A stretch of DNA of 64,000 nt from positions 1 to 64,000 of the forward strand of contig JACJGO010000029.1 of assembly GCA_014163555.1 (NCBI GenBank), given 5' to 3'. Below are positions 1-64,000 of the stretch, piece by piece. A program made the translations under genes and the position numbers. Source of the DNA: Flavisolibacter longurius (GTDB lineage: Bacteria > Bacteroidota > Bacteroidia > Chitinophagales > Chitinophagaceae). Below the pieces are notes generated by a model, which searched no databases, was not told the origin of the DNA, and saw nothing but the letters and a program-made list of their open reading frames with translations. Numbering within the stretch: position 1 is the stretch's first letter; each line of letters starts with the position of its first letter.

Positions 1-177
1 CCGTTTGTGCGTCAGTCCTATTGCTGGCAGGTTGCTCTCCAGCAGCGCCTGCGTCCCCTTCGAACTGACAAGGCGATTATAAACCTATTTGATGAAAAAA
101 CCACCAACCATTTTTCAGTACATTACCAGTACGGTTTTCATTCGTTTGCCGATATATCTTCTACCGTCAAGTCTTGA
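1..177 (+). CDS. C-terminal end of an unidentified protein (partial)
   Basis: Frame 1 is open from the first base to a TGA at 175-177, giving the last 58 codons of a possible protein that starts left of the window. The other two plus frames contain stops. The peptide is basic and aromatic and matches nothing I recognise. It converges with the nuclease-like gene whose stop is at 205. It could equally be chance openness. Confidence 0.25.
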   Translation, partial: PFVRQSYCWQVALQQRLRPLRTDKAIINLFDEKTTNHFSVHYQYGFHSFADISSTVKS

Positions 178-204
178 CGTAAGCCTCCCCAACATTAATC
201 ATTT

Positions 205-1110
205 TTAGTACATCAATAAATCCACAATAGCCTCAGTTGGGCGAAGCGGCATTTCATCAAACACTAATTCTTCTGGAAATTTTGTAAGCCTTAAAAATGT
301 ACTTGCTGGTTCTTGGGAAATGAATGTGTCGAAGTGTGTAAAATGCCCGTTTGATAAATCAACCACTTCTTCTTTTGTCTCAGCCATTTTTTCTTTAAAT
401 CCAATCGCGGAGCCGTTCCCGGCTAAATAAACAGCTAATCTTCTGAACAACTTCGGGAGTATGGCGAATTCTTCTGTGATGGTCGCCATGTTTTGTACAT
501 CGATTCCTGTATTCGTTTTATCAATCCCGTATAATCCTAGTGTTTGCATTCTTGCATTTTTAACTGCCCTGGTGAACTCGTCTCTCAAATCAGGGAAAAG
601 TCCTTTGTAGTAGGTCGGGTAAGCCAACCCTTCTGCCAATGCTTTGTAGTTATAACTCTTCTTCAGATCGTCGACATCTAAATTGAAATCAGTTCCATCC
701 TCTTTCTCAATCTCTCCAGCATAGACGAAAGCCACCGGTCTTCCATTCTTCTCAATATTTCTACTCAGGATAAACCCTGGAGTCCCATCATTGGCGTCAA
801 GTATAAGCTGGTGTTTTTCATTCCATTTGACATTGGTTATGCCCAGATAATTTAGGAGGGTATCAGTTGCTTTATGCGCAAAAGCAATAGGCTGGTGTAA
901 CAATGGGCTTCCTTTCACACTATAGTGCGTTTCTAAAGTGTCTATCGCCTCGATCCTCACACTACATCGGCCTTGCATACTCAGTGCTTTTGGTTTGAAC
1001 CCAGGAAGTTCTCTGATTAGCTCTGGGTTTGTAGGAGCAAATTTGATCGTATCTCCGTCAGGAGAAAGGTTTTTTACATGAAAGGTTCCTTTGATTAAAG
1101 TAAATGGCAT
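205..1110 (-). CDS. Staphylococcal-nuclease-like (SNase/TNase) protein
   Basis: A 301-aa protein with the layout of the SNase OB-fold phosphodiesterase family. It has a DGDT motif at residues 18-21, a strand with R52 inside VRIEAIDT, E60 just after it, and R124 in NGRPVAF. These positions match the Asp/Arg/Glu/Arg set used for calcium-dependent phosphodiester cleavage in S. aureus nuclease. A helical segment with G/A-rich and GLYG motifs (about residues 155-195) resembles the C-terminal helices of that domain. About 100 further residues have no recognised domain. It lacks a signal peptide, unlike secreted thermonucleases, so a cytosolic or translocated role is possible. It lies downstream of the giant-protein genes but is separated from them by about 720 bases, so it is probably its own transcript. 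The nuclease family call is moderately firm; the target is unknown. Confidence 0.6.
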   Translation of the reverse strand: MPFTLIKGTFHVKNLSPDGDTIKFAPTNPELIRELPGFKPKALSMQGRCSVRIEAIDTLETHYSVKGSPLLHQPIAFAHKATDTLLNYLGITNVKWNEKHQLILDANDGTPGFILSRNIEKNGRPVAFVYAGEIEKEDGTDFNLDVDDLKKSYNYKALAEGLAYPTYYKGLFPDLRDEFTRAVKNARMQTLGLYGIDKTNTGIDVQNMATITEEFAILPKLFRRLAVYLAGNGSAIGFKEKMAETKEEVVDLSNGHFTHFDTFISQEPASTFLRLTKFPEELVFDEMPLRPTEAIVDLLMY

Positions 1111-1833
1111 TCTGAATTAGTTTTTTAGTTATAGAACTGATTTTATTGTACTTACCAGGCATGATAAGTCTTTCGCATTGCAGTACTGAATTTATTACAA
1201 TGCATATTCAGCATGAGCAAAACGATTAACGAGATTATAAGTCTTTTTAGAACATGGTCAATTACTAACAATGTTGACGTCCTTGCTACTAGGTGCCGAA
1301 AGCATCCCTTGCTATTCCAATCTTCCTGCTCGTTTCAAAATATTTAGAAGATGCGATAACCGGAAGGCCTAGCCAACGTTTTTTTGCAAAAAACCTAAAC
1401 ACTCATTTCTCGCCCCTAAGTCCACTCTTCTATATTCGATGGTTCGTACTGACTGCTATCCAACACTACCAATCTCTTTTGTCTATGACGACGCTGTTGT
1501 ATCAAAACAATCACAGCGACAATCGCAAGAATGAATGCCGTTAGATCAATAAACTAGCCAGACTAATTTTTTCAACCACAAAACGTATTTGCTTATCGTC
1601 CGACCATTTTAGCATTACCTTATTTTATCAAATAAATCCACTTTATAAGAATCACTTTACTACCGTTCCAATAGTTACCAGCGATTTTTTGCAACGAGAT
1701 GAGCCCATTGTAACTATTCACACGTCATGATAAGTCATTATACTATCGACTAAGCATATTGAATGCGATCGAAACAACTTCAATTCAATTATCTGTTTTG
1801 CTCTTCGTTTCAAAAACTTGACAGCATCTGCAT
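1111..1833. other. Non-coding gap between the nuclease-like gene and the giant gene
   Basis: About 720 AT-rich bases with no convincing gene. The short plus-strand frames here have no family resemblance. The word CATGATAAGTC occurs near both ends (about 1160 and 1727), but I see no transposase or clear inverted repeat. The promoter of the nuclease-like gene (transcribed leftward from 1110) should lie in the left part. Confidence 0.4.
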
Positions 1834-4800
1834 TTACTTCATCCTCATCGTTATATTCTTGCTCTTTTTAAGCTTTAGTTTTAAAGAAATGGAAAACACT
1901 TCTTTTGTAGAATCCTCCGTGCTATACCAAGTGAAATGCAATATCGGCTCATGCGAACGAATCGTTTCAGGCGCTACATCAAAATGGACGAGCGTATCTG
2001 CAGTAATCTTAGCCACACCAGATTTTGCTAGGCTGTCTGTTGCCAGCTTTTTGTAGGTGATAATAGATGACAGGTCTTTATCCCTATGAAAAAGCTGGGG
2101 TGCCGCTGATCTGACCCTTTGCTCAACATAGGAGTTAAACAGCCTTTCCTTTCGCTGCAATTCATCCACCGCAAACATTTTTTTATTCTTGGCCAAATGT
2201 TGTAGCAACAGATCACCAAAGGGAATCGGTTTGTTGCTGGTTATTTTCGCTCTATACTCAGCATAACTAAGAGTTGAAGGTTCCAGGTACTTGAGCGCGA
2301 TAGGCCATTCAGCAGACCCCTGCACGTCTGATAAGTAATTGTAACTCAGCGATTGAATACCATAATCGATCCACGTTGAAAATGCGGAATTAATGACAAA
2401 GGCGGGGTTAATATCAAAACGACCGTCATTGGCAATATCGCGCATGTTTCTCCTGACCCGCAGTCTGCATCGGAAGTGAGACCATGGATCGGCTAATATT
2501 TTTATGCGAATCACGTGCTTCACGGGTTGCGTTGCAGGCGCCGCTTTTACGCGAAACACTTCTGCACTCAGCACTCTTTCACGCAAGGCAAAACTGCTGT
2601 TGATGGTAAGAATGAATTTGCCAGAGTTGTCATGGCGCAATCTTATATCGGATATTGTACCCGTTGGGTCTTCTGAGCCTGGTTTTAATAACTCGTCGAG
2701 CAAGTTTTGAATAACACCGGTCGTTCCATCCAATGGCATGAGCGCATGTAACTCCAGGGGCTTAACGGCACCTTCTTTTTTTCGCACATAAAACTCGAAT
2801 TGCTTGAAAATATCGGTATTTGGAATATCCAACGTATCGGCAAGATTTGCCTGATCAAGCGACGAAGTGTCAATCTTATCGCTTACATAAAGTTCAAAAA
2901 GGTCGTTCTTGATTTCGCCCTCTTCGTCTGGTTCAATAATAAAATCATAAGTATTGATGAAGATATCCCAGCGATCCCAGAATTTGGATTTGATCTCATG
3001 CAGTTTTTCATTATGTGCCACACCGCGACTTTCGAAAATTACAGGCGGTGCCGTGGGGCTGAATGCCAGGGAAATGTCATCTGATAGTTTTAGCACCAAT
3101 TTATCCCAATCAGCTTCTGAATTCTTTGTCAATTTTATCTGTGCAGGAGTATAGGGCACAGGCGTCGAAGGCGGCGTTCGTGAAGGAAGCAAATAAAATT
3201 TTTCATTCTGTTGAGAAATCCAATCCGGGCAGTAATGAGCGACGGCAAACTTTCCAGGCTTGTCGGAGGCTTTCTGTTCATTAAGGCGATTGTTGTTTTC
3301 CAACATATCTTCCGCTGTGCGCACCTGTGAGGCGTCAAACGGTTCAGATTGCGCATTTCCCTTTTCACTTATCTGAAATTCATTATCATACAAGGCATCT
3401 TCGAGGGTCTCTATAAAGAAGCGATCAGAAACAGGCCCGCTTTCGGAGGTATTCTCAAGGAAAGCTTTAAAATTGACACGGGTAACATCATTTGCCTTCG
3501 GGGCTTGGCTAGGTGCACCCGGCGCCAAAGGCCTTCTGATATCTTTGATAAGTTGCAGCATGTAGAGGTCGCGCATCTCACCATCAGGCGGTAGCACAGA
3601 ATGCGATTCTAGATGTTTCGTGCTGACACCCGAAAACAAACCCACCCCGAATCCTTTTGCCGTAATATACTTGACCGGGTCTTCCATGAGCATGGACCGA
3701 AAGGCTCTGCTGAGACTATTTTTGATCCTTTCACTGATGACTGAAACCAATTCGTAATGCGGATTCGTAAAGGTTTGCGGTCTGTTATCAACATAGGTAA
3801 GAAGTGTTACAAGCTTTTCAGCAATGGAGGGAAGGATGCGATCCCTTGCCTGCAATTTTGTTTTGAAGAGCGTTTCTGCATTGTTCGTTTCTACAATGTC
3901 AACTAGGAACGTTTTTGGATCTTCTTTTTGTTTTTCAGGATAAGCAAGCCAAGCCAGTAGGCGCAGCAAATACTCGGCAAAACTGATCGTGGTTTTCAGG
4001 TCCAGTAGTTTCGGATGAACCTGTAATGGCCTGAACGAATACGTGACATAATACAGCAGCATGTCGGTCATGTTAGGAGCAAGTCCTTTCGGCCTCCAGA
4101 TAAATGAAGTCGTCTCGCCCAACAATTCTTTCACATTAGTGCGTTGGTCTGCTGATGTATCCGTAGGTTTATTGATGTCATACCATTCGGAACTTACATA
4201 TGAGAACGAAGTAAATAACGTATTATTTCCTGATGCCGAATCAATATAGGATTGGAGTGCTGCCCTTGCAACTTCAGTACGTGTGAAAGCAAAGGTAGAC
4301 CCTAATTCGTCCTCCCCTTTTAATGGAAAAGGTCTTAGGTCTTCGACATTGGGGACGCCTCCTTTAAATTGTTGTCTTACTGTTTTATCGTCGGTGCGTG
4401 TTATCAGCAGACCGAGTCTTACTATGTTGGTATTTCCGATCTCTGTAGCGAGAGATGATGTGAGCGTAACGGTTTTTGTATGCGTAGCGGAACCATCAAT
4501 ATATGCATTGATAGCCTCTTTAAACTCCTTAAAGGTAGTTTTATTGAATGATTTGAGCAGATCAGTAAAATCGAGCAACAAAACTTCTGTTTTTCGTTTT
4601 TCCAGATGCTTCATGAGGGAAGGCCATTCGCGGGAAATCTCTGGGTGTGCCGCCTCTTCAGGATTTAGGCCATGCAGGCTGTTGTTAAAGTTCCATAATT
4701 CAAGCGTCAGCTGGCATCTATTATGGAGTGCATCAAAAAAAGCCTCATAAAGAGCCCGGTATACAGTTATATGTGCAGCACCTTGGTCTTGTTGATTGCG

Positions 4801-7410
4801 TAAAAGTTTTTGCAGATATTTCTTATTAAGGGTCAGTATTAGCTTTTCATTCGTATCTGACAGCGTGAAGGTTAGTAAGGGAAAAGTTGACACCAGATCA
4901 CCCGTAACTTCTGTTGTTTTCAGATCGCCAAGGTTGCGTATCGGGTGACTATAAGGAAACGTCAGCCCGCCAAGTTCGACGGCCAGTCTGAAGGCATATT
5001 GGTTCTCGATTTTTGCTCTTAAGGAAAGCGGGTTTACATTCAACCTGTAAAGCTTATAGCGATTCTCCTGGTTTGCATCATTGCTTTGGGAATTCACTTC
5101 TTCTGCAAAACGATGCGTCGTACGATAATGAAAGTTTTGTGGCATTTCGCTTGAACCGTGTTCACTAAGCGGCAGCAATGCGTCATTTGTGTTCAGCTTT
5201 AGTTCTTCTCCATTCTTCAACGATATGCGGAACTTGTTGAAATTACTATAGTCAAACAGCAGCGGTTCAATACTTCCCTGCCCTGCATTTACAAATCCAT
5301 TTTTGTCCAATGTCACCTCCATAGCCCGCGAAAAACCATTGACAGAAATATTGAAACGAAAATTATAATGTTTATCAAGTGCTATGAATGCTGTTTTTGA
5401 TGATTCTTTGTGCAATAGCACGTTAAAGCCGCGCTGGAACATATTAGGAATATTATTCTGAACGGGAATGATCAGAAGGTCTGCGTCTACTGTATCCTTA
5501 ACTCCCTGCGAGTTCCCTTGGTTAAACATTGGAGATAGGCCTTCAGCGTAGATCTCAATCATCTCATCATCATCTACTTTTCCGTCAGTCCATACGTTGA
5601 TGAGGATGATATTGGCTGCCGGTTGAACCTTCACGATCCTGAAAACAAAATCGTCCTTACGCAAGCTATCGCCTGGGCCATATAACAATTTGCGCAACTC
5701 CTGCAATTCTGTGACAACATCCTTTGCCTGAGGATCTGTGGTGGCGAGCGGAACAGATGCTTTTTTGGATATTTTAAACACCTGTTTTTGTTGCTCCGGC
5801 AAAACAACTTTTTTTACCTGTACGCTTACTACAAGGGCCGGAGTAAAGTTCTTTAACTCAATACTGTTTTCCATTGGAATGAACTTCACCTCATTGGTAC
5901 CATCTTTTTTGAACAGATCTTCTTCACGCAACAACATTCGCTGAGGGTTAAGTTTAATGAATGCGGCGTCTTCGTCATCGCCTTGGTAAGTTACCCGGGG
6001 ATAATCCACTAATGTATCCAGCAATGCTTCCGGAAGCTTGATAACGGTAGCAAAACTGTCCTGGCCAAGTTGTATGGGATAAGGAGTGAAGTTGTGATCT
6101 AGCAATGCGTTTACTGGATAATAATTTGCTTTCTCCTGGTTGAGTGTTGTCGTATCGACAACATAGGTTGCCGGAAACGATAGGCTCCTTTTGAACTTTG
6201 AATGATCGTTGTGATTTGTATTATGGATGTATGCTGTAATGGAATCAAAATAATTTTTGCGGTCTCCCGCAGAAAGCATAGCCAGCAAGCTCATAGTGCC
6301 GGCTGTAATTGTGAAAGTTGTTGCAAATGAAGGAAGCTGCACTTGGTGCATTGGAATGGCCGCTACCTGGCCGCACAAAGAATAAGCATTTGTTTCCATC
6401 CATCCCGACTGTGTCCCATCTGGATTTAGCTGCATACCATCGGGAGTATCAATATCTTTTATCGCCATTAGGGAGATACCAGCGTCACGATTAATACGGA
6501 CTCTTTCACCGGCACCATAAAAGAATTGCAAACGCTCAACAAGCTTTGCCGGTTCTTTCTCAGAAGCGATATTTTGGCACAGAACCCTGCGATAGTTTTT
6601 ATCAGCGCCCAGTTCTGCCTTTGCCTCTGCAGGTCTGGTTTTTAAATAATCAAATGCTTCTTTACTGAACTTCAGCGGATCCGGTGCAAACGAAGAGGTA
6701 ATGTCGATACCTTCTATACTAAGAAAATGGCAATAACTTGCGATGTAAAAATTCTGTATACCCAAGGGTAGTTTTTTACTGGCGGGGATTGTGGCCTGCT
6801 GATTTTCGATTTTGCTTACAAAACTTTCCCGGAATTGAGCTGGGTTTTCTCCCGTCCAGTCACAGTTCCATATCTTTTTCTCCAATGCATCGGTGATTTC
6901 GCCTGGTTCTTTGCGGAACACATCGGTCAGAAGCGCGGTAAACCATTTGTTCAATGTCACCAGTTGCCCATAAAGAACATAATCGAAATAGTTGATGCCC
7001 GTTTTTCTTTTTGAAAGGTTCACGACAATAGAACTGTTGCTCTGCCTGATCCAATCGACCTTTTCTTCCTCTGACAAAAACTCAAACCCGAGCTTATTAT
7101 CGACTGTCATTCCATTAAAAGAAAAAATGAGTGGCACATTCAATGGCGGAGGCACAGGTACCAAACGGGATGGATCTTCACCTGCTATTTGCATCGCCCT
7201 TGCATTTGCACCAAGGTATTCCCATGTATATGAAGCTGCCTGTGTAGCAGGGTTCAGGTAGTCTGTTATCAATGGACATTCGTCAAAATCATCCGTGTTG
7301 ATAATAAATGTATTCACGATCACATAAAACGTATCGTTATTGATGATCGTTTGGTCATACAGCGCACGGGGACAAAAGTTATCAATAATGTATAATATCT
7401 TATTGCGCAT
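1834..7410 (-). CDS. Giant protein of unknown function (1858 aa)
   Basis: A 1858-aa protein without signal peptide, membrane segment or motif that I recognise. It is a mosaic of beta-rich and charged helical stretches with few cysteines, as in large structural or surface-assembly proteins. The last 10 residues are strongly basic. The gene begins 14 bp after the stop of the 1969-aa giant gene, and a lipoprotein gene precedes that one, so the three form a tight operon. Enzymatic motifs (Walker A, HExxH, GxGxxG) are not apparent. A long uninterrupted frame of 5.6 kb on one strand leaves little doubt that it is a real gene. Candidates such as an injection-system effector, tail-fibre-like protein or lipid-transfer scaffold are guesses I cannot support from sequence alone. 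Confidence 0.85.
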   Translation of the reverse strand: MRNKILYIIDNFCPRALYDQTIINNDTFYVIVNTFIINTDDFDECPLITDYLNPATQAASYTWEYLGANARAMQIAGEDPSRLVPVPPPLNVPLIFSFNGMTVDNKLGFEFLSEEEKVDWIRQSNSSIVVNLSKRKTGINYFDYVLYGQLVTLNKWFTALLTDVFRKEPGEITDALEKKIWNCDWTGENPAQFRESFVSKIENQQATIPASKKLPLGIQNFYIASYCHFLSIEGIDITSSFAPDPLKFSKEAFDYLKTRPAEAKAELGADKNYRRVLCQNIASEKEPAKLVERLQFFYGAGERVRINRDAGISLMAIKDIDTPDGMQLNPDGTQSGWMETNAYSLCGQVAAIPMHQVQLPSFATTFTITAGTMSLLAMLSAGDRKNYFDSITAYIHNTNHNDHSKFKRSLSFPATYVVDTTTLNQEKANYYPVNALLDHNFTPYPIQLGQDSFATVIKLPEALLDTLVDYPRVTYQGDDEDAAFIKLNPQRMLLREEDLFKKDGTNEVKFIPMENSIELKNFTPALVVSVQVKKVVLPEQQKQVFKISKKASVPLATTDPQAKDVVTELQELRKLLYGPGDSLRKDDFVFRIVKVQPAANIILINVWTDGKVDDDEMIEIYAEGLSPMFNQGNSQGVKDTVDADLLIIPVQNNIPNMFQRGFNVLLHKESSKTAFIALDKHYNFRFNISVNGFSRAMEVTLDKNGFVNAGQGSIEPLLFDYSNFNKFRISLKNGEELKLNTNDALLPLSEHGSSEMPQNFHYRTTHRFAEEVNSQSNDANQENRYKLYRLNVNPLSLRAKIENQYAFRLAVELGGLTFPYSHPIRNLGDLKTTEVTGDLVSTFPLLTFTLSDTNEKLILTLNKKYLQKLLRNQQDQGAAHITVYRALYEAFFDALHNRCQLTLELWNFNNSLHGLNPEEAAHPEISREWPSLMKHLEKRKTEVLLLDFTDLLKSFNKTTFKEFKEAINAYIDGSATHTKTVTLTSSLATEIGNTNIVRLGLLITRTDDKTVRQQFKGGVPNVEDLRPFPLKGEDELGSTFAFTRTEVARAALQSYIDSASGNNTLFTSFSYVSSEWYDINKPTDTSADQRTNVKELLGETTSFIWRPKGLAPNMTDMLLYYVTYSFRPLQVHPKLLDLKTTISFAEYLLRLLAWLAYPEKQKEDPKTFLVDIVETNNAETLFKTKLQARDRILPSIAEKLVTLLTYVDNRPQTFTNPHYELVSVISERIKNSLSRAFRSMLMEDPVKYITAKGFGVGLFSGVSTKHLESHSVLPPDGEMRDLYMLQLIKDIRRPLAPGAPSQAPKANDVTRVNFKAFLENTSESGPVSDRFFIETLEDALYDNEFQISEKGNAQSEPFDASQVRTAEDMLENNNRLNEQKASDKPGKFAVAHYCPDWISQQNEKFYLLPSRTPPSTPVPYTPAQIKLTKNSEADWDKLVLKLSDDISLAFSPTAPPVIFESRGVAHNEKLHEIKSKFWDRWDIFINTYDFIIEPDEEGEIKNDLFELYVSDKIDTSSLDQANLADTLDIPNTDIFKQFEFYVRKKEGAVKPLELHALMPLDGTTGVIQNLLDELLKPGSEDPTGTISDIRLRHDNSGKFILTINSSFALRERVLSAEVFRVKAAPATQPVKHVIRIKILADPWSHFRCRLRVRRNMRDIANDGRFDINPAFVINSAFSTWIDYGIQSLSYNYLSDVQGSAEWPIALKYLEPSTLSYAEYRAKITSNKPIPFGDLLLQHLAKNKKMFAVDELQRKERLFNSYVEQRVRSAAPQLFHRDKDLSSIITYKKLATDSLAKSGVAKITADTLVHFDVAPETIRSHEPILHFTWYSTEDSTKEVFSISLKLKLKKSKNITMRMK

Positions 7411-7424
7411 ATCGCATTATTTAT

Positions 7425-10400
7425 TTAATTCAATCCGATTCTTCCGCTGACGCCGTAAGAAAGACTGCCAGCTACTTTCACCGTGATCTTGACGAAACCA
7501 AGTTTTATGCGGCATGATGCAAAATACCTTACACTTAATGTCGCACTGAATGTAAGTGAGCTGTTTCCACTCGGCAGGTAGATCAGGTGTCCGGCCAGTG
7601 CAGCTACGACCTCAGCACGTATTTCGGCCGATAACACCCAGAAATTGATGCCACCTGTAGCATAGGCATAAATGCCAATCACACCTATCACTTCGACCTT
7701 GTATAGTGTACCTTTAAATTGGGTTATCGCATTGCCTCCACTGGCAAATTTGAAAGTGACAGAGCCCATCAATATAACGGTAACTGATATTCCTGCTTCA
7801 GCCCAGGCAAACGGGCTTCGTGCTCCCACCTTATATCCGTAAGAAAAGGCAACCCCTGCGCCAATCGTCACCAATTTATCACCGGTGACAGTAATGTCCG
7901 TTCGTTTTTCAAAATAGAAGCCAAACCTCGTTTCAAAAATGCCTGCAGCGAAACTGAAAGTGCGATGCCAGAGATAGTGATTGCCATCTTTCCAAGGAAA
8001 TCCAAAGTCAATAAGGAAATCACGATTGAGTCCATACTCAAGTGCTATCAGACCTGCCTGCATTGGACCCATCAGATCAAGCATGGGCAGCTTCATTTCG
8101 ATGCGGAACTTATCAAGCTGCTTCGTTTTACCAGGAATGTAGGCAAGTGAAAGTGCATCGGTTCCAAATAATTGTTTAAACCAAGGTTGAGTAGAGCTGA
8201 GCATGATACCGTAATAATATTGATCATGCAAAACAAAACTACAGCGGTCAAGAATGTCTGCAATAGAGAAGGAAGCACCAAACAGCCAACTTGTGTTTGA
8301 AGTAAAAGAAATGTCTCCAAATGAATGCCCTTCATTGCTATCCTGGATGCCCTGAAATATTCTGTCCATTACATCATTCACTGGGTCTGTATTCGCAATG
8401 CTTGAAGGAGAAAGTAAAGCATTGAGTATACCCGGGTCAAGCGCAAGATTATTTGCAAGAAGAATCCAATAGAGCCTGATAATGCCAAGATCAGCTCCCG
8501 ATTTTTTGCTATAGGCTGCAATCATGGCTGTCTTGGGTGAGCTTTTGGCTTCTATTGAACCTATTTGGGGCCTGTTATGAAAAAATGCAAGGCTAAAATT
8601 GGAATTCTTACCTAATGGTGACCAATCCAATATCTTAAGATCGATCTTTTTCGCACCCATGAATGTTACATTCGTCTTATTCGCTGCTTTACCGATTGTC
8701 GCATTACGGATCAGCAGTTCGTTGATATAAATAGAAATAAAACGGAAAAGATCAATGGATATCTCTTTTGCACTGAGCCCTGTAAGACCAAAAAATGGCT
8801 TTCCTGGATCCGGCTTACTGTTTTTGACCTTTATGCCAACCACACCCTCAAACTTCAGGTCCTTTGCATTCACACCACCCAAGGAAGGCAGTTTGCCCAA
8901 CTGAACATCAAGTTTCAAATAGGTGAATGAATGACCCATCGGCGGCTGTGCATTGATCCAGATTACATTGTTATCAAAGTTTCTGGCAAGGTCCCCTTCA
9001 TATCGTTTGATGTATCCAAGTCCTTTGGGAAGAAGCTCGATACCAGCAAAATCGATAGGCCTTGGTTTATCGATAATGAATTCAATAGCGCCGATGTCAA
9101 AATTTACTCCTCTTGGTTTCCCTGCAGGATTTTCTGAGCCATTATTGGATGGAGGCAGTATAATGTAAAAGTTTTTAAGCGCCAGCTTTTGCACGTTAAC
9201 AATTGCCTCGAACGGTTTGAAATTCAACGTCGCATCTATTTCCAGCACCGATCTTCCTGCCTGCCTTGTCGCACGAATGCCGCGCAACTGCAGTGTGTCC
9301 AAAAAACCGGGCAACTCATCAAGTACTTTTTCGGGATGAAAGGTGACACCGAATTCAAAATCCCGTGGTGTATTATCACCGGCTGCTTGGGCCGGAATGG
9401 TACCACGGATCATGATCTTTTGCTTGTCCTTTTCATACTCTTTACCGAAAACATTTTGAAAGTCTAGTTGCAACAAAACTTCACCCTTTTCAAGCCTCGT
9501 ATTTTTAACGAGCGCATCGAATTTTACGAGTGTAAGCTGAGAATCCGGTCGTTCATCTCCGCTTCCTAAGTCAATATCCATTTTCTCAGCATTCTCTTTC
9601 ACCCTTGCATAAATATTAAAGGGCACATCCAAATTTGAGGCGCTTCCATAAGACGTTCCTCCGATGGCTGCGAAAGCCATTTGTAAACTGGATTTTCCGA
9701 TCAGGTCCCGCAATAAGGCATCGTTTCGGATATCGGCAAAAGGTTTGTAGATAAAGACGCCACGCCATTTCGCATCAAGGAGGTCAAGATGCAGATCTTT
9801 TATTAATTGTTCCAGTGGACTGTCTGTATCTGTGTTGGGCCGCTGATCGTTGAACGGTCCATCCTGCAGTCCTGGCTTCTTGTTGCTATTATTGATTTCA
9901 CGCAGGATAGCGGGCATATTCATATCGTTGCCCAGTTTCAGAATATAGACCGACGATTCACTGAAGGAATGATCCCATTGCTTGTCACTACCAAGTTTGC
10001 ACAGCACCAGCTTTTGCAGATGCAGTTTCTTAAGCAGGTTTTCCATCTGCTGCTTGAAACCAGGACTTGTGTTAAACGACAGGTGTTTACTGTAGACAAT
10101 ATATTGAGGGGGATCGATCCGCAAATCCGGTAAGGATATATTTACCTGGTACTTCTCGAGAAGATACGTTACAAGTATGCGCAGCATGGCGCGACGTTGC
10201 GCATCATCCTCCAAATCGGAAATAAAACCGGTAATGGTAAATCTTACATCTTCGATTGCAAGTTTTAGCTTTGTTATGATCCCCTTCCAAAAATGGTATT
10301 CATCAATGAGTTTTTGAAGCGTGTCTGCTACAAATACAATTTTCTCCCAGTGTTTGTTTACAAGCTCGTTGAATTCAGCTTGTCCGATTGATTCGAGTCG

Positions 10401-13334
10401 CTTCAGATCATCACCGTATTCGTACAAGATAATAACAGATGCCTCATTGTAGATTTCCTTGAATCCTGCGTCGTTTTTCAGTGCTTTTAATTCTCCAGCC
10501 GTTTTTACCTGGCTGATCTTCCTGATCAGGGAAAGGTATCCCTCGATCTTCGCCTTGGCTTGTTCCACCCTTTTTATGAACGAATAGAAGTTCCAGATAT
10601 CTTCCTGATAAGCATCAAAGGTTTTGATAAGCCATTTTTCGATTTCCTGCCAAGGTTTCGAAGTCAGCTTTTTCCACTCTTCTAGCAAGCCCTCCTTGAT
10701 TTTTTGCTTGAGTTTTCTCTCAAGACATTGCACGATACGTTTAGCCTGATCTTTTATGGCGGAATTGTCGCTTTTCAGATCTTTTAGTAGGCTATTGAAC
10801 GTGTTGATACCAAAACGCACACCGTAGTTGGCTTTCATTTCGTCAAGTGATACTTCATCACAACCTGCTGTTGCATTGTCCCAGAGATCACGCACTTCCT
10901 CAACATAAGGATCAACGCCCTGCATGACCGAACTTACAAGTTCATCAATCTCCTGGTCAAGGTTTGCCTTGAACGCATCTATCTGCGCCTCTGTTAGTTT
11001 CAGGTAATCGAATATGAGCTTTGCCTGTTGACGGATGCCTGTAAGCGTTGCGTCGGTTGTTGCGAGTATTTCCAGTAGTTTGTTGATCACACTGCGGTCA
11101 AACTGCTTATACACTGAATCAAAAAGTGCATACAAGATTTTATCGGTCTCTGTTGTCAGTTCATCCCAGTTGCGATCCCAAACTGCTATGAATTTTGCCA
11201 TCCCCATTTCTTCCACCTGCTGTTGCACGATTTTTAGTCGCTTGCCAAGCCCGGGAATCGCATTCAAATTTCCTTTCACCAGCGATTTCACCCGATGCAG
11301 CAATTCTGCCTTATTTGCCTCACTAGGAGCAATTCTAGCCAGTTTTAACCGGTAGTAAACCTCGTTCTTGTATCGGACACGCAGTGTTTGTATGTTCTGT
11401 TCACTGGTAAGGTTTTCAAGGTAGATGCGAATTTTTTGGATGGCGATGGCCGCGTTTTTCAAAGAAGCATCCACAGTATTTTCAGCAAGGAACAGATAGT
11501 CGTTCCAAAGATGATGCAATTGGTTTGCAATGTTTTGCACCAATCCATCATCCATCCTAAGTACGTCAGTTTTTGGTGCAACTGCCAGTGAATTTTTCTG
11601 ATGTTTGTAATTACCGTGTTTGAAATCTACAACTCCAGGTCTCACCTGGATCGGCGCCGGCAGTGTCTCCGCAATGGTCCTTGCCTTGGGAGGGGGGTAA
11701 AGAAAAACAGTATCAACAATTACCTTTTGAGAATCGTCTTTGTAGCTGCGCAGAAACCCTTGCACATGTTCTTGGCCGACAGCTTCAGCGCTGAAATTTG
11801 CTAATGTTTTATTGATGGCAGCGATCTTGTTTTGAATGGCAGTGGGAACGGCGGTGGTTTTTTTACCGGAAGGGTCAACAATATTTGCTGCGCCAAGCAG
11901 ATAATCAGTTGCCGGCAACACCAATGGCTCTGCATTTTGCGCTACAAACTTGCGACTATCGATGTGAAATATGGGTGTGGTATCAATGGTCACAGCACGA
12001 CTTTCCCTCTCCTCGTATTGCGAATACAGGTCCCACTGCGCAGGATCTAACTCCAGTGTCATGACGTGATAAATATCTTCAGTACCTAATTGTACAGGTT
12101 CTGATCGCAGTGCACATTTCAATGGCGTGGTGGAAAACCTATTTTTTGATTCTAACCAAGCACCTTTCGTAAGGCTATGCAACGTGTCAGGTGTTGATGT
12201 TTGCACCTTTACGATTCCATCTGGCGGCAGCCAGAAAGGTGAGTCTAGGGATTCGGCTGAATTTTGTGCAGTTAAGTTCACGCCGAATAGCTGCTTTTCT
12301 TTGCGATCCCAGTCGATGGTATCGTAAGAGAGTTCATGCAAGGTGGCGTTCATGACGTCGGCCAGCGAAAGGCCTTGAATTGTTTTTTCAAATCGGTTCG
12401 CAGGAGTTGGATCAATTAAGGACTGCAAGCCATTTCGGAAAGTCAATTCAAATCTATTTACGCTGGTTTTTACAACCGTGGGATAGCTGTTACTGTCCGA
12501 AATGTTTGGCATAATTAGCAGCGGGTCCTCTTGGTGAATCAGGTGTCTTACCCAAAAGGCCATGCCGTCTTCGTCGGGCTCCTTTTGCAGACATACCATT
12601 CCATTGGCCAAAGCAAACTGGTACTTAATCTGTAATTCTTTTTTGTTTGTAGTCATTTCCTGACTCATGTTTATAACATCAGGAAATACAGGTAGATAGT
12701 TTTTTTCCGGCACAACAAAAATGAAGCAACCACCAGACAAGGATATACGAATTCTGTCAAATAGCATTTTTTGATCAAATCCAATGGATTCGCCGCTAGC
12801 TCCCCCCGTTGGACCTGCTTTGATTTGAATGGAATCTCGAATGGAATAATGTTGATCGGGCCGGATAAATAAGTCGATACAACTATCGGCCAAGTTGATA
12901 GTGATGGCTTTCACGCCGATACGATCAATGACACCATTTAGGTGAATCGTAGCGTATCGTTCAAAATTGTTCCCAATGGTTCCTTCATAAACGAGTTTGT
13001 TTAATAAATCATTGACCGCGATAGCAAAATTAACTTCGTTACGATCGGATAAAACAGGAACAATACCGGTTATAGCCACCTTGTACAAAGTGACAGCTAG
13101 GCTTCCCGTGTACGACCCGGTGCGAGAGGCAACATTAATCCGGATCTGTGCACCTGATTTTACCATGACAGAAAACACGGCGTTGGCGCCAGAAAAATTA
13201 ACGTCTTCGGTAATGTTGATACGAAGACTGTTTGCCTGTAGCATCACAGTACCCACTGGCTTTGTCTGCCATAAAAGGGGGGTTTCTTTGCTTTCTTCCA
13301 GCTCGAGACGATTGCCTAAAACAAAAAATTTCAT
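7425..13334 (-). CDS. Giant protein with helical middle and amphipathic-beta C-terminus (1969 aa)
   Basis: A 1969-aa protein with three visible regions. Residues 1 to about 580 are beta-rich. About 590-1080 is highly charged and helical, with Leu/Lys/Glu patterns suggesting coiled coils. About 1200-1969 consists of alternating-hydrophobic strands that become Gly- and aromatic-rich toward the end, with repeated FGxYF and GAGVAF-like words. That last part recalls long amphipathic beta structures (AsmA/bridge-like lipid-transfer folds or DUF6603-type proteins), but this is a resemblance in texture only. There is no signal peptide. It is translated between a lipoprotein gene (22 bp upstream) and the 1858-aa gene (14 bp downstream), so the two giants are probably made together and may form one assembly. 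I do not recognise the family. Confidence 0.85.
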   Translation of the reverse strand: MKFFVLGNRLELEESKETPLLWQTKPVGTVMLQANSLRINITEDVNFSGANAVFSVMVKSGAQIRINVASRTGSYTGSLAVTLYKVAITGIVPVLSDRNEVNFAIAVNDLLNKLVYEGTIGNNFERYATIHLNGVIDRIGVKAITINLADSCIDLFIRPDQHYSIRDSIQIKAGPTGGASGESIGFDQKMLFDRIRISLSGGCFIFVVPEKNYLPVFPDVINMSQEMTTNKKELQIKYQFALANGMVCLQKEPDEDGMAFWVRHLIHQEDPLLIMPNISDSNSYPTVVKTSVNRFELTFRNGLQSLIDPTPANRFEKTIQGLSLADVMNATLHELSYDTIDWDRKEKQLFGVNLTAQNSAESLDSPFWLPPDGIVKVQTSTPDTLHSLTKGAWLESKNRFSTTPLKCALRSEPVQLGTEDIYHVMTLELDPAQWDLYSQYEERESRAVTIDTTPIFHIDSRKFVAQNAEPLVLPATDYLLGAANIVDPSGKKTTAVPTAIQNKIAAINKTLANFSAEAVGQEHVQGFLRSYKDDSQKVIVDTVFLYPPPKARTIAETLPAPIQVRPGVVDFKHGNYKHQKNSLAVAPKTDVLRMDDGLVQNIANQLHHLWNDYLFLAENTVDASLKNAAIAIQKIRIYLENLTSEQNIQTLRVRYKNEVYYRLKLARIAPSEANKAELLHRVKSLVKGNLNAIPGLGKRLKIVQQQVEEMGMAKFIAVWDRNWDELTTETDKILYALFDSVYKQFDRSVINKLLEILATTDATLTGIRQQAKLIFDYLKLTEAQIDAFKANLDQEIDELVSSVMQGVDPYVEEVRDLWDNATAGCDEVSLDEMKANYGVRFGINTFNSLLKDLKSDNSAIKDQAKRIVQCLERKLKQKIKEGLLEEWKKLTSKPWQEIEKWLIKTFDAYQEDIWNFYSFIKRVEQAKAKIEGYLSLIRKISQVKTAGELKALKNDAGFKEIYNEASVIILYEYGDDLKRLESIGQAEFNELVNKHWEKIVFVADTLQKLIDEYHFWKGIITKLKLAIEDVRFTITGFISDLEDDAQRRAMLRILVTYLLEKYQVNISLPDLRIDPPQYIVYSKHLSFNTSPGFKQQMENLLKKLHLQKLVLCKLGSDKQWDHSFSESSVYILKLGNDMNMPAILREINNSNKKPGLQDGPFNDQRPNTDTDSPLEQLIKDLHLDLLDAKWRGVFIYKPFADIRNDALLRDLIGKSSLQMAFAAIGGTSYGSASNLDVPFNIYARVKENAEKMDIDLGSGDERPDSQLTLVKFDALVKNTRLEKGEVLLQLDFQNVFGKEYEKDKQKIMIRGTIPAQAAGDNTPRDFEFGVTFHPEKVLDELPGFLDTLQLRGIRATRQAGRSVLEIDATLNFKPFEAIVNVQKLALKNFYIILPPSNNGSENPAGKPRGVNFDIGAIEFIIDKPRPIDFAGIELLPKGLGYIKRYEGDLARNFDNNVIWINAQPPMGHSFTYLKLDVQLGKLPSLGGVNAKDLKFEGVVGIKVKNSKPDPGKPFFGLTGLSAKEISIDLFRFISIYINELLIRNATIGKAANKTNVTFMGAKKIDLKILDWSPLGKNSNFSLAFFHNRPQIGSIEAKSSPKTAMIAAYSKKSGADLGIIRLYWILLANNLALDPGILNALLSPSSIANTDPVNDVMDRIFQGIQDSNEGHSFGDISFTSNTSWLFGASFSIADILDRCSFVLHDQYYYGIMLSSTQPWFKQLFGTDALSLAYIPGKTKQLDKFRIEMKLPMLDLMGPMQAGLIALEYGLNRDFLIDFGFPWKDGNHYLWHRTFSFAAGIFETRFGFYFEKRTDITVTGDKLVTIGAGVAFSYGYKVGARSPFAWAEAGISVTVILMGSVTFKFASGGNAITQFKGTLYKVEVIGVIGIYAYATGGINFWVLSAEIRAEVVAALAGHLIYLPSGNSSLTFSATLSVRYFASCRIKLGFVKITVKVAGSLSYGVSGRIGLN

Positions 13335-13356
13335 GGAAGTGGGTTAAAGGTGATGG

Positions 13357-14388
13357 CTATGGTTTCCGGAAGATTAAACGTTTGACCGAGGGGGGGAAAA
13401 TATTCGTAAGATCTTCTTCTACAATTGTTTTTTTATCTCCCGACCCGATTAGCATCAGATCGCTGGAAGCCCCATACTTTACTCTCCTGCCAGGCTCCGT
13501 ATCGTTGTTAACGATTAAGTAGCTGCCTCCGTATTTTTTAAACTTTATGCGTTTTAATATTCGTTCCTTGTCTTCATCATGCATGGGCACTCCAGAGTAA
13601 ATCCAATCATGTATCGACCAGCTGGCAAGTTGCGTTATGGATTGATTTTTAGAATAAAAGGCGGCGTCAACAAAGACCGAATACGACACGTAAGAAAAAA
13701 AGCGGTCTTCTAAAGCTGGACTGTAAAAAATTTCATTATTGTTTTTTCCCACGAGTTTTTCAGCAAAAAAACTCCGCTGGTGGTCGGGATAACTTTGCCG
13801 GGGTACAACGATTTCCTGGGTCGTCCTGTCTAAAGCAATCAATTGATCATAAAAAGTTCTATCACTAGCTAACAAATCGTTATTAAGAGACGTATAGTCA
13901 ACTTTAACTTTGGCTAAGGCGTTCGGTTTTGTATCCTGGATCACCCATAAATTATTCATTAAAAAATTCCACAGGTTTACCAAGGAGGACTCCGGAGGAA
14001 CGGTTCCAAAATTTTTCTTGCTATTAGTCGCGAGATAAGTTAGTAAAAAATCTTTTTCATAATTTTTCAACTTTCCTAGTGTCACACCATTTTTGTCTTT
14101 CTTTTTTGTGTCAATCATTCTAACCGGTATATCAAAAACGTAATGAAGCGGCATCAAGCTTGATTGACCGTAGGGCTGGGTTGCAGTAAAACAATCTATA
14201 TGAATGATGGTCCCCGGTTCAATTTTCCTTCGATAGTCAGTTGTACTTTGAGCGTACTGCCATACCGTACCCGGCATGGTATCATTGATGGTAAATGGGT
14301 CCCGTTGGGGGGGCCTCATACAAGAGAGGAACGTAAGTGTGATTAGCACGAGAGTCTGAAAAAGCAGGGCGTAAAATGTTTGCCTCAT
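13357..14388 (-). CDS. Predicted lipoprotein heading the giant-gene operon
   Basis: The likely start is the ATG at 14388, which places a typical signal peptide (basic start, hydrophobic run rich in L/I/T) before a lipobox ending in LSC at about residue 23. An upstream in-frame ATG at 14472 would bury this signal. The mature protein of about 320 aa begins Met-Arg-Pro-Pro and is likely anchored in the outer or inner membrane. Its body has no recognised motif; it is basic at the C-terminus, ending in IFRKP. It is followed by the 1969-aa gene after 22 bp and preceded by the multi-TM gene after about 100 bp, both on the same strand. It may tether the giant proteins to the envelope, which is inference from operon order only. 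Confidence 0.7.
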   Translation of the reverse strand: MRQTFYALLFQTLVLITLTFLSCMRPPQRDPFTINDTMPGTVWQYAQSTTDYRRKIEPGTIIHIDCFTATQPYGQSSLMPLHYVFDIPVRMIDTKKKDKNGVTLGKLKNYEKDFLLTYLATNSKKNFGTVPPESSLVNLWNFLMNNLWVIQDTKPNALAKVKVDYTSLNNDLLASDRTFYDQLIALDRTTQEIVVPRQSYPDHQRSFFAEKLVGKNNNEIFYSPALEDRFFSYVSYSVFVDAAFYSKNQSITQLASWSIHDWIYSGVPMHDEDKERILKRIKFKKYGGSYLIVNNDTEPGRRVKYGASSDLMLIGSGDKKTIVEEDLTNIFPPSVKRLIFRKP

Positions 14389-14489
14389 ACAGCAGCTTGA
14401 TATTTTGAAGAAGGTATAAATGCTTAAAATCTCACAAACGATTGAAAATATACATCTCCGATACATGCCCACCTGCGTCGAACTTATAA

Positions 14490-15815
14490 TTACTGTACCT
14501 TTAACTGGATTGTAATTATCTGCCCGCTTTTATCAATTACTTCATTACTTTCGCCTACTAGGGTAGTGTCAACAGTATCGCTCGGATTTGGCTTTCCTTT
14601 CCAAGTAACACTTACTTTATTATACTTATTCGCCTCTAGTACATTCACAACAAAATCAGTTTTTGAATTAGCTGAAAGGGGAACTGCATGCACCAGATCA
14701 CCTGTGCTGGTCGACTTTACTTCTACAACAGCAGTACGAAGCCCTTGAGAGGAGTTAAGAATATTTTGAACAATACTGTTGGGGACCGTGGTATCAAATT
14801 GAAGCTTTATTTGAATGGACGTAATAAGGGTTATAGGAAAAGTGTTCTCTCTGGCTTTAAATGCCAGGTAAGTTGCATTGCTAATGCCACTTAATGTTAA
14901 TATCGTAGCATCCAACTCTGGCAATTCATTTAACTTATCGCCGGGATTATTGTACTTATAAATATATATAATAATTGCAATGATTGTCCAGACAACATTT
15001 TGAAATCTATGTATTGATATTTCTTTTTTGTCAGAAAGAAGATCTTTGAAAAAACCTTCCGAGGGTTCATCCTGTACACGGGGCTTGTTTTGATTGATCT
15101 CAGTGAGGTCAAAGATTGCTCCAGTAATAAATGTGGCTGCCGAAATCCCCATTAATATCAGAGCAGTTTGGTTTAATGCATTGAAATTTCGTCGGTCCCA
15201 CAGAATTGCATATATATATATCGATCCTATAATAAATGTCCAAACAGCTAATTGTGTACGGGCTAATGAATAAGGAGGTTTAGCTTCACCATCGGCATTT
15301 TGGAATGCCAGGAAAATATTTTCCCGATTGATATTATCCCAATTACCAACTAAGTCTCTTAAAAAATCTGTGTGCCTTGCAAGGCTAAAAAACAACACGA
15401 AAATTATAAGTATAATTACTAACGATATTGCTTGGTTGGTAGCCAAGTTATAATTAGCTGTCTTAATTTGGACGATGTCTACAGTTAAGTTGTTACGCCA
15501 AGTACTGGAATCTTTCGGAGAAAGCTCACCGTTGTTTTCCCAAGCTTGTTTGAATAAGTCAAAGTCGCTTTTCAAACTGGGTGATGCATAATGGCTGTTT
15601 TTTATATGGTATTGTGTTTTTGTTATTCTTTCTAAGTTGACATTGTATCTATTTTCTTTCGTACAAATTTGTATGAAATGCTCTATATCATTTTCTATAT
15701 CATTGATTGATCCAGTTCCGCTATTTCTGGTCCAATAAACAAATAAGATAACTGCAAAAACAATACAGATAACTACTGTAAAAAAAACCTTTATTCTATT
15801 GCTTATAACTGACAT
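14490..15815 (-). CDS. Multi-TM membrane protein of unknown function
   Basis: The frame opens with TTG at 15866, but the ATG at 15815 gives a clean first transmembrane helix (residues about 9-28), so I prefer a 441-aa protein. Further hydrophobic segments lie at about 130-150, 190-210, 220-240, 270-290 and 300-320. Between TM2 and TM3 is a conserved-looking SLARTQLAVWT stretch, and a related HRFQNVVWT stretch precedes TM5, suggesting an internal duplication of a two-TM unit. The C-terminal 120 residues are soluble and beta-rich, resembling a small Ig-like domain. It is the first gene of the minus-strand cluster, about 100 bp upstream of the lipoprotein gene. I cannot assign a function. Confidence 0.7.
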   Translation of the reverse strand: MSVISNRIKVFFTVVICIVFAVILFVYWTRNSGTGSINDIENDIEHFIQICTKENRYNVNLERITKTQYHIKNSHYASPSLKSDFDLFKQAWENNGELSPKDSSTWRNNLTVDIVQIKTANYNLATNQAISLVIILIIFVLFFSLARHTDFLRDLVGNWDNINRENIFLAFQNADGEAKPPYSLARTQLAVWTFIIGSIYIYAILWDRRNFNALNQTALILMGISAATFITGAIFDLTEINQNKPRVQDEPSEGFFKDLLSDKKEISIHRFQNVVWTIIAIIIYIYKYNNPGDKLNELPELDATILTLSGISNATYLAFKARENTFPITLITSIQIKLQFDTTVPNSIVQNILNSSQGLRTAVVEVKSTSTGDLVHAVPLSANSKTDFVVNVLEANKYNKVSVTWKGKPNPSDTVDTTLVGESNEVIDKSGQIITIQLKVQ

Positions 15816-16704
15816 ATAAGAGAAGTATTGCAGATATACTGTGTTCAAGGTGAGCTTTTCTATCAAAGAGTAATATTCTGTTTGAAGTCAACGATTACTT
15901 AACGAGTTGATGTGAAAGCACTTGCAGTTTAGTTGTTTTTTTGTAAGTGATTTTTGAACAGAGGGCGACTGTGATACAGTCAATATCAAATTTTTAGGAT
16001 TCTTCATTTTCTTCATAACTATTTATACCGCTTAAACAATCATTTGCAAAAGCAAAACTTCAACAGAAGTTGCATGTTCGCTATAAGTTAATCATAGGAA
16101 CTAGGAGCAATGAAAAACATCGAAGTATATCAATAGTTACGGAAAAAACGCACTGTTTCTATGAGCACAATCGTGAGTATTAAAAATAGGGAGGTGAAAT
16201 TAAAGTGAAGACTACGACAAGTTTTCTATCATAGCGCAGTTAATTTCATGGCCTTAAATTAAGCTTTATATTAGAATAAACAAACTTTTGAATTTTTTTA
16301 AAACAGAAGTTTTCAAGAATACTGAGAAATGAATTTCCTCATAAATCAGCTATTAAAAGACTAAAGATTTTGCTTTTGAACTACAGCAGGTATTTCAATT
16401 GATGCAATAATTTAATCATATAAAGCGACGAGCTTGATGAAAACGAAAGCGATCTTGTGTATACAAAAGCGCAAAGAAACCTCATGATATAAGTGATTAC
16501 TTAGGCAGATTACTCGATTTAAACAATCATCAAATCCGTGTATTGGATATCCTGCGTGGCCGATGTGTCACCTTCGGCCATATGAAAAAGTTAAGGACAA
16601 TACACCTACCCTACACGAAACCTACCAATAATATATTATTTAGTATCCTGACGTCTTGTTATCAAATATTTAATATATATTTATTTCAAATCAAACTACT
16701 AATA
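15816..16704. other. AT-rich divergent intergenic region
   Basis: About 890 bases between divergent genes; it must hold promoters for both sides. A plus-strand frame is open from before 16543 into the 86-aa gene at 16705, but the extra N-terminal residues do not look like a domain. I see no RNA gene, repeat array or transposase in it. Confidence 0.4.
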
Positions 16705-16965
16705 ATGGACAACACAGACGAACTAAAACAGCGTTATCCTCATTGTGAAGTTACCTCGAAGCCCCACTTATTCTCACATGTAGCAGAAGAAGACATGCCC
16801 TTCTTCTGTTCTGGAATACAACAAGGCCGCCCTCAAGATGGAATGCTTTCAAAGGGAGAAAAAGTCGTCGTCAAAACAAATGATGATCCACATCGACCAT
16901 GGATTGTTAATAAAGATGGGATAGTTGCACAGGTGCAAGGCAAACTTCGTTCCATACCTTTATAG
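16705..16965 (+). CDS. Small hypothetical protein (86 aa)
   Basis: Reading from the ATG at 16705 gives an acidic-to-neutral 86-aa protein. The frame is open further upstream with a TTG at 16543, but that extension is hydrophobic and low-complexity and is probably not translated. The body contains a GEKVVVK strand and a short Pro-His-Arg-Pro-Trp segment, compatible with a small beta-barrel such as an SH3-like fold; this is only a texture argument. The next gene starts 240 bp downstream. Existence is moderately likely, function unknown. Confidence 0.45.
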   Translation: MDNTDELKQRYPHCEVTSKPHLFSHVAEEDMPFFCSGIQQGRPQDGMLSKGEKVVVKTNDDPHRPWIVNKDGIVAQVQGKLRSIPL

Positions 16966-17205
16966 ATATTACAGACTGCAAGAAACAGCATCAAACAGTG
17001 AGCAGTATTCAGCTTAATCTATTACACACCGCATTTTCGGTTTTGTATTTTTTACGGTGGCAAAATGGCGGAATATACTCTTGTATTTTGTCCTTATATA
17101 TCGATCTAGTGGAAAGAACACATTTGTTTGAACGCTTGTATTCCCAGGCTATCGGTAAGCTGTAGATGCTGCCGACGAGTTAATCAATTTAATCACCAGT
17201 CAACC

Positions 17206-18681
17206 ATGAAACTAACCAAAACTTTAAACAAAACGATTGCAGACTTTTGCAAGAACAAGTTCATTGGAGCTGAGGAGAACCATTGCGCACATTTTGTATG
17301 TCACGTACTGGAAATAGACTCAGGCTACGACTGTAAAACGCACAAGAATGGCAGCCATCCCGGCGCATGCATACGTGTCCAGAATCTCTTCGCAGAGTGT
17401 CCGCAAGTAGACAATTGGAACAATGCACCTCAGGGCATGAAGATTGTGTTCGTCACCGACAAGTCGAACGTCAATCTCACCACGCATACAATGCGCAACG
17501 TTCCCAAAAAGCATGTTGGCATTTTTTCTGAAGGACATGTTTACCACTACTCAAACACACAGGATGTTGTAATTCGGCAGACTCCGACAGATTTTCTTGC
17601 ACGTTTTCAGGGGGCATACGGTGGTAATCAAGGATTGTTTTTTGGCACATTTCCTCCCGCTGCAAAGGTGCCTGATGCAGAAACAGAGGCTCCGTCTGTT
17701 ACAGATTTTGTAACTACGTTTAATCTCACGCCCGTGGAACCAGAGCCGTCAATTCGACAGGTAACTGTTTCAGCTGGCAAATTTGATTATTTTGCAAAGC
17801 TTCCGGAGGTCGCAGAGTATTATGTTGCAAGCAATACAAAGTATAAATCGCTTCAAGGACTTTGGCAGCCAACAAGCAAGCTTAATGGCCCACGTTACAC
17901 TATTGCTGCCTTTGCCGGAGAGTACGAAACTGTGGCCGGAATGCTCGGTGTCATCTCAGCAGGTGAAAGTAACGGTTACTTCAATCGGCTGAACACTTAT
18001 GACCGTGCGGCATTCACCTTCAGATTTTTTCAACTTGCTGCTCACACTCCAAATGACAATCTTATCCTTTTGTTTAGGAGAGCGGCAGCCGAGAATTCCA
18101 CGTTTCAAACGTTGTTTCCTAACTTGAAGCTGGTCGACGGCGTTCTTCACCGTGACCTCGGCACTCACACGGTCAGCGTTGAGAATCAATACCCGCGGCC
18201 TAACCACTCGAGTGAGCAGAATCTGAAGGATTTTATGACATACCTAAACGCCGATGGCACAACCATTGATACCAGGGAATTATCCACCTCTGCTCGACTC
18301 GTCCATCTAGCGAATTCGGACGAAGCATTCAACCAGCTGCAAGTAAGTGTCGCAGCACAGATAACTATGAGGAAGCTGAGGAACGCATACAGTGTCTGGT
18401 ATAACCTAAACGGTGTTTCAGATCTAATATGCACTGCGATTGCAGACATCCATCACCAAGGCCGGGGCACGAAAACCGAGGTTCGGAACGCTCTTTCTTC
18501 GGCTGACACGGTTCAGGGGAAAATAAGCGCACTATGCAAAATCGGCGAAGCCAAATATGCTGAACGTTGTGCGACTTTGAAGACGATGCTGGCTAAGGCG
18601 GAAGCGGATGAGCACTTAGGAATATCCGTGTTCGATAAGGCTAGTGGCCTTTTTAAGCCGAAACAAGGCTGGCTTGCCTAG
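17206..18681 (+). CDS. Probable peptidoglycan-directed enzyme: cysteine amidase/peptidase plus muramidase-like domain
   Basis: From the ATG at 17206 the protein is 491 aa. The first 150 residues have the NlpC/P60-CHAP signature: Cys27 in NHCAHFVC near the N-terminus, then His103 in KKHVGIF followed by aromatic strands. Cys-before-His is the normal order of that papain-like fold, whose members cut amide bonds in peptidoglycan or other amides. After a linker (about 150-190) a second domain of about 270 residues contains SAGESNGYFNRLNTYD and QLAAHT motifs. The Glu in SAGES sits where lysozyme-like hydrolases carry their catalytic acid, so a cell-wall glycosidase is plausible. There is no signal peptide, which for a wall hydrolase suggests release by lysis or use as a translocated effector. 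It stands alone, with about 190 bp before the next gene. Confidence 0.6.
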   Translation: MKLTKTLNKTIADFCKNKFIGAEENHCAHFVCHVLEIDSGYDCKTHKNGSHPGACIRVQNLFAECPQVDNWNNAPQGMKIVFVTDKSNVNLTTHTMRNVPKKHVGIFSEGHVYHYSNTQDVVIRQTPTDFLARFQGAYGGNQGLFFGTFPPAAKVPDAETEAPSVTDFVTTFNLTPVEPEPSIRQVTVSAGKFDYFAKLPEVAEYYVASNTKYKSLQGLWQPTSKLNGPRYTIAAFAGEYETVAGMLGVISAGESNGYFNRLNTYDRAAFTFRFFQLAAHTPNDNLILLFRRAAAENSTFQTLFPNLKLVDGVLHRDLGTHTVSVENQYPRPNHSSEQNLKDFMTYLNADGTTIDTRELSTSARLVHLANSDEAFNQLQVSVAAQITMRKLRNAYSVWYNLNGVSDLICTAIADIHHQGRGTKTEVRNALSSADTVQGKISALCKIGEAKYAERCATLKTMLAKAEADEHLGISVFDKASGLFKPKQGWLA

Positions 18682-18740
18682 ATGCGGCAAATCCTTTATT
18701 AGCATTCGGAGCCTTGATCCTATGCTGGGAGGGCTGAGTT

Positions 18741-18829
18741 GTATTAACGAAACGCCTTAATACAAAAAACGAAATAAGCAAGTAATGGAAATGAACAACT
18801 TAGAAAAAAAGAGAAGTTTCGGCTAATAC
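18741..18829 (+). repeat. attC-like inverted repeat (candidate recombination site)
   Basis: The left arm GTATTAACGAAAC (18741-18753) and right arm GTTTCGGCTAATAC (18816-18829) are imperfect inverted repeats, separated by 62 bases. It sits after one orphan gene and just before the next, as an integron attC site would. The left arm has a TTAAC core word, but the right arm lacks a canonical GTTRRRY, so the call is tentative. Confidence 0.35.
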
Positions 18830-18868
18830 CTTAATACTACTGTTGTGTGATATTAAATCCTAAATTCA

Positions 18869-19672
18869 ATGTTCTCTAATACTGGGAATTTATCCTTATA
18901 CTTGGGAATATTCTTCATAATAATTTCTTTCATCGGAATAGTATTTATCTATTTTGTGGTCAAGAAAAATACTATAGAGAAGGAGAAACTTGATAAAGTA
19001 ATTGAATTAGGTAAATGGTTTATTGTTTCAGTTGCAATTGTATTGTCTACCTCGATAGTTAATGATGCATTTAGAGAAAGAGAACAGGATTTGAAAGAAA
19101 TAGATGTATTTGACAAGTATGTTACTACTGTAACAAAAGCGAATGGAATTGAGGAAACTTGGTTACTGTGCGAATATTTTGCTATTGTGTCACCGGAAGG
19201 AGCTATGCAAGATTCATGGAAAAGGTATAGGGACACAATTCAACCAAGGTATATCGAGTTTAAAATCAATAATAAGAGAATTGATAGCCTCAAAAATTCT
19301 AATATTGATACAGCAGGCGCAAAAATTTTAGATAGCCTTACTCGAAGAAATAACGAAATAGACGCAACTTTTTCCTTTGAAAGCCCTAAAGTAAAAAGAG
19401 AAGAGACAGAGTGGGTGATAATAGCTGGAGGTTTTGTAAATGCTGATGACGCAAAAGACAAAGTTTCAGAAGCCATTAAAATGAATTATGCTGCTGATGT
19501 TTACAGAAAGAACAACGCATATAGGACAGTTATAGGACCTTTTGTACGACAAAGGGAAGCGTTTTTAGCCCTACCAGATATAAAAAAGATAAGCAAGGAC
19601 GCTTATGTTGTGAGGCTTAATTCCTGGTGTGAAAATGCTATAATAAAGAATGATATAATTCACTGTCCGTAA
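18869..19672 (+). CDS. Membrane-anchored SPOR-domain protein
   Basis: A 267-aa protein with two N-terminal transmembrane helices (about 7-29 and 45-65). A charged helical middle (about 70-175) follows, then a C-terminal SPOR-like domain (about 180-260). The domain shows the expected pattern: WVIIAGGF strand, Ala-rich helix, the YRTVIGPF strand-turn and a final AYVVRL strand. SPOR domains bind glycan strands lacking stem peptides at division sites, so a role near the septum or in wall sensing is likely. The gene is flanked on both sides by attC-like inverted repeats, which suggests it moves as a cassette. ATG at 18869 is the only start that keeps TM1. Confidence 0.6.
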   Translation: MFSNTGNLSLYLGIFFIIISFIGIVFIYFVVKKNTIEKEKLDKVIELGKWFIVSVAIVLSTSIVNDAFREREQDLKEIDVFDKYVTTVTKANGIEETWLLCEYFAIVSPEGAMQDSWKRYRDTIQPRYIEFKINNKRIDSLKNSNIDTAGAKILDSLTRRNNEIDATFSFESPKVKREETEWVIIAGGFVNADDAKDKVSEAIKMNYAADVYRKNNAYRTVIGPFVRQREAFLALPDIKKISKDAYVVRLNSWCENAIIKNDIIHCP

Positions 19673-19686
19673 CATCACACAACATG

Positions 19687-19797
19687 GGTATTTATGCAAG
19701 TGTGGCAGGACGTTATAAATTAAGCGGACGAATATCACGGCATCTGCATATTTTCAATCAGCAGGAGTGCTGCCAATCCCACCCCTGCATAAATACC
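19687..19797 (+). repeat. attC-like hairpin site
   Basis: A perfect 12-bp inverted repeat, GGTATTTATGCA at 19687-19698 and TGCATAAATACC at 19786-19797, continues inward with partial GTGG/CCAC complementarity. Outside it are a GTAAC word (overlapping the upstream stop) and CGTTAGCT (19802-19809). This order of outer core words and inner complementary arms is the architecture of integron attC sites, here about 140 bp overall. It directly follows the SPOR gene stop and precedes the next orphan gene. No integron integrase is in the window. Confidence 0.5.
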
Positions 19798-19909
19798 TAA
19801 ACGTTAGCTGATACCTTTTTTAGAAACACTCTAATTTTTGCCCTTTATTGTTTTAAAGACTTGTTGTTGGTATGACTTATAAGAATAAAAGAATTATTAA
19901 CATCAAACC

Positions 19910-20614
19910 ATGGTAATTATGGAAAATTCAAATGAATATGGTGTTTTTTTCGTAAAAAGGATGAGCGAGCTTAATAAGCTACTAAATGAAGCAGAAGCTG
20001 ATGCATCAAAAAAACTTATAGCAACAGCGATAGTCTATACTGACAAAAGCATGAAACTGCTTACTACCGTTAATAAGAATGCTACGGAATATGTAAACTA
20101 TCTAAGCAACGAGGCAGATAGTTCCATGAAAGAAACAAAAAATCTTTTAGAGCAATTTCAAATGGCACAAGCCAATTTATTAAACTCTGGTATGCCTTCA
20201 GATTTAGTAACAACAATTTCCGATCCTATCCTTTCACAATTAGTATCATCTGTTGAGCTAACTGTAAAGAAATTTAATTTATCAATAGAAATGCTTAATT
20301 TGACTACAACCCTTTTAAAAAACGTATTACTTGATGAAATTTTTAAGCCAAAAGAAGATGAATTTAATTACAACAAAATCTTCCAGTTATTAGAATACAT
20401 TGCATCTAAACTCATTCCAGGCCTCGACGAATTAAAAATTTTCCGTGATCTTACAAAACCGGCAATTTCGATAAAAAAAGATTTTCTCAACCAAGGAGAT
20501 AAATTGTTTACATATCTTGAAGAATACATTGATGCCGTCCAAAAGTGGTTTTATCTATCTGAAAAACTTGCTTTCTTTTATAACATGCCAGGCAATGAAA
20601 GGCTCCAAAGTTAA
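19910..20614 (+). CDS. Hypothetical helical protein (234 aa)
   Basis: Two ATGs are possible (19910 and 19919), giving 234 or 231 aa. The protein has no signal peptide or TM segment and is mostly helical, with Leu/Lys/Glu/Asn heptad-like spacing in the first 130 residues, suggesting a coiled coil or helical bundle. No family is recognised. It lies between two attC-like structures (19687-19797 and the degenerate one at about 20612-20682), consistent with a mobile gene cassette. Cassette cargo is often of unknown function. Confidence 0.55.
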   Translation: MVIMENSNEYGVFFVKRMSELNKLLNEAEADASKKLIATAIVYTDKSMKLLTTVNKNATEYVNYLSNEADSSMKETKNLLEQFQMAQANLLNSGMPSDLVTTISDPILSQLVSSVELTVKKFNLSIEMLNLTTTLLKNVLLDEIFKPKEDEFNYNKIFQLLEYIASKLIPGLDELKIFRDLTKPAISIKKDFLNQGDKLFTYLEEYIDAVQKWFYLSEKLAFFYNMPGNERLQS

Positions 20615-20682
20615 TACCTTTTCTTTTTTTGCGGTCTGCCGATTAACTTTTGCTGCATTGAAGCGGAAGAAAGGCGTCAGCT
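20612..20682 (+). repeat. Degenerate attC-like site at the intron 3' junction
   Basis: GTTAATACCTTTTC at the left and AAGAAAGGCGTCAGC at the right form a weak inverted repeat (CCTTTTCTT against AAGAAAGG). The 3' end of the group II intron fragment abuts its right edge. Class C group II introns are known to enter attC sites and terminators, which makes the juxtaposition meaningful, but the symmetry is weak. Confidence 0.3.
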
Positions 20683-20764
20683 AATCGAGTAGACGGCCCT
20701 GCCACTGGTAGGTGACAGGGTGCGCCTCTCACACCACTGTACGTACGGGTCACGTATACAGCGG
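20681..20764 (-). ncRNA. Group II intron 3' end (domains V and VI)
   Basis: Read on the minus strand, a strong hairpin pairs ACCGCTGTATACG with CGTACGTACAGTGG. It is followed by GTGTGAGAGGCGC, the form of a domain V with its conserved flank. A second hairpin, CCCTGTCAC with GTGGCAGGG, follows as domain VI, and the element ends in CTACTCGATTAG. This lies immediately downstream of the reverse-transcriptase remnant, as in intact introns. The 5' RNA domains are absent, so the ribozyme cannot splice. Confidence 0.6.
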
Positions 20765-21620
20765 TTCATTAAGTCTTGGAGATACTTGTCTGTAGTAATC
20801 GAGCATAGACTCATAGCCGCGTTTCCTTAGCCGTTCCAACGTAATAGTGGTCACCAGTATTAAGCTTTGTGCCACCGCCCATTCTTGTCCGACTCCATGT
20901 ATAGGCATGATGCTGGTCTACCCCTAAACGCAACAGGTTTTTCCGTTTACGTTCGGGTTTCTTCCAGTCATGCTAGGTACAGTAGCGTAGCCGGTTACGC
21001 ACCCAACTATCAAGGTCACAGAGTTTGCCCACGATGCTTGCCATGCGGAAGTATTGGAGCCATCCTCTGCCCACCTCTTTTAGCTTGTGTATGCGCTCGG
21101 CGATGCTTAGCGGAGCCGTTTTGCGGGTGATGGCTCTGAGGCTTTGCTTCAGCTTATCCCACCCTTTCTCACTCACCACCAACTGGTACTTGCCCTTGGT
21201 TCCTTTCTGATACGTGGGTACAAACCGGTGCCCTAGTATGGTGAACTGAACCGGTTTGCGGGTGCCGCTTTTCTCAACATTTACCACAAGTTTCAGCTTC
21301 TCTTTCAGAAAAGTCACAATGACTTTCTCTGTCTTTTGTGCTTCATACTTGCTTTTGGTGTAAATACTGAAGTCATCAGCATAGCGTACCCACCGGTATC
21401 CCCTCTTTTCCAGTTCTGTGTCCAGTTCATGCAACATGATGTTGGACAAGAGTGGAGATAAGGGGCTACCCTGCGGAACGCCTTTTCTGCACTTGGTGAG
21501 TTTTCCATCAATTAGAATCGGTGCTCTCAGCCATTTGCGGATCAGGCGTAGCGTAAGCGGGCATTTTATTTTGCGATACAGCAGTTGCAGCAGCCTACAG
21601 TGGTCTACTTCATCAAAGGA
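20750..21620 (-). pseudogene. ltrA: Group II intron reverse transcriptase/maturase, 5'-truncated and frameshifted
   Basis: Intron-type reverse transcriptase sequence begins abruptly at FDEVDH (21617). It continues through GVPQGSPLSPLLSN and the catalytic YADD box into the maturase (X) region with GHRFVPTY and GWLQYFRM. The N-terminal RT blocks, including the first catalytic Asp region, are missing. Near 20973 a TAG stop stands where Trp is expected after RLRYCT, yet the normal sequence resumes (HDWKKPERKRKNL...). Further on, after RTRMGG, the frame shifts and the normal C-terminus (ending SPRLNEPLYT) is found in another frame, terminating at 20750. So there are at least three lesions: 5' loss, a nonsense codon and a frameshift. 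The left side ends in intron domains V/VI; the right side abuts an unrelated plus-strand frame. Confidence 0.8.
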
Positions 21621-21625
21621 CGGAA

Positions 21626-22108
21626 ATGGCCCAATGGAGCACTTCGTTTTATCTCTTGGGAGGCACTGAAACAATCCTACGGCTTAAAGTTAATAATCAA
21701 ATTAAAAGAGTTGGCTTGAGCGTTGCACTCGACAAAGGTTGGATTAAGGTCATCTCTGAAGCCAATTCGATAGCCATTCGTAACGTAAATGCAACAGTAA
21801 AGATTATTATTATTCAATCATCAGGTTTCTTGATTAGGCAGTTAAATGAAGCGGCTCCAATAAACATGTCCGAATTTCTTGCCCAAATGCTATCTGTGGT
21901 TGCTGATTTTCAAAATGGTCCTAATTATCTCTATTATCGTTATCAGCAACAATGGTGGAGAGCTGTTTACCGTTCTAAGCAAATAAGCGCTACAGGCTTA
22001 CAAAAAAGGATGTGGGAAATTGCTATACAACATTTTTCTAAAAAAGGGTTAGAGATAAGAAAAATAGAAGGGGGTCGAATTGTACTATTTGATAAAGGCA
22101 AAACCTGA
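21626..22108 (+). CDS. Hypothetical protein, probably 5'-truncated
   Basis: A 160-aa frame whose start (21626) is only about 9 bp from where the intron RT homology stops. The first residues may therefore be junction sequence, and the original N-terminus may have been removed when the intron fragment arrived. The remaining protein is basic and mixed alpha/beta with a YYRYQQQWWRAVYR segment. No family is recognised. It is followed 33 bp later by the IS-interrupted gene on the same strand, so the two may once have formed a pair such as toxin and immunity, which I cannot demonstrate. Confidence 0.4.
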   Translation: MAQWSTSFYLLGGTETILRLKVNNQIKRVGLSVALDKGWIKVISEANSIAIRNVNATVKIIIIQSSGFLIRQLNEAAPINMSEFLAQMLSVVADFQNGPNYLYYRYQQQWWRAVYRSKQISATGLQKRMWEIAIQHFSKKGLEIRKIEGGRIVLFDKGKT

Positions 22109-22378
22109 AATCAGTTCATAGTTTTTACAACAATGAGCAAGTGAATCTATACCAGCTTGAACGTCTTCATATCGAAGAATATAATGATTGGGAAGTTTGC
22201 TTGAATTTTAATCCTACCGATTCATCATTATTTTCTTTTACTATTTCTGGTAAGTTGCAGAACGTAATTCCGTTTGAATTAGAGTACAATTCTTCAAATG
22301 AATTATCTGTTATCACAAGCGTTAAAAAGGAGGTAGAACTTTCTTCTGGAATGAGTTTAGAGTCGGGAATCAATATAC

Positions 22379-23296
22379 GAACCTGTTTAGAGTTTTAACA
22401 GAAGGACTTCCGGTCGCTTAGGATTTTTGAGTTGCGAAACAAAAAAGTCCTTGAAAAACGATGAAAGTCCTTGATAAAGATATGATAGAGCGGTGGATCA
22501 TTCCGCATTTGAGCAAAGGGACCTGGGGTCCCGAACCGGCAGTCAGCTTAGTAGATGTTGTCCGTGCCATTTTACACCGCCTGAAAACCGGCACACAGTG
22601 GCGATTTTTGCCGGTGGGTGAGTTCTTTGAGAAAGATGCAATTACATGGGGAGGTGTGTATCACCACCACCGGCAGTGGGTAAAGGACGGCTCGTGGAAA
22701 AAGGTATGGGTAACGCTGCTGAAGGCACAGCGTCACAGGCTTGATCTTTCCTGCATGCAGTTGGATGGTTCGCAGACTTTGTATAAAAAACAGGGAGAGC
22801 ATATCGGTTATCAGGGCAGAAAGAAGAGCAGAACCACCAATGCGCTACTCTTATGCGACAATGAAGGCCAGCCTTTGGCAATGGCGACCCCGAAGGCAGG
22901 CAATCATAACGACCTTTATAACATCCAAGCATTGTTCAAAGAGTTATGTTCCCTGTTAGAAGAAGCAGGCATTGACCTTCGGTGCGTCTTCATGAATGCT
23001 GGTGCGGGCTTTGATGCAGAAGACTTGCGGCTGGTGTGTGCCGAAAAAGAAATTGAAGTGAATATTGACCAGAACAAACGAAGTGAAAAACAGCTCAAGG
23101 AAAACTATGTCTATTTCGATGAGGAACTTTACAAACAACGATATGTCATTGAAAGAACAAACGCCTGGATCGATGGCTTTAAAACTCTCTTGGTCCGCTA
23201 TGAAGCCAAAATAAACACTTGGATCGCTGACCACTTCATGGCTTTTGTTGTCATCTTCTTAAAACTAAACTCAATTGTTAAACTCTAAACAGGTTC
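22379..23296 (+). mobile_element. IS5-family insertion sequence (918 bp)
   Basis: Terminal inverted repeats begin GAACCTGTTTAGAGTTT at 22379 and end with their complement at 23296, with one extra T in the left arm. The element is flanked by TAC on both sides (22376-22378 and 23297-23299), an apparent 3-bp target duplication. It holds a single DDE transposase gene. It inserted into the small gene described at 22141-23469. Confidence 0.85.
22461..23288 (+). CDS. IS5-family DDE transposase
   Basis: A 275-aa transposase of the IS5/IS4-like DDE superfamily. An N-terminal helical DNA-binding part contains TGTQWRFLP and VYHHHRQW. The first catalytic Asp lies in MQLDGSQT (about residue 101), and the C-terminal catalytic Glu in RYVIERTNAWIDGFK. 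The second acidic site is usually an N-A-D-x-GFD type motif; here it reads NAGAGFD, so the usual Asp appears to be Gly. If the following Asp does not substitute, the enzyme may be inactive despite an intact frame. It fills the IS, with its stop just before the right inverted repeat. Confidence 0.85.
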   Translation: MKVLDKDMIERWIIPHLSKGTWGPEPAVSLVDVVRAILHRLKTGTQWRFLPVGEFFEKDAITWGGVYHHHRQWVKDGSWKKVWVTLLKAQRHRLDLSCMQLDGSQTLYKKQGEHIGYQGRKKSRTTNALLLCDNEGQPLAMATPKAGNHNDLYNIQALFKELCSLLEEAGIDLRCVFMNAGAGFDAEDLRLVCAEKEIEVNIDQNKRSEKQLKENYVYFDEELYKQRYVIERTNAWIDGFKTLLVRYEAKINTWIADHFMAFVVIFLKLNSIVKL

Positions 23297-23817
23297 TACA
23301 TATAGATCCTGAAAAACAAAAGGCAGATGCTAAATATTCATTTAAAGAATGTGCCGTTAAATTCACAAGTAAACTTTGTATTCCGTCGGGTTTGTCAGCG
23401 GGTATTGATGTTTGTGGGGTCATGGTTTCCATGAAACCAAAATCATTTAGCTTTGTAGGATATTATTAGCACTGTCCATTGAAAATTCTTGACGGTAATT
23501 TTCGAGCCTTTACTGGTTTTTGATGACGGCAAGTCCGAGACCAACATCACAATATATTTGATGATATTTCTAAGCAATACTTTTTCTACATTTCTTTCTC
23601 TATCGAAACTCTGAACGTCAATTAAATTTAAATATTAATTAAAACATACAGATAGAGAACCAGCAGCCGACAAGAGTAGTGGCAATAGTGGGGCTGGACG
23701 TTGAAGAAATCGACTCCAAACCAGTATCAGTTCTAGTCCGGTCGAAAAGAATTCTTTTAAGCATCACAAATTAAGGAACTAAAAAATGAGGGCTTGAAAG
23801 ATGAAGCTAGAGTGTTA

Positions 23818-24682
23818 GAGGCTGTTTGAGTTATTTGTATAAAAAGGAGCCTCGGCAAAGTGTTTGGTATTCAGTAGTGTATGAAGCAAACCGAATACTG
23901 TAGCAGCCTTACCGAGGCAGAATTTAAGGAGATAAGACCATGCCTGAGTGTAAAGCGGCATTCCAAATGGCCTTTGTTGAATATCCTAAACGCCATTTTG
24001 TACATCTGTGATGGTGGCATCAAATGGCGGGATGTACCGCATGATTTTGAAATACCGTGGCAAACAGTGTACTGGTATTTTAGGAAGTGGACCGATGAAG
24101 GTGTATGGCAGCTAGTGAATGATCAGGTGGTGATGCTCAGAAGAATAAAGAAAGGGGGTGCGCCGGCGCCTTACTTTGCGGTGGTAGACAGTCAAACGGT
24201 ACACAACACTCCAACGGCCATAGCGCTGGTAGGCTTTGATGGCGGAAAGAAGATAAAAGGCTGCAAACGCCTGCTGGTGGTGGACAGCCAGGGCCACCTG
24301 CTCTGTGTACGAGTAGTGAGTGCTGCTTTGCATGACGGGACAGCGGCGCTAAAGTGGTGGAAGCAGGAACTTAAAAAGATGCCACTGCTCGCAAGGGTAG
24401 AGCGCCTCTATGTTGACAGACACTTTAGTGGGCGGTTCAAAAAAGGGGTGGAAAAAACACAAGACATCAAGGTGATTACCGCACATGTACAATTTGGTGT
24501 AACAAAGGATGGCATGAAGCTGCACAAAAGGCGTTGGGTGGTGGAAAGAACCTTTGCCTGGGAGCTTTGTTCCAGAAGATTGGCAAGAGACTTCGAACGA
24601 AAGCCTGAACATGCAGAAGCCTTCTGCTACATTAGCTCCATCAGCCGTATCCTACGAAACCTTAATTAACTCAAACAGTCTC
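23818..24682 (+). mobile_element. Second IS5-family insertion sequence (about 865 bp)
   Basis: Inverted repeats GAGGCTGTTTGAGTTA at the left and the complement of GAGACTGTTTGAGTTA at the right bound the element. TA flanks both ends (23816-23817 and 24683-24684). One transposase gene fills it. It sits inside the IS110 remnant and differs in termini and transposase from the 22379-23296 element. Confidence 0.8.
23881..24669 (+). CDS. IS5-family DDE transposase (second element)
   Basis: A 262-aa transposase with an intact-looking DDE triad: Asp in AVVDSQTVHNT, Asp in RLYVDRHFSG, and Glu in RRWVVERTFAWEL. The N-terminal half has the ILYICDGGIKWRDVPHDF and VYWYFRKWTDEG motifs typical of IS5-family members of Bacteroidota. 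The stop lies inside the right inverted repeat region. The frame is uninterrupted and the element looks potentially active, unlike the IS110 copy it sits in. Confidence 0.88.
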   Translation: MKQTEYCSSLTEAEFKEIRPCLSVKRHSKWPLLNILNAILYICDGGIKWRDVPHDFEIPWQTVYWYFRKWTDEGVWQLVNDQVVMLRRIKKGGAPAPYFAVVDSQTVHNTPTAIALVGFDGGKKIKGCKRLLVVDSQGHLLCVRVVSAALHDGTAALKWWKQELKKMPLLARVERLYVDRHFSGRFKKGVEKTQDIKVITAHVQFGVTKDGMKLHKRRWVVERTFAWELCSRRLARDFERKPEHAEAFCYISSISRILRNLN

Positions 24683-25270
24683 TAAGAACAGTTGCAAAAG
24701 TCAGCTGTAAAAGGACTACAGAAAAGTATTGAGAAGGTAGACGCAGCGATTAGAAAACTTATTGCTCGAATTGTAGATTTGAACCGAAAAGCGAAATGTA
24801 TAACGTCTAATATTGGCATTGGAGAAGAGATTGCTTAGAATTTTCTTGCTCAAACTATTGGTTTTAAGTGTTTAGCCAGCGGTAAAAAACTTGGCTTGCT
24901 ATTGTGGCGATGCCCCCTTTAAGCATGAGTCAGATAAAAGCATCCGAGGCAATACACGGGTTTTGCATATGGCGAACAAGCAGCTAAACCCCTACTTCTT
25001 GGGCGAACTAGTTGTAGTATTTTATGATGAACGGCTAAGGGCGACCTATAAGCGAAAGCAGTTGGAAGGCAAAAACAAAATATGTATATTGAATGCAGTT
25101 AGAACCCAACTGGCTCTACGAATTGCTGTTGTTGTAAGAGAGGATAAACAATCCGTCAAACTCGAAAAAGCAGCGTTGCCAAAAAGACTAAAATTTTTTT
25201 GTTTGAACCATAGAAATCGGTAAGCAGTGGGACGTTGGCTGTCATGGTATAAAAACAAAACAAAAACATA

Positions 25271-25984
25271 ATGTTTTCACTAAATCCTCATAGCAAAGAC
25301 TTCTTGGATACTTTGGACCTTTTATTAAAATTATTTGGAGGTATTGGTGGGTTTTACTTGTTCTTAGTTGGACTACGGCGGTATACAAAAGACCAAGTTT
25401 GGAAACGCCATGAATTTGTAGCAAAAGAGATAAAAGAATTTACCTCTGATAGAATGGTTCGCAATAGTATGTCCATGCTCGACTGGGGAGAACGTTACAT
25501 AGAACTATTTCCAGACAAACCTAACTATGATGATAGATTTGCAAAAGTGGACAGAATGATATTGAAACTTGCATTGCAGTATCATGGTTTCCGAACTAAA
25601 GAATATGGTAAAGACAGGTTTACTTCAGTTGAAGTTGCAATTAGAGACAACTTTGACTACTTTCTATCACATTTGGAAAGGTTTGAACAATTTATTCAAG
25701 CTGGATTAATCACGCCGAAAGAATTAGAACCGTATCTAAATTATTGGGTTTCCACAATAGCTGATAACATAGAGGCTGACGTAAGAAATGCAATATACCA
25801 TTACATTAACCAATATGGATTTATGGGAACTCAGCAATTATTCAGCAGGTTTAACAAAGACATAAAACCAAAAACAGAACTAAATTCAACAAGACATGTC
25901 CTGGCCCAAAATGCAGAGCACGAACAGCCAACTGGGGATTTGGTGCAAGCTGGGGGTGACGAAATGCATCACCACCAACAATAA
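25271..25984 (+). CDS. Single-TM hypothetical protein (237 aa)
   Basis: A 237-aa protein with one transmembrane helix near the N-terminus (about 17-38) and an extended soluble part. The rest is helical and rich in aromatic residues, with a WGERYIELFP motif and regularly spaced Phe/Tyr, ending in a low-complexity His/Gln tail. No family is recognised. The start ATG at 25271 follows the IS110 debris by about 50 bp; a GGGACGTTGGCTGTC word just upstream resembles the attC right core seen at 19802, hinting at the same cassette type. Function unknown. Confidence 0.6.
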   Translation: MFSLNPHSKDFLDTLDLLLKLFGGIGGFYLFLVGLRRYTKDQVWKRHEFVAKEIKEFTSDRMVRNSMSMLDWGERYIELFPDKPNYDDRFAKVDRMILKLALQYHGFRTKEYGKDRFTSVEVAIRDNFDYFLSHLERFEQFIQAGLITPKELEPYLNYWVSTIADNIEADVRNAIYHYINQYGFMGTQQLFSRFNKDIKPKTELNSTRHVLAQNAEHEQPTGDLVQAGGDEMHHHQQ

Positions 25985-26202
25985 TGATACTCATCATCTG
26001 TCCCAGCTTGACTGAACACTATTGAACAGAGGATTTTATGTTGAACTACAAATTATTTTTAGGTAACTGTGTACAGAATGGGAACGGTCGAACAATCTTT
26101 TTCCTGTGCTTATTGAATTGCATCATTCACAAATCTATTTTATATTTGATTTGATGTCTCTATTGACAGTTGTCTTCGACACTAATACTGCAAGGAGGAA
26201 TA

Positions 26203-27261
26203 ATGGCTGAAAGTAGTTTTGATCACCCTTTGTTTGGCCACATCAGGTTTCGCACTGTGAGCTCCGAATGGAAGCGCGGAGATAAGATAAAATTTATAAG
26301 TGGATTTGACCTCAATGATGTAACCACCATTTTTATACCGCAACTTGAAAATGTTCCTGGCTCCAACAAAGGAAAGCTGCTATTTCATAAGAGAGGGCAC
26401 GATCAGCTTTTGAGCGTATTCAATGAAATTGAAGCCAGAGGGTTGCTTCATTATATTAAAACTTGCGCCGGGACATTGAACCCGCGGTTGCGAAAACCTA
26501 CAAGCGGCGCGTTGAGTAAGCTTCCCTCTAATCATGCCTTCGGGATTGCGATTGATCTTAATGAAGACGACCCAGGATTTGGAGACTCTGTCACTCCCGT
26601 GGCACCTGTTTTCCAGGCCTTTGGTTTTACGTGGGGTAAGGCATTCAATGACCCGATGCATTTTGAAATAAACAAATTTTTAGATACTAACGAAGTAGCT
26701 GAAAGAACGGGAACGAACTATGTTGCCACAAAACAACATGTCTTTAACCGTGGCGTGCCACCGGACGATTTTCTTGATCAACTCGTAGCATGGGGCAAAC
26801 AAGCGGCTGATGATATATTTGAAAAAAACAGTTTTAGTGACATTTATTCTAGTGTAAAGAACACACTTGGCCCATGGAGGGATCTCCGTCACCGCAGGGC
26901 AGCAATGCTGGAAGTAATGCGGGTTCTTGCCGGCTTCGAATCTTCGTGGGACTGGAATGAGGGCCGCGATATCACTAATCCAACATCAGTGACGCCGGAA
27001 ACCATAGAAGCTGGAGCCTGGCAGGTAAGCGCAGACTCTATGAACTTTGGACAGGAACTAAAAGATCTTATGCTCAAAGCTGTTGGCACAATTGATGCTA
27101 ATGCTTTTCAAAAATCAATGAAGGAGAATCATAACCTAGCGATGGAATATGTTGCAAGGTTGTTGCGTCGTACTGTTAAACATCACGGACCGGTATTAAG
27201 GCATGAAATTGATCCCTGGCTGCGCAGGGATGCTGTTGATGAGTTTGAAAGACTAATTTGA
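26203..27261 (+). CDS. M15-type peptidase (VanY/L-Ala-D-Glu endopeptidase-like) with C-terminal extension
   Basis: The ATG at 26203 follows a strong AAGGAGGAATA ribosome binding site, unusual for this window, and fixes the start (352 aa). The first 165 residues carry the M15 zinc site: His111 and Asp118 in SNHAFGIAIDLN, and His153 in DPMHFE after a GFTWGK strand. These enzymes cut D-Ala or L-Ala-D-Glu bonds of peptidoglycan. The C-terminal 150 residues contain FESSWDWNEGRD and AGAWQVSADS. This is a separate domain seen beside wall-lytic enzymes, and its Glu could serve in a lysozyme-like active site. There is no signal peptide, as in endolysins or translocated wall hydrolases. The gene stands alone. 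Confidence 0.75.
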   Translation: MAESSFDHPLFGHIRFRTVSSEWKRGDKIKFISGFDLNDVTTIFIPQLENVPGSNKGKLLFHKRGHDQLLSVFNEIEARGLLHYIKTCAGTLNPRLRKPTSGALSKLPSNHAFGIAIDLNEDDPGFGDSVTPVAPVFQAFGFTWGKAFNDPMHFEINKFLDTNEVAERTGTNYVATKQHVFNRGVPPDDFLDQLVAWGKQAADDIFEKNSFSDIYSSVKNTLGPWRDLRHRRAAMLEVMRVLAGFESSWDWNEGRDITNPTSVTPETIEAGAWQVSADSMNFGQELKDLMLKAVGTIDANAFQKSMKENHNLAMEYVARLLRRTVKHHGPVLRHEIDPWLRRDAVDEFERLI

Positions 27262-27317
27262 GCAAATATTAATTTAAATGCCAAATGAAATCATCATGCA
27301 AGTATTGAAAAAATGGT

Positions 27318-27728
27318 TTATTTGCTAATCCAGAAAGTTTCTTTAAACAAAGAGGTTCCTTTAGAATCCTTTCCATCAACTTTTGCTCGTACCCAAACTT
27401 CTCCAGTATCCCTGTCCCAAATAACAAATTCGCCTACCCTGACTCTTTTATCTCCTAAAAAAGGCTCTGTTTCGTTTATAAACTTATACCAGTCATTACC
27501 ATTTGGACGGGTTACCATATTATTTTGATTAGAATAAAAGGTTTGCTCTAATGCTTCACAATCTAATTCAGTACCTCCGCATCGGTGTACCATTTCATGA
27601 AAAAGAATACACTCGATTCTAGGTTTATCAATTTTACATATCGTAACAACTTTCCCTGAACGATGCCCGTCTAAACCTTTACATGCGTCAGTGCCTTTGC
27701 CATTTTTTATTGTTGTATCATTCCATCT
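27318..27728 (-). pseudogene. HExxH metallopeptidase-like fragment without a proper start
   Basis: The minus frame is open from 27728 to the stop at 27318, but its only ATG (27593) falls inside the probable active-site motif. Residues before that ATG read CKGLDGHRSGKVV and then ILFHEMVHRCG, an HExxH zinc-peptidase motif, followed by an Asp/Glu-rich helix. Since a TAA lies just upstream at 27729-27731 and no ATG/GTG precedes the motif, the gene probably lost its 5' end. Short HExxH modules with this compact shape occur as C-terminal toxin tips of polymorphic toxins, which would explain an orphan tip lacking its carrier. This is inference. Confidence 0.45.
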
Positions 27729-27731
27729 TTA

Positions 27732-28048
27732 CATAACATCATTACATTATATGACGATTTTATTGCAAACAGAGATGTCTAGAATTGGAATCGCACCTCT
27801 CATTTCTAACTCTTTTTGATGATGAAGCTTGACGTGCACACATGGAGATTTGGCTTATACGCTATTTTCAGTCGCTTTTAACGGGTGGTTGGTGATATTT
27901 TATGTATACAGTTAACTGCTGCTGAGGTAGCTTTATAATTATTCATTCAACCTATTAATCGCCTAAGTAAGCTTATTAATATTATTTGTCCTCATCTTGG
28001 GAAGGGCTGTTTTTGATGACAAACAAATTTTATCCCACCATAAAAAGC
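27732..28048. other. Non-coding gap at the edge of the conjugative module
   Basis: About 315 bases between the HExxH fragment and the last gene of the tra-side cluster. I see no integrase, tRNA or clear direct repeat that would mark the element end. The left boundary of the conjugative element therefore falls here or in the debris further left. Confidence 0.35.
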
Positions 28049-28390
28049 CTATTGTTTTGCCGGTTGCGCTACTGCACCGACGCTGTTCTCAACAGGCGGA
28101 TCTCCTATAGTCAGATATATTTTGCTTTTCCTCGCTGGATTTGGTGAGGGTTCATATTGAATGCAGCCAATCTCAATCAATTGTTTAATGCACTTGTGAT
28201 ACGTTGCACTGCTGCCAATCTTCGCCAACCGCATCACCTCTTTGCGTTTGACCATGATCGGTGAAGCCCAGTTGCTTTGGCTCCATAATTGGTAAAGCGC
28301 CATGTACAAGCTTATATGGCTACTGCCTATTGTGGCTTTCTGAACAATATGCGAGTAAAAATTGTGTAAAACAGTAGAAGGGCTCATCAA
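28049..28390 (-). CDS. Winged-helix-type DNA-binding protein of the conjugative element
   Basis: A 113-aa protein with a helical start and a winged-helix-like core: VKRKEVMRLAKIGSSATYHKCIKQLIEIGCIQY (about residues 48-80). In it, the recognition helix lies around SATYHKCIKQL and the wing follows at SKIYLTI. This arrangement matches small replication- or transfer-control proteins at the end of Bacteroidetes conjugative transposons. It overlaps the upstream excisionase-like gene by 4 nt (ATGA-type coupling), so both are co-translated. DNA binding is inferred from the fold pattern; the target is unknown. Confidence 0.6.
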   Translation of the reverse strand: MMSPSTVLHNFYSHIVQKATIGSSHISLYMALYQLWSQSNWASPIMVKRKEVMRLAKIGSSATYHKCIKQLIEIGCIQYEPSPNPARKSKIYLTIGDPPVENSVGAVAQPAKQ

Positions 28391-28674
28391 CCAATTTTCT
28401 GATTATCAAGTTTACCAAGTAAACCATTTATCTCTTCCTGGCTGTAATAGAATATTCCTCCCAGCTTGGTGGGATGCAGCTTTCCAGTAATGCGAAGGTT
28501 CTGCAACGTATTGGAAGAAATTTTCAGCATCTTTCTTACTTCACTGCTTTTCAACCAAACTTTTTCTGAAGCTTTTGGATTAGCAGCAAACAGTTCCTTG
28601 ATGTCATTCAGCAATTGAACACGAAACGCCTGCAGGTCCTCTTTTGTCAATATTTCCACATTCATGTTGCTCAC
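28387..28674 (-). CDS. MerR/excisionase-like HTH protein
   Basis: A 95-aa protein with a helical N-terminal half and a C-terminal helix-turn-helix of the HTH_17/excisionase type. The pattern is WLKSSEVRKMLKISSNTLQNLRITGKL followed by a short wing (KLGGIFYYSQEEI). Such proteins in Bacteroidetes elements regulate excision or transfer operons. It is coupled to the winged-helix gene by a 4-nt overlap and preceded by the DUF3945-like gene 10 bp upstream. Excisionase versus transcriptional regulator cannot be decided here. Confidence 0.7.
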   Translation of the reverse strand: MSNMNVEILTKEDLQAFRVQLLNDIKELFAANPKASEKVWLKSSEVRKMLKISSNTLQNLRITGKLHPTKLGGIFYYSQEEINGLLGKLDNQKIG

Positions 28675-28684
28675 TGTTTGTACA

Positions 28685-29551
28685 TCAATGAAGTCTCACG
28701 CCTTTCTTGTTTCCCGGTCCTTCCTTTTGCGGAAGCAAATCTTTTGTGCCTTTGACTTTTCCCTTTTTAGTATCCTCTGGCTGTTTGATATTACCCGTTG
28801 CAATTGATTTTTCCACTTCCTTTTTGGCATCCTTTTCCTTTCCCACTTCTTTGCCAGCTACTTTCTCCTTTCCCTCTACCTGGTACTTTTGCAGTTCTTC
28901 TTTCGGTACCCGCTTTAGTTCACTATCATAGAGGTTGATGGTTTTATATTGAGGGTTCGCTTCTACAAACATCCGCACCGCACCGCCTTCCTTTTCAAAA
29001 GCAACCGCCTGCAAGTTTCCTTTCTGCAATGAAGCAAGCAGGATGTCACTGAGATCCGGCTCTTTTATGTCCCGGATGGGAAACTTTGCCAATGCTTCTT
29101 TCAGATCATAGCCATAGGCTTCATGATATTGTTTTAGCTCATGATTGTTGCTTTTATCCCGCTTACTGAAATCAATCTGCAGCCAGGCATGATATTTCTG
29201 CCCGTCCTTATTCTCCAGTTCCTTGTATACGGCTCTGCCCTCCAGCAGATTGTAAGCCTCCTTCGCCGTAACACCTTTTCCTTTGTTCATATAAAAGGCT
29301 TGGTCCTTCCTCTCCCCATTTGACCTCGTCAGCGTCGCATGATAACTGTTGAAAAAGTACATGTCCGTATTTTCTGACTTTCTAAAACTGAGCACTGCAG
29401 AAAAGGCTTTCTTGTTGATCTCCGTATCACAGGACAAATGGAAAGCCGGCTCACCAACCTTCATCTGTTCTTTCAACACTTCGGCAAGTCCTTCACCAAA
29501 GCCGGCGTACTTTAGATTGTCTTTTAAATACTCAAAATTCTTCTGGTTCAT
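28685..29551 (-). CDS. DUF3945-like conjugative-element protein
   Basis: A 288-aa protein of the type repeatedly found in Bacteroidetes conjugative transposons. An N-terminal half has a FHLSCDTEINKKAFSAVLSF strand pattern and a KGKGVTAKEAYNLLEGRAVYK segment (about 85-115). The C-terminal 80 residues are highly charged, Lys-rich and probably disordered. The family's role is unknown, though its members travel with tra and mobilisation genes. It overlaps the upstream 200-aa gene by 4 nt, and the upstream protein shares the same N-terminal layout, so they are probably distant paralogues. Confidence 0.6.
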   Translation of the reverse strand: MNQKNFEYLKDNLKYAGFGEGLAEVLKEQMKVGEPAFHLSCDTEINKKAFSAVLSFRKSENTDMYFFNSYHATLTRSNGERKDQAFYMNKGKGVTAKEAYNLLEGRAVYKELENKDGQKYHAWLQIDFSKRDKSNNHELKQYHEAYGYDLKEALAKFPIRDIKEPDLSDILLASLQKGNLQAVAFEKEGGAVRMFVEANPQYKTINLYDSELKRVPKEELQKYQVEGKEKVAGKEVGKEKDAKKEVEKSIATGNIKQPEDTKKGKVKGTKDLLPQKEGPGNKKGVRLH

Positions 29552-30150
29552 AACACACGTTTTAAAAATTGATAAGATTGATTTATTGTTATCACGTTTT
29601 CCTGAGCAATTGGAAAGTATTGGGTGATCTTATATCGGCTTTCCAAGACAGCATAATCGTCAAAGTGCTGCCTGTACCGCACTTCCGGCCAGTATTTGAA
29701 CATGAGCAGTTTGGCCACCTCTTCCCCTTCCTTCCAGGAGGCAAGCCGCTCCAATGCAGCATTTGTAGCTTCCATGTAACCCGTAATGTGGTCGTATTCT
29801 TCTTTGGTTATTTTTTCTGACCAGTTTTCACAAAGAAAGAAGTCGTAATACTTGTCTACTTGCTTTAGATTTAGTTCCAGCATCAAGGCATCAATGTCTC
29901 TGATGCTGATATTAGGAATTTCAACTCTTGTTAGTGAAAGGTCATACCCTGTAAGAGAGTAAAACCTGGCTTCACCTCGTCGAAACTCCAAACCATACAA
30001 GAGGGTGTCTTCACCAACTGAGCGGCCATAGAAAAGATGAAAGGAAGGTGTGTCTGAGTTTCTAAATGCTTCTAACTCCCATGCTGTTCTTCCGGAAAAG
30101 CCCAGCTTTTCAAGCATTGCTTGCAACTCATGTATGTTTTCCTCGCTCAT
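29548..30150 (-). CDS. Conjugative-element hypothetical protein, related to its neighbour
   Basis: A 200-aa protein. Its opening (LEKLGFSGRTAWELEAFRNSDTPSFHL, then a strand GLEFRRGEARFYSLTGYDLSLTR) parallels the first 60 residues of the DUF3945-like protein next to it. This suggests duplication and divergence. The remainder is helical with no catalytic motif. It lies 13 bp downstream of traN and overlaps the next gene by 4 nt, placing it in the tra operon. No known function. Confidence 0.55.
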   Translation of the reverse strand: MSEENIHELQAMLEKLGFSGRTAWELEAFRNSDTPSFHLFYGRSVGEDTLLYGLEFRRGEARFYSLTGYDLSLTRVEIPNISIRDIDALMLELNLKQVDKYYDFFLCENWSEKITKEEYDHITGYMEATNAALERLASWKEGEEVAKLLMFKYWPEVRYRQHFDDYAVLESRYKITQYFPIAQENVITINQSYQFLKRVL

Positions 30151-30163
30151 CGCATTCCGTTTT

Positions 30164-31012
30164 TTAATCCAGTGGCTTTGCCCTAAGGAGCTGTTTACTT
30201 TTTAACTTCAGTAGAAGGTTTCGACCGCCACTTGCTTCCGTCATTTCTACCATTAGGTACTTTCCATTGGTGATCGTCAGTTTAGGAATAGCGATAACCA
30301 ATCTTTGTGCACTATCAGCCTTTACAAATGTTGTTTCGCCTTCGATCAGTAATGGTATAATCTCCCTTTCCTGAACGGCTGATCGCTTTCTCCCTGCTTT
30401 ATCCCGGACATAAAGCCGAAACTGGTCCGTGTCATAATTGATGTTAGAACCATTTTGGAGATGAAAACGAAGAAACATGGCGCTCTCCTTGACAAAGACA
30501 CCCTCAACAACCATTGTTACATCGCCTGTTTTTGCGGTGAGGTGAAGGTTCTTGTCTGCCGAAAGCGAGAGTTTGGCATAGTGAACCAATTGGCCATCGT
30601 TCAAAGTGCCTGAACCGTTTTGCTTATTCCCGAATTTCTGTGGCTTATCAGAAGCACTGTCCAGGTCTACACTGACATAGGAAGGACTGGGATTGTAGCT
30701 AACAAGAAAAGAATACAGCTTTCCATCACTGGTGATCACACTTAGATTGGTTTCTTCAAAAGCCTTCTGGTCCGCTTTTACTCTGAGGATGTTTTCAACA
30801 CCACTGGCCTTCTGCGCCAAGATAGCTGCACTTCCCCTGTCAATGGAGACAATGGAAAAGGGAAAAATCAAATGGGTTGTTTTGTTATAGGCCACTTCCA
30901 GGCTGTAGGGCTGAAGAATGGCTGAAGAATCAAATGATCGTACCGATTGTGCATTTAGATCAATTGCCATGCACACAAGTAAAATTGCAAACACAAACAG
31001 AATTCGATTCAT
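30164..31012 (-). CDS. traN: Conjugative transfer protein TraN (DUF4138)
   Basis: A 282-aa exported protein. It has a cleavable signal peptide (about residues 1-22, ending LNAQ), then the TraN-type N-terminus with a KTTHLIFPFSIVSIDRGSAAILAQKA motif. That motif is shared with VirB9-like proteins, which bind the inner-membrane complex and build the outer ring of the type IV secretion channel. A run of beta strands fills the C-terminal part, as in other DUF4138 members, and the length is normal for the family. It follows traM by about 27 bp in the tra order K-(L)-M-N. Confidence 0.88.
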   Translation of the reverse strand: MNRILFVFAILLVCMAIDLNAQSVRSFDSSAILQPYSLEVAYNKTTHLIFPFSIVSIDRGSAAILAQKASGVENILRVKADQKAFEETNLSVITSDGKLYSFLVSYNPSPSYVSVDLDSASDKPQKFGNKQNGSGTLNDGQLVHYAKLSLSADKNLHLTAKTGDVTMVVEGVFVKESAMFLRFHLQNGSNINYDTDQFRLYVRDKAGRKRSAVQEREIIPLLIEGETTFVKADSAQRLVIAIPKLTITNGKYLMVEMTEASGGRNLLLKLKSKQLLRAKPLD

Positions 31013-31039
31013 AACACTGGATTTGATTTTGATGGATGG

Positions 31040-32296
31040 TTATTGCTGCCCATTTTCATCTTTTAAAAGCACCTGATAGCCGGTTTTCAGCGACACTTTT
31101 AAAAGCTTTACTTTTTTGGAGAGCAGGCCCTTTGCAGCCTGGACACCGGCTGCTGTTACCTGTGCTTTTAGAGAAGGATCTAGGGAAAGAAGACCAACTG
31201 ACTGAAGACTTTGTTCGGCAGTGCCTTTTGCCACGTCACGGGAAATGGAACCCGGTACACGAATTCCTTCCAAGCCATCCAAATCGTAAACATGTAGAGA
31301 AACCGGAAATAAATTCTCTTTGTACTGAATAGCCGGAATGGAAACTTTTAGCCTGTCCTCTGACAGAGCCGCCGTACCGAAAACAAACGTTCCTTTGGGT
31401 ATCAGCATTCCGCCCACATATACATCTGTCAGCAGGCGCAATTTGATAGTAGAACCGGCAGTAGCTACCGCATCTTCGCCAATGGCAGCCGTAACAGTAT
31501 TGGCTTTTGTTGCCCCTTCCGCACGTTGGCTCTGTTCATTCAGGAAAGTGTTGTACTGCTTCGTGCTGTCGTTTTTATCTCTAGAAACGAGTAGCGACAC
31601 TTTGACCTCCATTTTATAACGACTCACAGGGTAAACGCCTTTCTTGTTTTGCACAGATTGTTCTTTCAGCCTTTCCTTCACCCGGTCCGGATGCTGAATG
31701 TCAAGGATGCGCTCCATCATGCCAGTGAGCTGTTCTAACTCGGGGTCGCTTTCCTTTTTCTCCTGAACACTCTCCATCATGTCAGCAAGCCTGTCAACAT
31801 CTTCAGTTAGGTTTTGCACTTCCTTTCGCTGACCAGCAGGCGCCTTTTCTTTCTTCGTTGAAGACGATTGGGTGGCCAGTGCTTTGTTCAACTCGTCCAG
31901 CCTTCTGTAAACCTTTATTTCAGCCGGGTCTTTGGCTGAAAAAGAGCCGGATGATATTGGGTCATAGCTGTAGCCAGACTTATTAGCAAGACTGGCAGAA
32001 ACCTCCGGCACCCCTTTTTCAGGTTGAAAAGAGAGCTCCATGGCACTGTCGGCGGCAATGCTTCCAACTTTTGCCTGTGATTCATAGAAGCTCAGCTTTG
32101 TTTTGTCTTTGTCATCACCAAGTTGCGCATGGGGGAGTTGAAGATTAATCCCATCTTCTTTTTCTTTTGTCCCATCGGTTTTCATTTTACCTCCTCCCAT
32201 GGCCCAAAAGGCCATCGTCAAAAAGGGAATAACCAGAAGTGGCAACACGAGGAGTGCCTTTCGTCTTCGCTGAAAATTGGTTAGATGACTGTTCAT
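31040..32296 (-). CDS. traM: Conjugative transfer protein TraM
   Basis: The frame opens upstream, but the ATG at 32296 gives the usual TraM start: a basic cytosolic tip, one transmembrane helix (LLVLPLLVIPFLTMAFWAMG, about residues 13-32), then a long Lys/Glu/Ser-rich periplasmic linker to about 240. The C-terminal domain of about 170 residues contains a GGMLIPKGTFVFGTAAL strand pair, as in VirB10/TrbI proteins that span the periplasm and gate the outer pore. At 418 aa its length is normal for Bacteroidetes TraM. It begins 5 bp before the preceding small gene's stop region ends, so translation is tightly linked. Confidence 0.85.
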   Translation of the reverse strand: MNSHLTNFQRRRKALLVLPLLVIPFLTMAFWAMGGGKMKTDGTKEKEDGINLQLPHAQLGDDKDKTKLSFYESQAKVGSIAADSAMELSFQPEKGVPEVSASLANKSGYSYDPISSGSFSAKDPAEIKVYRRLDELNKALATQSSSTKKEKAPAGQRKEVQNLTEDVDRLADMMESVQEKKESDPELEQLTGMMERILDIQHPDRVKERLKEQSVQNKKGVYPVSRYKMEVKVSLLVSRDKNDSTKQYNTFLNEQSQRAEGATKANTVTAAIGEDAVATAGSTIKLRLLTDVYVGGMLIPKGTFVFGTAALSEDRLKVSIPAIQYKENLFPVSLHVYDLDGLEGIRVPGSISRDVAKGTAEQSLQSVGLLSLDPSLKAQVTAAGVQAAKGLLSKKVKLLKVSLKTGYQVLLKDENGQQ

Positions 32297-32300
32297 AGAC

Positions 32301-32765
32301 TTACTTTTTATGTTGGTTGAAATAGATGATTTCCAGCAGGGATAATGTGTCCAGTAGCTTTGGGTGTTTTTGGAGTAAACTGTCAAGCTGCACCTTTCCG
32401 GTCTTGGTTTTGCCGAGACTGTCGAGTGTAAATCTTAGCTTATGAATTCGGTCAAACTCACTGCGTGTTATTGCCCCCTGCCCGTTCCGTTTTCCTTCCA
32501 GCGGCATTGCCTGAATGGGTGTAATGCGGAAGGGCGGCGTTCTTTCCTTTACGCTTGTAATAATGATATAGGTGCCGGAAGAGACAAACAGGAGGCAAAA
32601 GAGGGCTAATAACAGCTTTAGCTTACGTGGAGGAAGACTGTTTGACCGACGCTGCAAGTACATGGCCCAATGCACCAATTTATTATTGAAGCGAATCAAC
32701 AGTCTTGCAAGGAATAACGGTGCACTCTTCGTCTCACCCATTTTCCTTTTTCTTTTCCACAGCAT
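32301..32765 (-). CDS. Small single-TM protein in the TraL position
   Basis: A 154-aa protein with a basic N-terminus and one transmembrane helix (about 50-70, LLLALFCLLFVSSGTYIII), followed by a periplasmic part of about 85 residues. The synteny traK - this gene - traM is where CTnDOT-type elements have the small membrane protein TraL. Sequence alone does not prove homology, so no symbol is given. It lies 2 bp after traK and 4 bp before the traM start. A role in assembling the inner-membrane platform is plausible. Confidence 0.65.
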   Translation of the reverse strand: MLWKRKRKMGETKSAPLFLARLLIRFNNKLVHWAMYLQRRSNSLPPRKLKLLLALFCLLFVSSGTYIIITSVKERTPPFRITPIQAMPLEGKRNGQGAITRSEFDRIHKLRFTLDSLGKTKTGKVQLDSLLQKHPKLLDTLSLLEIIYFNQHKK

Positions 32766-32767
32766 GG

Positions 32768-33385
32768 CTAACGTTTTTCTGTTTTAATGTCACGATTGTC
32801 GAGGATGCGCCACTTTTCAATTAAGAAGCCATGTGGATTGTTGTCAGACCTCGTGATTGACCGTAGAAAACCTTCTGTCACCAGGGAGCGGGTGGTCACG
32901 GCACTTGGCCGCGTAATCTGTTGTGTGGCCCAGCATCGGAAAGAATAAGGCACCGTATTTAAGTCGACCGAAACACTGTCGACCGTTACTTCCTGGCTTA
33001 CATTGCCGGTGATAATTCCGGTGTAATAATTGTTTTCTTTCAGGCTTTCATAGATGCTTTTGGCAGAACCATCAGCGAGATACAAGGCTTTCGTGATGGT
33101 AGCCTGAATGGCTTTTTCATCTGGTGCCAGCGTAAAGAAATATTGATGAAAGGTCCGTACATGGTCCCTTGCTTCTACCGGAATGTTTTCATTTCTGTCA
33201 GTGGCAAAGGCTTCAATAGCCTTTCCGTTCGCCAGCACATAGATGTGCGACTGGATATTTTCTGCAAGATGATAGCTTTTGTAGGTCACAAAGCCCGCCA
33301 AACAAACAGTACAGACAATAACAACCAGAGAAAAGGTCCGCACCTGCCGAAAGGCTGTGTCCATATTTTTTGCTTTCCGAAACAT
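32768..33385 (-). CDS. traK: Conjugative transfer protein TraK
   Basis: A 205-aa protein with an N-terminal transmembrane helix (about 17-36) and a periplasmic domain. Family motifs are visible: FHQYFFTLAPDEKAIQATI (about 80-98), a Tyr-Asn-rich helix, and CWATQQITRPSAVTTRSLVTEGFLR near the C-terminus. This is the VirB8-like component that nucleates the secretion complex. The start ATG shares one base with the traJ stop (TAATG), a translational coupling. Length and neighbours are as in other Bacteroidetes elements. Confidence 0.9.
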   Translation of the reverse strand: MFRKAKNMDTAFRQVRTFSLVVIVCTVCLAGFVTYKSYHLAENIQSHIYVLANGKAIEAFATDRNENIPVEARDHVRTFHQYFFTLAPDEKAIQATITKALYLADGSAKSIYESLKENNYYTGIITGNVSQEVTVDSVSVDLNTVPYSFRCWATQQITRPSAVTTRSLVTEGFLRSITRSDNNPHGFLIEKWRILDNRDIKTEKR

Positions 33386-34569
33386 TACTCCTTCCCTCCA
33401 CTGATTTTGTTCTTGAAATAGCTGCTCACGGCGCTACCGGTTGCCATGCCGGAGGCCATCACAGCCGGCGCATTGCCGTAAACATCTTTGACCATTGAAG
33501 TTCCGCCTTGTATCACGCTTTGGGTAGCGGAAGAAGCAGAAGAGCTGAAGACTGAACTTACTTTGTGCAAGAGGGCATTGCCACCCCCGGCATGTACGAT
33601 GTAATTGGCAACAGACGGCACGGTGAAATAGCCGATGATGCCGATAATCATAAAAATGAGGTAAGCGGTATCGGCAGAGGAGAAAAAGGTGTCACCGGTG
33701 GAACTGATTTCCTGAATGTCCATGGCAATCATCTTCTCCTGCACCTTACCGATAATAGAGCCGAAGATGTTGGCCACTGGCAGCCACAAAAAAATGTTGA
33801 TGTAGCGGGCTATCCAAACCGTCAGGGTGTGGCCAAATCCGTCAAAGACAGCTATTCCAAAGGCAAGTGGCCCGAGAATGGCCAGGACAATCATGTAGAA
33901 GGTCCGAATGGTGTTGATACAGAGAGCAGCAGCCATGTAAAGTATGTGAAGCACCTCGCTTAACCATTCCTTAATGGAGTTCCGGAAGTTGTAGGAGGCT
34001 TTGGCCATCGCAAATTTTATGTCGTTGCCAATCGACTCTATCCAGCCTTCGTTATCGCCAGTCGGGTCATCTGGGTGGGTATATTTGTACCACTTATCAC
34101 GGTCGCCGCTGCCAGTCTCTCCCACGTACATCTGCCATACCGTGGTTTGTTTGATGGCCTCCTCTTTCTGCTTTAGCAAGACAGCAATGGCCTTATCTGA
34201 ATTGGAAACCATGGCACCCGTTGCGGTGACTGTTGGTTTCATGACACCATTTATAAGCGCAATTACAGATGGAAAAATAATGACAGCAAAACCAATAACA
34301 AAAGGCCGGAACAAAGGATAAAAGTCAATTGGTTCAGCTCTTGAAATATGCCCCCAGACACGAGAAGCAATGTACCAGGTAGCGGCAAAGCCAGCTATGC
34401 CTCGACCGACGCCTATTAACTGGCTGCAAAGCGGCAGCATTTCGTCATAAAGCTGCTCTAACACCTTCTGAAGCCCGCCTATTTCGTTGGCTAATGCTTG
34501 TGCTTGAGACAAAAGGGGCAAAACCATTCCCGCAGCCATGCAAAGCATAGCTCTCACACTTCGTTTCAT
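33385..34569 (-). CDS. traJ: Conjugative transfer protein TraJ
   Basis: A 394-aa polytopic membrane protein with a signal-like N-terminus and about six further hydrophobic segments. One spans about 230-260 (a long FYMIVLAILGPLAFGIAVF stretch) and another the NIFLWLPVANIFGSIIG region. This is the TraJ/VirB6-like inner-membrane core of the channel. The central periplasmic loop has a YVGETGSGDRDKWYKYTHPDDP segment. The C-terminus is Ser/Gly-rich and cytoplasmic. It sits 9 bp after the last TraI-like gene and overlaps traK by one base. Confidence 0.9.
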   Translation of the reverse strand: MKRSVRAMLCMAAGMVLPLLSQAQALANEIGGLQKVLEQLYDEMLPLCSQLIGVGRGIAGFAATWYIASRVWGHISRAEPIDFYPLFRPFVIGFAVIIFPSVIALINGVMKPTVTATGAMVSNSDKAIAVLLKQKEEAIKQTTVWQMYVGETGSGDRDKWYKYTHPDDPTGDNEGWIESIGNDIKFAMAKASYNFRNSIKEWLSEVLHILYMAAALCINTIRTFYMIVLAILGPLAFGIAVFDGFGHTLTVWIARYINIFLWLPVANIFGSIIGKVQEKMIAMDIQEISSTGDTFFSSADTAYLIFMIIGIIGYFTVPSVANYIVHAGGGNALLHKVSSVFSSSASSATQSVIQGGTSMVKDVYGNAPAVMASGMATGSAVSSYFKNKISGGKE

Positions 34570-34578
34570 ATGATTTAC

Positions 34579-35214
34579 TTACTTTTTAATGGAGAAAAGG
34601 CTCTTTTGCGACTGGGCATCTGCTGAGGCTTTTGCCCGATGTAATGCCAGCAGTTTTGTATCCTGGTTAAAATGGCGAATAAAAGTCAACTGGTTAGAAG
34701 CTTCTTTCCAGATAGCATCAATTGCGGTCAAACGCTCGTCATCGGACATACGAAGTTTCCCAGCTGTGAGTACCATCGTTAGAGCTTCTATGTTCTCCGC
34801 ACTTTGGTTGAAGAGATTTTCTGAAACAGATTTTATGTATTTCAACTCTTCAGTCGAGAAAAAGCCGCTGCTAACAAATCTTCTATAGCCTGCCTTGCAC
34901 TCTTTGACCAAGCTGATTTGGGCACGAATAATATCAGTAATACGCCGGTAGTTACGTACTGTTGGACTGACTTCCAACAGCCCATCCAAAAAGACTTCGT
35001 GGAGGCTGAAGTTGCCCTGCGATAAGTTTCTAATGGTAGAGTATCCTTGCGAAACGATTTCATAACCCTTTTTCAGGTCTTCCAAAATATTTTTCAGTTG
35101 CGCCAACTTTTCTACGTTTAGAAGAAGTTGTTGCACTTCCTGGGCTTGTCCCTTTACTTTCTGGGAAAGCAGCAAAATCGCTATTGCAGATAAACTAAAA
35201 ACAAACTTTTTCAT
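34579..35214 (-). CDS. TraI-like exported protein, copy 3
   Basis: A 211-aa protein with signal peptide (about 1-22, ending VKGQAQ) and a helical body. It shares the order of motifs with the two genes before it: a VEKLAQLKNILEDLKKGYEIV opening, ISLVKECKAGYRRF, and MSDDERLTAIDAIWKEA near the C-terminus. The body resembles periplasmic VirB5-like pilus-tip or TerB-like helical proteins. It is directly upstream of traJ, the normal position of TraI (DUF4141) in CTnDOT-type elements. Confidence 0.7.
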   Translation of the reverse strand: MKKFVFSLSAIAILLLSQKVKGQAQEVQQLLLNVEKLAQLKNILEDLKKGYEIVSQGYSTIRNLSQGNFSLHEVFLDGLLEVSPTVRNYRRITDIIRAQISLVKECKAGYRRFVSSGFFSTEELKYIKSVSENLFNQSAENIEALTMVLTAGKLRMSDDERLTAIDAIWKEASNQLTFIRHFNQDTKLLALHRAKASADAQSQKSLFSIKK

Positions 35215-35232
35215 ACATCACGTTTTACGTGC

Positions 35233-35865
35233 TTAATAGAGCGTCCTCATTTTCTCTGCTTCCTTCCGCTCTTTAAAACGGTTCAGGGCAGCGATTGAAA
35301 TATCATTAGCAAAATGCCTTACAAAAACATACAACTCCTCCATGTTTTGGTGAAGCGATTGAAGCTTTTTTAATCTTTCATCATCTGTCATTTGATAATG
35401 CCCATCCGATGTGAGTAAAACCGTCTCATCTCCTACCACTTTACTTTCAGTCGAGATGTTTCCAAGCACTCTGGCGAAATAGTTTCTTTCAGCCGAAGAA
35501 AACTCATCCCTATCCAAACGCTTCTTTTTACACTCGTTAACTACTTTCTGAATAGCTGCCTGTAAAGTAGCAATCCGCTGAACGAGTTTACTGGCCTTGA
35601 GACCTTCACGAACCTGAAGCAAGGAAGTAAAGTGGTTCCGGTGAATGATTAAATCACTCTCCTTCAAATGACCGATGTTTTTCAATCCGGCATCAACCAG
35701 GTCATATCCCTTTTTTACTGTAGTACCGTATACCGTAAGGGCAGATATTTGTTCCACTAAATATTTGATTTGCGTCTTACTTTGACGAAACCACTCATCC
35801 CAGGTCTGTGCACTTACATTTTGAACAAGACATAGCATGGCCAGGACGGCAACTATCCTTTTCAT
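35233..35865 (-). CDS. TraI-like exported protein, copy 2
   Basis: A 210-aa protein with a signal peptide (about 1-19, ending NVSAQ) and a helical periplasmic body. Shared with its neighbours are YLVEQISALTVYGTTVKKGYDLV at the start, FSSAERNYFARVLGNI in the middle, and MTDDERLKKLQSLHQNMEEL near the end. It lies between the other two copies with 18- and 26-bp gaps, so the three are a tandem set in one operon. It is the most Lys-rich copy and seems the most diverged. Confidence 0.7.
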   Translation of the reverse strand: MKRIVAVLAMLCLVQNVSAQTWDEWFRQSKTQIKYLVEQISALTVYGTTVKKGYDLVDAGLKNIGHLKESDLIIHRNHFTSLLQVREGLKASKLVQRIATLQAAIQKVVNECKKKRLDRDEFSSAERNYFARVLGNISTESKVVGDETVLLTSDGHYQMTDDERLKKLQSLHQNMEELYVFVRHFANDISIAALNRFKERKEAEKMRTLY

Positions 35866-35891
35866 TTTTATTCCATTTTATAGATGAATCA

Positions 35892-36575
35892 CTACATTCC
35901 GTAAAGCTTTCGAACGACAGCTATTTCATTAACATTTTTGGACCGTTGCAGGGAAAGTTGAACATTTTGATTGTTGAAAGCTTTGATGTCATTGTAATTC
36001 TGCTGCATCGCATCGGCCGCAGCATTGATCAGCTCCAACCGTTTTGCATCTGTAATTTGAAGTGAAAATGACCGGATCACAACAATGACTTGTTCCAGGT
36101 TTTTCAAACTTTCCTCCATAATACCAGCGTAGACCTTCCGCATGTATGAAACCTCCTCCGGCGTGAAGTGCTTGTCCTGCTGTATGCCATTCCAGGCTCT
36201 TTTATATTCCTTCACCAATAAAATTTGGCGGCTGGTAATGTCCCTGACCTTGTGGTAGTAGCTAACCAGGTCTTTTACTTTCCAAAGTTCGTCGAAGTAG
36301 TCTTGATAAAGATTACGCTGCTTCTCCACCCAATCTGATATTTCATCCAAACGAAGTTTGGATACCGTATTCTCCACAACCTTCTGCGCATTATGTAGCC
36401 AAATCACCTGGTTTTGTAAGCGCTGGACTTTCAAGTCAACAGCCACAATCACTTTCTTAATTCCTTGCTGAATGACAACCGTAATTGGGTCCTGCGCATT
36501 CAAACGGCTATGAAGTGACGCAAGTATGAATACCATAACACACAAAAACAATCTCACCTTTTTCATAGCAAACAT
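35892..36575 (-). CDS. traI: TraI-like exported protein, copy 1 (closest to DUF4141 TraI)
   Basis: A 227-aa protein with signal peptide (cleavage near LNAQD) and the DUF4141-type layout: QGIKKVIVAVDLKVQRLQNQ, a WLHNAQKVVENTVSKLRL helix, FTPEEVSYMRKVYAGIMEESLKNLEQVI, and ITDAKRLELINAAADAMQQNYNDI. It is the one of the three that looks most like classical TraI. An ATG at 36575 (6 bp after the lipoprotein gene) or 36566 may be used. It probably serves as a periplasmic, VirB5-like part of the channel or pilus tip. Confidence 0.75.
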   Translation of the reverse strand: MFAMKKVRLFLCVMVFILASLHSRLNAQDPITVVIQQGIKKVIVAVDLKVQRLQNQVIWLHNAQKVVENTVSKLRLDEISDWVEKQRNLYQDYFDELWKVKDLVSYYHKVRDITSRQILLVKEYKRAWNGIQQDKHFTPEEVSYMRKVYAGIMEESLKNLEQVIVVIRSFSLQITDAKRLELINAAADAMQQNYNDIKAFNNQNVQLSLQRSKNVNEIAVVRKLYGM

Positions 36576-36581
36576 TTTTCA

Positions 36582-36968
36582 TTAATTATCAGCAAGCTTT
36601 GTATAGATCGATAATCCAATTGAAAGCTGGTTTCCATCTGCTGAGAGGGAGTAGATCCTGCCGTGTTTTTGCTCCTTTAACTGGCTGGTACTCGCTTCCC
36701 AAATTGCGGTGGCCATCTCTTGCTTGAGTTCTTTTGCCTGAACACTTTTGTCCGTAATTCTTTGAAAGCCGACACTTCGCTTCACCGAAAACAAGTCATT
36801 CTGGCCCAAGACAGTTGTTATAATAAGTGTATCCTCTGCCACGCTAAATTCACTTTTAGACTGCATCACGTAGGTCCCTTCAACTGTTTCACTGGACCCT
36901 TGGCTGTTTGAGTTTGCACATGACAGCACTACCGGAATAACCAGAAAAGGCAAGAAGTTCAGTTTCAT
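36582..36968 (-). CDS. Small lipoprotein of the tra operon
   Basis: A 128-aa protein with a signal peptide and a lipobox ending VLSC (Cys at about residue 16), followed by a Ser/Asn-rich linker and a beta-rich domain. No enzyme motif is visible. It lies between traG and the first TraI-like gene with gaps of 24 and 6 bp. Lipoproteins at this position could act as outer-membrane anchors or entry-exclusion factors, as in other conjugative systems; this is inference from location. Confidence 0.65.
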   Translation of the reverse strand: MKLNFLPFLVIPVVLSCANSNSQGSSETVEGTYVMQSKSEFSVAEDTLIITTVLGQNDLFSVKRSVGFQRITDKSVQAKELKQEMATAIWEASTSQLKEQKHGRIYSLSADGNQLSIGLSIYTKLADN

Positions 36969-36992
36969 AGATTTTGCTTTTATGTGATGGAA

Positions 36993-39461
36993 TTATGATT
37001 TTGTACATCTCATTTCTTCAGCGAGAACTGCGATCCCTTTTCGCATACTTCCCCATTTTTTAGCGTAAGCAGCAACTTTTATTTTCTCTCTTTCTTCCGT
37101 TGTATACGTCAAATATTCTTCCAGAGACACCTCCGTCCGGTAAACTTTTGAGAGAATGCCACCGAGAGAAATGAACACTTCTTTGTACCGTTTTGCAGGG
37201 TCGTTTGCCTTGTTCACAGAGAGCACCAACGCTTTTTCTTTTTCGGTTAATCCGAGCAATTCCTGAATTTGGTCAAACTTGTTCTGGTACTTGCTTTGGT
37301 CCAGTAGGATCTTGCAATCTGCATTGTTAATAATGGCCTGTTTTACCACCGGCGAGGAAATAATATCTTCCACTTCCTGGGTCACCACAATGGCTTCTCC
37401 GTAGAACTTCCGAACCGTTTTAAACAGGTACTTGATGTATTCGGCCATACCTTCCTTGGCAATGGCTTTCCAGGCCTCCTCAATCAAAATCATTTTCCGT
37501 ACCCCCTTCAGCTTTCGCATTTTGGAGATAAACACCTCCATTATGATGATGGTCACTACCGGGAACAGAATAGGATGATCCTTGATGTTGTCCAATTCAA
37601 AGACGATAAACGGCTGCTGGAGCAGGTCAAGGTTGGCTGTTGCATTCAGCAGGTAGTCAAACTCGCCGTCTTGGTAATAAGGTCGCAATACGTAGAGGAA
37701 ATTTGAAATGTCGAAATCCTTGTCTTTTACCTTGTCCGCCTTGAGCACTTCAACAAATTCTGCCTGCAAAAACTCGTAGAAGGTATTGAAGCTCGGAAAA
37801 ACACCGTCATTCCGGTTCAAATGCTCGTAATAGAGCTGCAGGGCGTTTGACAGCGCCACGTATTCACTTCGGTTGAAAGTCTCGTCATCCTTTTTCCAAA
37901 GAGCCAACAGCAATGTTTTGATGCTTTCCTTTTTCTCAGTGTCAAGAACATCACCTTCGCCGATATAAAAAGGATTGAACTTGATAGGATTCTTTTCATC
38001 ATAAGTGAAGTAATAGCCGCCAACCAAATCACACAGCCCTTTGTATGAATGCCCTACATCCACCAAAACAATGTGTGTTCCCTGTTCGTAATATGAACGG
38101 ACCATATGATTGGTGAAGAAGGATTTGCCACTGCCGCTAGGTCCTAAGATGAATTTATTCCGGTTGGTACAGATACCCTTTTGCATGGGTTCATCCGATA
38201 GGTCGACGTGAACGGGTTTTCCGGTTAGCCGGTCACCTAACCGGAGGCCAGTGGGCGAAAGGGAAGATTGGTAAGCTGTTTCCATGTTCAGAAAACAGCA
38301 AGCCTGTTCTACAAAGGTGTCAAAAGTGTCGTTCATGGGAAAGTCTGCCTCGTTCCCTGGTATACCAGCCCAGTGGATCTGCGCAGCTCCATCTGTTTCT
38401 TGTTTGGGTACTGCATCCATCTGAGCCATGGCACTTGAAACCAGGTTTTTGAGGTCTTTCAACTCTTCTTTCTTATCCGTCCAAACCGTCACATTAAAAT
38501 GAGCTCTTACGGGTAACCGTTGCCCGGTAATTGCTTCATTCAAAAACTCGTTTGTTGCCTCTTTTACAATCGCATTTTCCCGGGAGTAAGCTGCCAGCGA
38601 CTGCAGCCGGAGCCGCTTGCTTTCGAACTTGTTAAGGGTCTTTCGCGCGTCTTCTACAAAAACATATTGGTGGTAAATGTGGTTACAGGGAAGTAACTGT
38701 CCAAGCGGTGAGGCAAAGCCAACTGAAAATTTCGTCCTGTCTGTTGAATACCGGTCATAATTGATGCGTGAGCCGCAAAAAGCCGGTAGTTCCTGTGCAT
38801 CGGAAAGGGTAAAAAGCTGTATATTCTGGCCACCTATCTTGATACCATCTTTAAGCTCAATGTCCCGGATAGTTAACTCTTTTTCATCTTCCAGCAGAAA
38901 GCAGTAACGCTCTATCACACCGGCTTTTTCGTTTAGGCTGAAAAGCTCACCATTTGAAAGTCGCTGGAGCCGCACAAATCCGCCGTCTTCTACAATCTGC
39001 TTGAATTGTCCGCATGCATCTAAAAAATCCTGTAGGAAATGAGGCTTAACTGCCTGTTCGGGCACAATGCTCCTCCGAATTAAATTTGACAGAAGCGAAT
39101 TTGCCTGCTTTCTGCCCACTGGCTTTTTCGTCAGAAACAAATAGCAGGTGTGGTCCAAGAAAGGCCTTTCATTGAAAAAACGTTCGCTTCCGAGGGAAAG
39201 GAAACTCTGTTCTTCCTTGGAAAAATCAGACTTGTATTTAGATCGAATAAACCAATCCTGCTTGTGAAAGATGCTGTGCCTGGGAAGAACCTTAATGGCT
39301 TTTACCCACGCCTGGTGAAACGCTTCGTAGTCCCTGTCAGACAAGGTGAATAGTTCCGGTAAGGCCACCTTATAGCCTACTGTCAAGTCCCCCTGCTTTG
39401 ACAAAATGGTATCATGCTCAACCTCCATGATGGGAAGCATTTCTTCCAGCGCTCTTTCCAT
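36993..39461 (-). CDS. traG: Conjugation ATPase TraG (VirB4-like)
   Basis: An 822-aa cytoplasmic ATPase of the Bacteroidetes TraG (VirB4) family, which powers channel assembly and substrate transfer. Walker A is GPSGSGKSFF at about residue 440; Walker B is KMILIEEAWKAIA at about 655, followed by the VVTQEVEDI sensor. The N-terminal 430 residues carry the VirB4 alpha/beta domain with a short-strand start (MLPIMEVEHDTILSKQGDLTVGYKV). Length is normal for the family. It lies 20 bp after traF in the order E-F-G. The ATP-binding motifs are all intact. Confidence 0.95.
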   Translation of the reverse strand: MERALEEMLPIMEVEHDTILSKQGDLTVGYKVALPELFTLSDRDYEAFHQAWVKAIKVLPRHSIFHKQDWFIRSKYKSDFSKEEQSFLSLGSERFFNERPFLDHTCYLFLTKKPVGRKQANSLLSNLIRRSIVPEQAVKPHFLQDFLDACGQFKQIVEDGGFVRLQRLSNGELFSLNEKAGVIERYCFLLEDEKELTIRDIELKDGIKIGGQNIQLFTLSDAQELPAFCGSRINYDRYSTDRTKFSVGFASPLGQLLPCNHIYHQYVFVEDARKTLNKFESKRLRLQSLAAYSRENAIVKEATNEFLNEAITGQRLPVRAHFNVTVWTDKKEELKDLKNLVSSAMAQMDAVPKQETDGAAQIHWAGIPGNEADFPMNDTFDTFVEQACCFLNMETAYQSSLSPTGLRLGDRLTGKPVHVDLSDEPMQKGICTNRNKFILGPSGSGKSFFTNHMVRSYYEQGTHIVLVDVGHSYKGLCDLVGGYYFTYDEKNPIKFNPFYIGEGDVLDTEKKESIKTLLLALWKKDDETFNRSEYVALSNALQLYYEHLNRNDGVFPSFNTFYEFLQAEFVEVLKADKVKDKDFDISNFLYVLRPYYQDGEFDYLLNATANLDLLQQPFIVFELDNIKDHPILFPVVTIIIMEVFISKMRKLKGVRKMILIEEAWKAIAKEGMAEYIKYLFKTVRKFYGEAIVVTQEVEDIISSPVVKQAIINNADCKILLDQSKYQNKFDQIQELLGLTEKEKALVLSVNKANDPAKRYKEVFISLGGILSKVYRTEVSLEEYLTYTTEEREKIKVAAYAKKWGSMRKGIAVLAEEMRCTKS

Positions 39462-39481
39462 ACCTTGAATTTGAATACGCC

Positions 39482-39799
39482 TTATTTAAACCTTGTAATG
39501 AAGTTTTTCCGACTGTACGCTTTTAAGATGGCAGGAACTCCTTTTATTGCCAGCTTTTTCATCATCCCGTGCTCTCCATATTTGTGGCTTAAGCGATAGA
39601 TGTGTAAGAACAGGGCCGCACCCAGCACCAATATCAAAGCCAGACAGACAAATGGACTAATACCACAGATATACAGGACAGTAAAAAGAATAAGCAGAAA
39701 AAGTAAGCCGCCACCCAAGTACCAGATGTATTGCGCCTTTAGCCCTTTGAACTCTACGGGTTTGTTGATGTTTTTGTTGACACTGTAAACCACAGACAT
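39482..39799 (-). CDS. traF: Conjugative transfer protein TraF (DUF4133)
   Basis: A 105-aa membrane protein with two adjacent transmembrane helices (about 31-52 and 53-73) after a short SVNKNINKPVEFKGLKAQYI start, which is the DUF4133/TraF (VirB3-like) pattern. It is 11 bp after traE and 20 bp before traG. VirB3-type proteins help place the VirB4-type ATPase at the membrane. Confidence 0.9.
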   Translation of the reverse strand: MSVVYSVNKNINKPVEFKGLKAQYIWYLGGGLLFLLILFTVLYICGISPFVCLALILVLGAALFLHIYRLSHKYGEHGMMKKLAIKGVPAILKAYSRKNFITRFK

Positions 39800-39810
39800 C
39801 CGTAATGATT

Positions 39811-40146
39811 TTAAACGCCAAAAAAACTTCTGATAACGGTGGCTACGACAACGAGGAAAACACAGCTCCCGAACCAGGCCGCAGCTACTTTACCTGTATC
39901 ATGATCTCCACTGTTCCACTTTTGGTACACTTTGATGGCACCTATCAAGCCGACAATCGCACCAACAGCATACATTAGGTTTGTCCCTGACTGAAAGTAG
40001 CTTCTCACCCGCTGATTGGCTTCATTGATACCGGCATTGCCATCCTGGCTAAAGGCAACTACATGGATAAGAAGCATTGTTCCGGCCAGCACTACTTGTA
40101 GCAACTTTTTTTTCGGGCATAAGAAGCCCTTCTGCACATTTTTCAT
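39811..40146 (-). CDS. traE: Conjugative transfer protein TraE (DUF4134)
   Basis: Starting at the ATG 40146 rather than GTG 40152, the protein is 111 aa with a signal sequence (about 1-33, ending VAFSQ). Two transmembrane helices follow around a GLIGAIKVYQKWNSGDHD turn, the hallmark of DUF4134/TraE, a VirB2-like pilin. The first gene of the core tra run E-F-G-I-J-K-M-N, so the operon promoter probably lies upstream of this or the next few genes. Confidence 0.9.
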   Translation of the reverse strand: MKNVQKGFLCPKKKLLQVVLAGTMLLIHVVAFSQDGNAGINEANQRVRSYFQSGTNLMYAVGAIVGLIGAIKVYQKWNSGDHDTGKVAAAWFGSCVFLVVVATVIRSFFGV

Positions 40147-40236
40147 ATACACACAGTTTAATTAGGAATGAAGTTGTTGAAGACTTCTCCCATAAATGGC
40201 CCCGCCTTACGGGGCAGGGCCGGGAGATGCTCACAT

Positions 40237-40740
40237 TCACGAATGGACCCACACACGCACCACATCATCAGCACTCAGGCGAATGGAGCAGTCATGTTCA
40301 CACTGACTAACCAGAACATTTGTCAGCGACTCTTTGTACTCTGAGGTTGAGAGACCAGGATATTTTTTAAGAATGGACTGGAAAGCATAGATGATTTCTT
40401 CCTTTGCACATCTTGCTTTCTTCGCTTCAGCCAGATATGCATTGATTTCATCCATACAGGAATAAACAACAAGCTCAAGGCTGTCCGCTTCAGGAAGTTG
40501 GAACTCTTCTACAGGGTTTCCAAACAAGGATGATTGCTGAAATGTTTCCTTGTGGCCATCGACGCCACTCTGAACGGAGGAGTGAGAAAAGAAAGGACTT
40601 TTTGTTTGTTCAGGTGAACGCTTTCTCCATTCGATTGAAAAGTCCTTTCTGAAATAAAGAAGATAGATAACGAGATAATAACCTGCTGTTAGAAGGGCAA
40701 GACACACCCAGTAGCCTTGCCAGCTAATATTGTTGAACAT
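40237..40740 (-). CDS. Single-TM hypothetical protein upstream of traE
   Basis: The ATG at 40740 (the frame itself opens with TTG at 40749) gives 167 aa with one transmembrane helix near the N-terminus (about 8-27) and a soluble, charged C-terminal region. A helical stretch around LVVYSCMDEINAYLAEAKKA and several cysteines are visible. It is on the tra strand, about 90 bp upstream of traE, so it may be the first or second gene of the operon. The family is not recognised. Confidence 0.6.
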   Translation of the reverse strand: MFNNISWQGYWVCLALLTAGYYLVIYLLYFRKDFSIEWRKRSPEQTKSPFFSHSSVQSGVDGHKETFQQSSLFGNPVEEFQLPEADSLELVVYSCMDEINAYLAEAKKARCAKEEIIYAFQSILKKYPGLSTSEYKESLTNVLVSQCEHDCSIRLSADDVVRVWVHS

Positions 40741-40791
40741 AACGCACAATTTTCAATCTACACAAACAATACTGTCATGGAGAGACCTGTA

Positions 40792-41223
40792 CTAAACTTT
40801 GCTTAGAAGGTTCTGATTCACGCTGCTTTTGGGATGCGGTTTCCAAAATGTACCCAGTAAAAAACAAATGGCAATAAATGCTGAAAGCATTAGCGTAAAC
40901 ATTGGAAAGCCTTGCTCGAATGTTCCCCAGTTGTAATGCGCTCTATCGTTAGAAAAAAAGAAGTATACTGATGCAAACAACAGGGCGGTCCCTGTTACAT
41001 TTGCCACTTGTCTTCGTAAAGAATTTTGAGACCAGCCAGCGTGATGCATGACAAGCAACACGATAATACCAAGAAAGGCAAGTACGGAATGAATGGCCCC
41101 ATGCATAAGTCCCAATAAAACATATAGTGCATAAAAACCACCCAGATGCTGCCCACTGATTACAATGAACAAAAATGAAAGGATCAGCGTATAGGGATGC
41201 GAAAGGATTTTAAAGAGTTTCAT
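40792..41223 (-). CDS. Four-TM hypothetical membrane protein
   Basis: A 143-aa protein with four hydrophobic helices (about 12-26, 30-62, 74-92 and 105-125) and short loops. The second segment is rich in Ala, Leu and His (LMHGAIHSVLAFLG). No recognised family. It lies between the large lipoprotein gene and the 167-aa gene on the same strand with short gaps, so it probably belongs to the accessory front end of the element. Confidence 0.6.
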   Translation of the reverse strand: MKLFKILSHPYTLILSFLFIVISGQHLGGFYALYVLLGLMHGAIHSVLAFLGIIVLLVMHHAGWSQNSLRRQVANVTGTALLFASVYFFFSNDRAHYNWGTFEQGFPMFTLMLSAFIAICFLLGTFWKPHPKSSVNQNLLSKV

Positions 41224-41241
41224 ACTTATAAATTTACTTAA

Positions 41242-42576
41242 TTAATTGCATGGACCTGTACTTCCGCCCGCATAACCTTTGTAAATTCCAATGGTAATAT
41301 TTGCCTTCTCCGGGTGGTTGCTGGCCATCATTTTTTGCAATTGATGATAAATCCCCTGGGGCGTCCGTGAACCCTGCGTCATAGGGCTACTTGGAATGCC
41401 ATACATGGGTATTTCAAGTTTATTTGTCCGCACACTGTTAAAAACATCCAATGCCCAATCTGCACAGTTGTAGCTATCAACATCATAGTTGATATTGGAA
41501 AGCTGCTGCATTCTGATAAGTGCAGTTGACAATTGGGCTGGTGTAATATTCATTAGCAAAGCAGCATTGTATTCATGCTTTGCATTGTCTACCAATTTCC
41601 CAGCGGTTGGGGCAAAGGTTGAAGCTTTGTACCCCGATTTTGGATAGAAACCAATATTTTGGCTGACAGTCTGCGACCCGTTCTTTTTGGTGATGGTGAT
41701 AAATGAGTGCCCTGGTGAGCCTGTGTTGAAATCGTAGAAGGCATTCGGGTTCGCATCTACGGGAATATCGGTGGACAGTTCGATGGTACAGGTAGCACCG
41801 GCATCTGGAACACTGTTAAAACAAGCAACATACTTCTGAATGTCAATACCATCTTTTACATCCTGTGTTTCCATGTCTACATGGATAACAGGATCAGTGG
41901 ATCCGGTACCGGAAGTAGGGTCTCCACTTTCATAACTGCCTCCACCCCCACTTGAGAAATCACTATAGTATCCACCGCCGCCACCTCCTCCTGCGCCATT
42001 GGCATCCGCTGACATAAAACTATATAGCATAAACCAGGAGGACCATGACAACTCACCACCCCCTGATGGCTTGAAATACGTAATAATTACTTCCGGCATC
42101 ATTTGCCCCTGCGGCTCTTGTGTTGCGGTACGGTATCGACTCGGCTGGTGGAAGGCAGTGATAAAACCGTTTTGAATGGAAGACTTTAGCAGCTTCCGTC
42201 GATCCAGTGACCCAATGGCCACTTCACCATTCCAGCTAGCAGCCCTTTGCTCTCCGGCTCCTGTAGCATGAATTTCTCCTCGCAAACGAACAATGCTACC
42301 TTTTTCTATACTCCCGGTTTTGCCTGTTTTTACCAACACAAAATCTTCATTCGGTTTTTTACCCATAAATGGAACTCGTAAGTAGTAAAGACCAACGCTG
42401 TCTACAACCGAGGGAGCTGCATGGGAAAAATCAAGGGCCGCAAAATCAGCCGCTCCCATACTGTCTCTTAAGGCTTTGCGGACGGTTTCAATATAAGGGC
42501 TGTTAGCAGGTTTTAAAGCCTTTTGACAGCTCAGAAGTAACAGGCCTGGTAAGAAAAGGAGTAAAACATGTTTCAT
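41242..42576 (-). CDS. Large lipoprotein with Gly-rich linker and LRAT/NlpC-like permuted cysteine domain
   Basis: A 444-aa protein with a lipoprotein signal (LLLLSC, Cys at residue 17). An N-terminal domain of about 150 residues is followed by a Gly/Ser-rich low-complexity linker (about 190-230) with long runs of Gly. The C-terminal domain has His in SPGHSFITI and Cys in SYNCADWAL further on, then a helix. His before Cys is the order of the circularly permuted NlpC/P60 (LRAT-like) fold; the NCADWA motif is intact, so this copy could be catalytic. Substrates might be acyl chains or peptides. It is on the tra strand, 18 bp before the four-TM gene. Confidence 0.6.
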   Translation of the reverse strand: MKHVLLLFLPGLLLLSCQKALKPANSPYIETVRKALRDSMGAADFAALDFSHAAPSVVDSVGLYYLRVPFMGKKPNEDFVLVKTGKTGSIEKGSIVRLRGEIHATGAGEQRAASWNGEVAIGSLDRRKLLKSSIQNGFITAFHQPSRYRTATQEPQGQMMPEVIITYFKPSGGGELSWSSWFMLYSFMSADANGAGGGGGGGYYSDFSSGGGGSYESGDPTSGTGSTDPVIHVDMETQDVKDGIDIQKYVACFNSVPDAGATCTIELSTDIPVDANPNAFYDFNTGSPGHSFITITKKNGSQTVSQNIGFYPKSGYKASTFAPTAGKLVDNAKHEYNAALLMNITPAQLSTALIRMQQLSNINYDVDSYNCADWALDVFNSVRTNKLEIPMYGIPSSPMTQGSRTPQGIYHQLQKMMASNHPEKANITIGIYKGYAGGSTGPCN

Positions 42577-42651
42577 GGTGTGGGGTGTTTTCGTTTCTAA
42601 AGTAAAAGTAGCTTGACAAACAAGCGATTAGAATTAAAAATGGCTAAGAAA

Positions 42652-43215
42652 TCAGGCACGTCCCTTTATTTTGCTCATGGTAACCTCTGTTATACCGAGG
42701 TAAGATGCCAAGTGTTTTGCCGGCACCCGCAAAACCAGTTCACTGTGATTTTCCATTAGGTATTCGTATCGCTCCTGTGAACGTTGCATGCGTAAAGAAT
42801 AAAGCCGCTGCTCACTCAGCGTATAATACTTTTCCAGCAGTACACGTCCTATAAAGTTGAATTCTGGAAAATGTCGATAGATATACTGAAGTTCTTCGTA
42901 AGTAATGTAGTAGATCAGGCAGTCTTCCAGCGCTTGTATGGATTCATAGCTTTCCCGCTGGCTAAAAAATGATTCCACGGAAACGATCACATCACCTTCT
43001 TTCATAAACCAACTGCTGATCTCGTGATCATCCTTGATATAAAAACATCGCAGCAGCCCTTGGGCAATAAAACAGATTTTCCGGGAAACCTGGCCAGCTT
43101 TAAGAAGGTAATCTTTACGGAGTAGCTTTTTTTCTTTCAGGGTAGCAGCAAGGTGCTCTTTCAATCCATCACTCATTGGATGTATGGACTGAAGAAAGTT
43201 AAATAACTCCATCAT
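42652..43215 (-). CDS. Crp/Fnr-family transcriptional regulator
   Basis: Using the ATG at 43215 (the frame opens at a TTG further up), the protein is 187 aa. It has an N-terminal cNMP-binding beta-barrel (KDYLLKAGQVSRKICFIAQGLLRCFYI and MKEGDVIVSVESFFSQRESYESIQALEDCLIYYI), a long dimerisation helix and a C-terminal helix-turn-helix (VPAKHLASYLGITEVTMSKIKGRA). The PRRxSR-type cyclic-nucleotide contact is not obvious, as in many Bacteroidota members. It is upstream of and on the same strand as the 444-aa lipoprotein gene (75 bp), and may regulate that set. Confidence 0.85.
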   Translation of the reverse strand: MMELFNFLQSIHPMSDGLKEHLAATLKEKKLLRKDYLLKAGQVSRKICFIAQGLLRCFYIKDDHEISSWFMKEGDVIVSVESFFSQRESYESIQALEDCLIYYITYEELQYIYRHFPEFNFIGRVLLEKYYTLSEQRLYSLRMQRSQERYEYLMENHSELVLRVPAKHLASYLGITEVTMSKIKGRA

Positions 43216-43969
43216 AGGTTTCGCTTTTTGGTGTGAAACGAATAGGTTAAAGGGTTCAACCTGTTGAAACAAACTGAATGTGTTTCGTCACATTAGGGTA
43301 GCAGTTCTTTGGGATCAACACCCAACGCGGTGGCAATTTATTGAGGTAGGATATGCTTAAGGCCACTTTACCGAGTTTCTTGCGATTCACATGGCTTGTA
43401 GCCATACCACAATCCGTTGCCAATCAACAATTGAAATCGTTCCTTTTTTCCTGCCACTCTTACCAGTTGATTAACCCGCCTGTTAAAGGCATCATCTGCA
43501 GACTATTTCCAGGAAGACTGGTCTTCCTATTACAAATTAAAAAAATGAAAGCAGGTAAAAAAGAAGAATTCTCCTAATCATACATTTATTATCCAATTTT
43601 AATGTTCTTGAAAAGGAGTACCGGAACGTATCCCTTCAGATCACCTGCGTTCCTTGCTGTGAAAGGATAACCAGCTTATGAGAGCGTTGGCGTGCGGACA
43701 GCGCTGCTTTGTAGGTAAACTGTTTTAAAACCCTAAAAGAACAGTTCTACCATGTTGCTGGAGTGGCTACATTCCTACGCGACTTTCGGTAGGAAAATGC
43801 CTTCAGCTTTGGGAGGCGTATCACTAATTCCTCCTTGGTGTTTTCAGATGGTAGGCAGTTCTTTTCGTTACCTGAGTGCCTTTATTAGAGCAACAAAAGC
43901 AATCTTTTTTGGAAATTTTTCCATTTTTTATAGAATTTTTTCCATAATTTTATAACAACAATAAAGCCG
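43216..43969. other. Intergenic region with a possible Xre remnant and a candidate RES-Xre operator
   Basis: About 750 bases between divergent genes. On the minus strand, 43337-43293 reads IATALGVDPKELLP then stop, the typical tail of an XRE repressor, preceded by stops, so it may be a relic. Near the antitoxin start, GGAAA-TT-TTTCC (43911-43922) followed by related A/T-rich TTCC words could be an operator. Neither is strong. Confidence 0.3.
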
Positions 43970-44410
43970 ATGGCAACAGCAATTGCAAGTAAGAAAGATT
44001 TCAATAAAGTGCTCACGAAATACGAGCCTTATTTCCGAAATGACATTGCCCTGCTTTTCCAAGCAAAGAAGGGCTTGAAACCACAGGCAATCTTTGACTT
44101 TGTTGGCTTATCCGAACTTCCGCATCCGTTGGTAGAAGAGGTTTTTCATAAGAGTATGAAGACGTTTCAAAACTATCTAACGAAAAATACATTATTAGAT
44201 GCCTCCACGAGTGAAAAACTCTTAAAGCTGTTTGCCCTGTACGGGAAGGGAGCAGCGGTTTTCGGATCCATTGAGGAGTTTGCAGAATGGCTCACGAAAC
44301 CAGCCTATGGCATTGGCAATATGGTGCCCCAGACCATTCTCGACACGGCAACCGGCATTGACTTGATCAATGAGGAGTTGGTACGGATTGAATATGGTGA
44401 TCTGGCTTGA
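43970..44410 (+). CDS. RES-Xre antitoxin (MbcA/ParS-type)
   Basis: A 146-aa antitoxin of the Xre/MbcA/ParS type. An N-terminal helical DNA-binding region is followed by a C-terminal toxin-binding domain with the characteristic LFALYGKGAAVFGSIEEFAEWLTKPAYGIGNMVPQTILDTATGIDLINEELVRIEYGDLA (written by position: residues about 84-146). The C-terminal tail inserts into the RES toxin active site in known complexes. It ends in TGA at 44408-44410, and the toxin ATG follows 2 bp later, which is the standard RES-Xre layout. Autoregulation through the upstream A/T-rich palindrome is likely. Confidence 0.88.
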   Translation: MATAIASKKDFNKVLTKYEPYFRNDIALLFQAKKGLKPQAIFDFVGLSELPHPLVEEVFHKSMKTFQNYLTKNTLLDASTSEKLLKLFALYGKGAAVFGSIEEFAEWLTKPAYGIGNMVPQTILDTATGIDLINEELVRIEYGDLA

Positions 44411-44412
44411 GT

Positions 44413-44862
44413 ATGCAGGTATACCGTATCACGCTGGCCAAGTACGCGGGTTCGTTACATGCTTCTGGCAACGCTGCCCGTTGGAACCCAAAGGATGTAA
44501 AAATGATCTACACTGCTTCCAGCAGAGCGTTAGCCTGCTTGGAAAACGTGGTTCACCGAAGCGGCCTTGGACTGAAAGAAGCTTTCCGGACCATGCTTAT
44601 TCAAATACCGGATGGGTTACCCATTACACGTATCAAAGAGTCAAGCCTATTACCCAATTGGCACGCGTTCATCAATTATCCCTATACACAAAGCCTGGGA
44701 AATGCTTGGATTGAAAAGGGCGACACGGCCGTCCTGCAGGTCCCCTCTGCTATCATACCCGAGGAATCGAATTATCTTTTGAATCCCATGCATCCTGATT
44801 TTACGCAAATACAGCTGGTCAGTACGGAACCGTTTGCGTTTGATCCAAGGATCAAAGCATAA
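44413..44862 (+). CDS. RES-domain toxin (NAD+ phosphorylase family)
   Basis: The ATG at 44413 gives a 149-aa RES-domain protein with the family's landmarks: Arg near the start (QVYRITL), GNAARWNPKDVKMIYTASSRALACLENVVH, and a late ...EESNYLLNPMHPDF segment. RES toxins degrade NAD+ by phosphorolysis, causing growth arrest. The Arg, Tyr/Glu region (YTASSRALACLE) and Ser-rich motif appear intact. Paired immediately downstream of its antitoxin; a typical stabiliser of mobile DNA. Confidence rests on motif order and gene pairing. Confidence 0.88.
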   Translation: MQVYRITLAKYAGSLHASGNAARWNPKDVKMIYTASSRALACLENVVHRSGLGLKEAFRTMLIQIPDGLPITRIKESSLLPNWHAFINYPYTQSLGNAWIEKGDTAVLQVPSAIIPEESNYLLNPMHPDFTQIQLVSTEPFAFDPRIKA

Positions 44863-44864
44863 TG

Positions 44865-45380
44865 GTTTTGGCGAGATAACTCAAGGCATCGTCTACATTT
44901 TTGCATTGGGTAATAATTTGCAGTCAATGTGCCTCAAGGTACAGCTGAATATAGTTCCGGCAATCGGTCAACAACTTGTTGACGAAATTGTCCAACAGCT
45001 TGTTGGACAATTTCTCCATTCGCAATAACCAGCTGTGAAAGGGGTTTTTTGCCCTCCACTTTCAAAGCTTTATAATTGGGCAACAGGTTGTTGCCCAATC
45101 CGATCGTGGTAAAAAAGATACCAGCGCCTGATATATTTCAAATTTGTGTGAGAAAATCCTTTTACCTCCGGAAATCCACCCCCAAAATCTTTCGAAAGCT
45201 GATGAAGCCATTTGTCACCCCAGGCGACAGGTTTCTCCTTGTCAGGATTTCAGCATCCAATGCCCAATACAGGTAGATCAGCTCCACGTTTACTTTCAAC
45301 GCTGCCTTTACCTGGGCAGTGCGGATACGCTGTTTCAGCATTTCCAGCTACTGTTTGTAATCGGGATTCATCACGGCAAT
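44865..45380 (-). pseudogene. Decayed DUF1016 (YhcG-type PDDEXK) gene
   Basis: On the minus strand, fragments in different frames follow the order of a DUF1016 protein. They are RIRTAQVKAALKVNVELIYLYW, then WGDKWLHQLSKDFGGGFPEVKGF, SHTNLKYIRRWYLFYHDRIG, QQPVAQL, a VPxGH motif with a stop where Trp is normal, and LQIITQCKNVDDALSYLAKTI. The family members are nuclease-like proteins of unclear role found in defence-rich regions. Several frameshifts and stops and the loss of the C-terminal nuclease half mean it is dead. It points downstream toward the RES toxin gene, convergent with it. Confidence 0.7.
44967..45099. repeat. Three palindromes with a shared CAACA-N2T-TGTTG core
   Basis: Three inverted repeats lie in 133 bp: GTCAACA-ACT-TGTTGAC (44967-44983); 14-bp arms GAAATTGTCCAACA around GCT (44984-45014), directly adjoining the first; and 11-bp arms ATTGGGCAACA around GGT (45075-45099). 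All share CAACA/TGTTG inner arms and a 3-nt loop ending in T. They lie inside the DUF1016 remnant, in the stretch that encodes QQxVxQL-like residues. Confidence 0.75.
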
Positions 45381-45956
45381 TAGTGGGTAAACTCAGAGGA
45401 ATCAAACGGACAATTGGTGAAAATAAAATAAAGCGGCAACACAAGCATGCGCGTAAGCTTCTTTTGTTTTACGCATTTGCCACACTTTACCATGTATTTA
45501 TAAAGTTCATGAGCAGTTTTTAGCGATAGCACGAAATGAACTTTATCGCATTTAATTCAGTCGATTGATATTAATCATCTTTTACCATTGCCAGATTTTG
45601 AATACAATTGCGATTTTTATGTTGTCCCTGGTCATCCTTTCGTTCCATTTCTCCTTTATTTTAGCTTGAACAAAATCTTGCCTTTGCCATCTCGTGCAAA
45701 AAACTGCTTCAACTCACGCAGCTCTACAAGCAAATAGGTGAAACCATAGCCGATGACTTCTGCCGTAACACGTATTAAGTCATAGTAGATGTTTACAACC
45801 ACACTTTTAAGCTTGGATTCAGCTGATATTTCTTGGATTTGGTGGAAAAGGACATACGTTCGCAATGATCTTGACTACGCTTGGGCAAACCGTACTTTTC
45901 CAAACCAGCCTGCAGAACATCGTAGGCAAAACGCTCGAGCCGGCCATCAATGTAAG

Positions 45957-46006
45957 CGTCTTACTTATAATCAAAGGGTCGCTGGTTCAAATCGGGCATA
46001 ATCCAC
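45957..46006 (+). tRNA. 3' fragment of a tRNA gene (possible att site)
   Basis: The segment has an anticodon-loop-like CTTATAATCAAAG followed by GGGTCGCTGGTTCAAATC, the T-arm with its GGTTCAAATC loop, and ends near an acceptor-like ATCCAC. The 5' half of a tRNA (D-arm) is absent and the anticodon stem's 5' side does not pair well. A transcription-terminator hairpin follows 6 bp later, as after genuine tRNA genes. Integrative elements often copy the 3' end of a tRNA when they insert, which would make this an att remnant. Identity of the amino acid is uncertain. Confidence 0.45.
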
Positions 46007-46011
46007 TTAAA

Positions 46012-46045
46012 AATCAAGGAGTTACAGCCGTAACTCCTTTTTTGA
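46012..46045 (+). terminator. Rho-independent-type terminator after the tRNA fragment
   Basis: GGAGTTAC (arm) - AGCC - GTAACTCC, then a run of T on the plus strand, with outer ATCAA/TTGAT pairs extending the stem. It sits right behind the tRNA 3' fragment on the same strand. Confidence 0.65.
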
Positions 46046-46662
46046 TGTGGTCCTGTGCACAAAATTTGCACAAAAAAATACTATGGCGGTACGCTGTGTC
46101 GGTTTTCCAGTGCAAAACTCTCGAGCATTCCGTTTTTGGTGGCCTTGGCCCTTACATACCGAGGTTTTCAAATTCTTTTCTAAGCATAGGGTTCCGCCAA
46201 TTGGTCTACCACTACTTCATCTTAAAATTTATGATATTCAAACGTTAGCTGCAGCCTACTGTTGATAGCAAATAGCAATCTTATGTGGTTGTCTGTCCTC
46301 GACGACATTTTTCAAAGTGCGGATATGGATGAAGGCCGTGCGCAAAGTGCAAGAAATCAAATAGGTCAGAAACCGTGGACAGTCTCCGAAAGCTAATGCT
46401 CTCTCCTCTCTCTCACCAACAAAATATCTTATTTATTAGAAATTCCCGGCAGCAGCGCCACAGACATTGTGTATTTCTCGAATACTTCGCGCCGTTCATT
46501 TGAAAGACCCAAGGCATAGCAAATATGCCTGCATATACAGGCAGTTCGATTGTCTATCAATAAACTCCTGAAACTTTTCACATGTTTAATACGGCTTTGC
46601 TTTGGGCTCTCCAAATGAACAGGTAACCAGAAATGTAACCACATTTAAAAATTGATAGCTAC
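46046..46662. other. Stretch without a recognisable gene
   Basis: About 600 bases with a GTGCACAAAATTTGCACAAAA motif (46055-46075) near the terminator. Short frames on both strands lack family resemblance, and no integrase could be reconstructed here even though the tRNA-like end would make one expected. The similar stretch 45396-45956 also has no gene I can support. Confidence 0.35.
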
Positions 46663-48273
46663 TTAGGGTGTTTCACCTATAAAGCTAAAAAGCTCACCAA
46701 CATCTAAGACATTGTACCATTCCTCGTAAACGTTACAGAGCCTTGTCACTACGGCTGCTAAATGAGCCTCAATCATCTCTGTATCTCCGTCATTGACACG
46801 CCTGTCAATCTTGCTCCAGAATGCCCAATCACTATTCTCTTTTACAAAACTATCCTCTCGAACATCAATTTTTCGTTCCTCGTCAACAAGTCTTTTACTG
46901 GGAGAATAGATGTTGCCCTCTCGTCTGTTTTCTTCCAAGGAGAGGGCTCTGAAGTTGCCAATCGTCCATGTCCAATGCCGGGTGTTTAAATTAATGTTCT
47001 GTTGGTAATACACCCAACTTTCCGGATAAATATGGTCCCAATCCCAAGGTCGGTTGGTGTCTTCTAATTCTCCCATCTGATTAAACTCAGGAAACGTTCC
47101 GTTCAGGTAATGACGTTGAGCAAAAAGCAGCAAGGAGCGGTTCCAAAACAGCTTACTCCTGAATGTGCCCCATATCTCACGGGCGATATTGATCCTCTCT
47201 AATACGTCACCTTCTGTAGTGAAAAGAGTAGCTATCTCTTTCATCACAGGACCATTATCCTCTGGGCGAACATCTCCCCATAAAACAAATTTGGAGTCAC
47301 TAACAACAGCTTGTTGCAAGTAGTTTCGTAGTGCATCCGGTGAAACCAACGGATACATGATGTATTCAGGACTATTGCGATAAGGAAAACTCAAAATCTC
47401 CCTACTCCAAAAATCCCGCTCAACAAGAGAAGGCCAAATTTTTCGAACATACTTTGCATTGTCTCTACCAAACCATGTGAGGGCTGTAAAGGCGGCTAAT
47501 ATTCTCTTACGTTCTTCGCTTGTTGGTTCGTGGTCGTTGATTTGAACCCATCGGAGAAGCAACAAAAACAATTCTGATGAACTTTTTACCAATGACTTAA
47601 GTAAAACTGGCGGCACAGCAAAATCAGCTTTCGAGCGCAAAATGGTAAAAGCTTTTGAAAAAATATTTTCAGCAGGACTATCACTGTCGCTTCCAATAAG
47701 CTGCCTTAGTCCAAGTTTGAAATCTGCATCCTGAATTCTTTTCCGAAACTCGTTCACACTCATTGGCACCGGATAATGCCCATTATTCATCGAAGCAAAT
47801 GTCAGCCTGGCAACAAGGGAAATCACTGTTGATGGCGCAATAAAATTGGCACTTATTTTTTCAACCAGTTGTTTTGCTTCTGGAAAGGAAGCTTTGTAGA
47901 TTGAATACATTAGTTCCTCACCGGCAATTCTTGTTCCTGATGAGTTCAGCCGTACAAAAAGCGTTGGGTCACCTCCTTCTTCATCATCAGCTGATTTCAG
48001 CACTTCTCCTTTTACAACAATGCCGGGCAGAGACATTTCTTCCAATCCTTGAATCGCAGAATAAATGGAAATTCCGTCGAGCTTGATCATCTTATTACGC
48101 TGATGGCTGAGCAACAAAATCATTGACAATGAACCCTTTTCCTGATTAAGGTTTAACGGAATTGGGTGATCACAGCCTGTGCAATTTCCATACAACCTAG
48201 CATTGCTGTCAGACAACGGCAAAAGAGGAGGCAGCCGGTGCCCGCTGACCGGCAAGATGTTCAATTGTATCAC
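46663..48273 (-). CDS. DUF262/DUF1524 (GmrSD-like) protein, probably 5'-truncated
   Basis: A 536-aa protein. Residues about 106-130 show the DUF262 second half (LFVRLNSSGTRIAGEELMYSIYK), and about 410-460 contain the DUF1524 HNH-type site: WDWDHIYPESW, then an N-rich stretch with WTIGNFRALSLEENRREG. Two-domain GmrSD-type proteins use DUF262 for nucleotide-dependent control and DUF1524 for cleavage of modified DNA. The diagnostic DGQQR motif of the N-terminal DUF262 part is not present. The frame starts with GTG 48273, just after a TGA and about 80 bp from the divergent mobilisation gene, so about 150 N-terminal residues seem to be missing. It may be non-functional. Confidence 0.6.
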   Translation of the reverse strand: MIQLNILPVSGHRLPPLLPLSDSNARLYGNCTGCDHPIPLNLNQEKGSLSMILLLSHQRNKMIKLDGISIYSAIQGLEEMSLPGIVVKGEVLKSADDEEGGDPTLFVRLNSSGTRIAGEELMYSIYKASFPEAKQLVEKISANFIAPSTVISLVARLTFASMNNGHYPVPMSVNEFRKRIQDADFKLGLRQLIGSDSDSPAENIFSKAFTILRSKADFAVPPVLLKSLVKSSSELFLLLLRWVQINDHEPTSEERKRILAAFTALTWFGRDNAKYVRKIWPSLVERDFWSREILSFPYRNSPEYIMYPLVSPDALRNYLQQAVVSDSKFVLWGDVRPEDNGPVMKEIATLFTTEGDVLERINIAREIWGTFRSKLFWNRSLLLFAQRHYLNGTFPEFNQMGELEDTNRPWDWDHIYPESWVYYQQNINLNTRHWTWTIGNFRALSLEENRREGNIYSPSKRLVDEERKIDVREDSFVKENSDWAFWSKIDRRVNDGDTEMIEAHLAAVVTRLCNVYEEWYNVLDVGELFSFIGETP

Positions 48274-48354
48274 GAATTGTTTTTCCCTTCACTCGGAACT
48301 CGTTTCGGGTGAATTCTAAGACATTAAAAACAAAAACGTGAAAGAGGTATTGTG

Positions 48355-48750
48355 ATGAAAGAAACAAAAAAACAAGTGCGCAACAAGTGGCTGCACATCC
48401 GGCTAAATGAAACCGAGTACAGAACCATCAGCAGCTATCACCAAAAGACAACGTGCAAAGAACTGAGCAACTATGCCCGCAGTGTACTGCTCAGAAAACC
48501 CGTCACTATCAACCACCGCAACCAATCCGCAGATGAAATTTTGACAGAGATGATCCGGCTTAAAAATGAGCTAAGTGCGATTGGCAACAACTTCAATCAG
48601 GCCGTTCACAAACTGCACACACTGGATACAACACCAGAGGTAAAACTGTGGGTACTGATGAGTGAAAGCCAGCGGGCCACGCTGCTGAAAAAGACCGAAG
48701 AAATCAAGGTACGGATGAACGAAATCTACGAGCAATGGTTGCAAAAATAA
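48355..48750 (+). CDS. Mobilisation (relaxosome) protein, MobA/MobC-like
   Basis: Using the ATG at 48355 gives 131 aa: a basic ribbon-helix-helix-like start (RNKWLHIRLNETEYRTI) followed by SNYARSVLLRKPVT and a helical IGNNFNQAVHKLH motif. This is the pattern of Bacteroidetes mobilisation proteins that bind oriT and help the relaxase. Its stop overlaps the relaxase start by 16 bp, a normal coupling in mob operons. oriT is expected just upstream, but I did not find a clear nick motif. Confidence 0.85.
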   Translation: MKETKKQVRNKWLHIRLNETEYRTISSYHQKTTCKELSNYARSVLLRKPVTINHRNQSADEILTEMIRLKNELSAIGNNFNQAVHKLHTLDTTPEVKLWVLMSESQRATLLKKTEEIKVRMNEIYEQWLQK

Positions 48751-50027
48751 CAACGCCTGGTTCCATTTCGAAGGCGCTTAACTATAACGAAAAGAAAGTC
48801 CATAAAGGGGTGGCAACGTGCCTCTATGCAGGCAATTTCCTGAAGGATGCCTGCGCCCTGAATTTTAGTGAAAAGCTCCACCGGTTCAAAGCCTTAAATG
48901 AGCTGAATACAAGAGCAAAAACCAACACCCTTCACATTTCGTTGAACTTCGATCCAACGGAAAATTTTTCGCAAGAAAAGCTGGTCCAGATTGCTACCAC
49001 CTATTTAGCAAAAATCGGTTTTGGCGATCAGCCTTGCCTTGTCTATGAACACCGGGATGCCGGCCATCCGCATATTCATATTGTCACCACCACCATTCAG
49101 GAGAACGGAAGGCGAATCAACACTTACAACATTGGCAAGAACCAGTCGCAGAAAGCCCGAAAAGAGCTAGAAGAAGCATTTGGACTGGTAAGGGCCAGTG
49201 GCAAGAAAACAGTGCAAAAAGAGGGGGATGACCTGCTCGCAATACAGAAAATCAGGTATGGCAAAACCGATTCAAAAAGAGCTATCACAAACGTCTTACA
49301 CAACGTTTTGCATCACTATCACTATACTTCACTGGCTGAATTAAATGCCGTGCTAAAGCTTTATAATATGACTGCCGATGCAGGAGCAGAAGGTAGCCGC
49401 ATCCACCGGAACCATGGACTTCTTTACCGGATACTTGACGAGAGAGGTCAGGCCATCGGCGTTCCCATTAAAGCAAGTTCCATTGCCTTTAAACCAACGC
49501 TCCCTTATTTAGAACTACAATTCAAAAAAGGCAAAGTGACAAGAGAGCCGTTTAGTCAGAAACTAAAAACAGCTATTGACTTTCAACTTTACCAAAAGCC
49601 AAAAGATTTAGAGGAGTTTGTGCATCGGCTTAAAAGTGAAAAAGTAACAGTTACGCTCAGAAAAAACGCACAGGAGGGGGTGTACGGCCTGACCTACATA
49701 GACCACCGCACAAAGGCCGTTTTCAACGGCAGCGATCTTGGAAAAGAGTACAGCGCCGCCGGCATTCAGAAGCGTATTCTGGAGGGGGTCCAGAAATCTG
49801 AAAACAAGGGAGCCAACCTCCTTCAGAAAACCTCCTCTGCTTCTCTCCTACACAGTGGAAAAGACGCAGGAAAGCAGCCTACAGAAAAGTTGGCTAATGA
49901 GAAGGCAAACACCGAAAACCGTTCCTCCGACCTGCTCCATCAGCTCCTGAAAAATGAAAAAGAGATGGAAAACGTACCCTATGAATTTAGGAAAAAGAAG
50001 AGGCCTGGCGGCGGACTTCATCAATAA
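48735..50027 (+). CDS. MOBP-type relaxase (mobilisation nuclease)
   Basis: A 430-aa relaxase. The N-terminal domain has the candidate catalytic Tyr in ALNYNEKKV (about residue 17) and the metal-binding His triad in AGHPHIHIVTTTI (about 110-122), the HUH-like relaxase signature. This enzyme nicks oriT and leads the strand into the recipient. The C-terminal 150 residues are Lys/Ser-rich and probably contact the coupling protein. The frame is complete and all catalytic positions are seen. The coupling-protein gene follows 17 bp downstream. Confidence 0.9.
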   Translation: MVAKITTPGSISKALNYNEKKVHKGVATCLYAGNFLKDACALNFSEKLHRFKALNELNTRAKTNTLHISLNFDPTENFSQEKLVQIATTYLAKIGFGDQPCLVYEHRDAGHPHIHIVTTTIQENGRRINTYNIGKNQSQKARKELEEAFGLVRASGKKTVQKEGDDLLAIQKIRYGKTDSKRAITNVLHNVLHHYHYTSLAELNAVLKLYNMTADAGAEGSRIHRNHGLLYRILDERGQAIGVPIKASSIAFKPTLPYLELQFKKGKVTREPFSQKLKTAIDFQLYQKPKDLEEFVHRLKSEKVTVTLRKNAQEGVYGLTYIDHRTKAVFNGSDLGKEYSAAGIQKRILEGVQKSENKGANLLQKTSSASLLHSGKDAGKQPTEKLANEKANTENRSSDLLHQLLKNEKEMENVPYEFRKKKRPGGGLHQ

Positions 50028-50044
50028 ACAAAACAATTTTTGTT

Positions 50045-52006
50045 ATGCATACAGGAACTGGAGAAAACGAAAACGGACTAAAAAAGATCATAGATTTTAC
50101 ACGGCTGGGAGGCCTGTTTATCCTGCTGCTCCATTTTTATTACGTGTGCTACGGCGCTTTTCACCAGTGGTCACTCACCAGTGAGCTGTCCGACAGATTA
50201 CTCGGGAATATTAGCCGCACAGGATTATTTAAATCGAGCTATTTCACAAAAGCGCTTTCCTTGATTTTGCTCCTGATTTCCCTCATTGGCGCAAAAGGAA
50301 AAAAGACAGAGACGATCCAAAAGTCCTCTGTCATTACGCATCTTGCCCTCGGCTGTTTCTTGTACTGGTGCAGTTCTATTTTACTTAAGATTTCCGGAAA
50401 TGCAGAGACGATTGCTGTTCTGTACATGACGGTAACCGTAATAGGTTTTCTGCTGGTTTTAACAGGTGGCACCCGGCTTTCCCGCCTCATTCAATTACAA
50501 ATGGGTAAGGACATTTTTAATGAACTTAATGAGACCTTTCCACAGGAAGAACGCCTGCTCCAAAATGAGTTCTCTATAAATCTTCCGGCACAGTACAACC
50601 TGAAAGGAAGAGTACGAAGGAGCTGGATCAATGTGATCAATCCGTTTCGGGGATTACTGGTGACCGGAACACCAGGTTCGGGCAAATCATATTTCGTAAT
50701 TCAGCATGTCATCCGGCAGCATATCCAAAAGGGCTTTGCCATGCTGGTTTACGACTTCAAATATGATGACCTGTCCAGGATTGCCTATAATACGCTGAAG
50801 AAAAATGGGCACGCCTACAAAGTGGCGCCGGCCTTCTACGTGATCAATTTTGATGACCTTTCCCGCTCTCACCGCTGCAATCCGTTGGACCCTTCCACGA
50901 TGTACGATATAACCGATGCGACGGAATCGGCCCGGTCTATCCTCCTGGGCCTGAACAAGGAATGGATCACCAAGCAAGGGGACTTTTTTGTGGAGTCACC
51001 TATTAATTTTCTGACGGCTATTATTTGGTTCTTGAAAAAGTATAACGATGGAAAATATTGCACATTGCCCCATGTGATTGAACTGATGCAGGTCTCGTAT
51101 GAAAAGCTCTTTCCTATACTCCGGACAGAAAAAGAAATTGAAGTGCTCATTAACCCTTTTATCTCGGCTTACCAGAACAAAGCGGCGGAGCAGTTGGAAG
51201 GCCAGATTGCTTCTGCCAAAATAGGCATGGCCCGCCTCTCCTCTCCACAACTTTATTGGGTGATGAGTGGCAATGACTTTACCCTTGATATCAACAATCC
51301 AGAAGCGCCAAAGCTGCTTTGCCTCGCCAACAATCCACAAAAGGGTCAGGTTTTTGGAGCTGTGTTATCGCTTTATGTGAACCGGATCATTAAGCTGGTA
51401 AACAAAAAAGAGCAGCTTAAATGCAGCCTAGTATTCGATGAATTTCCCACTATTTTCATCAACGGGATTGACAGCCTGATTGCCACAGCCCGGTCCAATA
51501 AAGTGGCTACTTGTTTAGGTTTACAAGACTTAAGCCAGCTAAAAAAAGATTACGGAGCAGAGGAGGCAGCAGTTATCATGAACATAGCCGGAAATATTAT
51601 TTCCGGGCAGGTGGTCGGTGATACGGCCAAACATCTGTCGGAGCGGTTCGGTAAGATTGTACAGGTCAAAGAAAGTGTCTCCATAAACCGAACCGATACC
51701 TCTGTAAGCAAGTCAAGTCAGCTTGATTTTGCGGTACCAGCATCCAAAATAGCAGGGCTTTCATCGGGTGAATTTGTAGGTATGGTGGCCGACGATCCGG
51801 ATCAGCCGATTAAGCTGAAAACCTTCCATGCCGCTATTATCAATGACCACATTCAATTGAAGAAGGAGCAGGCAACCCTTAAGAAGATACCGACGGTTAA
51901 AACTGTTGCAAACACCGAGCTGACAGCAAATTACTTCCTTATTAAAAAGGATATTGAAAAACTCATTGAAACGGAACTGGAAATCTTGTTGAATACAATT
52001 GGGTAA
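50045..52006 (+). CDS. Type IV coupling protein (MobC/TraG-VirD4 family)
   Basis: A 653-aa protein with two to four N-terminal transmembrane helices (to about residue 140), then a RecA-like ATPase. Walker A is TGTPGSGKSYF (about 207-217), Walker B SLVFDEFPTIF (about 462), with a QDLSQLKKDYG stretch after it. It docks the relaxase-DNA complex to the secretion channel. Gene order mobA-relaxase-coupling protein is standard for Bacteroidetes elements, here divergent from the tra operon. The C-terminal 60 residues are charged and variable. No lesion is seen. Confidence 0.9.
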   Translation: MHTGTGENENGLKKIIDFTRLGGLFILLLHFYYVCYGAFHQWSLTSELSDRLLGNISRTGLFKSSYFTKALSLILLLISLIGAKGKKTETIQKSSVITHLALGCFLYWCSSILLKISGNAETIAVLYMTVTVIGFLLVLTGGTRLSRLIQLQMGKDIFNELNETFPQEERLLQNEFSINLPAQYNLKGRVRRSWINVINPFRGLLVTGTPGSGKSYFVIQHVIRQHIQKGFAMLVYDFKYDDLSRIAYNTLKKNGHAYKVAPAFYVINFDDLSRSHRCNPLDPSTMYDITDATESARSILLGLNKEWITKQGDFFVESPINFLTAIIWFLKKYNDGKYCTLPHVIELMQVSYEKLFPILRTEKEIEVLINPFISAYQNKAAEQLEGQIASAKIGMARLSSPQLYWVMSGNDFTLDINNPEAPKLLCLANNPQKGQVFGAVLSLYVNRIIKLVNKKEQLKCSLVFDEFPTIFINGIDSLIATARSNKVATCLGLQDLSQLKKDYGAEEAAVIMNIAGNIISGQVVGDTAKHLSERFGKIVQVKESVSINRTDTSVSKSSQLDFAVPASKIAGLSSGEFVGMVADDPDQPIKLKTFHAAIINDHIQLKKEQATLKKIPTVKTVANTELTANYFLIKKDIEKLIETELEILLNTIG

Positions 52007-52354
52007 GCGAAAAATGTTGTCGCAACTGCACTTTGATGTTGTGCCGGAAAAATGAATGTGTGTATTTCAATTTATACGCATAGACTAGGCAGCATGGCGA
52101 CCCTAATCCTGCTGTTCAATCTAGTGAATACTTTTCCTACAACATTGTCAACTAAACCACGAACGGTGTAGCCTGTGTTCGACCTCATTTAGTTCACTTC
52201 CACTGTGATGGTACTAGCTTCCACCCCCTAAACTGCACTGCCAATGGTTTTACCAGCATGTTTGCTTGTATGCACAACTCATTTACTTTCGTCTTCCCCC
52301 GAAACTTTTTTTGAGGACGAAAACCTACTTCAATCAATATAAATTATTTAGGAC
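52007..52354. other. Intergenic region before the nrdJ fragment
   Basis: About 350 bases without a gene between the coupling-protein gene and the truncated ribonucleotide reductase gene. It should include the former nrdJ promoter. No direct repeat, tRNA or integrase that would mark an element end is obvious. Confidence 0.35.
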
Positions 52355-53071
52355 ATGGCCAGTGCAAAAAAAACCACAACGAAAGGACTCCGGTTCACCC
52401 GGAAGTATACACGTGATGATATCAGCGTGTTTGACCAGTTTGAGTATGATTACCGTACATCCGTGATCCGTAACCCTAGCGGCGAAGTGGTATTTGAAAT
52501 GAACAACGTGGAAGTTCCCAAGCAGTGGAGCCAGATTGCCACTGACATCCTTGCCCAAAAATATTTTCGCAAAGCCGGCGTGCCGCAGCCTTATGGTTCG
52601 CTGGGCCGTGAAACTTCCGTAAAGCAGGTGGCTCACCGTATGGCCAACTGCTGGCGGGTATGGGGCGAACGCTATGGCTATTTTGCCTCTGAAAAAGACG
52701 CCCAGGTTTTTTACGAAGAACTGGTGTACTCGATCCTGAACCAGATGTGTGTACCCAACAGTCCGCAGTGGTTCAACACAGGCCTGCACGAAAGTTATGG
52801 CATCACCGGCAAGCCCCAGGGACACTATTTTGTGGACCAGGCAGATGGCCAACTGAAGAAATCAACATCGGCTTACGAGCGTCCGCAGCCCCATGCCTGT
52901 TTTATCCTGAGCATGGAGGATGACCTGGTAGGTGATGGTGGTATCATGGACCTCTGGGTTCGCGAAGCACGCATCTTTAAATATGGTTCGGGTGTCGGTA
53001 CCAACTACAGCAACATCCGCGGCGAAGGCGAAAAACTAAGCGGAGGTAGGATTTGTTGTGAAACGAAGTGA
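52355..53071 (+). pseudogene. nrdJ: 5' fragment of vitamin B12-dependent ribonucleotide reductase gene
   Basis: About 231 N-terminal residues match class II (adenosylcobalamin) ribonucleotide reductase: ATP-cone-less start, then VPNSPQWFNTG, QPHACFIL (a catalytic-core Cys), and FKYGSGVGTNYSNIRGEGEKLSGG. The match stops exactly after LSGG at about 53047, where the family continues into a GxSSGLMSFL core; here 7 unrelated residues and a stop follow. The full protein is usually well over 800 aa, so roughly three quarters is missing. The break coincides with a conserved, DNA-level attractive target. Either an island inserted here, or this is a duplicated stump. Its codons look more G+C-rich than the flanking DNA. 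Confidence 0.85.
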
Positions 53072-53486
53072 AACAAGTTGTTTTTGGTCGGGAAACAAAA
53101 TTTTTTTATGCCAAAATAAAAGTTTTTGCATACGGAATGCACAGGAACGGATACTGGACTGCATTGTATATTTTTTCACAGCAATTATCCACCAATGTGC
53201 ATATCTCTGGCCTTTTTTTTTCGATGAGGAAAGATACTTTCGTCTACCTCTGAAGCATAAACAATTGAATCAATTAGTTCACTGGCAAGCTTTCGAGAAC
53301 AGAAGTTCTTTACACAATGGTTTAAAAAGAACAGCCCCTGCGCTAACAGGAGCTGAATGAAATTTAAACACTGGGGTTTAAAAATGACAAAGCAATATTA
53401 CTGCACTCCTCTCCTGTTTCCAATTTCACTTTTCCACACCACTGAATAGAGAAGAAAATAAGTTTCGTTAACAAAATATTTGCAGC
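53072..53486. other. AT-rich gap after the nrdJ break
   Basis: About 415 bases with no gene I can support. Just after the break, a repeat of GTGAAAC-type words (GTGAAACGAAGTGAAACAA at 53056-53074) is present. No intein or intron features (homing nuclease, domain V) could be found, which argues against simple splicing of nrdJ. Confidence 0.35.
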
Positions 53487-53532
53487 TATTCAACTTTTTA
53501 GTTGAATAAATAGTCGAAAAATACTATTTTCG
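53487..53532 (+). promoter_or_regulatory. Paired palindromes abutting the toxin start
   Basis: Two inverted repeats: TATTCAACT-tttt-AGTTGAATA (53487-53508) and CGAAAA-atacta-TTTTCG (53515-53532). The second ends 1 bp before the ATG at 53534. Type II antitoxins commonly repress their own promoter by binding such operators, and the antitoxin here has an HTH. Assignment as operator is inference. Confidence 0.5.
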
Positions 53533-53533
53533 T

Positions 53534-53881
53534 ATGGAAAAGAGAAATGAAGTACAAAGCTTTCTTAACGATTTCAAGACAAAGCTGAAGATCTGGGGAG
53601 TTATCTTTCGGGACAATCGAAGCAAAAACTCCCAGTCTGTCCTGGATCTTGAAATCACAACAGAGCTGCGAACGCAGATATTAAGCGAGCTCCAGCTGGA
53701 AGACTTCTGTGAAGGCCCCATCGACGACACGCTTTATGGTGTCGCCTCCATGTGGGTGTTCGGCAAGCTCGTAAAAAAGAAAGAGATCTACATTAAGATC
53801 TCGATGGGGCGACCAGGGTCGCAGACAATCTGTATTTCATTTCATGTGGCAGAACGGAAAATGAAGTATTTCTTTAAATGA
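53534..53881 (+). CDS. MqsR/RelE-like toxin
   Basis: A 115-aa small basic protein. The second half has LEDFCEGPIDDTLYGVASMWVFGK, a KKEIYIKISMG strand and TICISFHVAERKM, the pattern annotated as MqsR-family toxins in Bacteroidota (a RelE-like mRNase fold). It starts directly behind the operator palindromes and ends 7 bp before its antitoxin gene. Toxin-first order is seen in mqsRA. The catalytic residues of this branch are not certain from sequence. Confidence 0.75.
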   Translation: MEKRNEVQSFLNDFKTKLKIWGVIFRDNRSKNSQSVLDLEITTELRTQILSELQLEDFCEGPIDDTLYGVASMWVFGKLVKKKEIYIKISMGRPGSQTICISFHVAERKMKYFFK

Positions 53882-53888
53882 TTAATGT

Positions 53889-54896
53889 ATGAAAAGTCCT
53901 CTGACAGGTAAAGACATGCCAATTGTGAAAGAGGAAAGATCGCTTGCGTATAGGAAGGAAGAATTCAAGGTGGTGTACCACGTGTACAGGTGCGGGGACA
54001 CGGACGAAGAATTTACGGATGATGCACTGGACAACCTCAATCTGGCGCAGGTGTATAATCAGTACAGGGCTAAGTACGGCATCCCGTCGGCAGATGAAAT
54101 AAAAAGAATCAGGGAAAGCTACGGCCTAAGTGCTGCCAAGATGAGTGAAGTGCTGGGATTTGGTGCGAATGTCTATAGGCAATATGAATCAGGGGAGATC
54201 CCATCTGTAACGAACGGCAGATTAATTAGACTTGCCGCTGATCCGAAAGAATTTAAAAAGCTGCTGGAAATAGGTAAGAATGCGTTGGAGGAGCATGAAT
54301 ACCGGAGAGTATCAAAAAAAATAGAAGAAGCGGTAAGCGGGTGGGATGTGATTGATGAAATCATCGAAGACCGCATGTTCCATTCAAAGGTACCTAATGA
54401 GTTTAATGGCTACCAAGCGCCGGACATCAATAAGATTGGTGCAATGGTAAAGTTCTTTGCACAAACAGTGCACCCTTTCACAACCGCTCTGAACAAACTG
54501 ATGTTTTACGCTGACTTTGGTCATTACAAACGGTATGGCGTCAGCATCAGCGGTTTAAAATACCATGCAATTCAACGCGGCCCGGTCCCAGTGAACTATG
54601 GCAGCATCTATAATCAGCTCTACAATCTGCAGTATATAACTGTAGAAGAGATAGAGTTTGAAGACTTTGTTGGTGAAAAGTTTCATCATGCCGGTGAACC
54701 TATCAGCTTAGAAGCAATAGCATCTCCGTTCAATGATGCAGAAAAGGAGACCCTGAAGATGGTGGTAGATACACTCGGTAAAATGAAAACAAAGCAACTG
54801 GTCAATCTTAGTCATGAAGAAGATGGTTGGAAAGACAACAATGAAAGTTTTGAACAAATCAGTTATCAATATGCTTTTGATTTAAAGGCGATTTGA
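53889..54896 (+). CDS. Xre-Panacea (DUF4065) antitoxin with MqsA-like N-terminus
   Basis: A 335-aa protein with three parts. Residues 1-50 are a beta-rich module like the MqsA toxin-binding domain, but without the paired zinc cysteines (only Cys36 remains). Residues about 60-115 form an Xre helix-turn-helix (IKRIRESYGLSAAKMSEVLG followed by YRQYESGEIP). Residues about 190-300 form a Panacea/DUF4065 domain (NKLMFYADFGHYKRYGVSISGLKYHAIQRGPVP). Panacea domains act as broadly compatible antitoxins in PanAT systems. It is the second gene of the operon, 7 bp after the toxin. Confidence 0.82.
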   Translation: MKSPLTGKDMPIVKEERSLAYRKEEFKVVYHVYRCGDTDEEFTDDALDNLNLAQVYNQYRAKYGIPSADEIKRIRESYGLSAAKMSEVLGFGANVYRQYESGEIPSVTNGRLIRLAADPKEFKKLLEIGKNALEEHEYRRVSKKIEEAVSGWDVIDEIIEDRMFHSKVPNEFNGYQAPDINKIGAMVKFFAQTVHPFTTALNKLMFYADFGHYKRYGVSISGLKYHAIQRGPVPVNYGSIYNQLYNLQYITVEEIEFEDFVGEKFHHAGEPISLEAIASPFNDAEKETLKMVVDTLGKMKTKQLVNLSHEEDGWKDNNESFEQISYQYAFDLKAI

Positions 54897-54931
54897 GAGC
54901 AGTTCTTTGAATAAGGTTACTATAAAGAGAA

Positions 54932-54966
54932 AACCCCTAAAAGTTCTTGCAAAACTTAAAGGGGTT
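54932..54966. terminator. Hairpin after the toxin-antitoxin operon
   Basis: AACCCC-TAAAAGTT and AACTTAAA-GGGGTT form an imperfect stem about 35 bp after the antitoxin stop. On the minus strand it is followed by a T-rich run; on the plus strand it is not, so it may act in either direction or insulate the two operons. Confidence 0.45.
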
Positions 54967-55185
54967 CAGGAAAGAGTTACGCAAGTTTGCTCGATCCTTA
55001 GTTGGTTTTTTGTTCTACCGCAAATGTAGGGGTTGTTTTCAATTAAACTACTCCTAGATTTTGCGAAAGCATCATCTGCACATTTTCTACTACCAACCTT
55101 CTCTTTATCAAGCTTGCCGGCTTTACGGCCTATCCGCAGCTACGCTGATAGTGGGCCTTTTTCAAACTATTCAATCTAAACCGTT
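54967..55185. promoter_or_regulatory. Leader of the ubiquitin-like operon
   Basis: About 220 bases upstream of the 57-aa gene that must hold the promoter of the plus-strand operon. A weak hairpin (GGCC...GGGCC with TATC...GATA inside, 55127-55156) with T5 after it could be a terminator or attenuator. No Bacteroidetes -33/-7 pair could be fixed with confidence. Confidence 0.3.
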
Positions 55186-55359
55186 ATGGCAAGCAACGGA
55201 AAATCTGGAGACAACAAACGACATGGCGCGGTAAAAAACCGCAGCCAAGTATTCAATCCTTTCAGCCAAAGATTCGTAAAAAGAGACACGACAACGGGTC
55301 AGTTCATGGATGTAAAAAAAGACGGAAAAAAATTTAAAGGCATACGTAAAGAAAGCTAA
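55186..55359 (+). CDS. 57-aa basic protein, first gene of the E2-E1-JAB operon
   Basis: ATG at 55186 to TAA at 55357-55359. The peptide is basic and Gly/Lys/Asn-rich with a conserved-looking SGDNKRHGAVKNRSQ block at the N-terminus, VKRDTTTGQFMDVKKDG in the middle, and an FKGIRKES tail. Similar small proteins occur widely in Bacteroidota as conserved hypotheticals, from memory only. It is too short for a beta-grasp (about 75 residues) and lacks a terminal Gly-Gly, so it is not an obvious ubiquitin-like modifier. It precedes the LRAT-like gene by 12 bp. It may be a substrate, a carrier or unrelated. Confidence 0.6.
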   Translation: MASNGKSGDNKRHGAVKNRSQVFNPFSQRFVKRDTTTGQFMDVKKDGKKFKGIRKES

Positions 55360-55371
55360 AACCAATATCAT

Positions 55372-55803
55372 ATGAGGTATTCAACCCAGTACTGGCTGCA
55401 ACTGGCAGACCGTATTGTAGAGCCTATCTTTCAATCAGGGCTTAGCAAACATCATTCTATTTATTTAGGAACAGACTCCAGCGGTAGTAAATGGATCTCA
55501 GAGAACCTTTATCGCAAAGATGTTCGTCTTGTACCTGCGAAAGCGTTTTTCCAACACCGGAAGCAATTCGGGTTACAACCTTTTATCGGCAGCTATCCCG
55601 ACCGTATTCCTGCAGTGAAACGGGCGTTGTATTATTTAGGCAAGCCTTATGACCTTTTCAGTTACAACTACGAGCACTATGCAGAATATGTACAGCATGA
55701 AAGGGTAATTAGCAGGCAAATAAACACTGTCAATGAAATGATCCGGGCGATTGCCATCCTTACCCTAATAGCAGGTCTTCTTAACATATTTACTAAACGA
55801 TAA
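55372..55803 (+). CDS. LRAT-like membrane protein with catalytic Cys replaced by Tyr
   Basis: A 143-aa protein with the order of the permuted NlpC/P60 (LRAT-like) fold: SKHHSIYLG (His27/28) near the N-terminus, a WISENLYRKDVRLVPAKAF strand pair, then LGKPYDLFSYNYEHYAEYV (about 89-107). In active LRAT-type enzymes the last motif is N-C-E-H; here N99-Y100-E101-H102 shows Tyr (codon TAC) for the nucleophile, one base from TGC. A C-terminal transmembrane helix (about 123-140) anchors it, as in cellular LRAT proteins. It is therefore likely a pseudoenzyme or binding subunit. It is 12 bp after the 57-aa gene and 10 bp before the MBL gene. Confidence 0.7.
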   Translation: MRYSTQYWLQLADRIVEPIFQSGLSKHHSIYLGTDSSGSKWISENLYRKDVRLVPAKAFFQHRKQFGLQPFIGSYPDRIPAVKRALYYLGKPYDLFSYNYEHYAEYVQHERVISRQINTVNEMIRAIAILTLIAGLLNIFTKR

Positions 55804-55813
55804 ATCCATACCA

Positions 55814-56920
55814 ATGGAAACAAAAATTACATTTTACCCTATCGGAAATGCTGATACAACATTGATAGCGCTAGCGAACAATCAGAAAGTGCTCTTTGAT
55901 TATGCCAACATGCGTTGTGCCGATGATCCAGCTGATAAACGAATTGATTTACCGAAAGAGCTGAATAAAGTTGTTACCGGCGATAGCTATGATGTAGTTT
56001 GCTTTACTCATATGGACAATGACCATATTTGCGGCTTTTCCGAATATTTTCATTTGGAACATGCAAAGGCATATCAGGGTGAGGGCAGAAAAAAAATCAA
56101 AGAGATGTGGGTGCCCGCTGCTATCCTGTTGGAAACCTCACTTGATGGTGAAGCCCTGACGCTGCGAACGGAAGCAAGGTTCCGGCTTCGCAACAAAACG
56201 GGTATTCGCATCTTTTCCAGGCCCAAAAAACTGAAACAGTGGTGTGATCAGCAGCTGGATATTTGTTTTGATGACATCAAGCACCTGATTGTGGATGCGG
56301 GAACATTGGTACCGGACTTCACAAAACAGGGTAATGGTGTTGAGTTTTTTGTCCATTCACCATTTGCCAGTGAGACGCAGCAGATCGACCGAAACAATGA
56401 GGCCATCGTTGTACAGGCAACTTTCGGTGATGCATGCGAGACAAAACTTTTACTTGGCTCTGATCTCAACTCTGATGCTTGGTCGGATATTGTCAAAATC
56501 ACCAGGCACTTTGGCAGGGACGAACGACTTCGATGGAATATTTTTCATCTCTCTCATCACTGTAGCTATACCGCTTTGAACTGGGAAAAGGGAGAAACAG
56601 AAACCAAGCCGACGCCTGAGGTCAAATGGCTCTTTGAAAATCAAGGAGAGAACCGCTGTTGGATCATTTCTCCAAGTTGGTGCATTCCAACCGCAGATAC
56701 AACACAACCGCCGCATAAGCAAGCCGCTGCCTATTACCGGAAAGTGGCAAACAGCAAGGCGGGCGGATTCAAGGTAACAATGGATCATCCAACCAGTGGG
56801 AATCCAAAGCCAATGACCTTTGTGATTGACTCGCTGAGTTGCGCAAGGTTGCAGATACAAGCGTCGGCGGCTTTCGCAAGTTTTGAACAAAAACCCTCAA
56901 GAGCTGGCCATGGACAATGA
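55814..56920 (+). CDS. ComEC-like metallo-beta-lactamase-fold hydrolase (plus operon)
   Basis: A 368-aa MBL-fold protein. The metal-binding motif is THMDNDHICGF with His66, Asp68, Asp70 and His71, a variant where the second His is Asp, as in ComEC-like and related MBLs. Later motifs FHLSHHCSYTAL and LLGSDLNSDAW supply the usual His/Asp ligands. There is no signal peptide or TM, so it is a soluble hydrolase. It overlaps the E2-E1-JAB ATG by about 11 bp, indicating translational coupling. MBL-fold partners are reported beside bacterial E1/JAB systems, and a role in hydrolysing a modifier conjugate or a nucleotide is plausible. Confidence 0.85.
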   Translation: METKITFYPIGNADTTLIALANNQKVLFDYANMRCADDPADKRIDLPKELNKVVTGDSYDVVCFTHMDNDHICGFSEYFHLEHAKAYQGEGRKKIKEMWVPAAILLETSLDGEALTLRTEARFRLRNKTGIRIFSRPKKLKQWCDQQLDICFDDIKHLIVDAGTLVPDFTKQGNGVEFFVHSPFASETQQIDRNNEAIVVQATFGDACETKLLLGSDLNSDAWSDIVKITRHFGRDERLRWNIFHLSHHCSYTALNWEKGETETKPTPEVKWLFENQGENRCWIISPSWCIPTADTTQPPHKQAAAYYRKVANSKAGGFKVTMDHPTSGNPKPMTFVIDSLSCARLQIQASAAFASFEQKPSRAGHGQ

Positions 56921-59129
56921 CAATGCACAGTTCCCTGTTGCAACCGATCCAATTGATGCTGCCAAATTGCAGGTTCAAAAAGCCATTGATTTTGCACACA
57001 GCCTTCCGCTTACCGAATGCGCAACGCTCATTAAATGCCTAACCATCACAGAGGGTGATGATATCCTATTTTATAGCGGAGACGAGATCGTTGTTTTTGA
57101 GGTGGCTGTTGATGTGGGCCCCAGGCCCGTTCATGACATCCGGTACACAGAGCGAATGGCTGTCTTATTCACTTCAAAAGACCAGACGACGCCCTGGGTT
57201 TTTGCATTGCGCAAAAACTTCCCCCCTGTTCTTCACCGGATCAGTTTATACTTTGAGCAGCCAACCTGTCTTTGTATTTACGAGACACCTTACGAAGAGT
57301 TGAAACTGGAATGGCGCCCTCAACGTTTTTTGCAGGACATCCGGAACTGGCTTGCCCTGACTGCCGAAGGAAAACTTCACCAGGATGATCAGCCTCTGGA
57401 GCCGCTGCTGATTTTTAACCAAGGACGAATCATTTTGCCACCTGACCTGAAGTTGGAAGATGATTTATTTGTAATGCTCCGGAGCGCTAGGAATGGCAAG
57501 TGGAATTTCCTGGCGGGTCGCCAGCCGATGGAAAATACCGAACCATTTCATTCGCTGATCTTAATTGGTGCGCTGCAGGAGCATGGCATTTTGGACAGTG
57601 CACCGATGAATTTACAAGCGCTGCACCAGTTCGCACTTCGAGCTGGCATCGACCTGTTGGCGCTGTTACAGGAAATGATCATCAAAAAACTGGGGCAACC
57701 TGATTTTCTAAAAAAGAAGCTGCTGGTCCTGCTGCAGCTTCCCAAAAAAGGTGAAGGCCGCGGGCAGGAACAAGACTTTTACGTCTTTCTGACGAGTAAT
57801 ACACTCGAAGAAATCGGTTGTGAAATCAATGCATTGGCCAGGGAAAGTGACCACCTGGGAGCGGTGTTCCCCGCAATACCTCCATCAGCCCAGAGCGGTA
57901 TCAAAGTGCCGGTACAGGTCCTGATACCCTATTTTAGGTTGGACAAGAATCTTGCTCATTTTTTTTCAGGTTACCCTTCCACAGATCCAACGGCCATCAC
58001 CATTGCGCAGATTGGCGTAGGTGCTCTCGGTTCCCAATTATTTATGAACCTAGCGAAAACGAGATTTGGTCGATGGAAACTGATTGACGATGACATTTTT
58101 CTTCCCCACAATGGTGTACGGCATCACCTTCATCAACAATATGCCGGCCTTCCCAAATGCCAGGCGATGGCACATGAAGCAAATGAACTGCTTGAGGAGA
58201 AAGACATGGCCCTGGGTATCTGGGAAGATTATTTATTCCCAGCTGACAGAGACAACCTGACAAAGCACCTTCAAGAATCGAACATCATTCTTGACCTATC
58301 AACCTCTATTCCGGTTGCAAGAGACCTGGCGTTTCGCAGGGACCTAAAAGGCAAAAGGGTGTCGATGTTCTTGAATCCAATGGGCAGTGACCTTGTGATT
58401 TTGGCAGAAGATGCGGAGCGCCGCTTTCCGCTTGATGTTTTGGAGTTTCAATATTATCGCGCCCTCATGACGCAGAAGAAGCTGGTGGGGCATCTGGACA
58501 CTGCCGGTACGGTTCGTTACTCTAATTCATGCCGCGATACCACTAGTCGTATTCCACAGGATTATGTAGCCCTACACGCAGCGATCAGTTCCTCGACGCT
58601 TAAAAAACTAGCGAAGCAAGGCTCACCCATGATCGGCATCTGGCGAATAAAAGAAGACATGGCAGTAGAGGCTGTCCCCATCAACGTGGAAGATTATGTA
58701 GTCGCTGAACGAGGTGCATGGCTGGTATACATTGATTGCTTTTTGATAGATAAGATCAGTGAGGCAAGACTGGCTAAGCTACCCAATGAAACCGGTGGCA
58801 TTTTGATAGGAGGTTATGATTTTGAAAGAAAGCGCATTTACCTGGTGGATAGCGTTCTTTCGCCAAAAGATAGTGAAGAGACACCCACCGGGTATGTGCG
58901 TGGTAGAGAGGGACTGAAAGAGGTCACTGCACGTATTCATCAACAAACGGCCAATCACCTCGTTTACGCCGGCGAGTGGCACAGCCACCCTGAAGGATGC
59001 AGTCTAAAAAGGAGTGATGATGACGAGATCCTGTTTGCAGAAATTAAAACCAATATGACAGCCATCGGTTACCCGCCATTGATGCTGATTGCCGGTGACA
59101 ATAAAAAGGTGGAAGTGTATATTGAATGA
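56910..59129 (+). CDS. Triple-fusion E2-like / E1-like / JAB (JAMM) protein
   Basis: A 739-aa protein from the ATG at 56910, preferred over an in-frame TTG at 56883. Domain 1 (about 60-170) is E2-like: PTCLCIYE with Cys120/Cys122 as candidate catalytic thiols, a W-P-Q-R-F helix and TAEGKLHQDDQPLEP. Domain 2 (about 360-600) is ThiF/E1-like: GVGALGS P-loop (369-375), VRHH (Arg404) and an NSCRDTTSRIPQ motif with Cys541. Domain 3 (about 620-739) is a JAB/JAMM metalloprotease: ETGGILIGG (Glu627), GEWHSHP (His691, His693) and SDDDE (Asp705), with zinc ligands intact. It should activate, transfer and remove a small modifier. The middle (180-350) is unassigned. Confidence 0.9.
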   Translation: MDNDNAQFPVATDPIDAAKLQVQKAIDFAHSLPLTECATLIKCLTITEGDDILFYSGDEIVVFEVAVDVGPRPVHDIRYTERMAVLFTSKDQTTPWVFALRKNFPPVLHRISLYFEQPTCLCIYETPYEELKLEWRPQRFLQDIRNWLALTAEGKLHQDDQPLEPLLIFNQGRIILPPDLKLEDDLFVMLRSARNGKWNFLAGRQPMENTEPFHSLILIGALQEHGILDSAPMNLQALHQFALRAGIDLLALLQEMIIKKLGQPDFLKKKLLVLLQLPKKGEGRGQEQDFYVFLTSNTLEEIGCEINALARESDHLGAVFPAIPPSAQSGIKVPVQVLIPYFRLDKNLAHFFSGYPSTDPTAITIAQIGVGALGSQLFMNLAKTRFGRWKLIDDDIFLPHNGVRHHLHQQYAGLPKCQAMAHEANELLEEKDMALGIWEDYLFPADRDNLTKHLQESNIILDLSTSIPVARDLAFRRDLKGKRVSMFLNPMGSDLVILAEDAERRFPLDVLEFQYYRALMTQKKLVGHLDTAGTVRYSNSCRDTTSRIPQDYVALHAAISSSTLKKLAKQGSPMIGIWRIKEDMAVEAVPINVEDYVVAERGAWLVYIDCFLIDKISEARLAKLPNETGGILIGGYDFERKRIYLVDSVLSPKDSEETPTGYVRGREGLKEVTARIHQQTANHLVYAGEWHSHPEGCSLKRSDDDEILFAEIKTNMTAIGYPPLMLIAGDNKKVEVYIE

Positions 59130-59138
59130 GATAACGCC

Positions 59139-60116
59139 TTATAAAGGTGTGGCCTTACCATAACCGGGTCGCTTGGATGTGCCCCTTCGGTGCAACAAGT
59201 TATTCTTTGCAGTTGAATAAACGTTACAGTCGTAGGATTTCAATAACTCCACTACCTTTTCATTGGGATAATGATCTGACCCATCACCAGAAACATAAGC
59301 GACTTTGGGTTTGAGGATTTTGATAACATCCTCGTCAATATTATAAATGCTTCCATGGTGTGGGACCTGCATCCAATCCAGTTCAATTAGGTCATATTTT
59401 TCACTTGCTTCTCGGATAAATTTTGACTTGGTATCAGATGTAAAAAGGTACTTCCGATTAGCAGGGGTAAATAGGGTAATGGCAGAACTATTATTCTCCT
59501 TCGAACCGTCGTTGTACTTCTTTAAAACATCTCCGAGCTTACTTTCTAAAATAATTTTTTCTGCAAAACCCATATCTTTTTCACGTCCTAAAAGAACTGA
59601 TACATCCCGATATTTACTCAATAATTGCTGATATGTTGGTTTCGTTGGGCCAATAATCTTTAGGGGGGCTTTCTCATATTCCGTCCCTTCGAAAGGTTCG
59701 CGGTCCCTTCGGATCGTTCTTTTTGAGTCAATCAATTCGAGTAGATTTAATGAGTCTTTAAGGGTTTCATTTAATGTTTGCAGTCCGCCTTTATAGAGCC
59801 GACTGCCATCAATTGCTTCTGTTAGTTTTTCAATTTTATTCACATGTCTCGTTGGATCATGGATCCAGAACTCGTCGATAGGTACCTTGTCGACTACTTC
59901 AAAAAAACCGCCGATATGATCTTCATCGGGATGAGTACAAATTGCCAGATCGATTGAACCTTTTGTAAATCTATCTATGTGCTGTACAACTCTGCCCCCA
60001 TGCTCCTTTCTCCCCGCATCGATCAGAATCACTACTTCATTATTGACTTCATCAAAGTACCTGATAATAATGGCGTCTGCTGCTTTTACAGAAAGCATTT
60101 CTATTTCAAAGGGCAT
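59139..60116 (-). CDS. ComEC-like metallo-beta-lactamase-fold hydrolase (minus operon, distal)
   Basis: A 325-aa MBL-fold protein with THPDEDHIGGF (His62, Asp64, Asp66, His67), again the Asp variant. The C-terminal VPHHGSIYNID and AYVSGDGSDHYPNEKVV motifs are typical of ComEC-like proteins. No membrane helices, so it is not a DNA-uptake channel itself. It is the last gene of the minus operon (36 bp after the upstream MBL gene) and its stop lies 9 bp from the stop of the E2-E1-JAB gene, convergent. ComEC-type soluble hydrolases occur in defence systems as nucleases or nucleotide hydrolases; its substrate is unknown. Confidence 0.85.
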   Translation of the reverse strand: MPFEIEMLSVKAADAIIIRYFDEVNNEVVILIDAGRKEHGGRVVQHIDRFTKGSIDLAICTHPDEDHIGGFFEVVDKVPIDEFWIHDPTRHVNKIEKLTEAIDGSRLYKGGLQTLNETLKDSLNLLELIDSKRTIRRDREPFEGTEYEKAPLKIIGPTKPTYQQLLSKYRDVSVLLGREKDMGFAEKIILESKLGDVLKKYNDGSKENNSSAITLFTPANRKYLFTSDTKSKFIREASEKYDLIELDWMQVPHHGSIYNIDEDVIKILKPKVAYVSGDGSDHYPNEKVVELLKSYDCNVYSTAKNNLLHRRGTSKRPGYGKATPL

Positions 60117-60152
60117 AATAATGTTTAATTATTTTCAAGCTTTGATATTATA

Positions 60153-61631
60153 TCAAACTATCAAAGTGTATTGTAGGTATAAGGGATCATTAAGTTCAAA
60201 GTTCTTATCAAATTCTTCTTTTTCTTTTTTTGACATTCGGGATCTTGCTTCTTCTATCCTTTCCTTAAGCGGAACTTCTTTGTTGAAGTCATAAAAGAGG
60301 TCTTCCTCGTTCATTATCATTAAACGGCCTTTGGTTTTTGCCAGTAGCTCTTTAACAATGGCTCGGTTGGGCATTGTACTAGTCCATCCTTCGTTAATGA
60401 CGTTGTAATCGAGTGTAGCCATGGCTACAAGGTCTTTGCTTTTCATCATATTTAAACCTAAACGCTGGGCTGTACCATTATGGCTGAGATGATGGGCAAC
60501 TTTGTAAAAAACTGTGCGGTTCAGGAGGTCTTCCGTTAGAGGGGTTTCTCCATCGCGTCCCTTCTCCGTCCATTCGATGTTATGCCAGCTCGCCCAACTG
60601 CCATATTCCGCATCACCAGGAAAGAGCAGTACTTTGCCGCTATCCTCCAGTTCAATAGCCAATGTCAGGCTGAGGTTATTGGTTAATCCATTCATGCGTA
60701 AAGCAAAAGAGCCTGCACTGAACATCCAGTCGAAATCAATTTTTCGCCAATCGTGTTTATCGTATTCAACACAATTAGGGTTAGTATCGGTACATTCTAC
60801 AAAATGTTCATCGAATGGCAAAAGGCTTACCTTATTCAAACTGGTCTCGTAATTCATTACAGCCGCTCCAAATGCGCCACTTTCCCTGAGAATATCATTG
60901 TGCAGGTAACTTTCTCCTTCTGCGCCTTTTTCTTTTTTTATATCCTCGTAAAGTTTTGGCGGACCCAAAACATAAAACTTGATACCTTCTGCCCCCTCCA
61001 TATCGCTGACCGTGTCGCCAGGCATGAAATACCTAACTTCCTTTTTGTTTATCTTCCTTTTCACCACCTCCATTCCATCCAATCCACCTTTGTATACTTT
61101 CCCCGCTGCTGACATATGTAGGTCCGCAAAACCCGATAAAACATTGGAAAAAGTTTTTCTTGCATTCATTGTCATAGTAGCATGCTTGTTACCTTCCAGC
61201 TGTTTTTTATACTCCGGGCTATTAATTGCTTTCTCCAGTTGACGAGCAGCTAAACCTAAGGCCTTTTTTTTCTCGCCATAGTCTTTCTTCCAATCTTTTA
61301 CCTTATTAGTTTTATCGTTCTCTGTCCAACCGAACCAAATTTCACCTACTTTAAAATCATTGGCAGTAAAATGGTCCTCGCAACAATCAAAAGCATGCAC
61401 ATGATCTTTGTGCTCATGCGTAATGACTAAGACATCGATAAACTCACCCAAGTATTTCTTAAGGTTTGTGATATAGGGTTCTATTTCTGACTTTTTGCCT
61501 GTCCATGAACCTGCATCGATTAACATTCTAAACGTTGCTTCTTTTTCTTGTTCCGAGAAAAACTTCAGCGCAAAACAATCGCCTGTGCCCATGCGGTACA
61601 TACGAATTTCTACTTTATTGATCTTTGCCAT
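60153..61631 (-). CDS. Metallo-beta-lactamase-fold hydrolase (minus operon, proximal)
   Basis: Using the ATG at 61631 (an upstream ATG at 61661 would overlap the peptidase gene more deeply) the protein is 492 aa. The metal motif is canonical, VITHEHKDHVHAF (His72, His74, Asp76, His77), with further ligands in VLLFPGDAEYGSW and VFYKVAHHLSHNGT. An inserted helical region of about 150 residues (about 95-245) makes it much longer than its neighbours. The C-terminus is charged. It shares the fold but not the Asp variant of the two other MBL genes, so it may act on a different substrate. It overlaps the peptidase stop by 17 bp. Confidence 0.85.
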   Translation of the reverse strand: MAKINKVEIRMYRMGTGDCFALKFFSEQEKEATFRMLIDAGSWTGKKSEIEPYITNLKKYLGEFIDVLVITHEHKDHVHAFDCCEDHFTANDFKVGEIWFGWTENDKTNKVKDWKKDYGEKKKALGLAARQLEKAINSPEYKKQLEGNKHATMTMNARKTFSNVLSGFADLHMSAAGKVYKGGLDGMEVVKRKINKKEVRYFMPGDTVSDMEGAEGIKFYVLGPPKLYEDIKKEKGAEGESYLHNDILRESGAFGAAVMNYETSLNKVSLLPFDEHFVECTDTNPNCVEYDKHDWRKIDFDWMFSAGSFALRMNGLTNNLSLTLAIELEDSGKVLLFPGDAEYGSWASWHNIEWTEKGRDGETPLTEDLLNRTVFYKVAHHLSHNGTAQRLGLNMMKSKDLVAMATLDYNVINEGWTSTMPNRAIVKELLAKTKGRLMIMNEEDLFYDFNKEVPLKERIEEARSRMSKKEKEEFDKNFELNDPLYLQYTLIV

Positions 61632-63654
61632 GTTGATGATGATGTGTGTGAAGAAATGCAAACGGTTCGTTGAAATAACTTCTCAGTCCGGTTCCGAAAT
61701 ATACGCTCTGTTCACTGAGGCTTAGGATGCCTTCTTCTGTTTGGTAGCGATGCTGTTTTAGGATGCGGTCGTGGCATACTTCCCGGATGTTGTTGGTGAG
61801 TTTTTCGACATCAAGTAAGGGTTTGCTGATGACATACCGAACAGTCACTGTATCCAAGTCGAAAATCATGGTGGAGCCACCCCAGAATTCGAACCCGCCT
61901 TCTGGGGGCTTTCGTTTGTCGTCAGGCCTATAGGTTTTGACAAACTTGCCATTCTTTACGACCACGCCGATCCTTTGCACAAGGGTAAAGACGATGTAAT
62001 TGATGCGATTACCATCCGGCCCTGAACGCGAGACTACCCGCAGGTTTTGGACACGAAAGGAAGGACCTTTTTCATTGTTCTCGTAAGGCTTTGTTGTGCG
62101 AACACCATACCTTGCCCATTGTTTGTTAAAAATGATCCCTGTCAGCTTTTCAAACTCAATGGAGTTTTCAAATTTCAGAAACAATCGTTCATGGAGCCCC
62201 TTGATTATTTTCCCATCGCCTCCAAGGTATTTGCGGGAAACATTATAAATCGCTTCACGATCATTCAGGTAGATGACTTCATCCCTGTATTCTTTCAGGA
62301 ATTCAATGATGATGTTGAACAATTCCCTTGTAGAAACATTCAATTGCGGTTCGCAAGCGTAGCGCAAGCTTTCTTCGCTCAGGGTCTTTATTCCTTCAGG
62401 GTAGATTCCCCTTCTGCGGAAGGCCTCTATAAATGCCAACCGATAGTCGCGGTCATCTTCCATTACCAAGTCATAGTCGGCGGTGATGATAGCTCTCAGG
62501 TATTCTCCGAAGGTAATGTCAACAGGGGGGCAATAGTCTAATGCACGAATGCACATGTTCAGGACATGGCTGGCAGCTTTGGATGCCTCACTAGCCAACC
62601 GATTTACAAGGTCAGGGTGCAACTGCCCCTGTGGCAGAATTCCAGTACCGTTAGTTGCGATCCGCAATAGGTCGGCAATCCTACTTTTATAAATATTGAT
62701 AAAGGCCTCAAAAACGGCAGCTACAAGAATGCTACCTCTTTCATGAGGCTCCATTTCTTTTCGATATAATTCAGGATCGGGCTTCCGAGATCTCCACTCC
62801 CCTGTATTCCGATCGACTTCACCAATGGCATCCCGGAGGCTATTATATGAACCGATAGCGGCCCCAAATTCTTGGGCCAGCTTTCCTAAAAGATTCTGGC
62901 TTTCGAGATCGCCTTTTGTTTGTGCGATCTGGTGTTTTAGGACTTCCGGGAAGGTGAAATGCTGGAACAGTGCCACGATATCAGCAAAGGCTTCATGAAA
63001 GGCCAGCACATCGGGATTTGATGGTTCGTTATAATGGTAATGCATACCGTCCAGGATGGCATGCGTGACTTCGTGGGCGATGATATCATGACTGAGACAG
63101 GTAAAGACCAGGGAATCAGGCATGTGCACGACGTTGTCGGCAGGAACTGACGAAAAATAGCCGAACAACAAGGCTTTTTTTTGTGGACTGTAGTATGCAT
63201 TGGCTTCCCGCAGTGCATGCGGGTAGATACGCAGCTTGGGCACATATTCCTCAAATTGCTTTGAACTTAATAGGCGGGGTGCCCAAAGTATTTTGCGGCC
63301 TAAAGCTTTTTCAAAGTTTTTTATGGTGGTCATGGCAACTGCATACACCATTTGCTGATGAAATTGTGGGTTGCTCTCACTTGGTTCTAAACCATCTTGC
63401 GCCAGGACAAAGGGGTGATTTAGATTGGCCGCTTTGTACATGCGTTTAATAGTAGGATCAAAATCGATGACCTCTATATATTCTCCACACAAAAAACCAT
63501 CTTCGAGTTCTTCCCATGGAATTTTATAGACGATACGGTTGATTTCGGCCGTATCCATTTTCAGTGATAAGGATGGATCAAATGCATATCCTTTTAACTT
63601 CCTGAATGGCGGTTGTTTGATATTCTCTTTTGATAGATTGGTATTCAGGGGCAT
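61615..63654 (-). CDS. HExxH metallopeptidase (gluzincin-like)
   Basis: Using the ATG at 63654, which shares a base with the upstream stop (TGATG), the protein is 679 aa. The zinc motif is HDIIAHEVTHAILDG (His194, Glu195, His198) and AFHEAFADIVALF gives Glu221 as third ligand, a spacing like thermolysin-type gluzincins. The region before it (about 80-180) has the F/Y-rich strands seen in M4-like enzymes, and about 250 residues after are helical. The C-terminal 150 residues include an FEFWGGSTMIFDLDTVTVRYVI block and a His-rich end. No signal peptide, so it is a cytosolic protease, a possible effector of the island. Confidence 0.8.
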   Translation of the reverse strand: MPLNTNLSKENIKQPPFRKLKGYAFDPSLSLKMDTAEINRIVYKIPWEELEDGFLCGEYIEVIDFDPTIKRMYKAANLNHPFVLAQDGLEPSESNPQFHQQMVYAVAMTTIKNFEKALGRKILWAPRLLSSKQFEEYVPKLRIYPHALREANAYYSPQKKALLFGYFSSVPADNVVHMPDSLVFTCLSHDIIAHEVTHAILDGMHYHYNEPSNPDVLAFHEAFADIVALFQHFTFPEVLKHQIAQTKGDLESQNLLGKLAQEFGAAIGSYNSLRDAIGEVDRNTGEWRSRKPDPELYRKEMEPHERGSILVAAVFEAFINIYKSRIADLLRIATNGTGILPQGQLHPDLVNRLASEASKAASHVLNMCIRALDYCPPVDITFGEYLRAIITADYDLVMEDDRDYRLAFIEAFRRRGIYPEGIKTLSEESLRYACEPQLNVSTRELFNIIIEFLKEYRDEVIYLNDREAIYNVSRKYLGGDGKIIKGLHERLFLKFENSIEFEKLTGIIFNKQWARYGVRTTKPYENNEKGPSFRVQNLRVVSRSGPDGNRINYIVFTLVQRIGVVVKNGKFVKTYRPDDKRKPPEGGFEFWGGSTMIFDLDTVTVRYVISKPLLDVEKLTNNIREVCHDRILKQHRYQTEEGILSLSEQSVYFGTGLRSYFNEPFAFLHTHHHQHGKDQ

Positions 63655-64000
63655 CAATTTTGAATTAATGATGGGCAATAGAGTTTGACCTGCAGTTCCG
63701 TCAAGTTTTCTGCATGACGAACCAACAAAGAAAGCCGCTTTGGAGACAACGCCGTGAGGTTGGTCCCGGTTTTTCTAGCAGTGTTCCATTCTGCGTTTTC
63801 TAGGTCTCTTTTGGCAATGGCGGCATAGCCAACCCGAGCTTCTAGGTGCTGAATGATTTCTCTTTCATGGGCTTTGGGATTATTAATCCAATCGGGGTTA
63901 AAGCGGTGCGCATCGACAACTTCTTGTATCACTTGTCCGTCGCACATGTTGCGAAAGAAGCCTGGAATGGCATTTTTAATTTCCCAACCTAAAGAAAAGT
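63654..64000 (-). CDS. Protein upstream of the peptidase, cut by the window edge
   Basis: The frame is open from the window edge to the TGA at 63654-63656, giving at least 115 residues of C-terminus (an internal ATG at 63947 is only one option). It is helical and basic with RFNPDWINNPKAHEREIIQHLEARVGY, and carries no recognised motif. Translation is coupled to the peptidase gene through TGATG, so they are one operon and functionally linked. What the N-terminus contains cannot be seen. Confidence 0.6.
   Translation of the reverse strand, partial: FSLGWEIKNAIPGFFRNMCDGQVIQEVVDAHRFNPDWINNPKAHEREIIQHLEARVGYAAIAKRDLENAEWNTARKTGTNLTALSPKRLSLLVRHAENLTELQVKLYCPSLIQN

Follow-up and report, generated by a model that had tools for sequence, protein, structure and literature searches.

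A conserved C-terminal glycine points to the MBL-fold enzyme as the candidate modifier of a 6A-MBL operon in Flavisolibacter longurius

In a 64,000-nt stretch of DNA from Flavisolibacter longurius (the window), the MBL-fold enzyme encoded next to a single-chain E2-E1-JAB protein is probably itself the modifier that this protein handles (Table 1). It would join the CBASS cyclases as a second class of large enzymes, outside the beta-grasp fold, whose C-terminal glycine serves for activation, conjugation and release. Here the glycine would be that of an RAG motif, one polypeptide chain would carry out all three steps, and the system as a whole would resemble CBASS, with membrane effectors that can be exchanged. 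In the literature searched, which did not extend to preprints, we recognised no report of conjugation of a 6A MBL, and prior publication is possible.

Table 1. Features of the 6A-MBL operon and its surroundings, in window coordinates
Feature	Coordinates	Strand	Evidence or remark
57-aa small protein, PADLOC family PDC-S38; accessory cargo	55186..55359	+	E 8.5e-30, residues 1-56
143-aa LRAT/C92-like protein, catalytic Cys replaced (NYEHY)	55372..55803	+	Pfam C92, LRAT
6A-MBL enzyme, ComEC-like MBL-fold hydrolase, candidate modifier, 368 aa	55814..56920	+	NF058524
Codons of R363-A364-G365 (RAG); then HGQ, stop	56900..56908	+	RAG conserved in partner MBLs
6A-MBL cap2_3, E2-E1-JAB fusion, 739 aa	56910..59129	+	NF058523; AlphaFold; PDB match 7to3
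E2 domain match, residues 60-179	57087..57446	+	Prok-E2_A 1.4e-17
Catalytic E2 Cys C122	57273-57275	+	invariant in 71
E1 adenylation domain match, residues 365-463	58002..58298	+	ThiF 2.6e-8
Likely E1 Cys C541	58530-58532	+	invariant in 71
JAB/JAMM domain match, residues 612-730; E627, H691, H693, D705	58743..59099	+	Prok-JAB 6.5e-9
Second MBL-fold gene, 325 aa, PDC-M48B/LmuA-like; convergent neighbour	59139..60116	-	PADLOC PDC-M48B 4.3e-38
Patatin-like phospholipase, C-terminal part; possible effector	63654..64000	-	continues to 64976 of contig

The 739-aa protein matches NCBIfam model NF058523 at 551.3 bits (cut-off 320) and the MBL matches NF058524 at 376.5 bits (cut-off 220), both under the label "anti-phage 6A-MBL system". 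The same E2-E1-JAB triple protein with a specialised MBL is described as operon type 6a in an excerpt of Iyer et al. 2006 (PMC1779556). The pair singled out in the earlier note on this DNA is thus the known two-gene 6A-MBL system. Its putative anti-phage role is taken from the NCBIfam name; the literature searched yielded neither a paper demonstrating phage defense by 6A-MBL nor the study behind that name.

The two genes are tightly associated. As the earlier note had claimed, they are coupled through an overlap of the MBL stop with the enzyme's ATG, which spans 11 nt. In 95 of 100 distinct loci the MBL gene lies just upstream of the enzyme gene and in the same orientation; contig ends truncate the remaining five. 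These loci derive from 107 stretches (the window and L054-L159), from which we removed four with no E2-E1-JAB frame passing the profile (L118, L152, L158, L159) and three duplicates (L105, L116, L126). From the genome scan, the best 80 of 485 relatives were kept. With gene ends assigned mechanically, distances from MBL to enzyme range from -397 to +433 nt, a spread that reflects the choice of the longest frame and the truncation of a few frames. Across 395 genomes from the phylum, eight have an MBL over the cut-off; these eight also have a full-length E2-E1-JAB protein, as does a ninth, in which it lies where a contig begins. Seven of the nine enzymes pass their cut-off, with G375 (318 bits) and G285 (268) below it. 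No E2-E1-JAB relatives were found in phage records.

Profile searches agree with the proposal of a single-chain conjugation and deconjugation enzyme, with E2, E1 and JAB models all matching and the E2 match falling within residues 60-179. In an alignment of 71 enzymes, the window's included, C122, C541, E627, H691, H693, D705 and the E1 glycines Gly369/371/374 are invariant, in agreement with the E1 P-loop and the likely E1 cysteine read from the sequence. The suggestion of an E2-type cysteine in PTCLCIYE stands for C122, which this alignment identifies as the E2 cysteine, and falls for C120, which is not conserved; the histidine and aspartate JAMM ligands were named correctly, with the glutamate E627 omitted. 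The AlphaFold model of the enzyme (mean pLDDT 93.9) has Cap2-CdnD02 (7to3) as its best PDB fold match at 1.7e-23; the structures that match its fold best show Cap2 bound to CdnD02 or to the CdnD02 C-terminus. Cap2 is also its top sequence match, over profile positions 134-488.

The MBL carries likely metal ligands (D29, H66, D70, H71, D217, H248, H249) that are invariant in 59 sequences, and the reading of it as ComEC-like holds, the MBL domain of ComEC (9ic4) being its best solved match by both sequence and fold; it has none of the ComEC membrane part and differs further in its RAG tail. The NF058524 match covers residues 7-340 of 368, so that the tail lies outside the curated model. A glycine near the C-terminus accompanies the enzyme: [RK]xG occurs within the last 14 residues of 88 of 95 partner MBLs and RAG in 77, as against 3 and 0 of 21 other MBLs, one of the three being the convergent neighbor in the window. 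The comparison set holds 19 MBLs from 6A loci (23 non-partner rows less the true partners in L105, L126, L118 and L152) and the window's two other MBLs; they are remote paralogues rather than 6A MBLs that lost the enzyme, and no orphan 6A MBL was found in the 395 genomes. The tail glycine is the last residue in 56 partner MBLs and is followed by one to eight residues in 32. Among the seven partners lacking [RK]xG, three end in glycine without arginine (L060, L061, L063), one has GAG plus three residues (L055), one ends in YGSK (L157) and two have no such end (L088, L129). We also asked whether the RAG codons might provide the coupled gene with a Shine-Dalgarno sequence and rejected this: the motif is encoded by 42 different 9-mers in 77 genes, using all six arginine and four glycine codons, which argues for selection on the protein and not on a ribosome-binding site.

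The AlphaFold model of the MBL has a mean pLDDT of 93 that drops to 48-54 over residues 351-368, so the RAG tail is flexible or disordered in the model. The tail might be a docking or regulatory signal only, with the enzyme binding or clipping the MBL without conjugating it and another protein, perhaps a host ubiquitin-like one, being conjugated; co-occurring genes could, after all, just encode a complex. We think this unlikely, since a conjugated substrate needs just what is seen here: a C-terminal glycine on a disordered tail, variable extensions beyond it and an enzyme equipped with a JAB domain. Nor is another modifier evident: the commonest neighbor family after the MBL occurs in only 34 of the 100 loci (BLAST groups, frames of at least 50 aa), and a Pfam scan of ten window proteins gave no small beta-grasp family. 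The sequences thus point to the MBL, through its conserved RAG, as probably the missing modifier, and suggest that what is attached is an enzyme without a ubiquitin fold.

Conjugation of the MBL through its tail glycine is expected because of the analogy with Cap2 and CD-NTases in CBASS, where, according to an excerpt of PMC10097602, the cyclase is conjugated at a C-terminal Gly/Ala whose conservation is restricted to systems with Cap2 and Cap3. We hold with fairly good confidence that 55814-59129 is a 6A-MBL defense system whose mode of action parallels that of type II CBASS, an MBL-fold enzyme standing in for the cyclase. This enzyme would be synthesised with a flexible tail ending in RAG-HGQ, which the JAB domain may cut back to G365. 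The E1 domain would then adenylate G365 and pass it via C541 to the E2 cysteine, C122. From there the E2 domain might attach the MBL to a target, probably at a lysine, through an isopeptide bond, and the conjugation would be undone by the JAB domain. Conjugation may govern the location or activity of the MBL, which would act as a phosphodiesterase or nuclease of the ComEC kind, and the infected cell would be killed by an effector that attacks membranes.

Several features liken the operon to type II CBASS: the E2-E1 architecture, the JAMM isopeptidase, the C-terminal glycine of a non-beta-grasp partner enzyme and patatin or transmembrane neighbors. The earlier note had contrasted the fusion with separate E1, E2 and JAB proteins in CBASS; Cap2 of CBASS, however, already combines E1 and E2 in a single protein, separate from the JAB protein Cap3, whereas here all three form one chain. 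No CD-NTase cyclase was found among the ten window proteins with Pfam, NCBIfam and PADLOC (for the enzyme, the best 25 of 52 PADLOC matches), in agreement with the note. The operon also shares a bacterial E1, E2 and JAB cycle with Bil and Bub systems; the likeness to Bub operons is presumed from PDB titles among the matches. C-terminal processing of a precursor is described for Bil in an excerpt of PMC11354881. The window operon differs in that no beta-grasp modifier gene was found, Pfam and NCBIfam scans of the ten proteins, which might miss a very diverged one, giving none.

Two small genes precede the pair, and the window has them in addition to what its 6A-MBL relatives carry. The earlier note had read all four as one dedicated operon with the 57-aa or LRAT-like protein as candidate modifier. 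The four frames are indeed there, tightly spaced on one strand, and in three relatives (L168, L178 and L179, which rank first, second and fourth in closeness among the 17 homologues compared) a member of the LRAT family immediately precedes a cyclase-E2 (CBASS-like) operon. However, phmmer (E 0.01) finds neither gene in the 99 other distinct 6A loci; in 86 of these, 700 nt or more of sequence precedes the MBL, room for both. Lack of co-occurrence had been named beforehand as grounds for abandoning the four-gene operon. This makes the small genes cargo rather than core, and neither protein ends in glycine (KES in the 57-aa protein, TKR in the LRAT-like one). The four-gene reading is largely refuted by the other loci and most improbable; neither small protein is probably the modifier.

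Relatives of the 57-aa protein occur on plasmids and in prophages, with other neighbors and no 6A operon in the seven neighborhoods viewed, which further argues against it as a modifier. One Hymenobacter plasmid carries both a relative and a 6A operon, about 40 kb apart. The 143-aa protein matches Peptidase_C92 at 8.6e-6 (26.3 bits, just under the Pfam cut-off of 27) and LRAT more weakly (0.009), and has one predicted C-terminal transmembrane segment, from residue 123. NCEHF-type motifs, also seen in its homologues, presumably mark the catalytic Cys of LRAT/C92 acyltransferases or amidases. The window protein has Tyr at this position, and 15 of the 16 full-length homologues inspected have Cys there (the truncated L205 left out; the exception, L203, is remote), so the term pseudoenzyme fits. 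A profile of the family detects one member at a further 6A locus, L098, where it lies on the opposite strand, 1.3 kb past the enzyme gene; the phmmer result rules out the LRAT-like gene as a core component. Its relatives were found neither in plasmids (E 0.01) nor in viral contigs. Around other homologues, PADLOC matched nothing in six neighbors of L198, the third closest, or two of L180, and gave weak PDC-S23/PDC-M59B matches in one of two neighbors of L199; L181-L183 and L200-L206 have other neighbors, judged by eye.

The position directly downstream of the pair suggests a CBASS-like effector slot. It is occupied on the same strand by patatins (28) or proteins of transmembrane families (33) in 61 of 98 loci with a neighbor, and these would be the effectors in many relatives. 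One complete operon accompanied by a patatin is that of Gluconobacter oxydans pGOX1 (L071). The remaining 37, the window included, have another gene or an opposite-strand gene there. The patatin fragment in the window belongs to a 440-aa protein (full frame L169:3655-4977, with GGGYRA, SGGS and DGG). BLAST places the fragment in one group with the patatins that immediately follow 28 other 6A operons; this patatin may be the effector here, with the LRAT-like protein as an accessory. The window operon lies beside an integrase gene and a tRNA-Ser gene. A search of the window that allowed up to three mismatches gave no further copy of the tRNA-Ser 3' end to mark the other end of the island.

The loss of the LRAT active site and the lack of a same-strand gene directly downstream could also be taken to mean that the operon serves housekeeping modification instead of defense, or is a decayed remnant in this genome. 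Against this, all catalytic residues of the enzyme are intact, the distribution is patchy (8 of 395 genomes), relatives occur on plasmids, the window operon neighbors the integrase and tRNA-Ser genes and the NCBIfam name is anti-phage, which leaves this reading very doubtful.

An excerpt of a 2023 commentary (PMC10449767) asks which other proteins without ubiquitin hallmarks are conjugated, and how they might be found. The tail of the 6A MBL offers a concrete and widespread candidate for such a protein. If the MBL is indeed conjugated, this would suggest that E1-E2-JAB machinery has been used more than once to tag defense enzymes.

The four open frames that the earlier note had read as an operon are all present on one strand, spaced by 12 nt, then 10 nt, and ending in an 11-nt overlap between the MBL gene and the enzyme gene. 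The combination of E2, E1 and JAB in a single 739-aa chain was confirmed by Pfam matches to Prok-E2_A, ThiF and Prok-JAB. Both proteins score far over the curated NCBIfam cut-offs for the 'anti-phage 6A-MBL system', and row 6a of Iyer et al. 2006 describes a triple-module E2, E1 and JAB protein adjoined in most operons by a specialised MBL (PMC1779556). The fused enzyme and MBL are therefore a known kind, and the core system is not new.

Relatives came from the genome collection (the best 80 of 485), viral contigs (8), plasmids (8 loci out of 313 matching records) and same-phylum genomes (10 loci); with the window they yielded 100 distinct loci, each carrying an E2-E1-JAB frame. In this set, with its genome part so selected, an MBL lies just upstream on the same strand in 95 of 100 loci, and the remaining five begin at a contig end. 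Among 395 genomes of the phylum, all eight with a 6A-type MBL encode a full-length enzyme, two of these scoring under the family cut-off; in a ninth genome the enzyme gene stands where a contig begins. Across 71 aligned enzymes, the catalytic residues C122, C541, E627, H691, H693 and D705 never vary, and the same is true of the probable metal ligands across 59 MBLs. A phmmer search (E 0.01) detected neither of the two small upstream genes in the 99 other loci (genome part the best 80 of 485), 86 of which have 700 nt or more in front of the MBL, so the proposal that all four genes form one system is not supported.

The MBL tail is a low-complexity stretch of Ala, Gly, Ser and Thr, mostly terminating in Pro-Arg-Ala-Gly. 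Of 95 partner MBLs, those adjoining the enzyme gene (best 80 of 485 for the genomes), 88 have [RK]xG and 77 have RAG in the last 14 residues, while seven lack [RK]xG. In 56 the tail Gly is the final residue, and in 32 one to eight variable residues come after it; the window's MBL ends in SRAGHGQ. Among 21 other MBL-fold proteins serving as a control (19 from the same loci and two from the window), none has RAG near the C-terminal end and three have [RK]xG. Across 2350 open frames of at least 100 aa in the fetched stretches, RAG occurs in the last 14 residues of 106, a figure that takes in the partner MBLs and duplicate stretches, and [RK]xG in 375. The idea that RAG is a by-product of a ribosome-binding site is countered by free codon choice, with 42 nine-mers in 77 genes. 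In the AlphaFold model of the MBL (mean pLDDT 93), the last 18 residues fall to 48-54; other lower ten-residue blocks are 181-190 (75) and 341-350 (79).

The enzyme's best fold matches are to Cap2, the CBASS E1-E2 protein, solved together with the cyclase CdnD02 or with the C-terminal peptide of that cyclase (7to3, 1.7e-23), and Cap2 is also the best solved relative by sequence (3.2e-29, profile positions 134-488). According to PMC10097602, conjugation of the CBASS cyclase, a protein lacking a ubiquitin fold, goes through a C-terminal Gly or Ala that is conserved only where the operon has Cap2 and Cap3; the same account and PMC11153139 attribute its release to Cap3, a JAB protein. JAB-type trimming is described in PMC11354881 for Bil, where BilC acts on the precursor BilA. 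The MBL tail repeats the cyclase pattern, a conserved C-terminal Gly alongside E1-E2-JAB machinery, and the residues past the Gly in 32 MBLs resemble BilA-like precursors needing JAB trimming. Given the likeness to Cap2, the cyclase-like tail and the trimmable extensions, we propose that the MBL is probably conjugated through its tail Gly.

The genes downstream form a CBASS-like repertoire. Among the 98 loci with a neighbour (genome relatives the best 80 of 485), the gene directly downstream on the same strand encodes a patatin-like phospholipase in 28 and a membrane protein in 33, from three families of 25, 4 and 4; in the other 37 it is another gene or lies on the opposite strand. Over the whole fetched stretch, 75 of the 100 loci of that sample, the window included, contain a patatin gene or a gene of these membrane families. 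By a simple hydropathy count, at least two TM segments are predicted in 46/46 membrane-family members versus 57/625 frames of 150-270 aa, a control that itself contains membrane-family members. One membrane family is PADLOC PDC-M48A, and the MBL following a membrane gene in locus L086, the one tested, is PDC-M48B. A second MBL gene after the membrane gene is found in several 6A loci (L086:5191-6183, L091:9036-10028 and others), which points to a combination of two modules, PDC-M48 and 6A-MBL.

In the window, the gene directly after the enzyme lies on the opposite strand, as part of a convergent cluster (see table). The 687-aa protein has no Pfam, NCBIfam or PADLOC match; paired with the 502-aa MBL it recurs in four other loci (L063, L065, L068 and L107), all picked through their 6A-MBL operon, so that its recurrence is known within such loci. 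The patatin frame is complete, with GGGYRA, SGGS and DGG, and its window portion groups with the 6A patatins; the protein may thus be an effector. With an integrase beside a tRNA gene, these defence genes probably belong to an island inserted at that tRNA, whose far end was sought and not found.

Features of the window and of its contig past the window end (L169)
Feature	Coordinates	Remark
238-aa frame	52355-53071	similarity confined to the N-terminal part of B12-dependent ribonucleotide reductase; gene seems broken or split
Small gene (weak MqsR/Csx3 similarity), then MqsA-family antitoxin with Panacea domain	53534-54896	just upstream of the operon; likely a toxin-antitoxin pair
57-aa protein	55186-55359	PDC-S38
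LRAT/C92-like protein, 143 aa	55372-55803	
MBL	55814-56920	+ strand
E2-E1-JAB enzyme, 739 aa	56910-59129	+ strand
MBL, PDC-M48B-like	59139-60116	convergent to 6A operon
Second MBL, 502 aa	60153-61661	convergent cluster
687-aa protein	61615-63678	convergent cluster
Patatin	contig 63654-64976 (L169)	convergent cluster; extends past window end
Tyrosine-type integrase (as read from frame)	L169:5373-6647	beyond patatin
tRNA-Ser(gga)	L169:6847-6935	beside integrase

The label of pseudoenzyme for the LRAT-like protein holds for the window copy, which has lost a catalytic Cys that 15 of 16 full-length homologues viewed retain. In three of its four closest relatives, a Cys-intact gene stands directly in front of a defence operon that encodes a 2TM effector, an E2 and a cyclase of the Pycsar or CBASS type, as typed by PADLOC (L168:3824-6346, L178:4845-7306, L179:2367-5096); the third closest (L198) has no such operon behind it, nor do more distant relatives as far as viewed. 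These contexts indicate that the family sometimes accompanies E2-bearing defence operons, and it may be an accessory to CBASS-like systems, perhaps an undescribed one. The 57-aa protein is a wide-ranging passenger, with matches in 57 plasmid and 16 phage records (E 0.01); none of seven neighbourhoods inspected, reaching 2.5 kb to either side or to the end of a shorter record, contains a 6A operon. Its relatives in Hymenobacter and Klebsiella plasmids and Gram-positive prophages are well conserved (58-65% over 43 residues) amid unrelated neighbours (NZ_CP043648, NZ_CP110173, MK075006, MK448814).

The earlier note's observation is sound overall, and its question of the modifier receives a specific, testable answer in the MBL as candidate. 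The gene pairing, the residues, the tail and the neighbouring genes are observed directly, and from them the conjugation, its target, the substrate of the MBL and the activation of an effector are inferred. Most likely the JAB domain would expose the RAG glycine, which the E1 domain would activate and pass to C541 and then C122; the E2 domain would join the MBL to its target, and JAB would reverse the step. Upon infection this balance would shift, the ComEC-like MBL would act on its substrate, and a membrane effector, activated in turn, would stop the cell.
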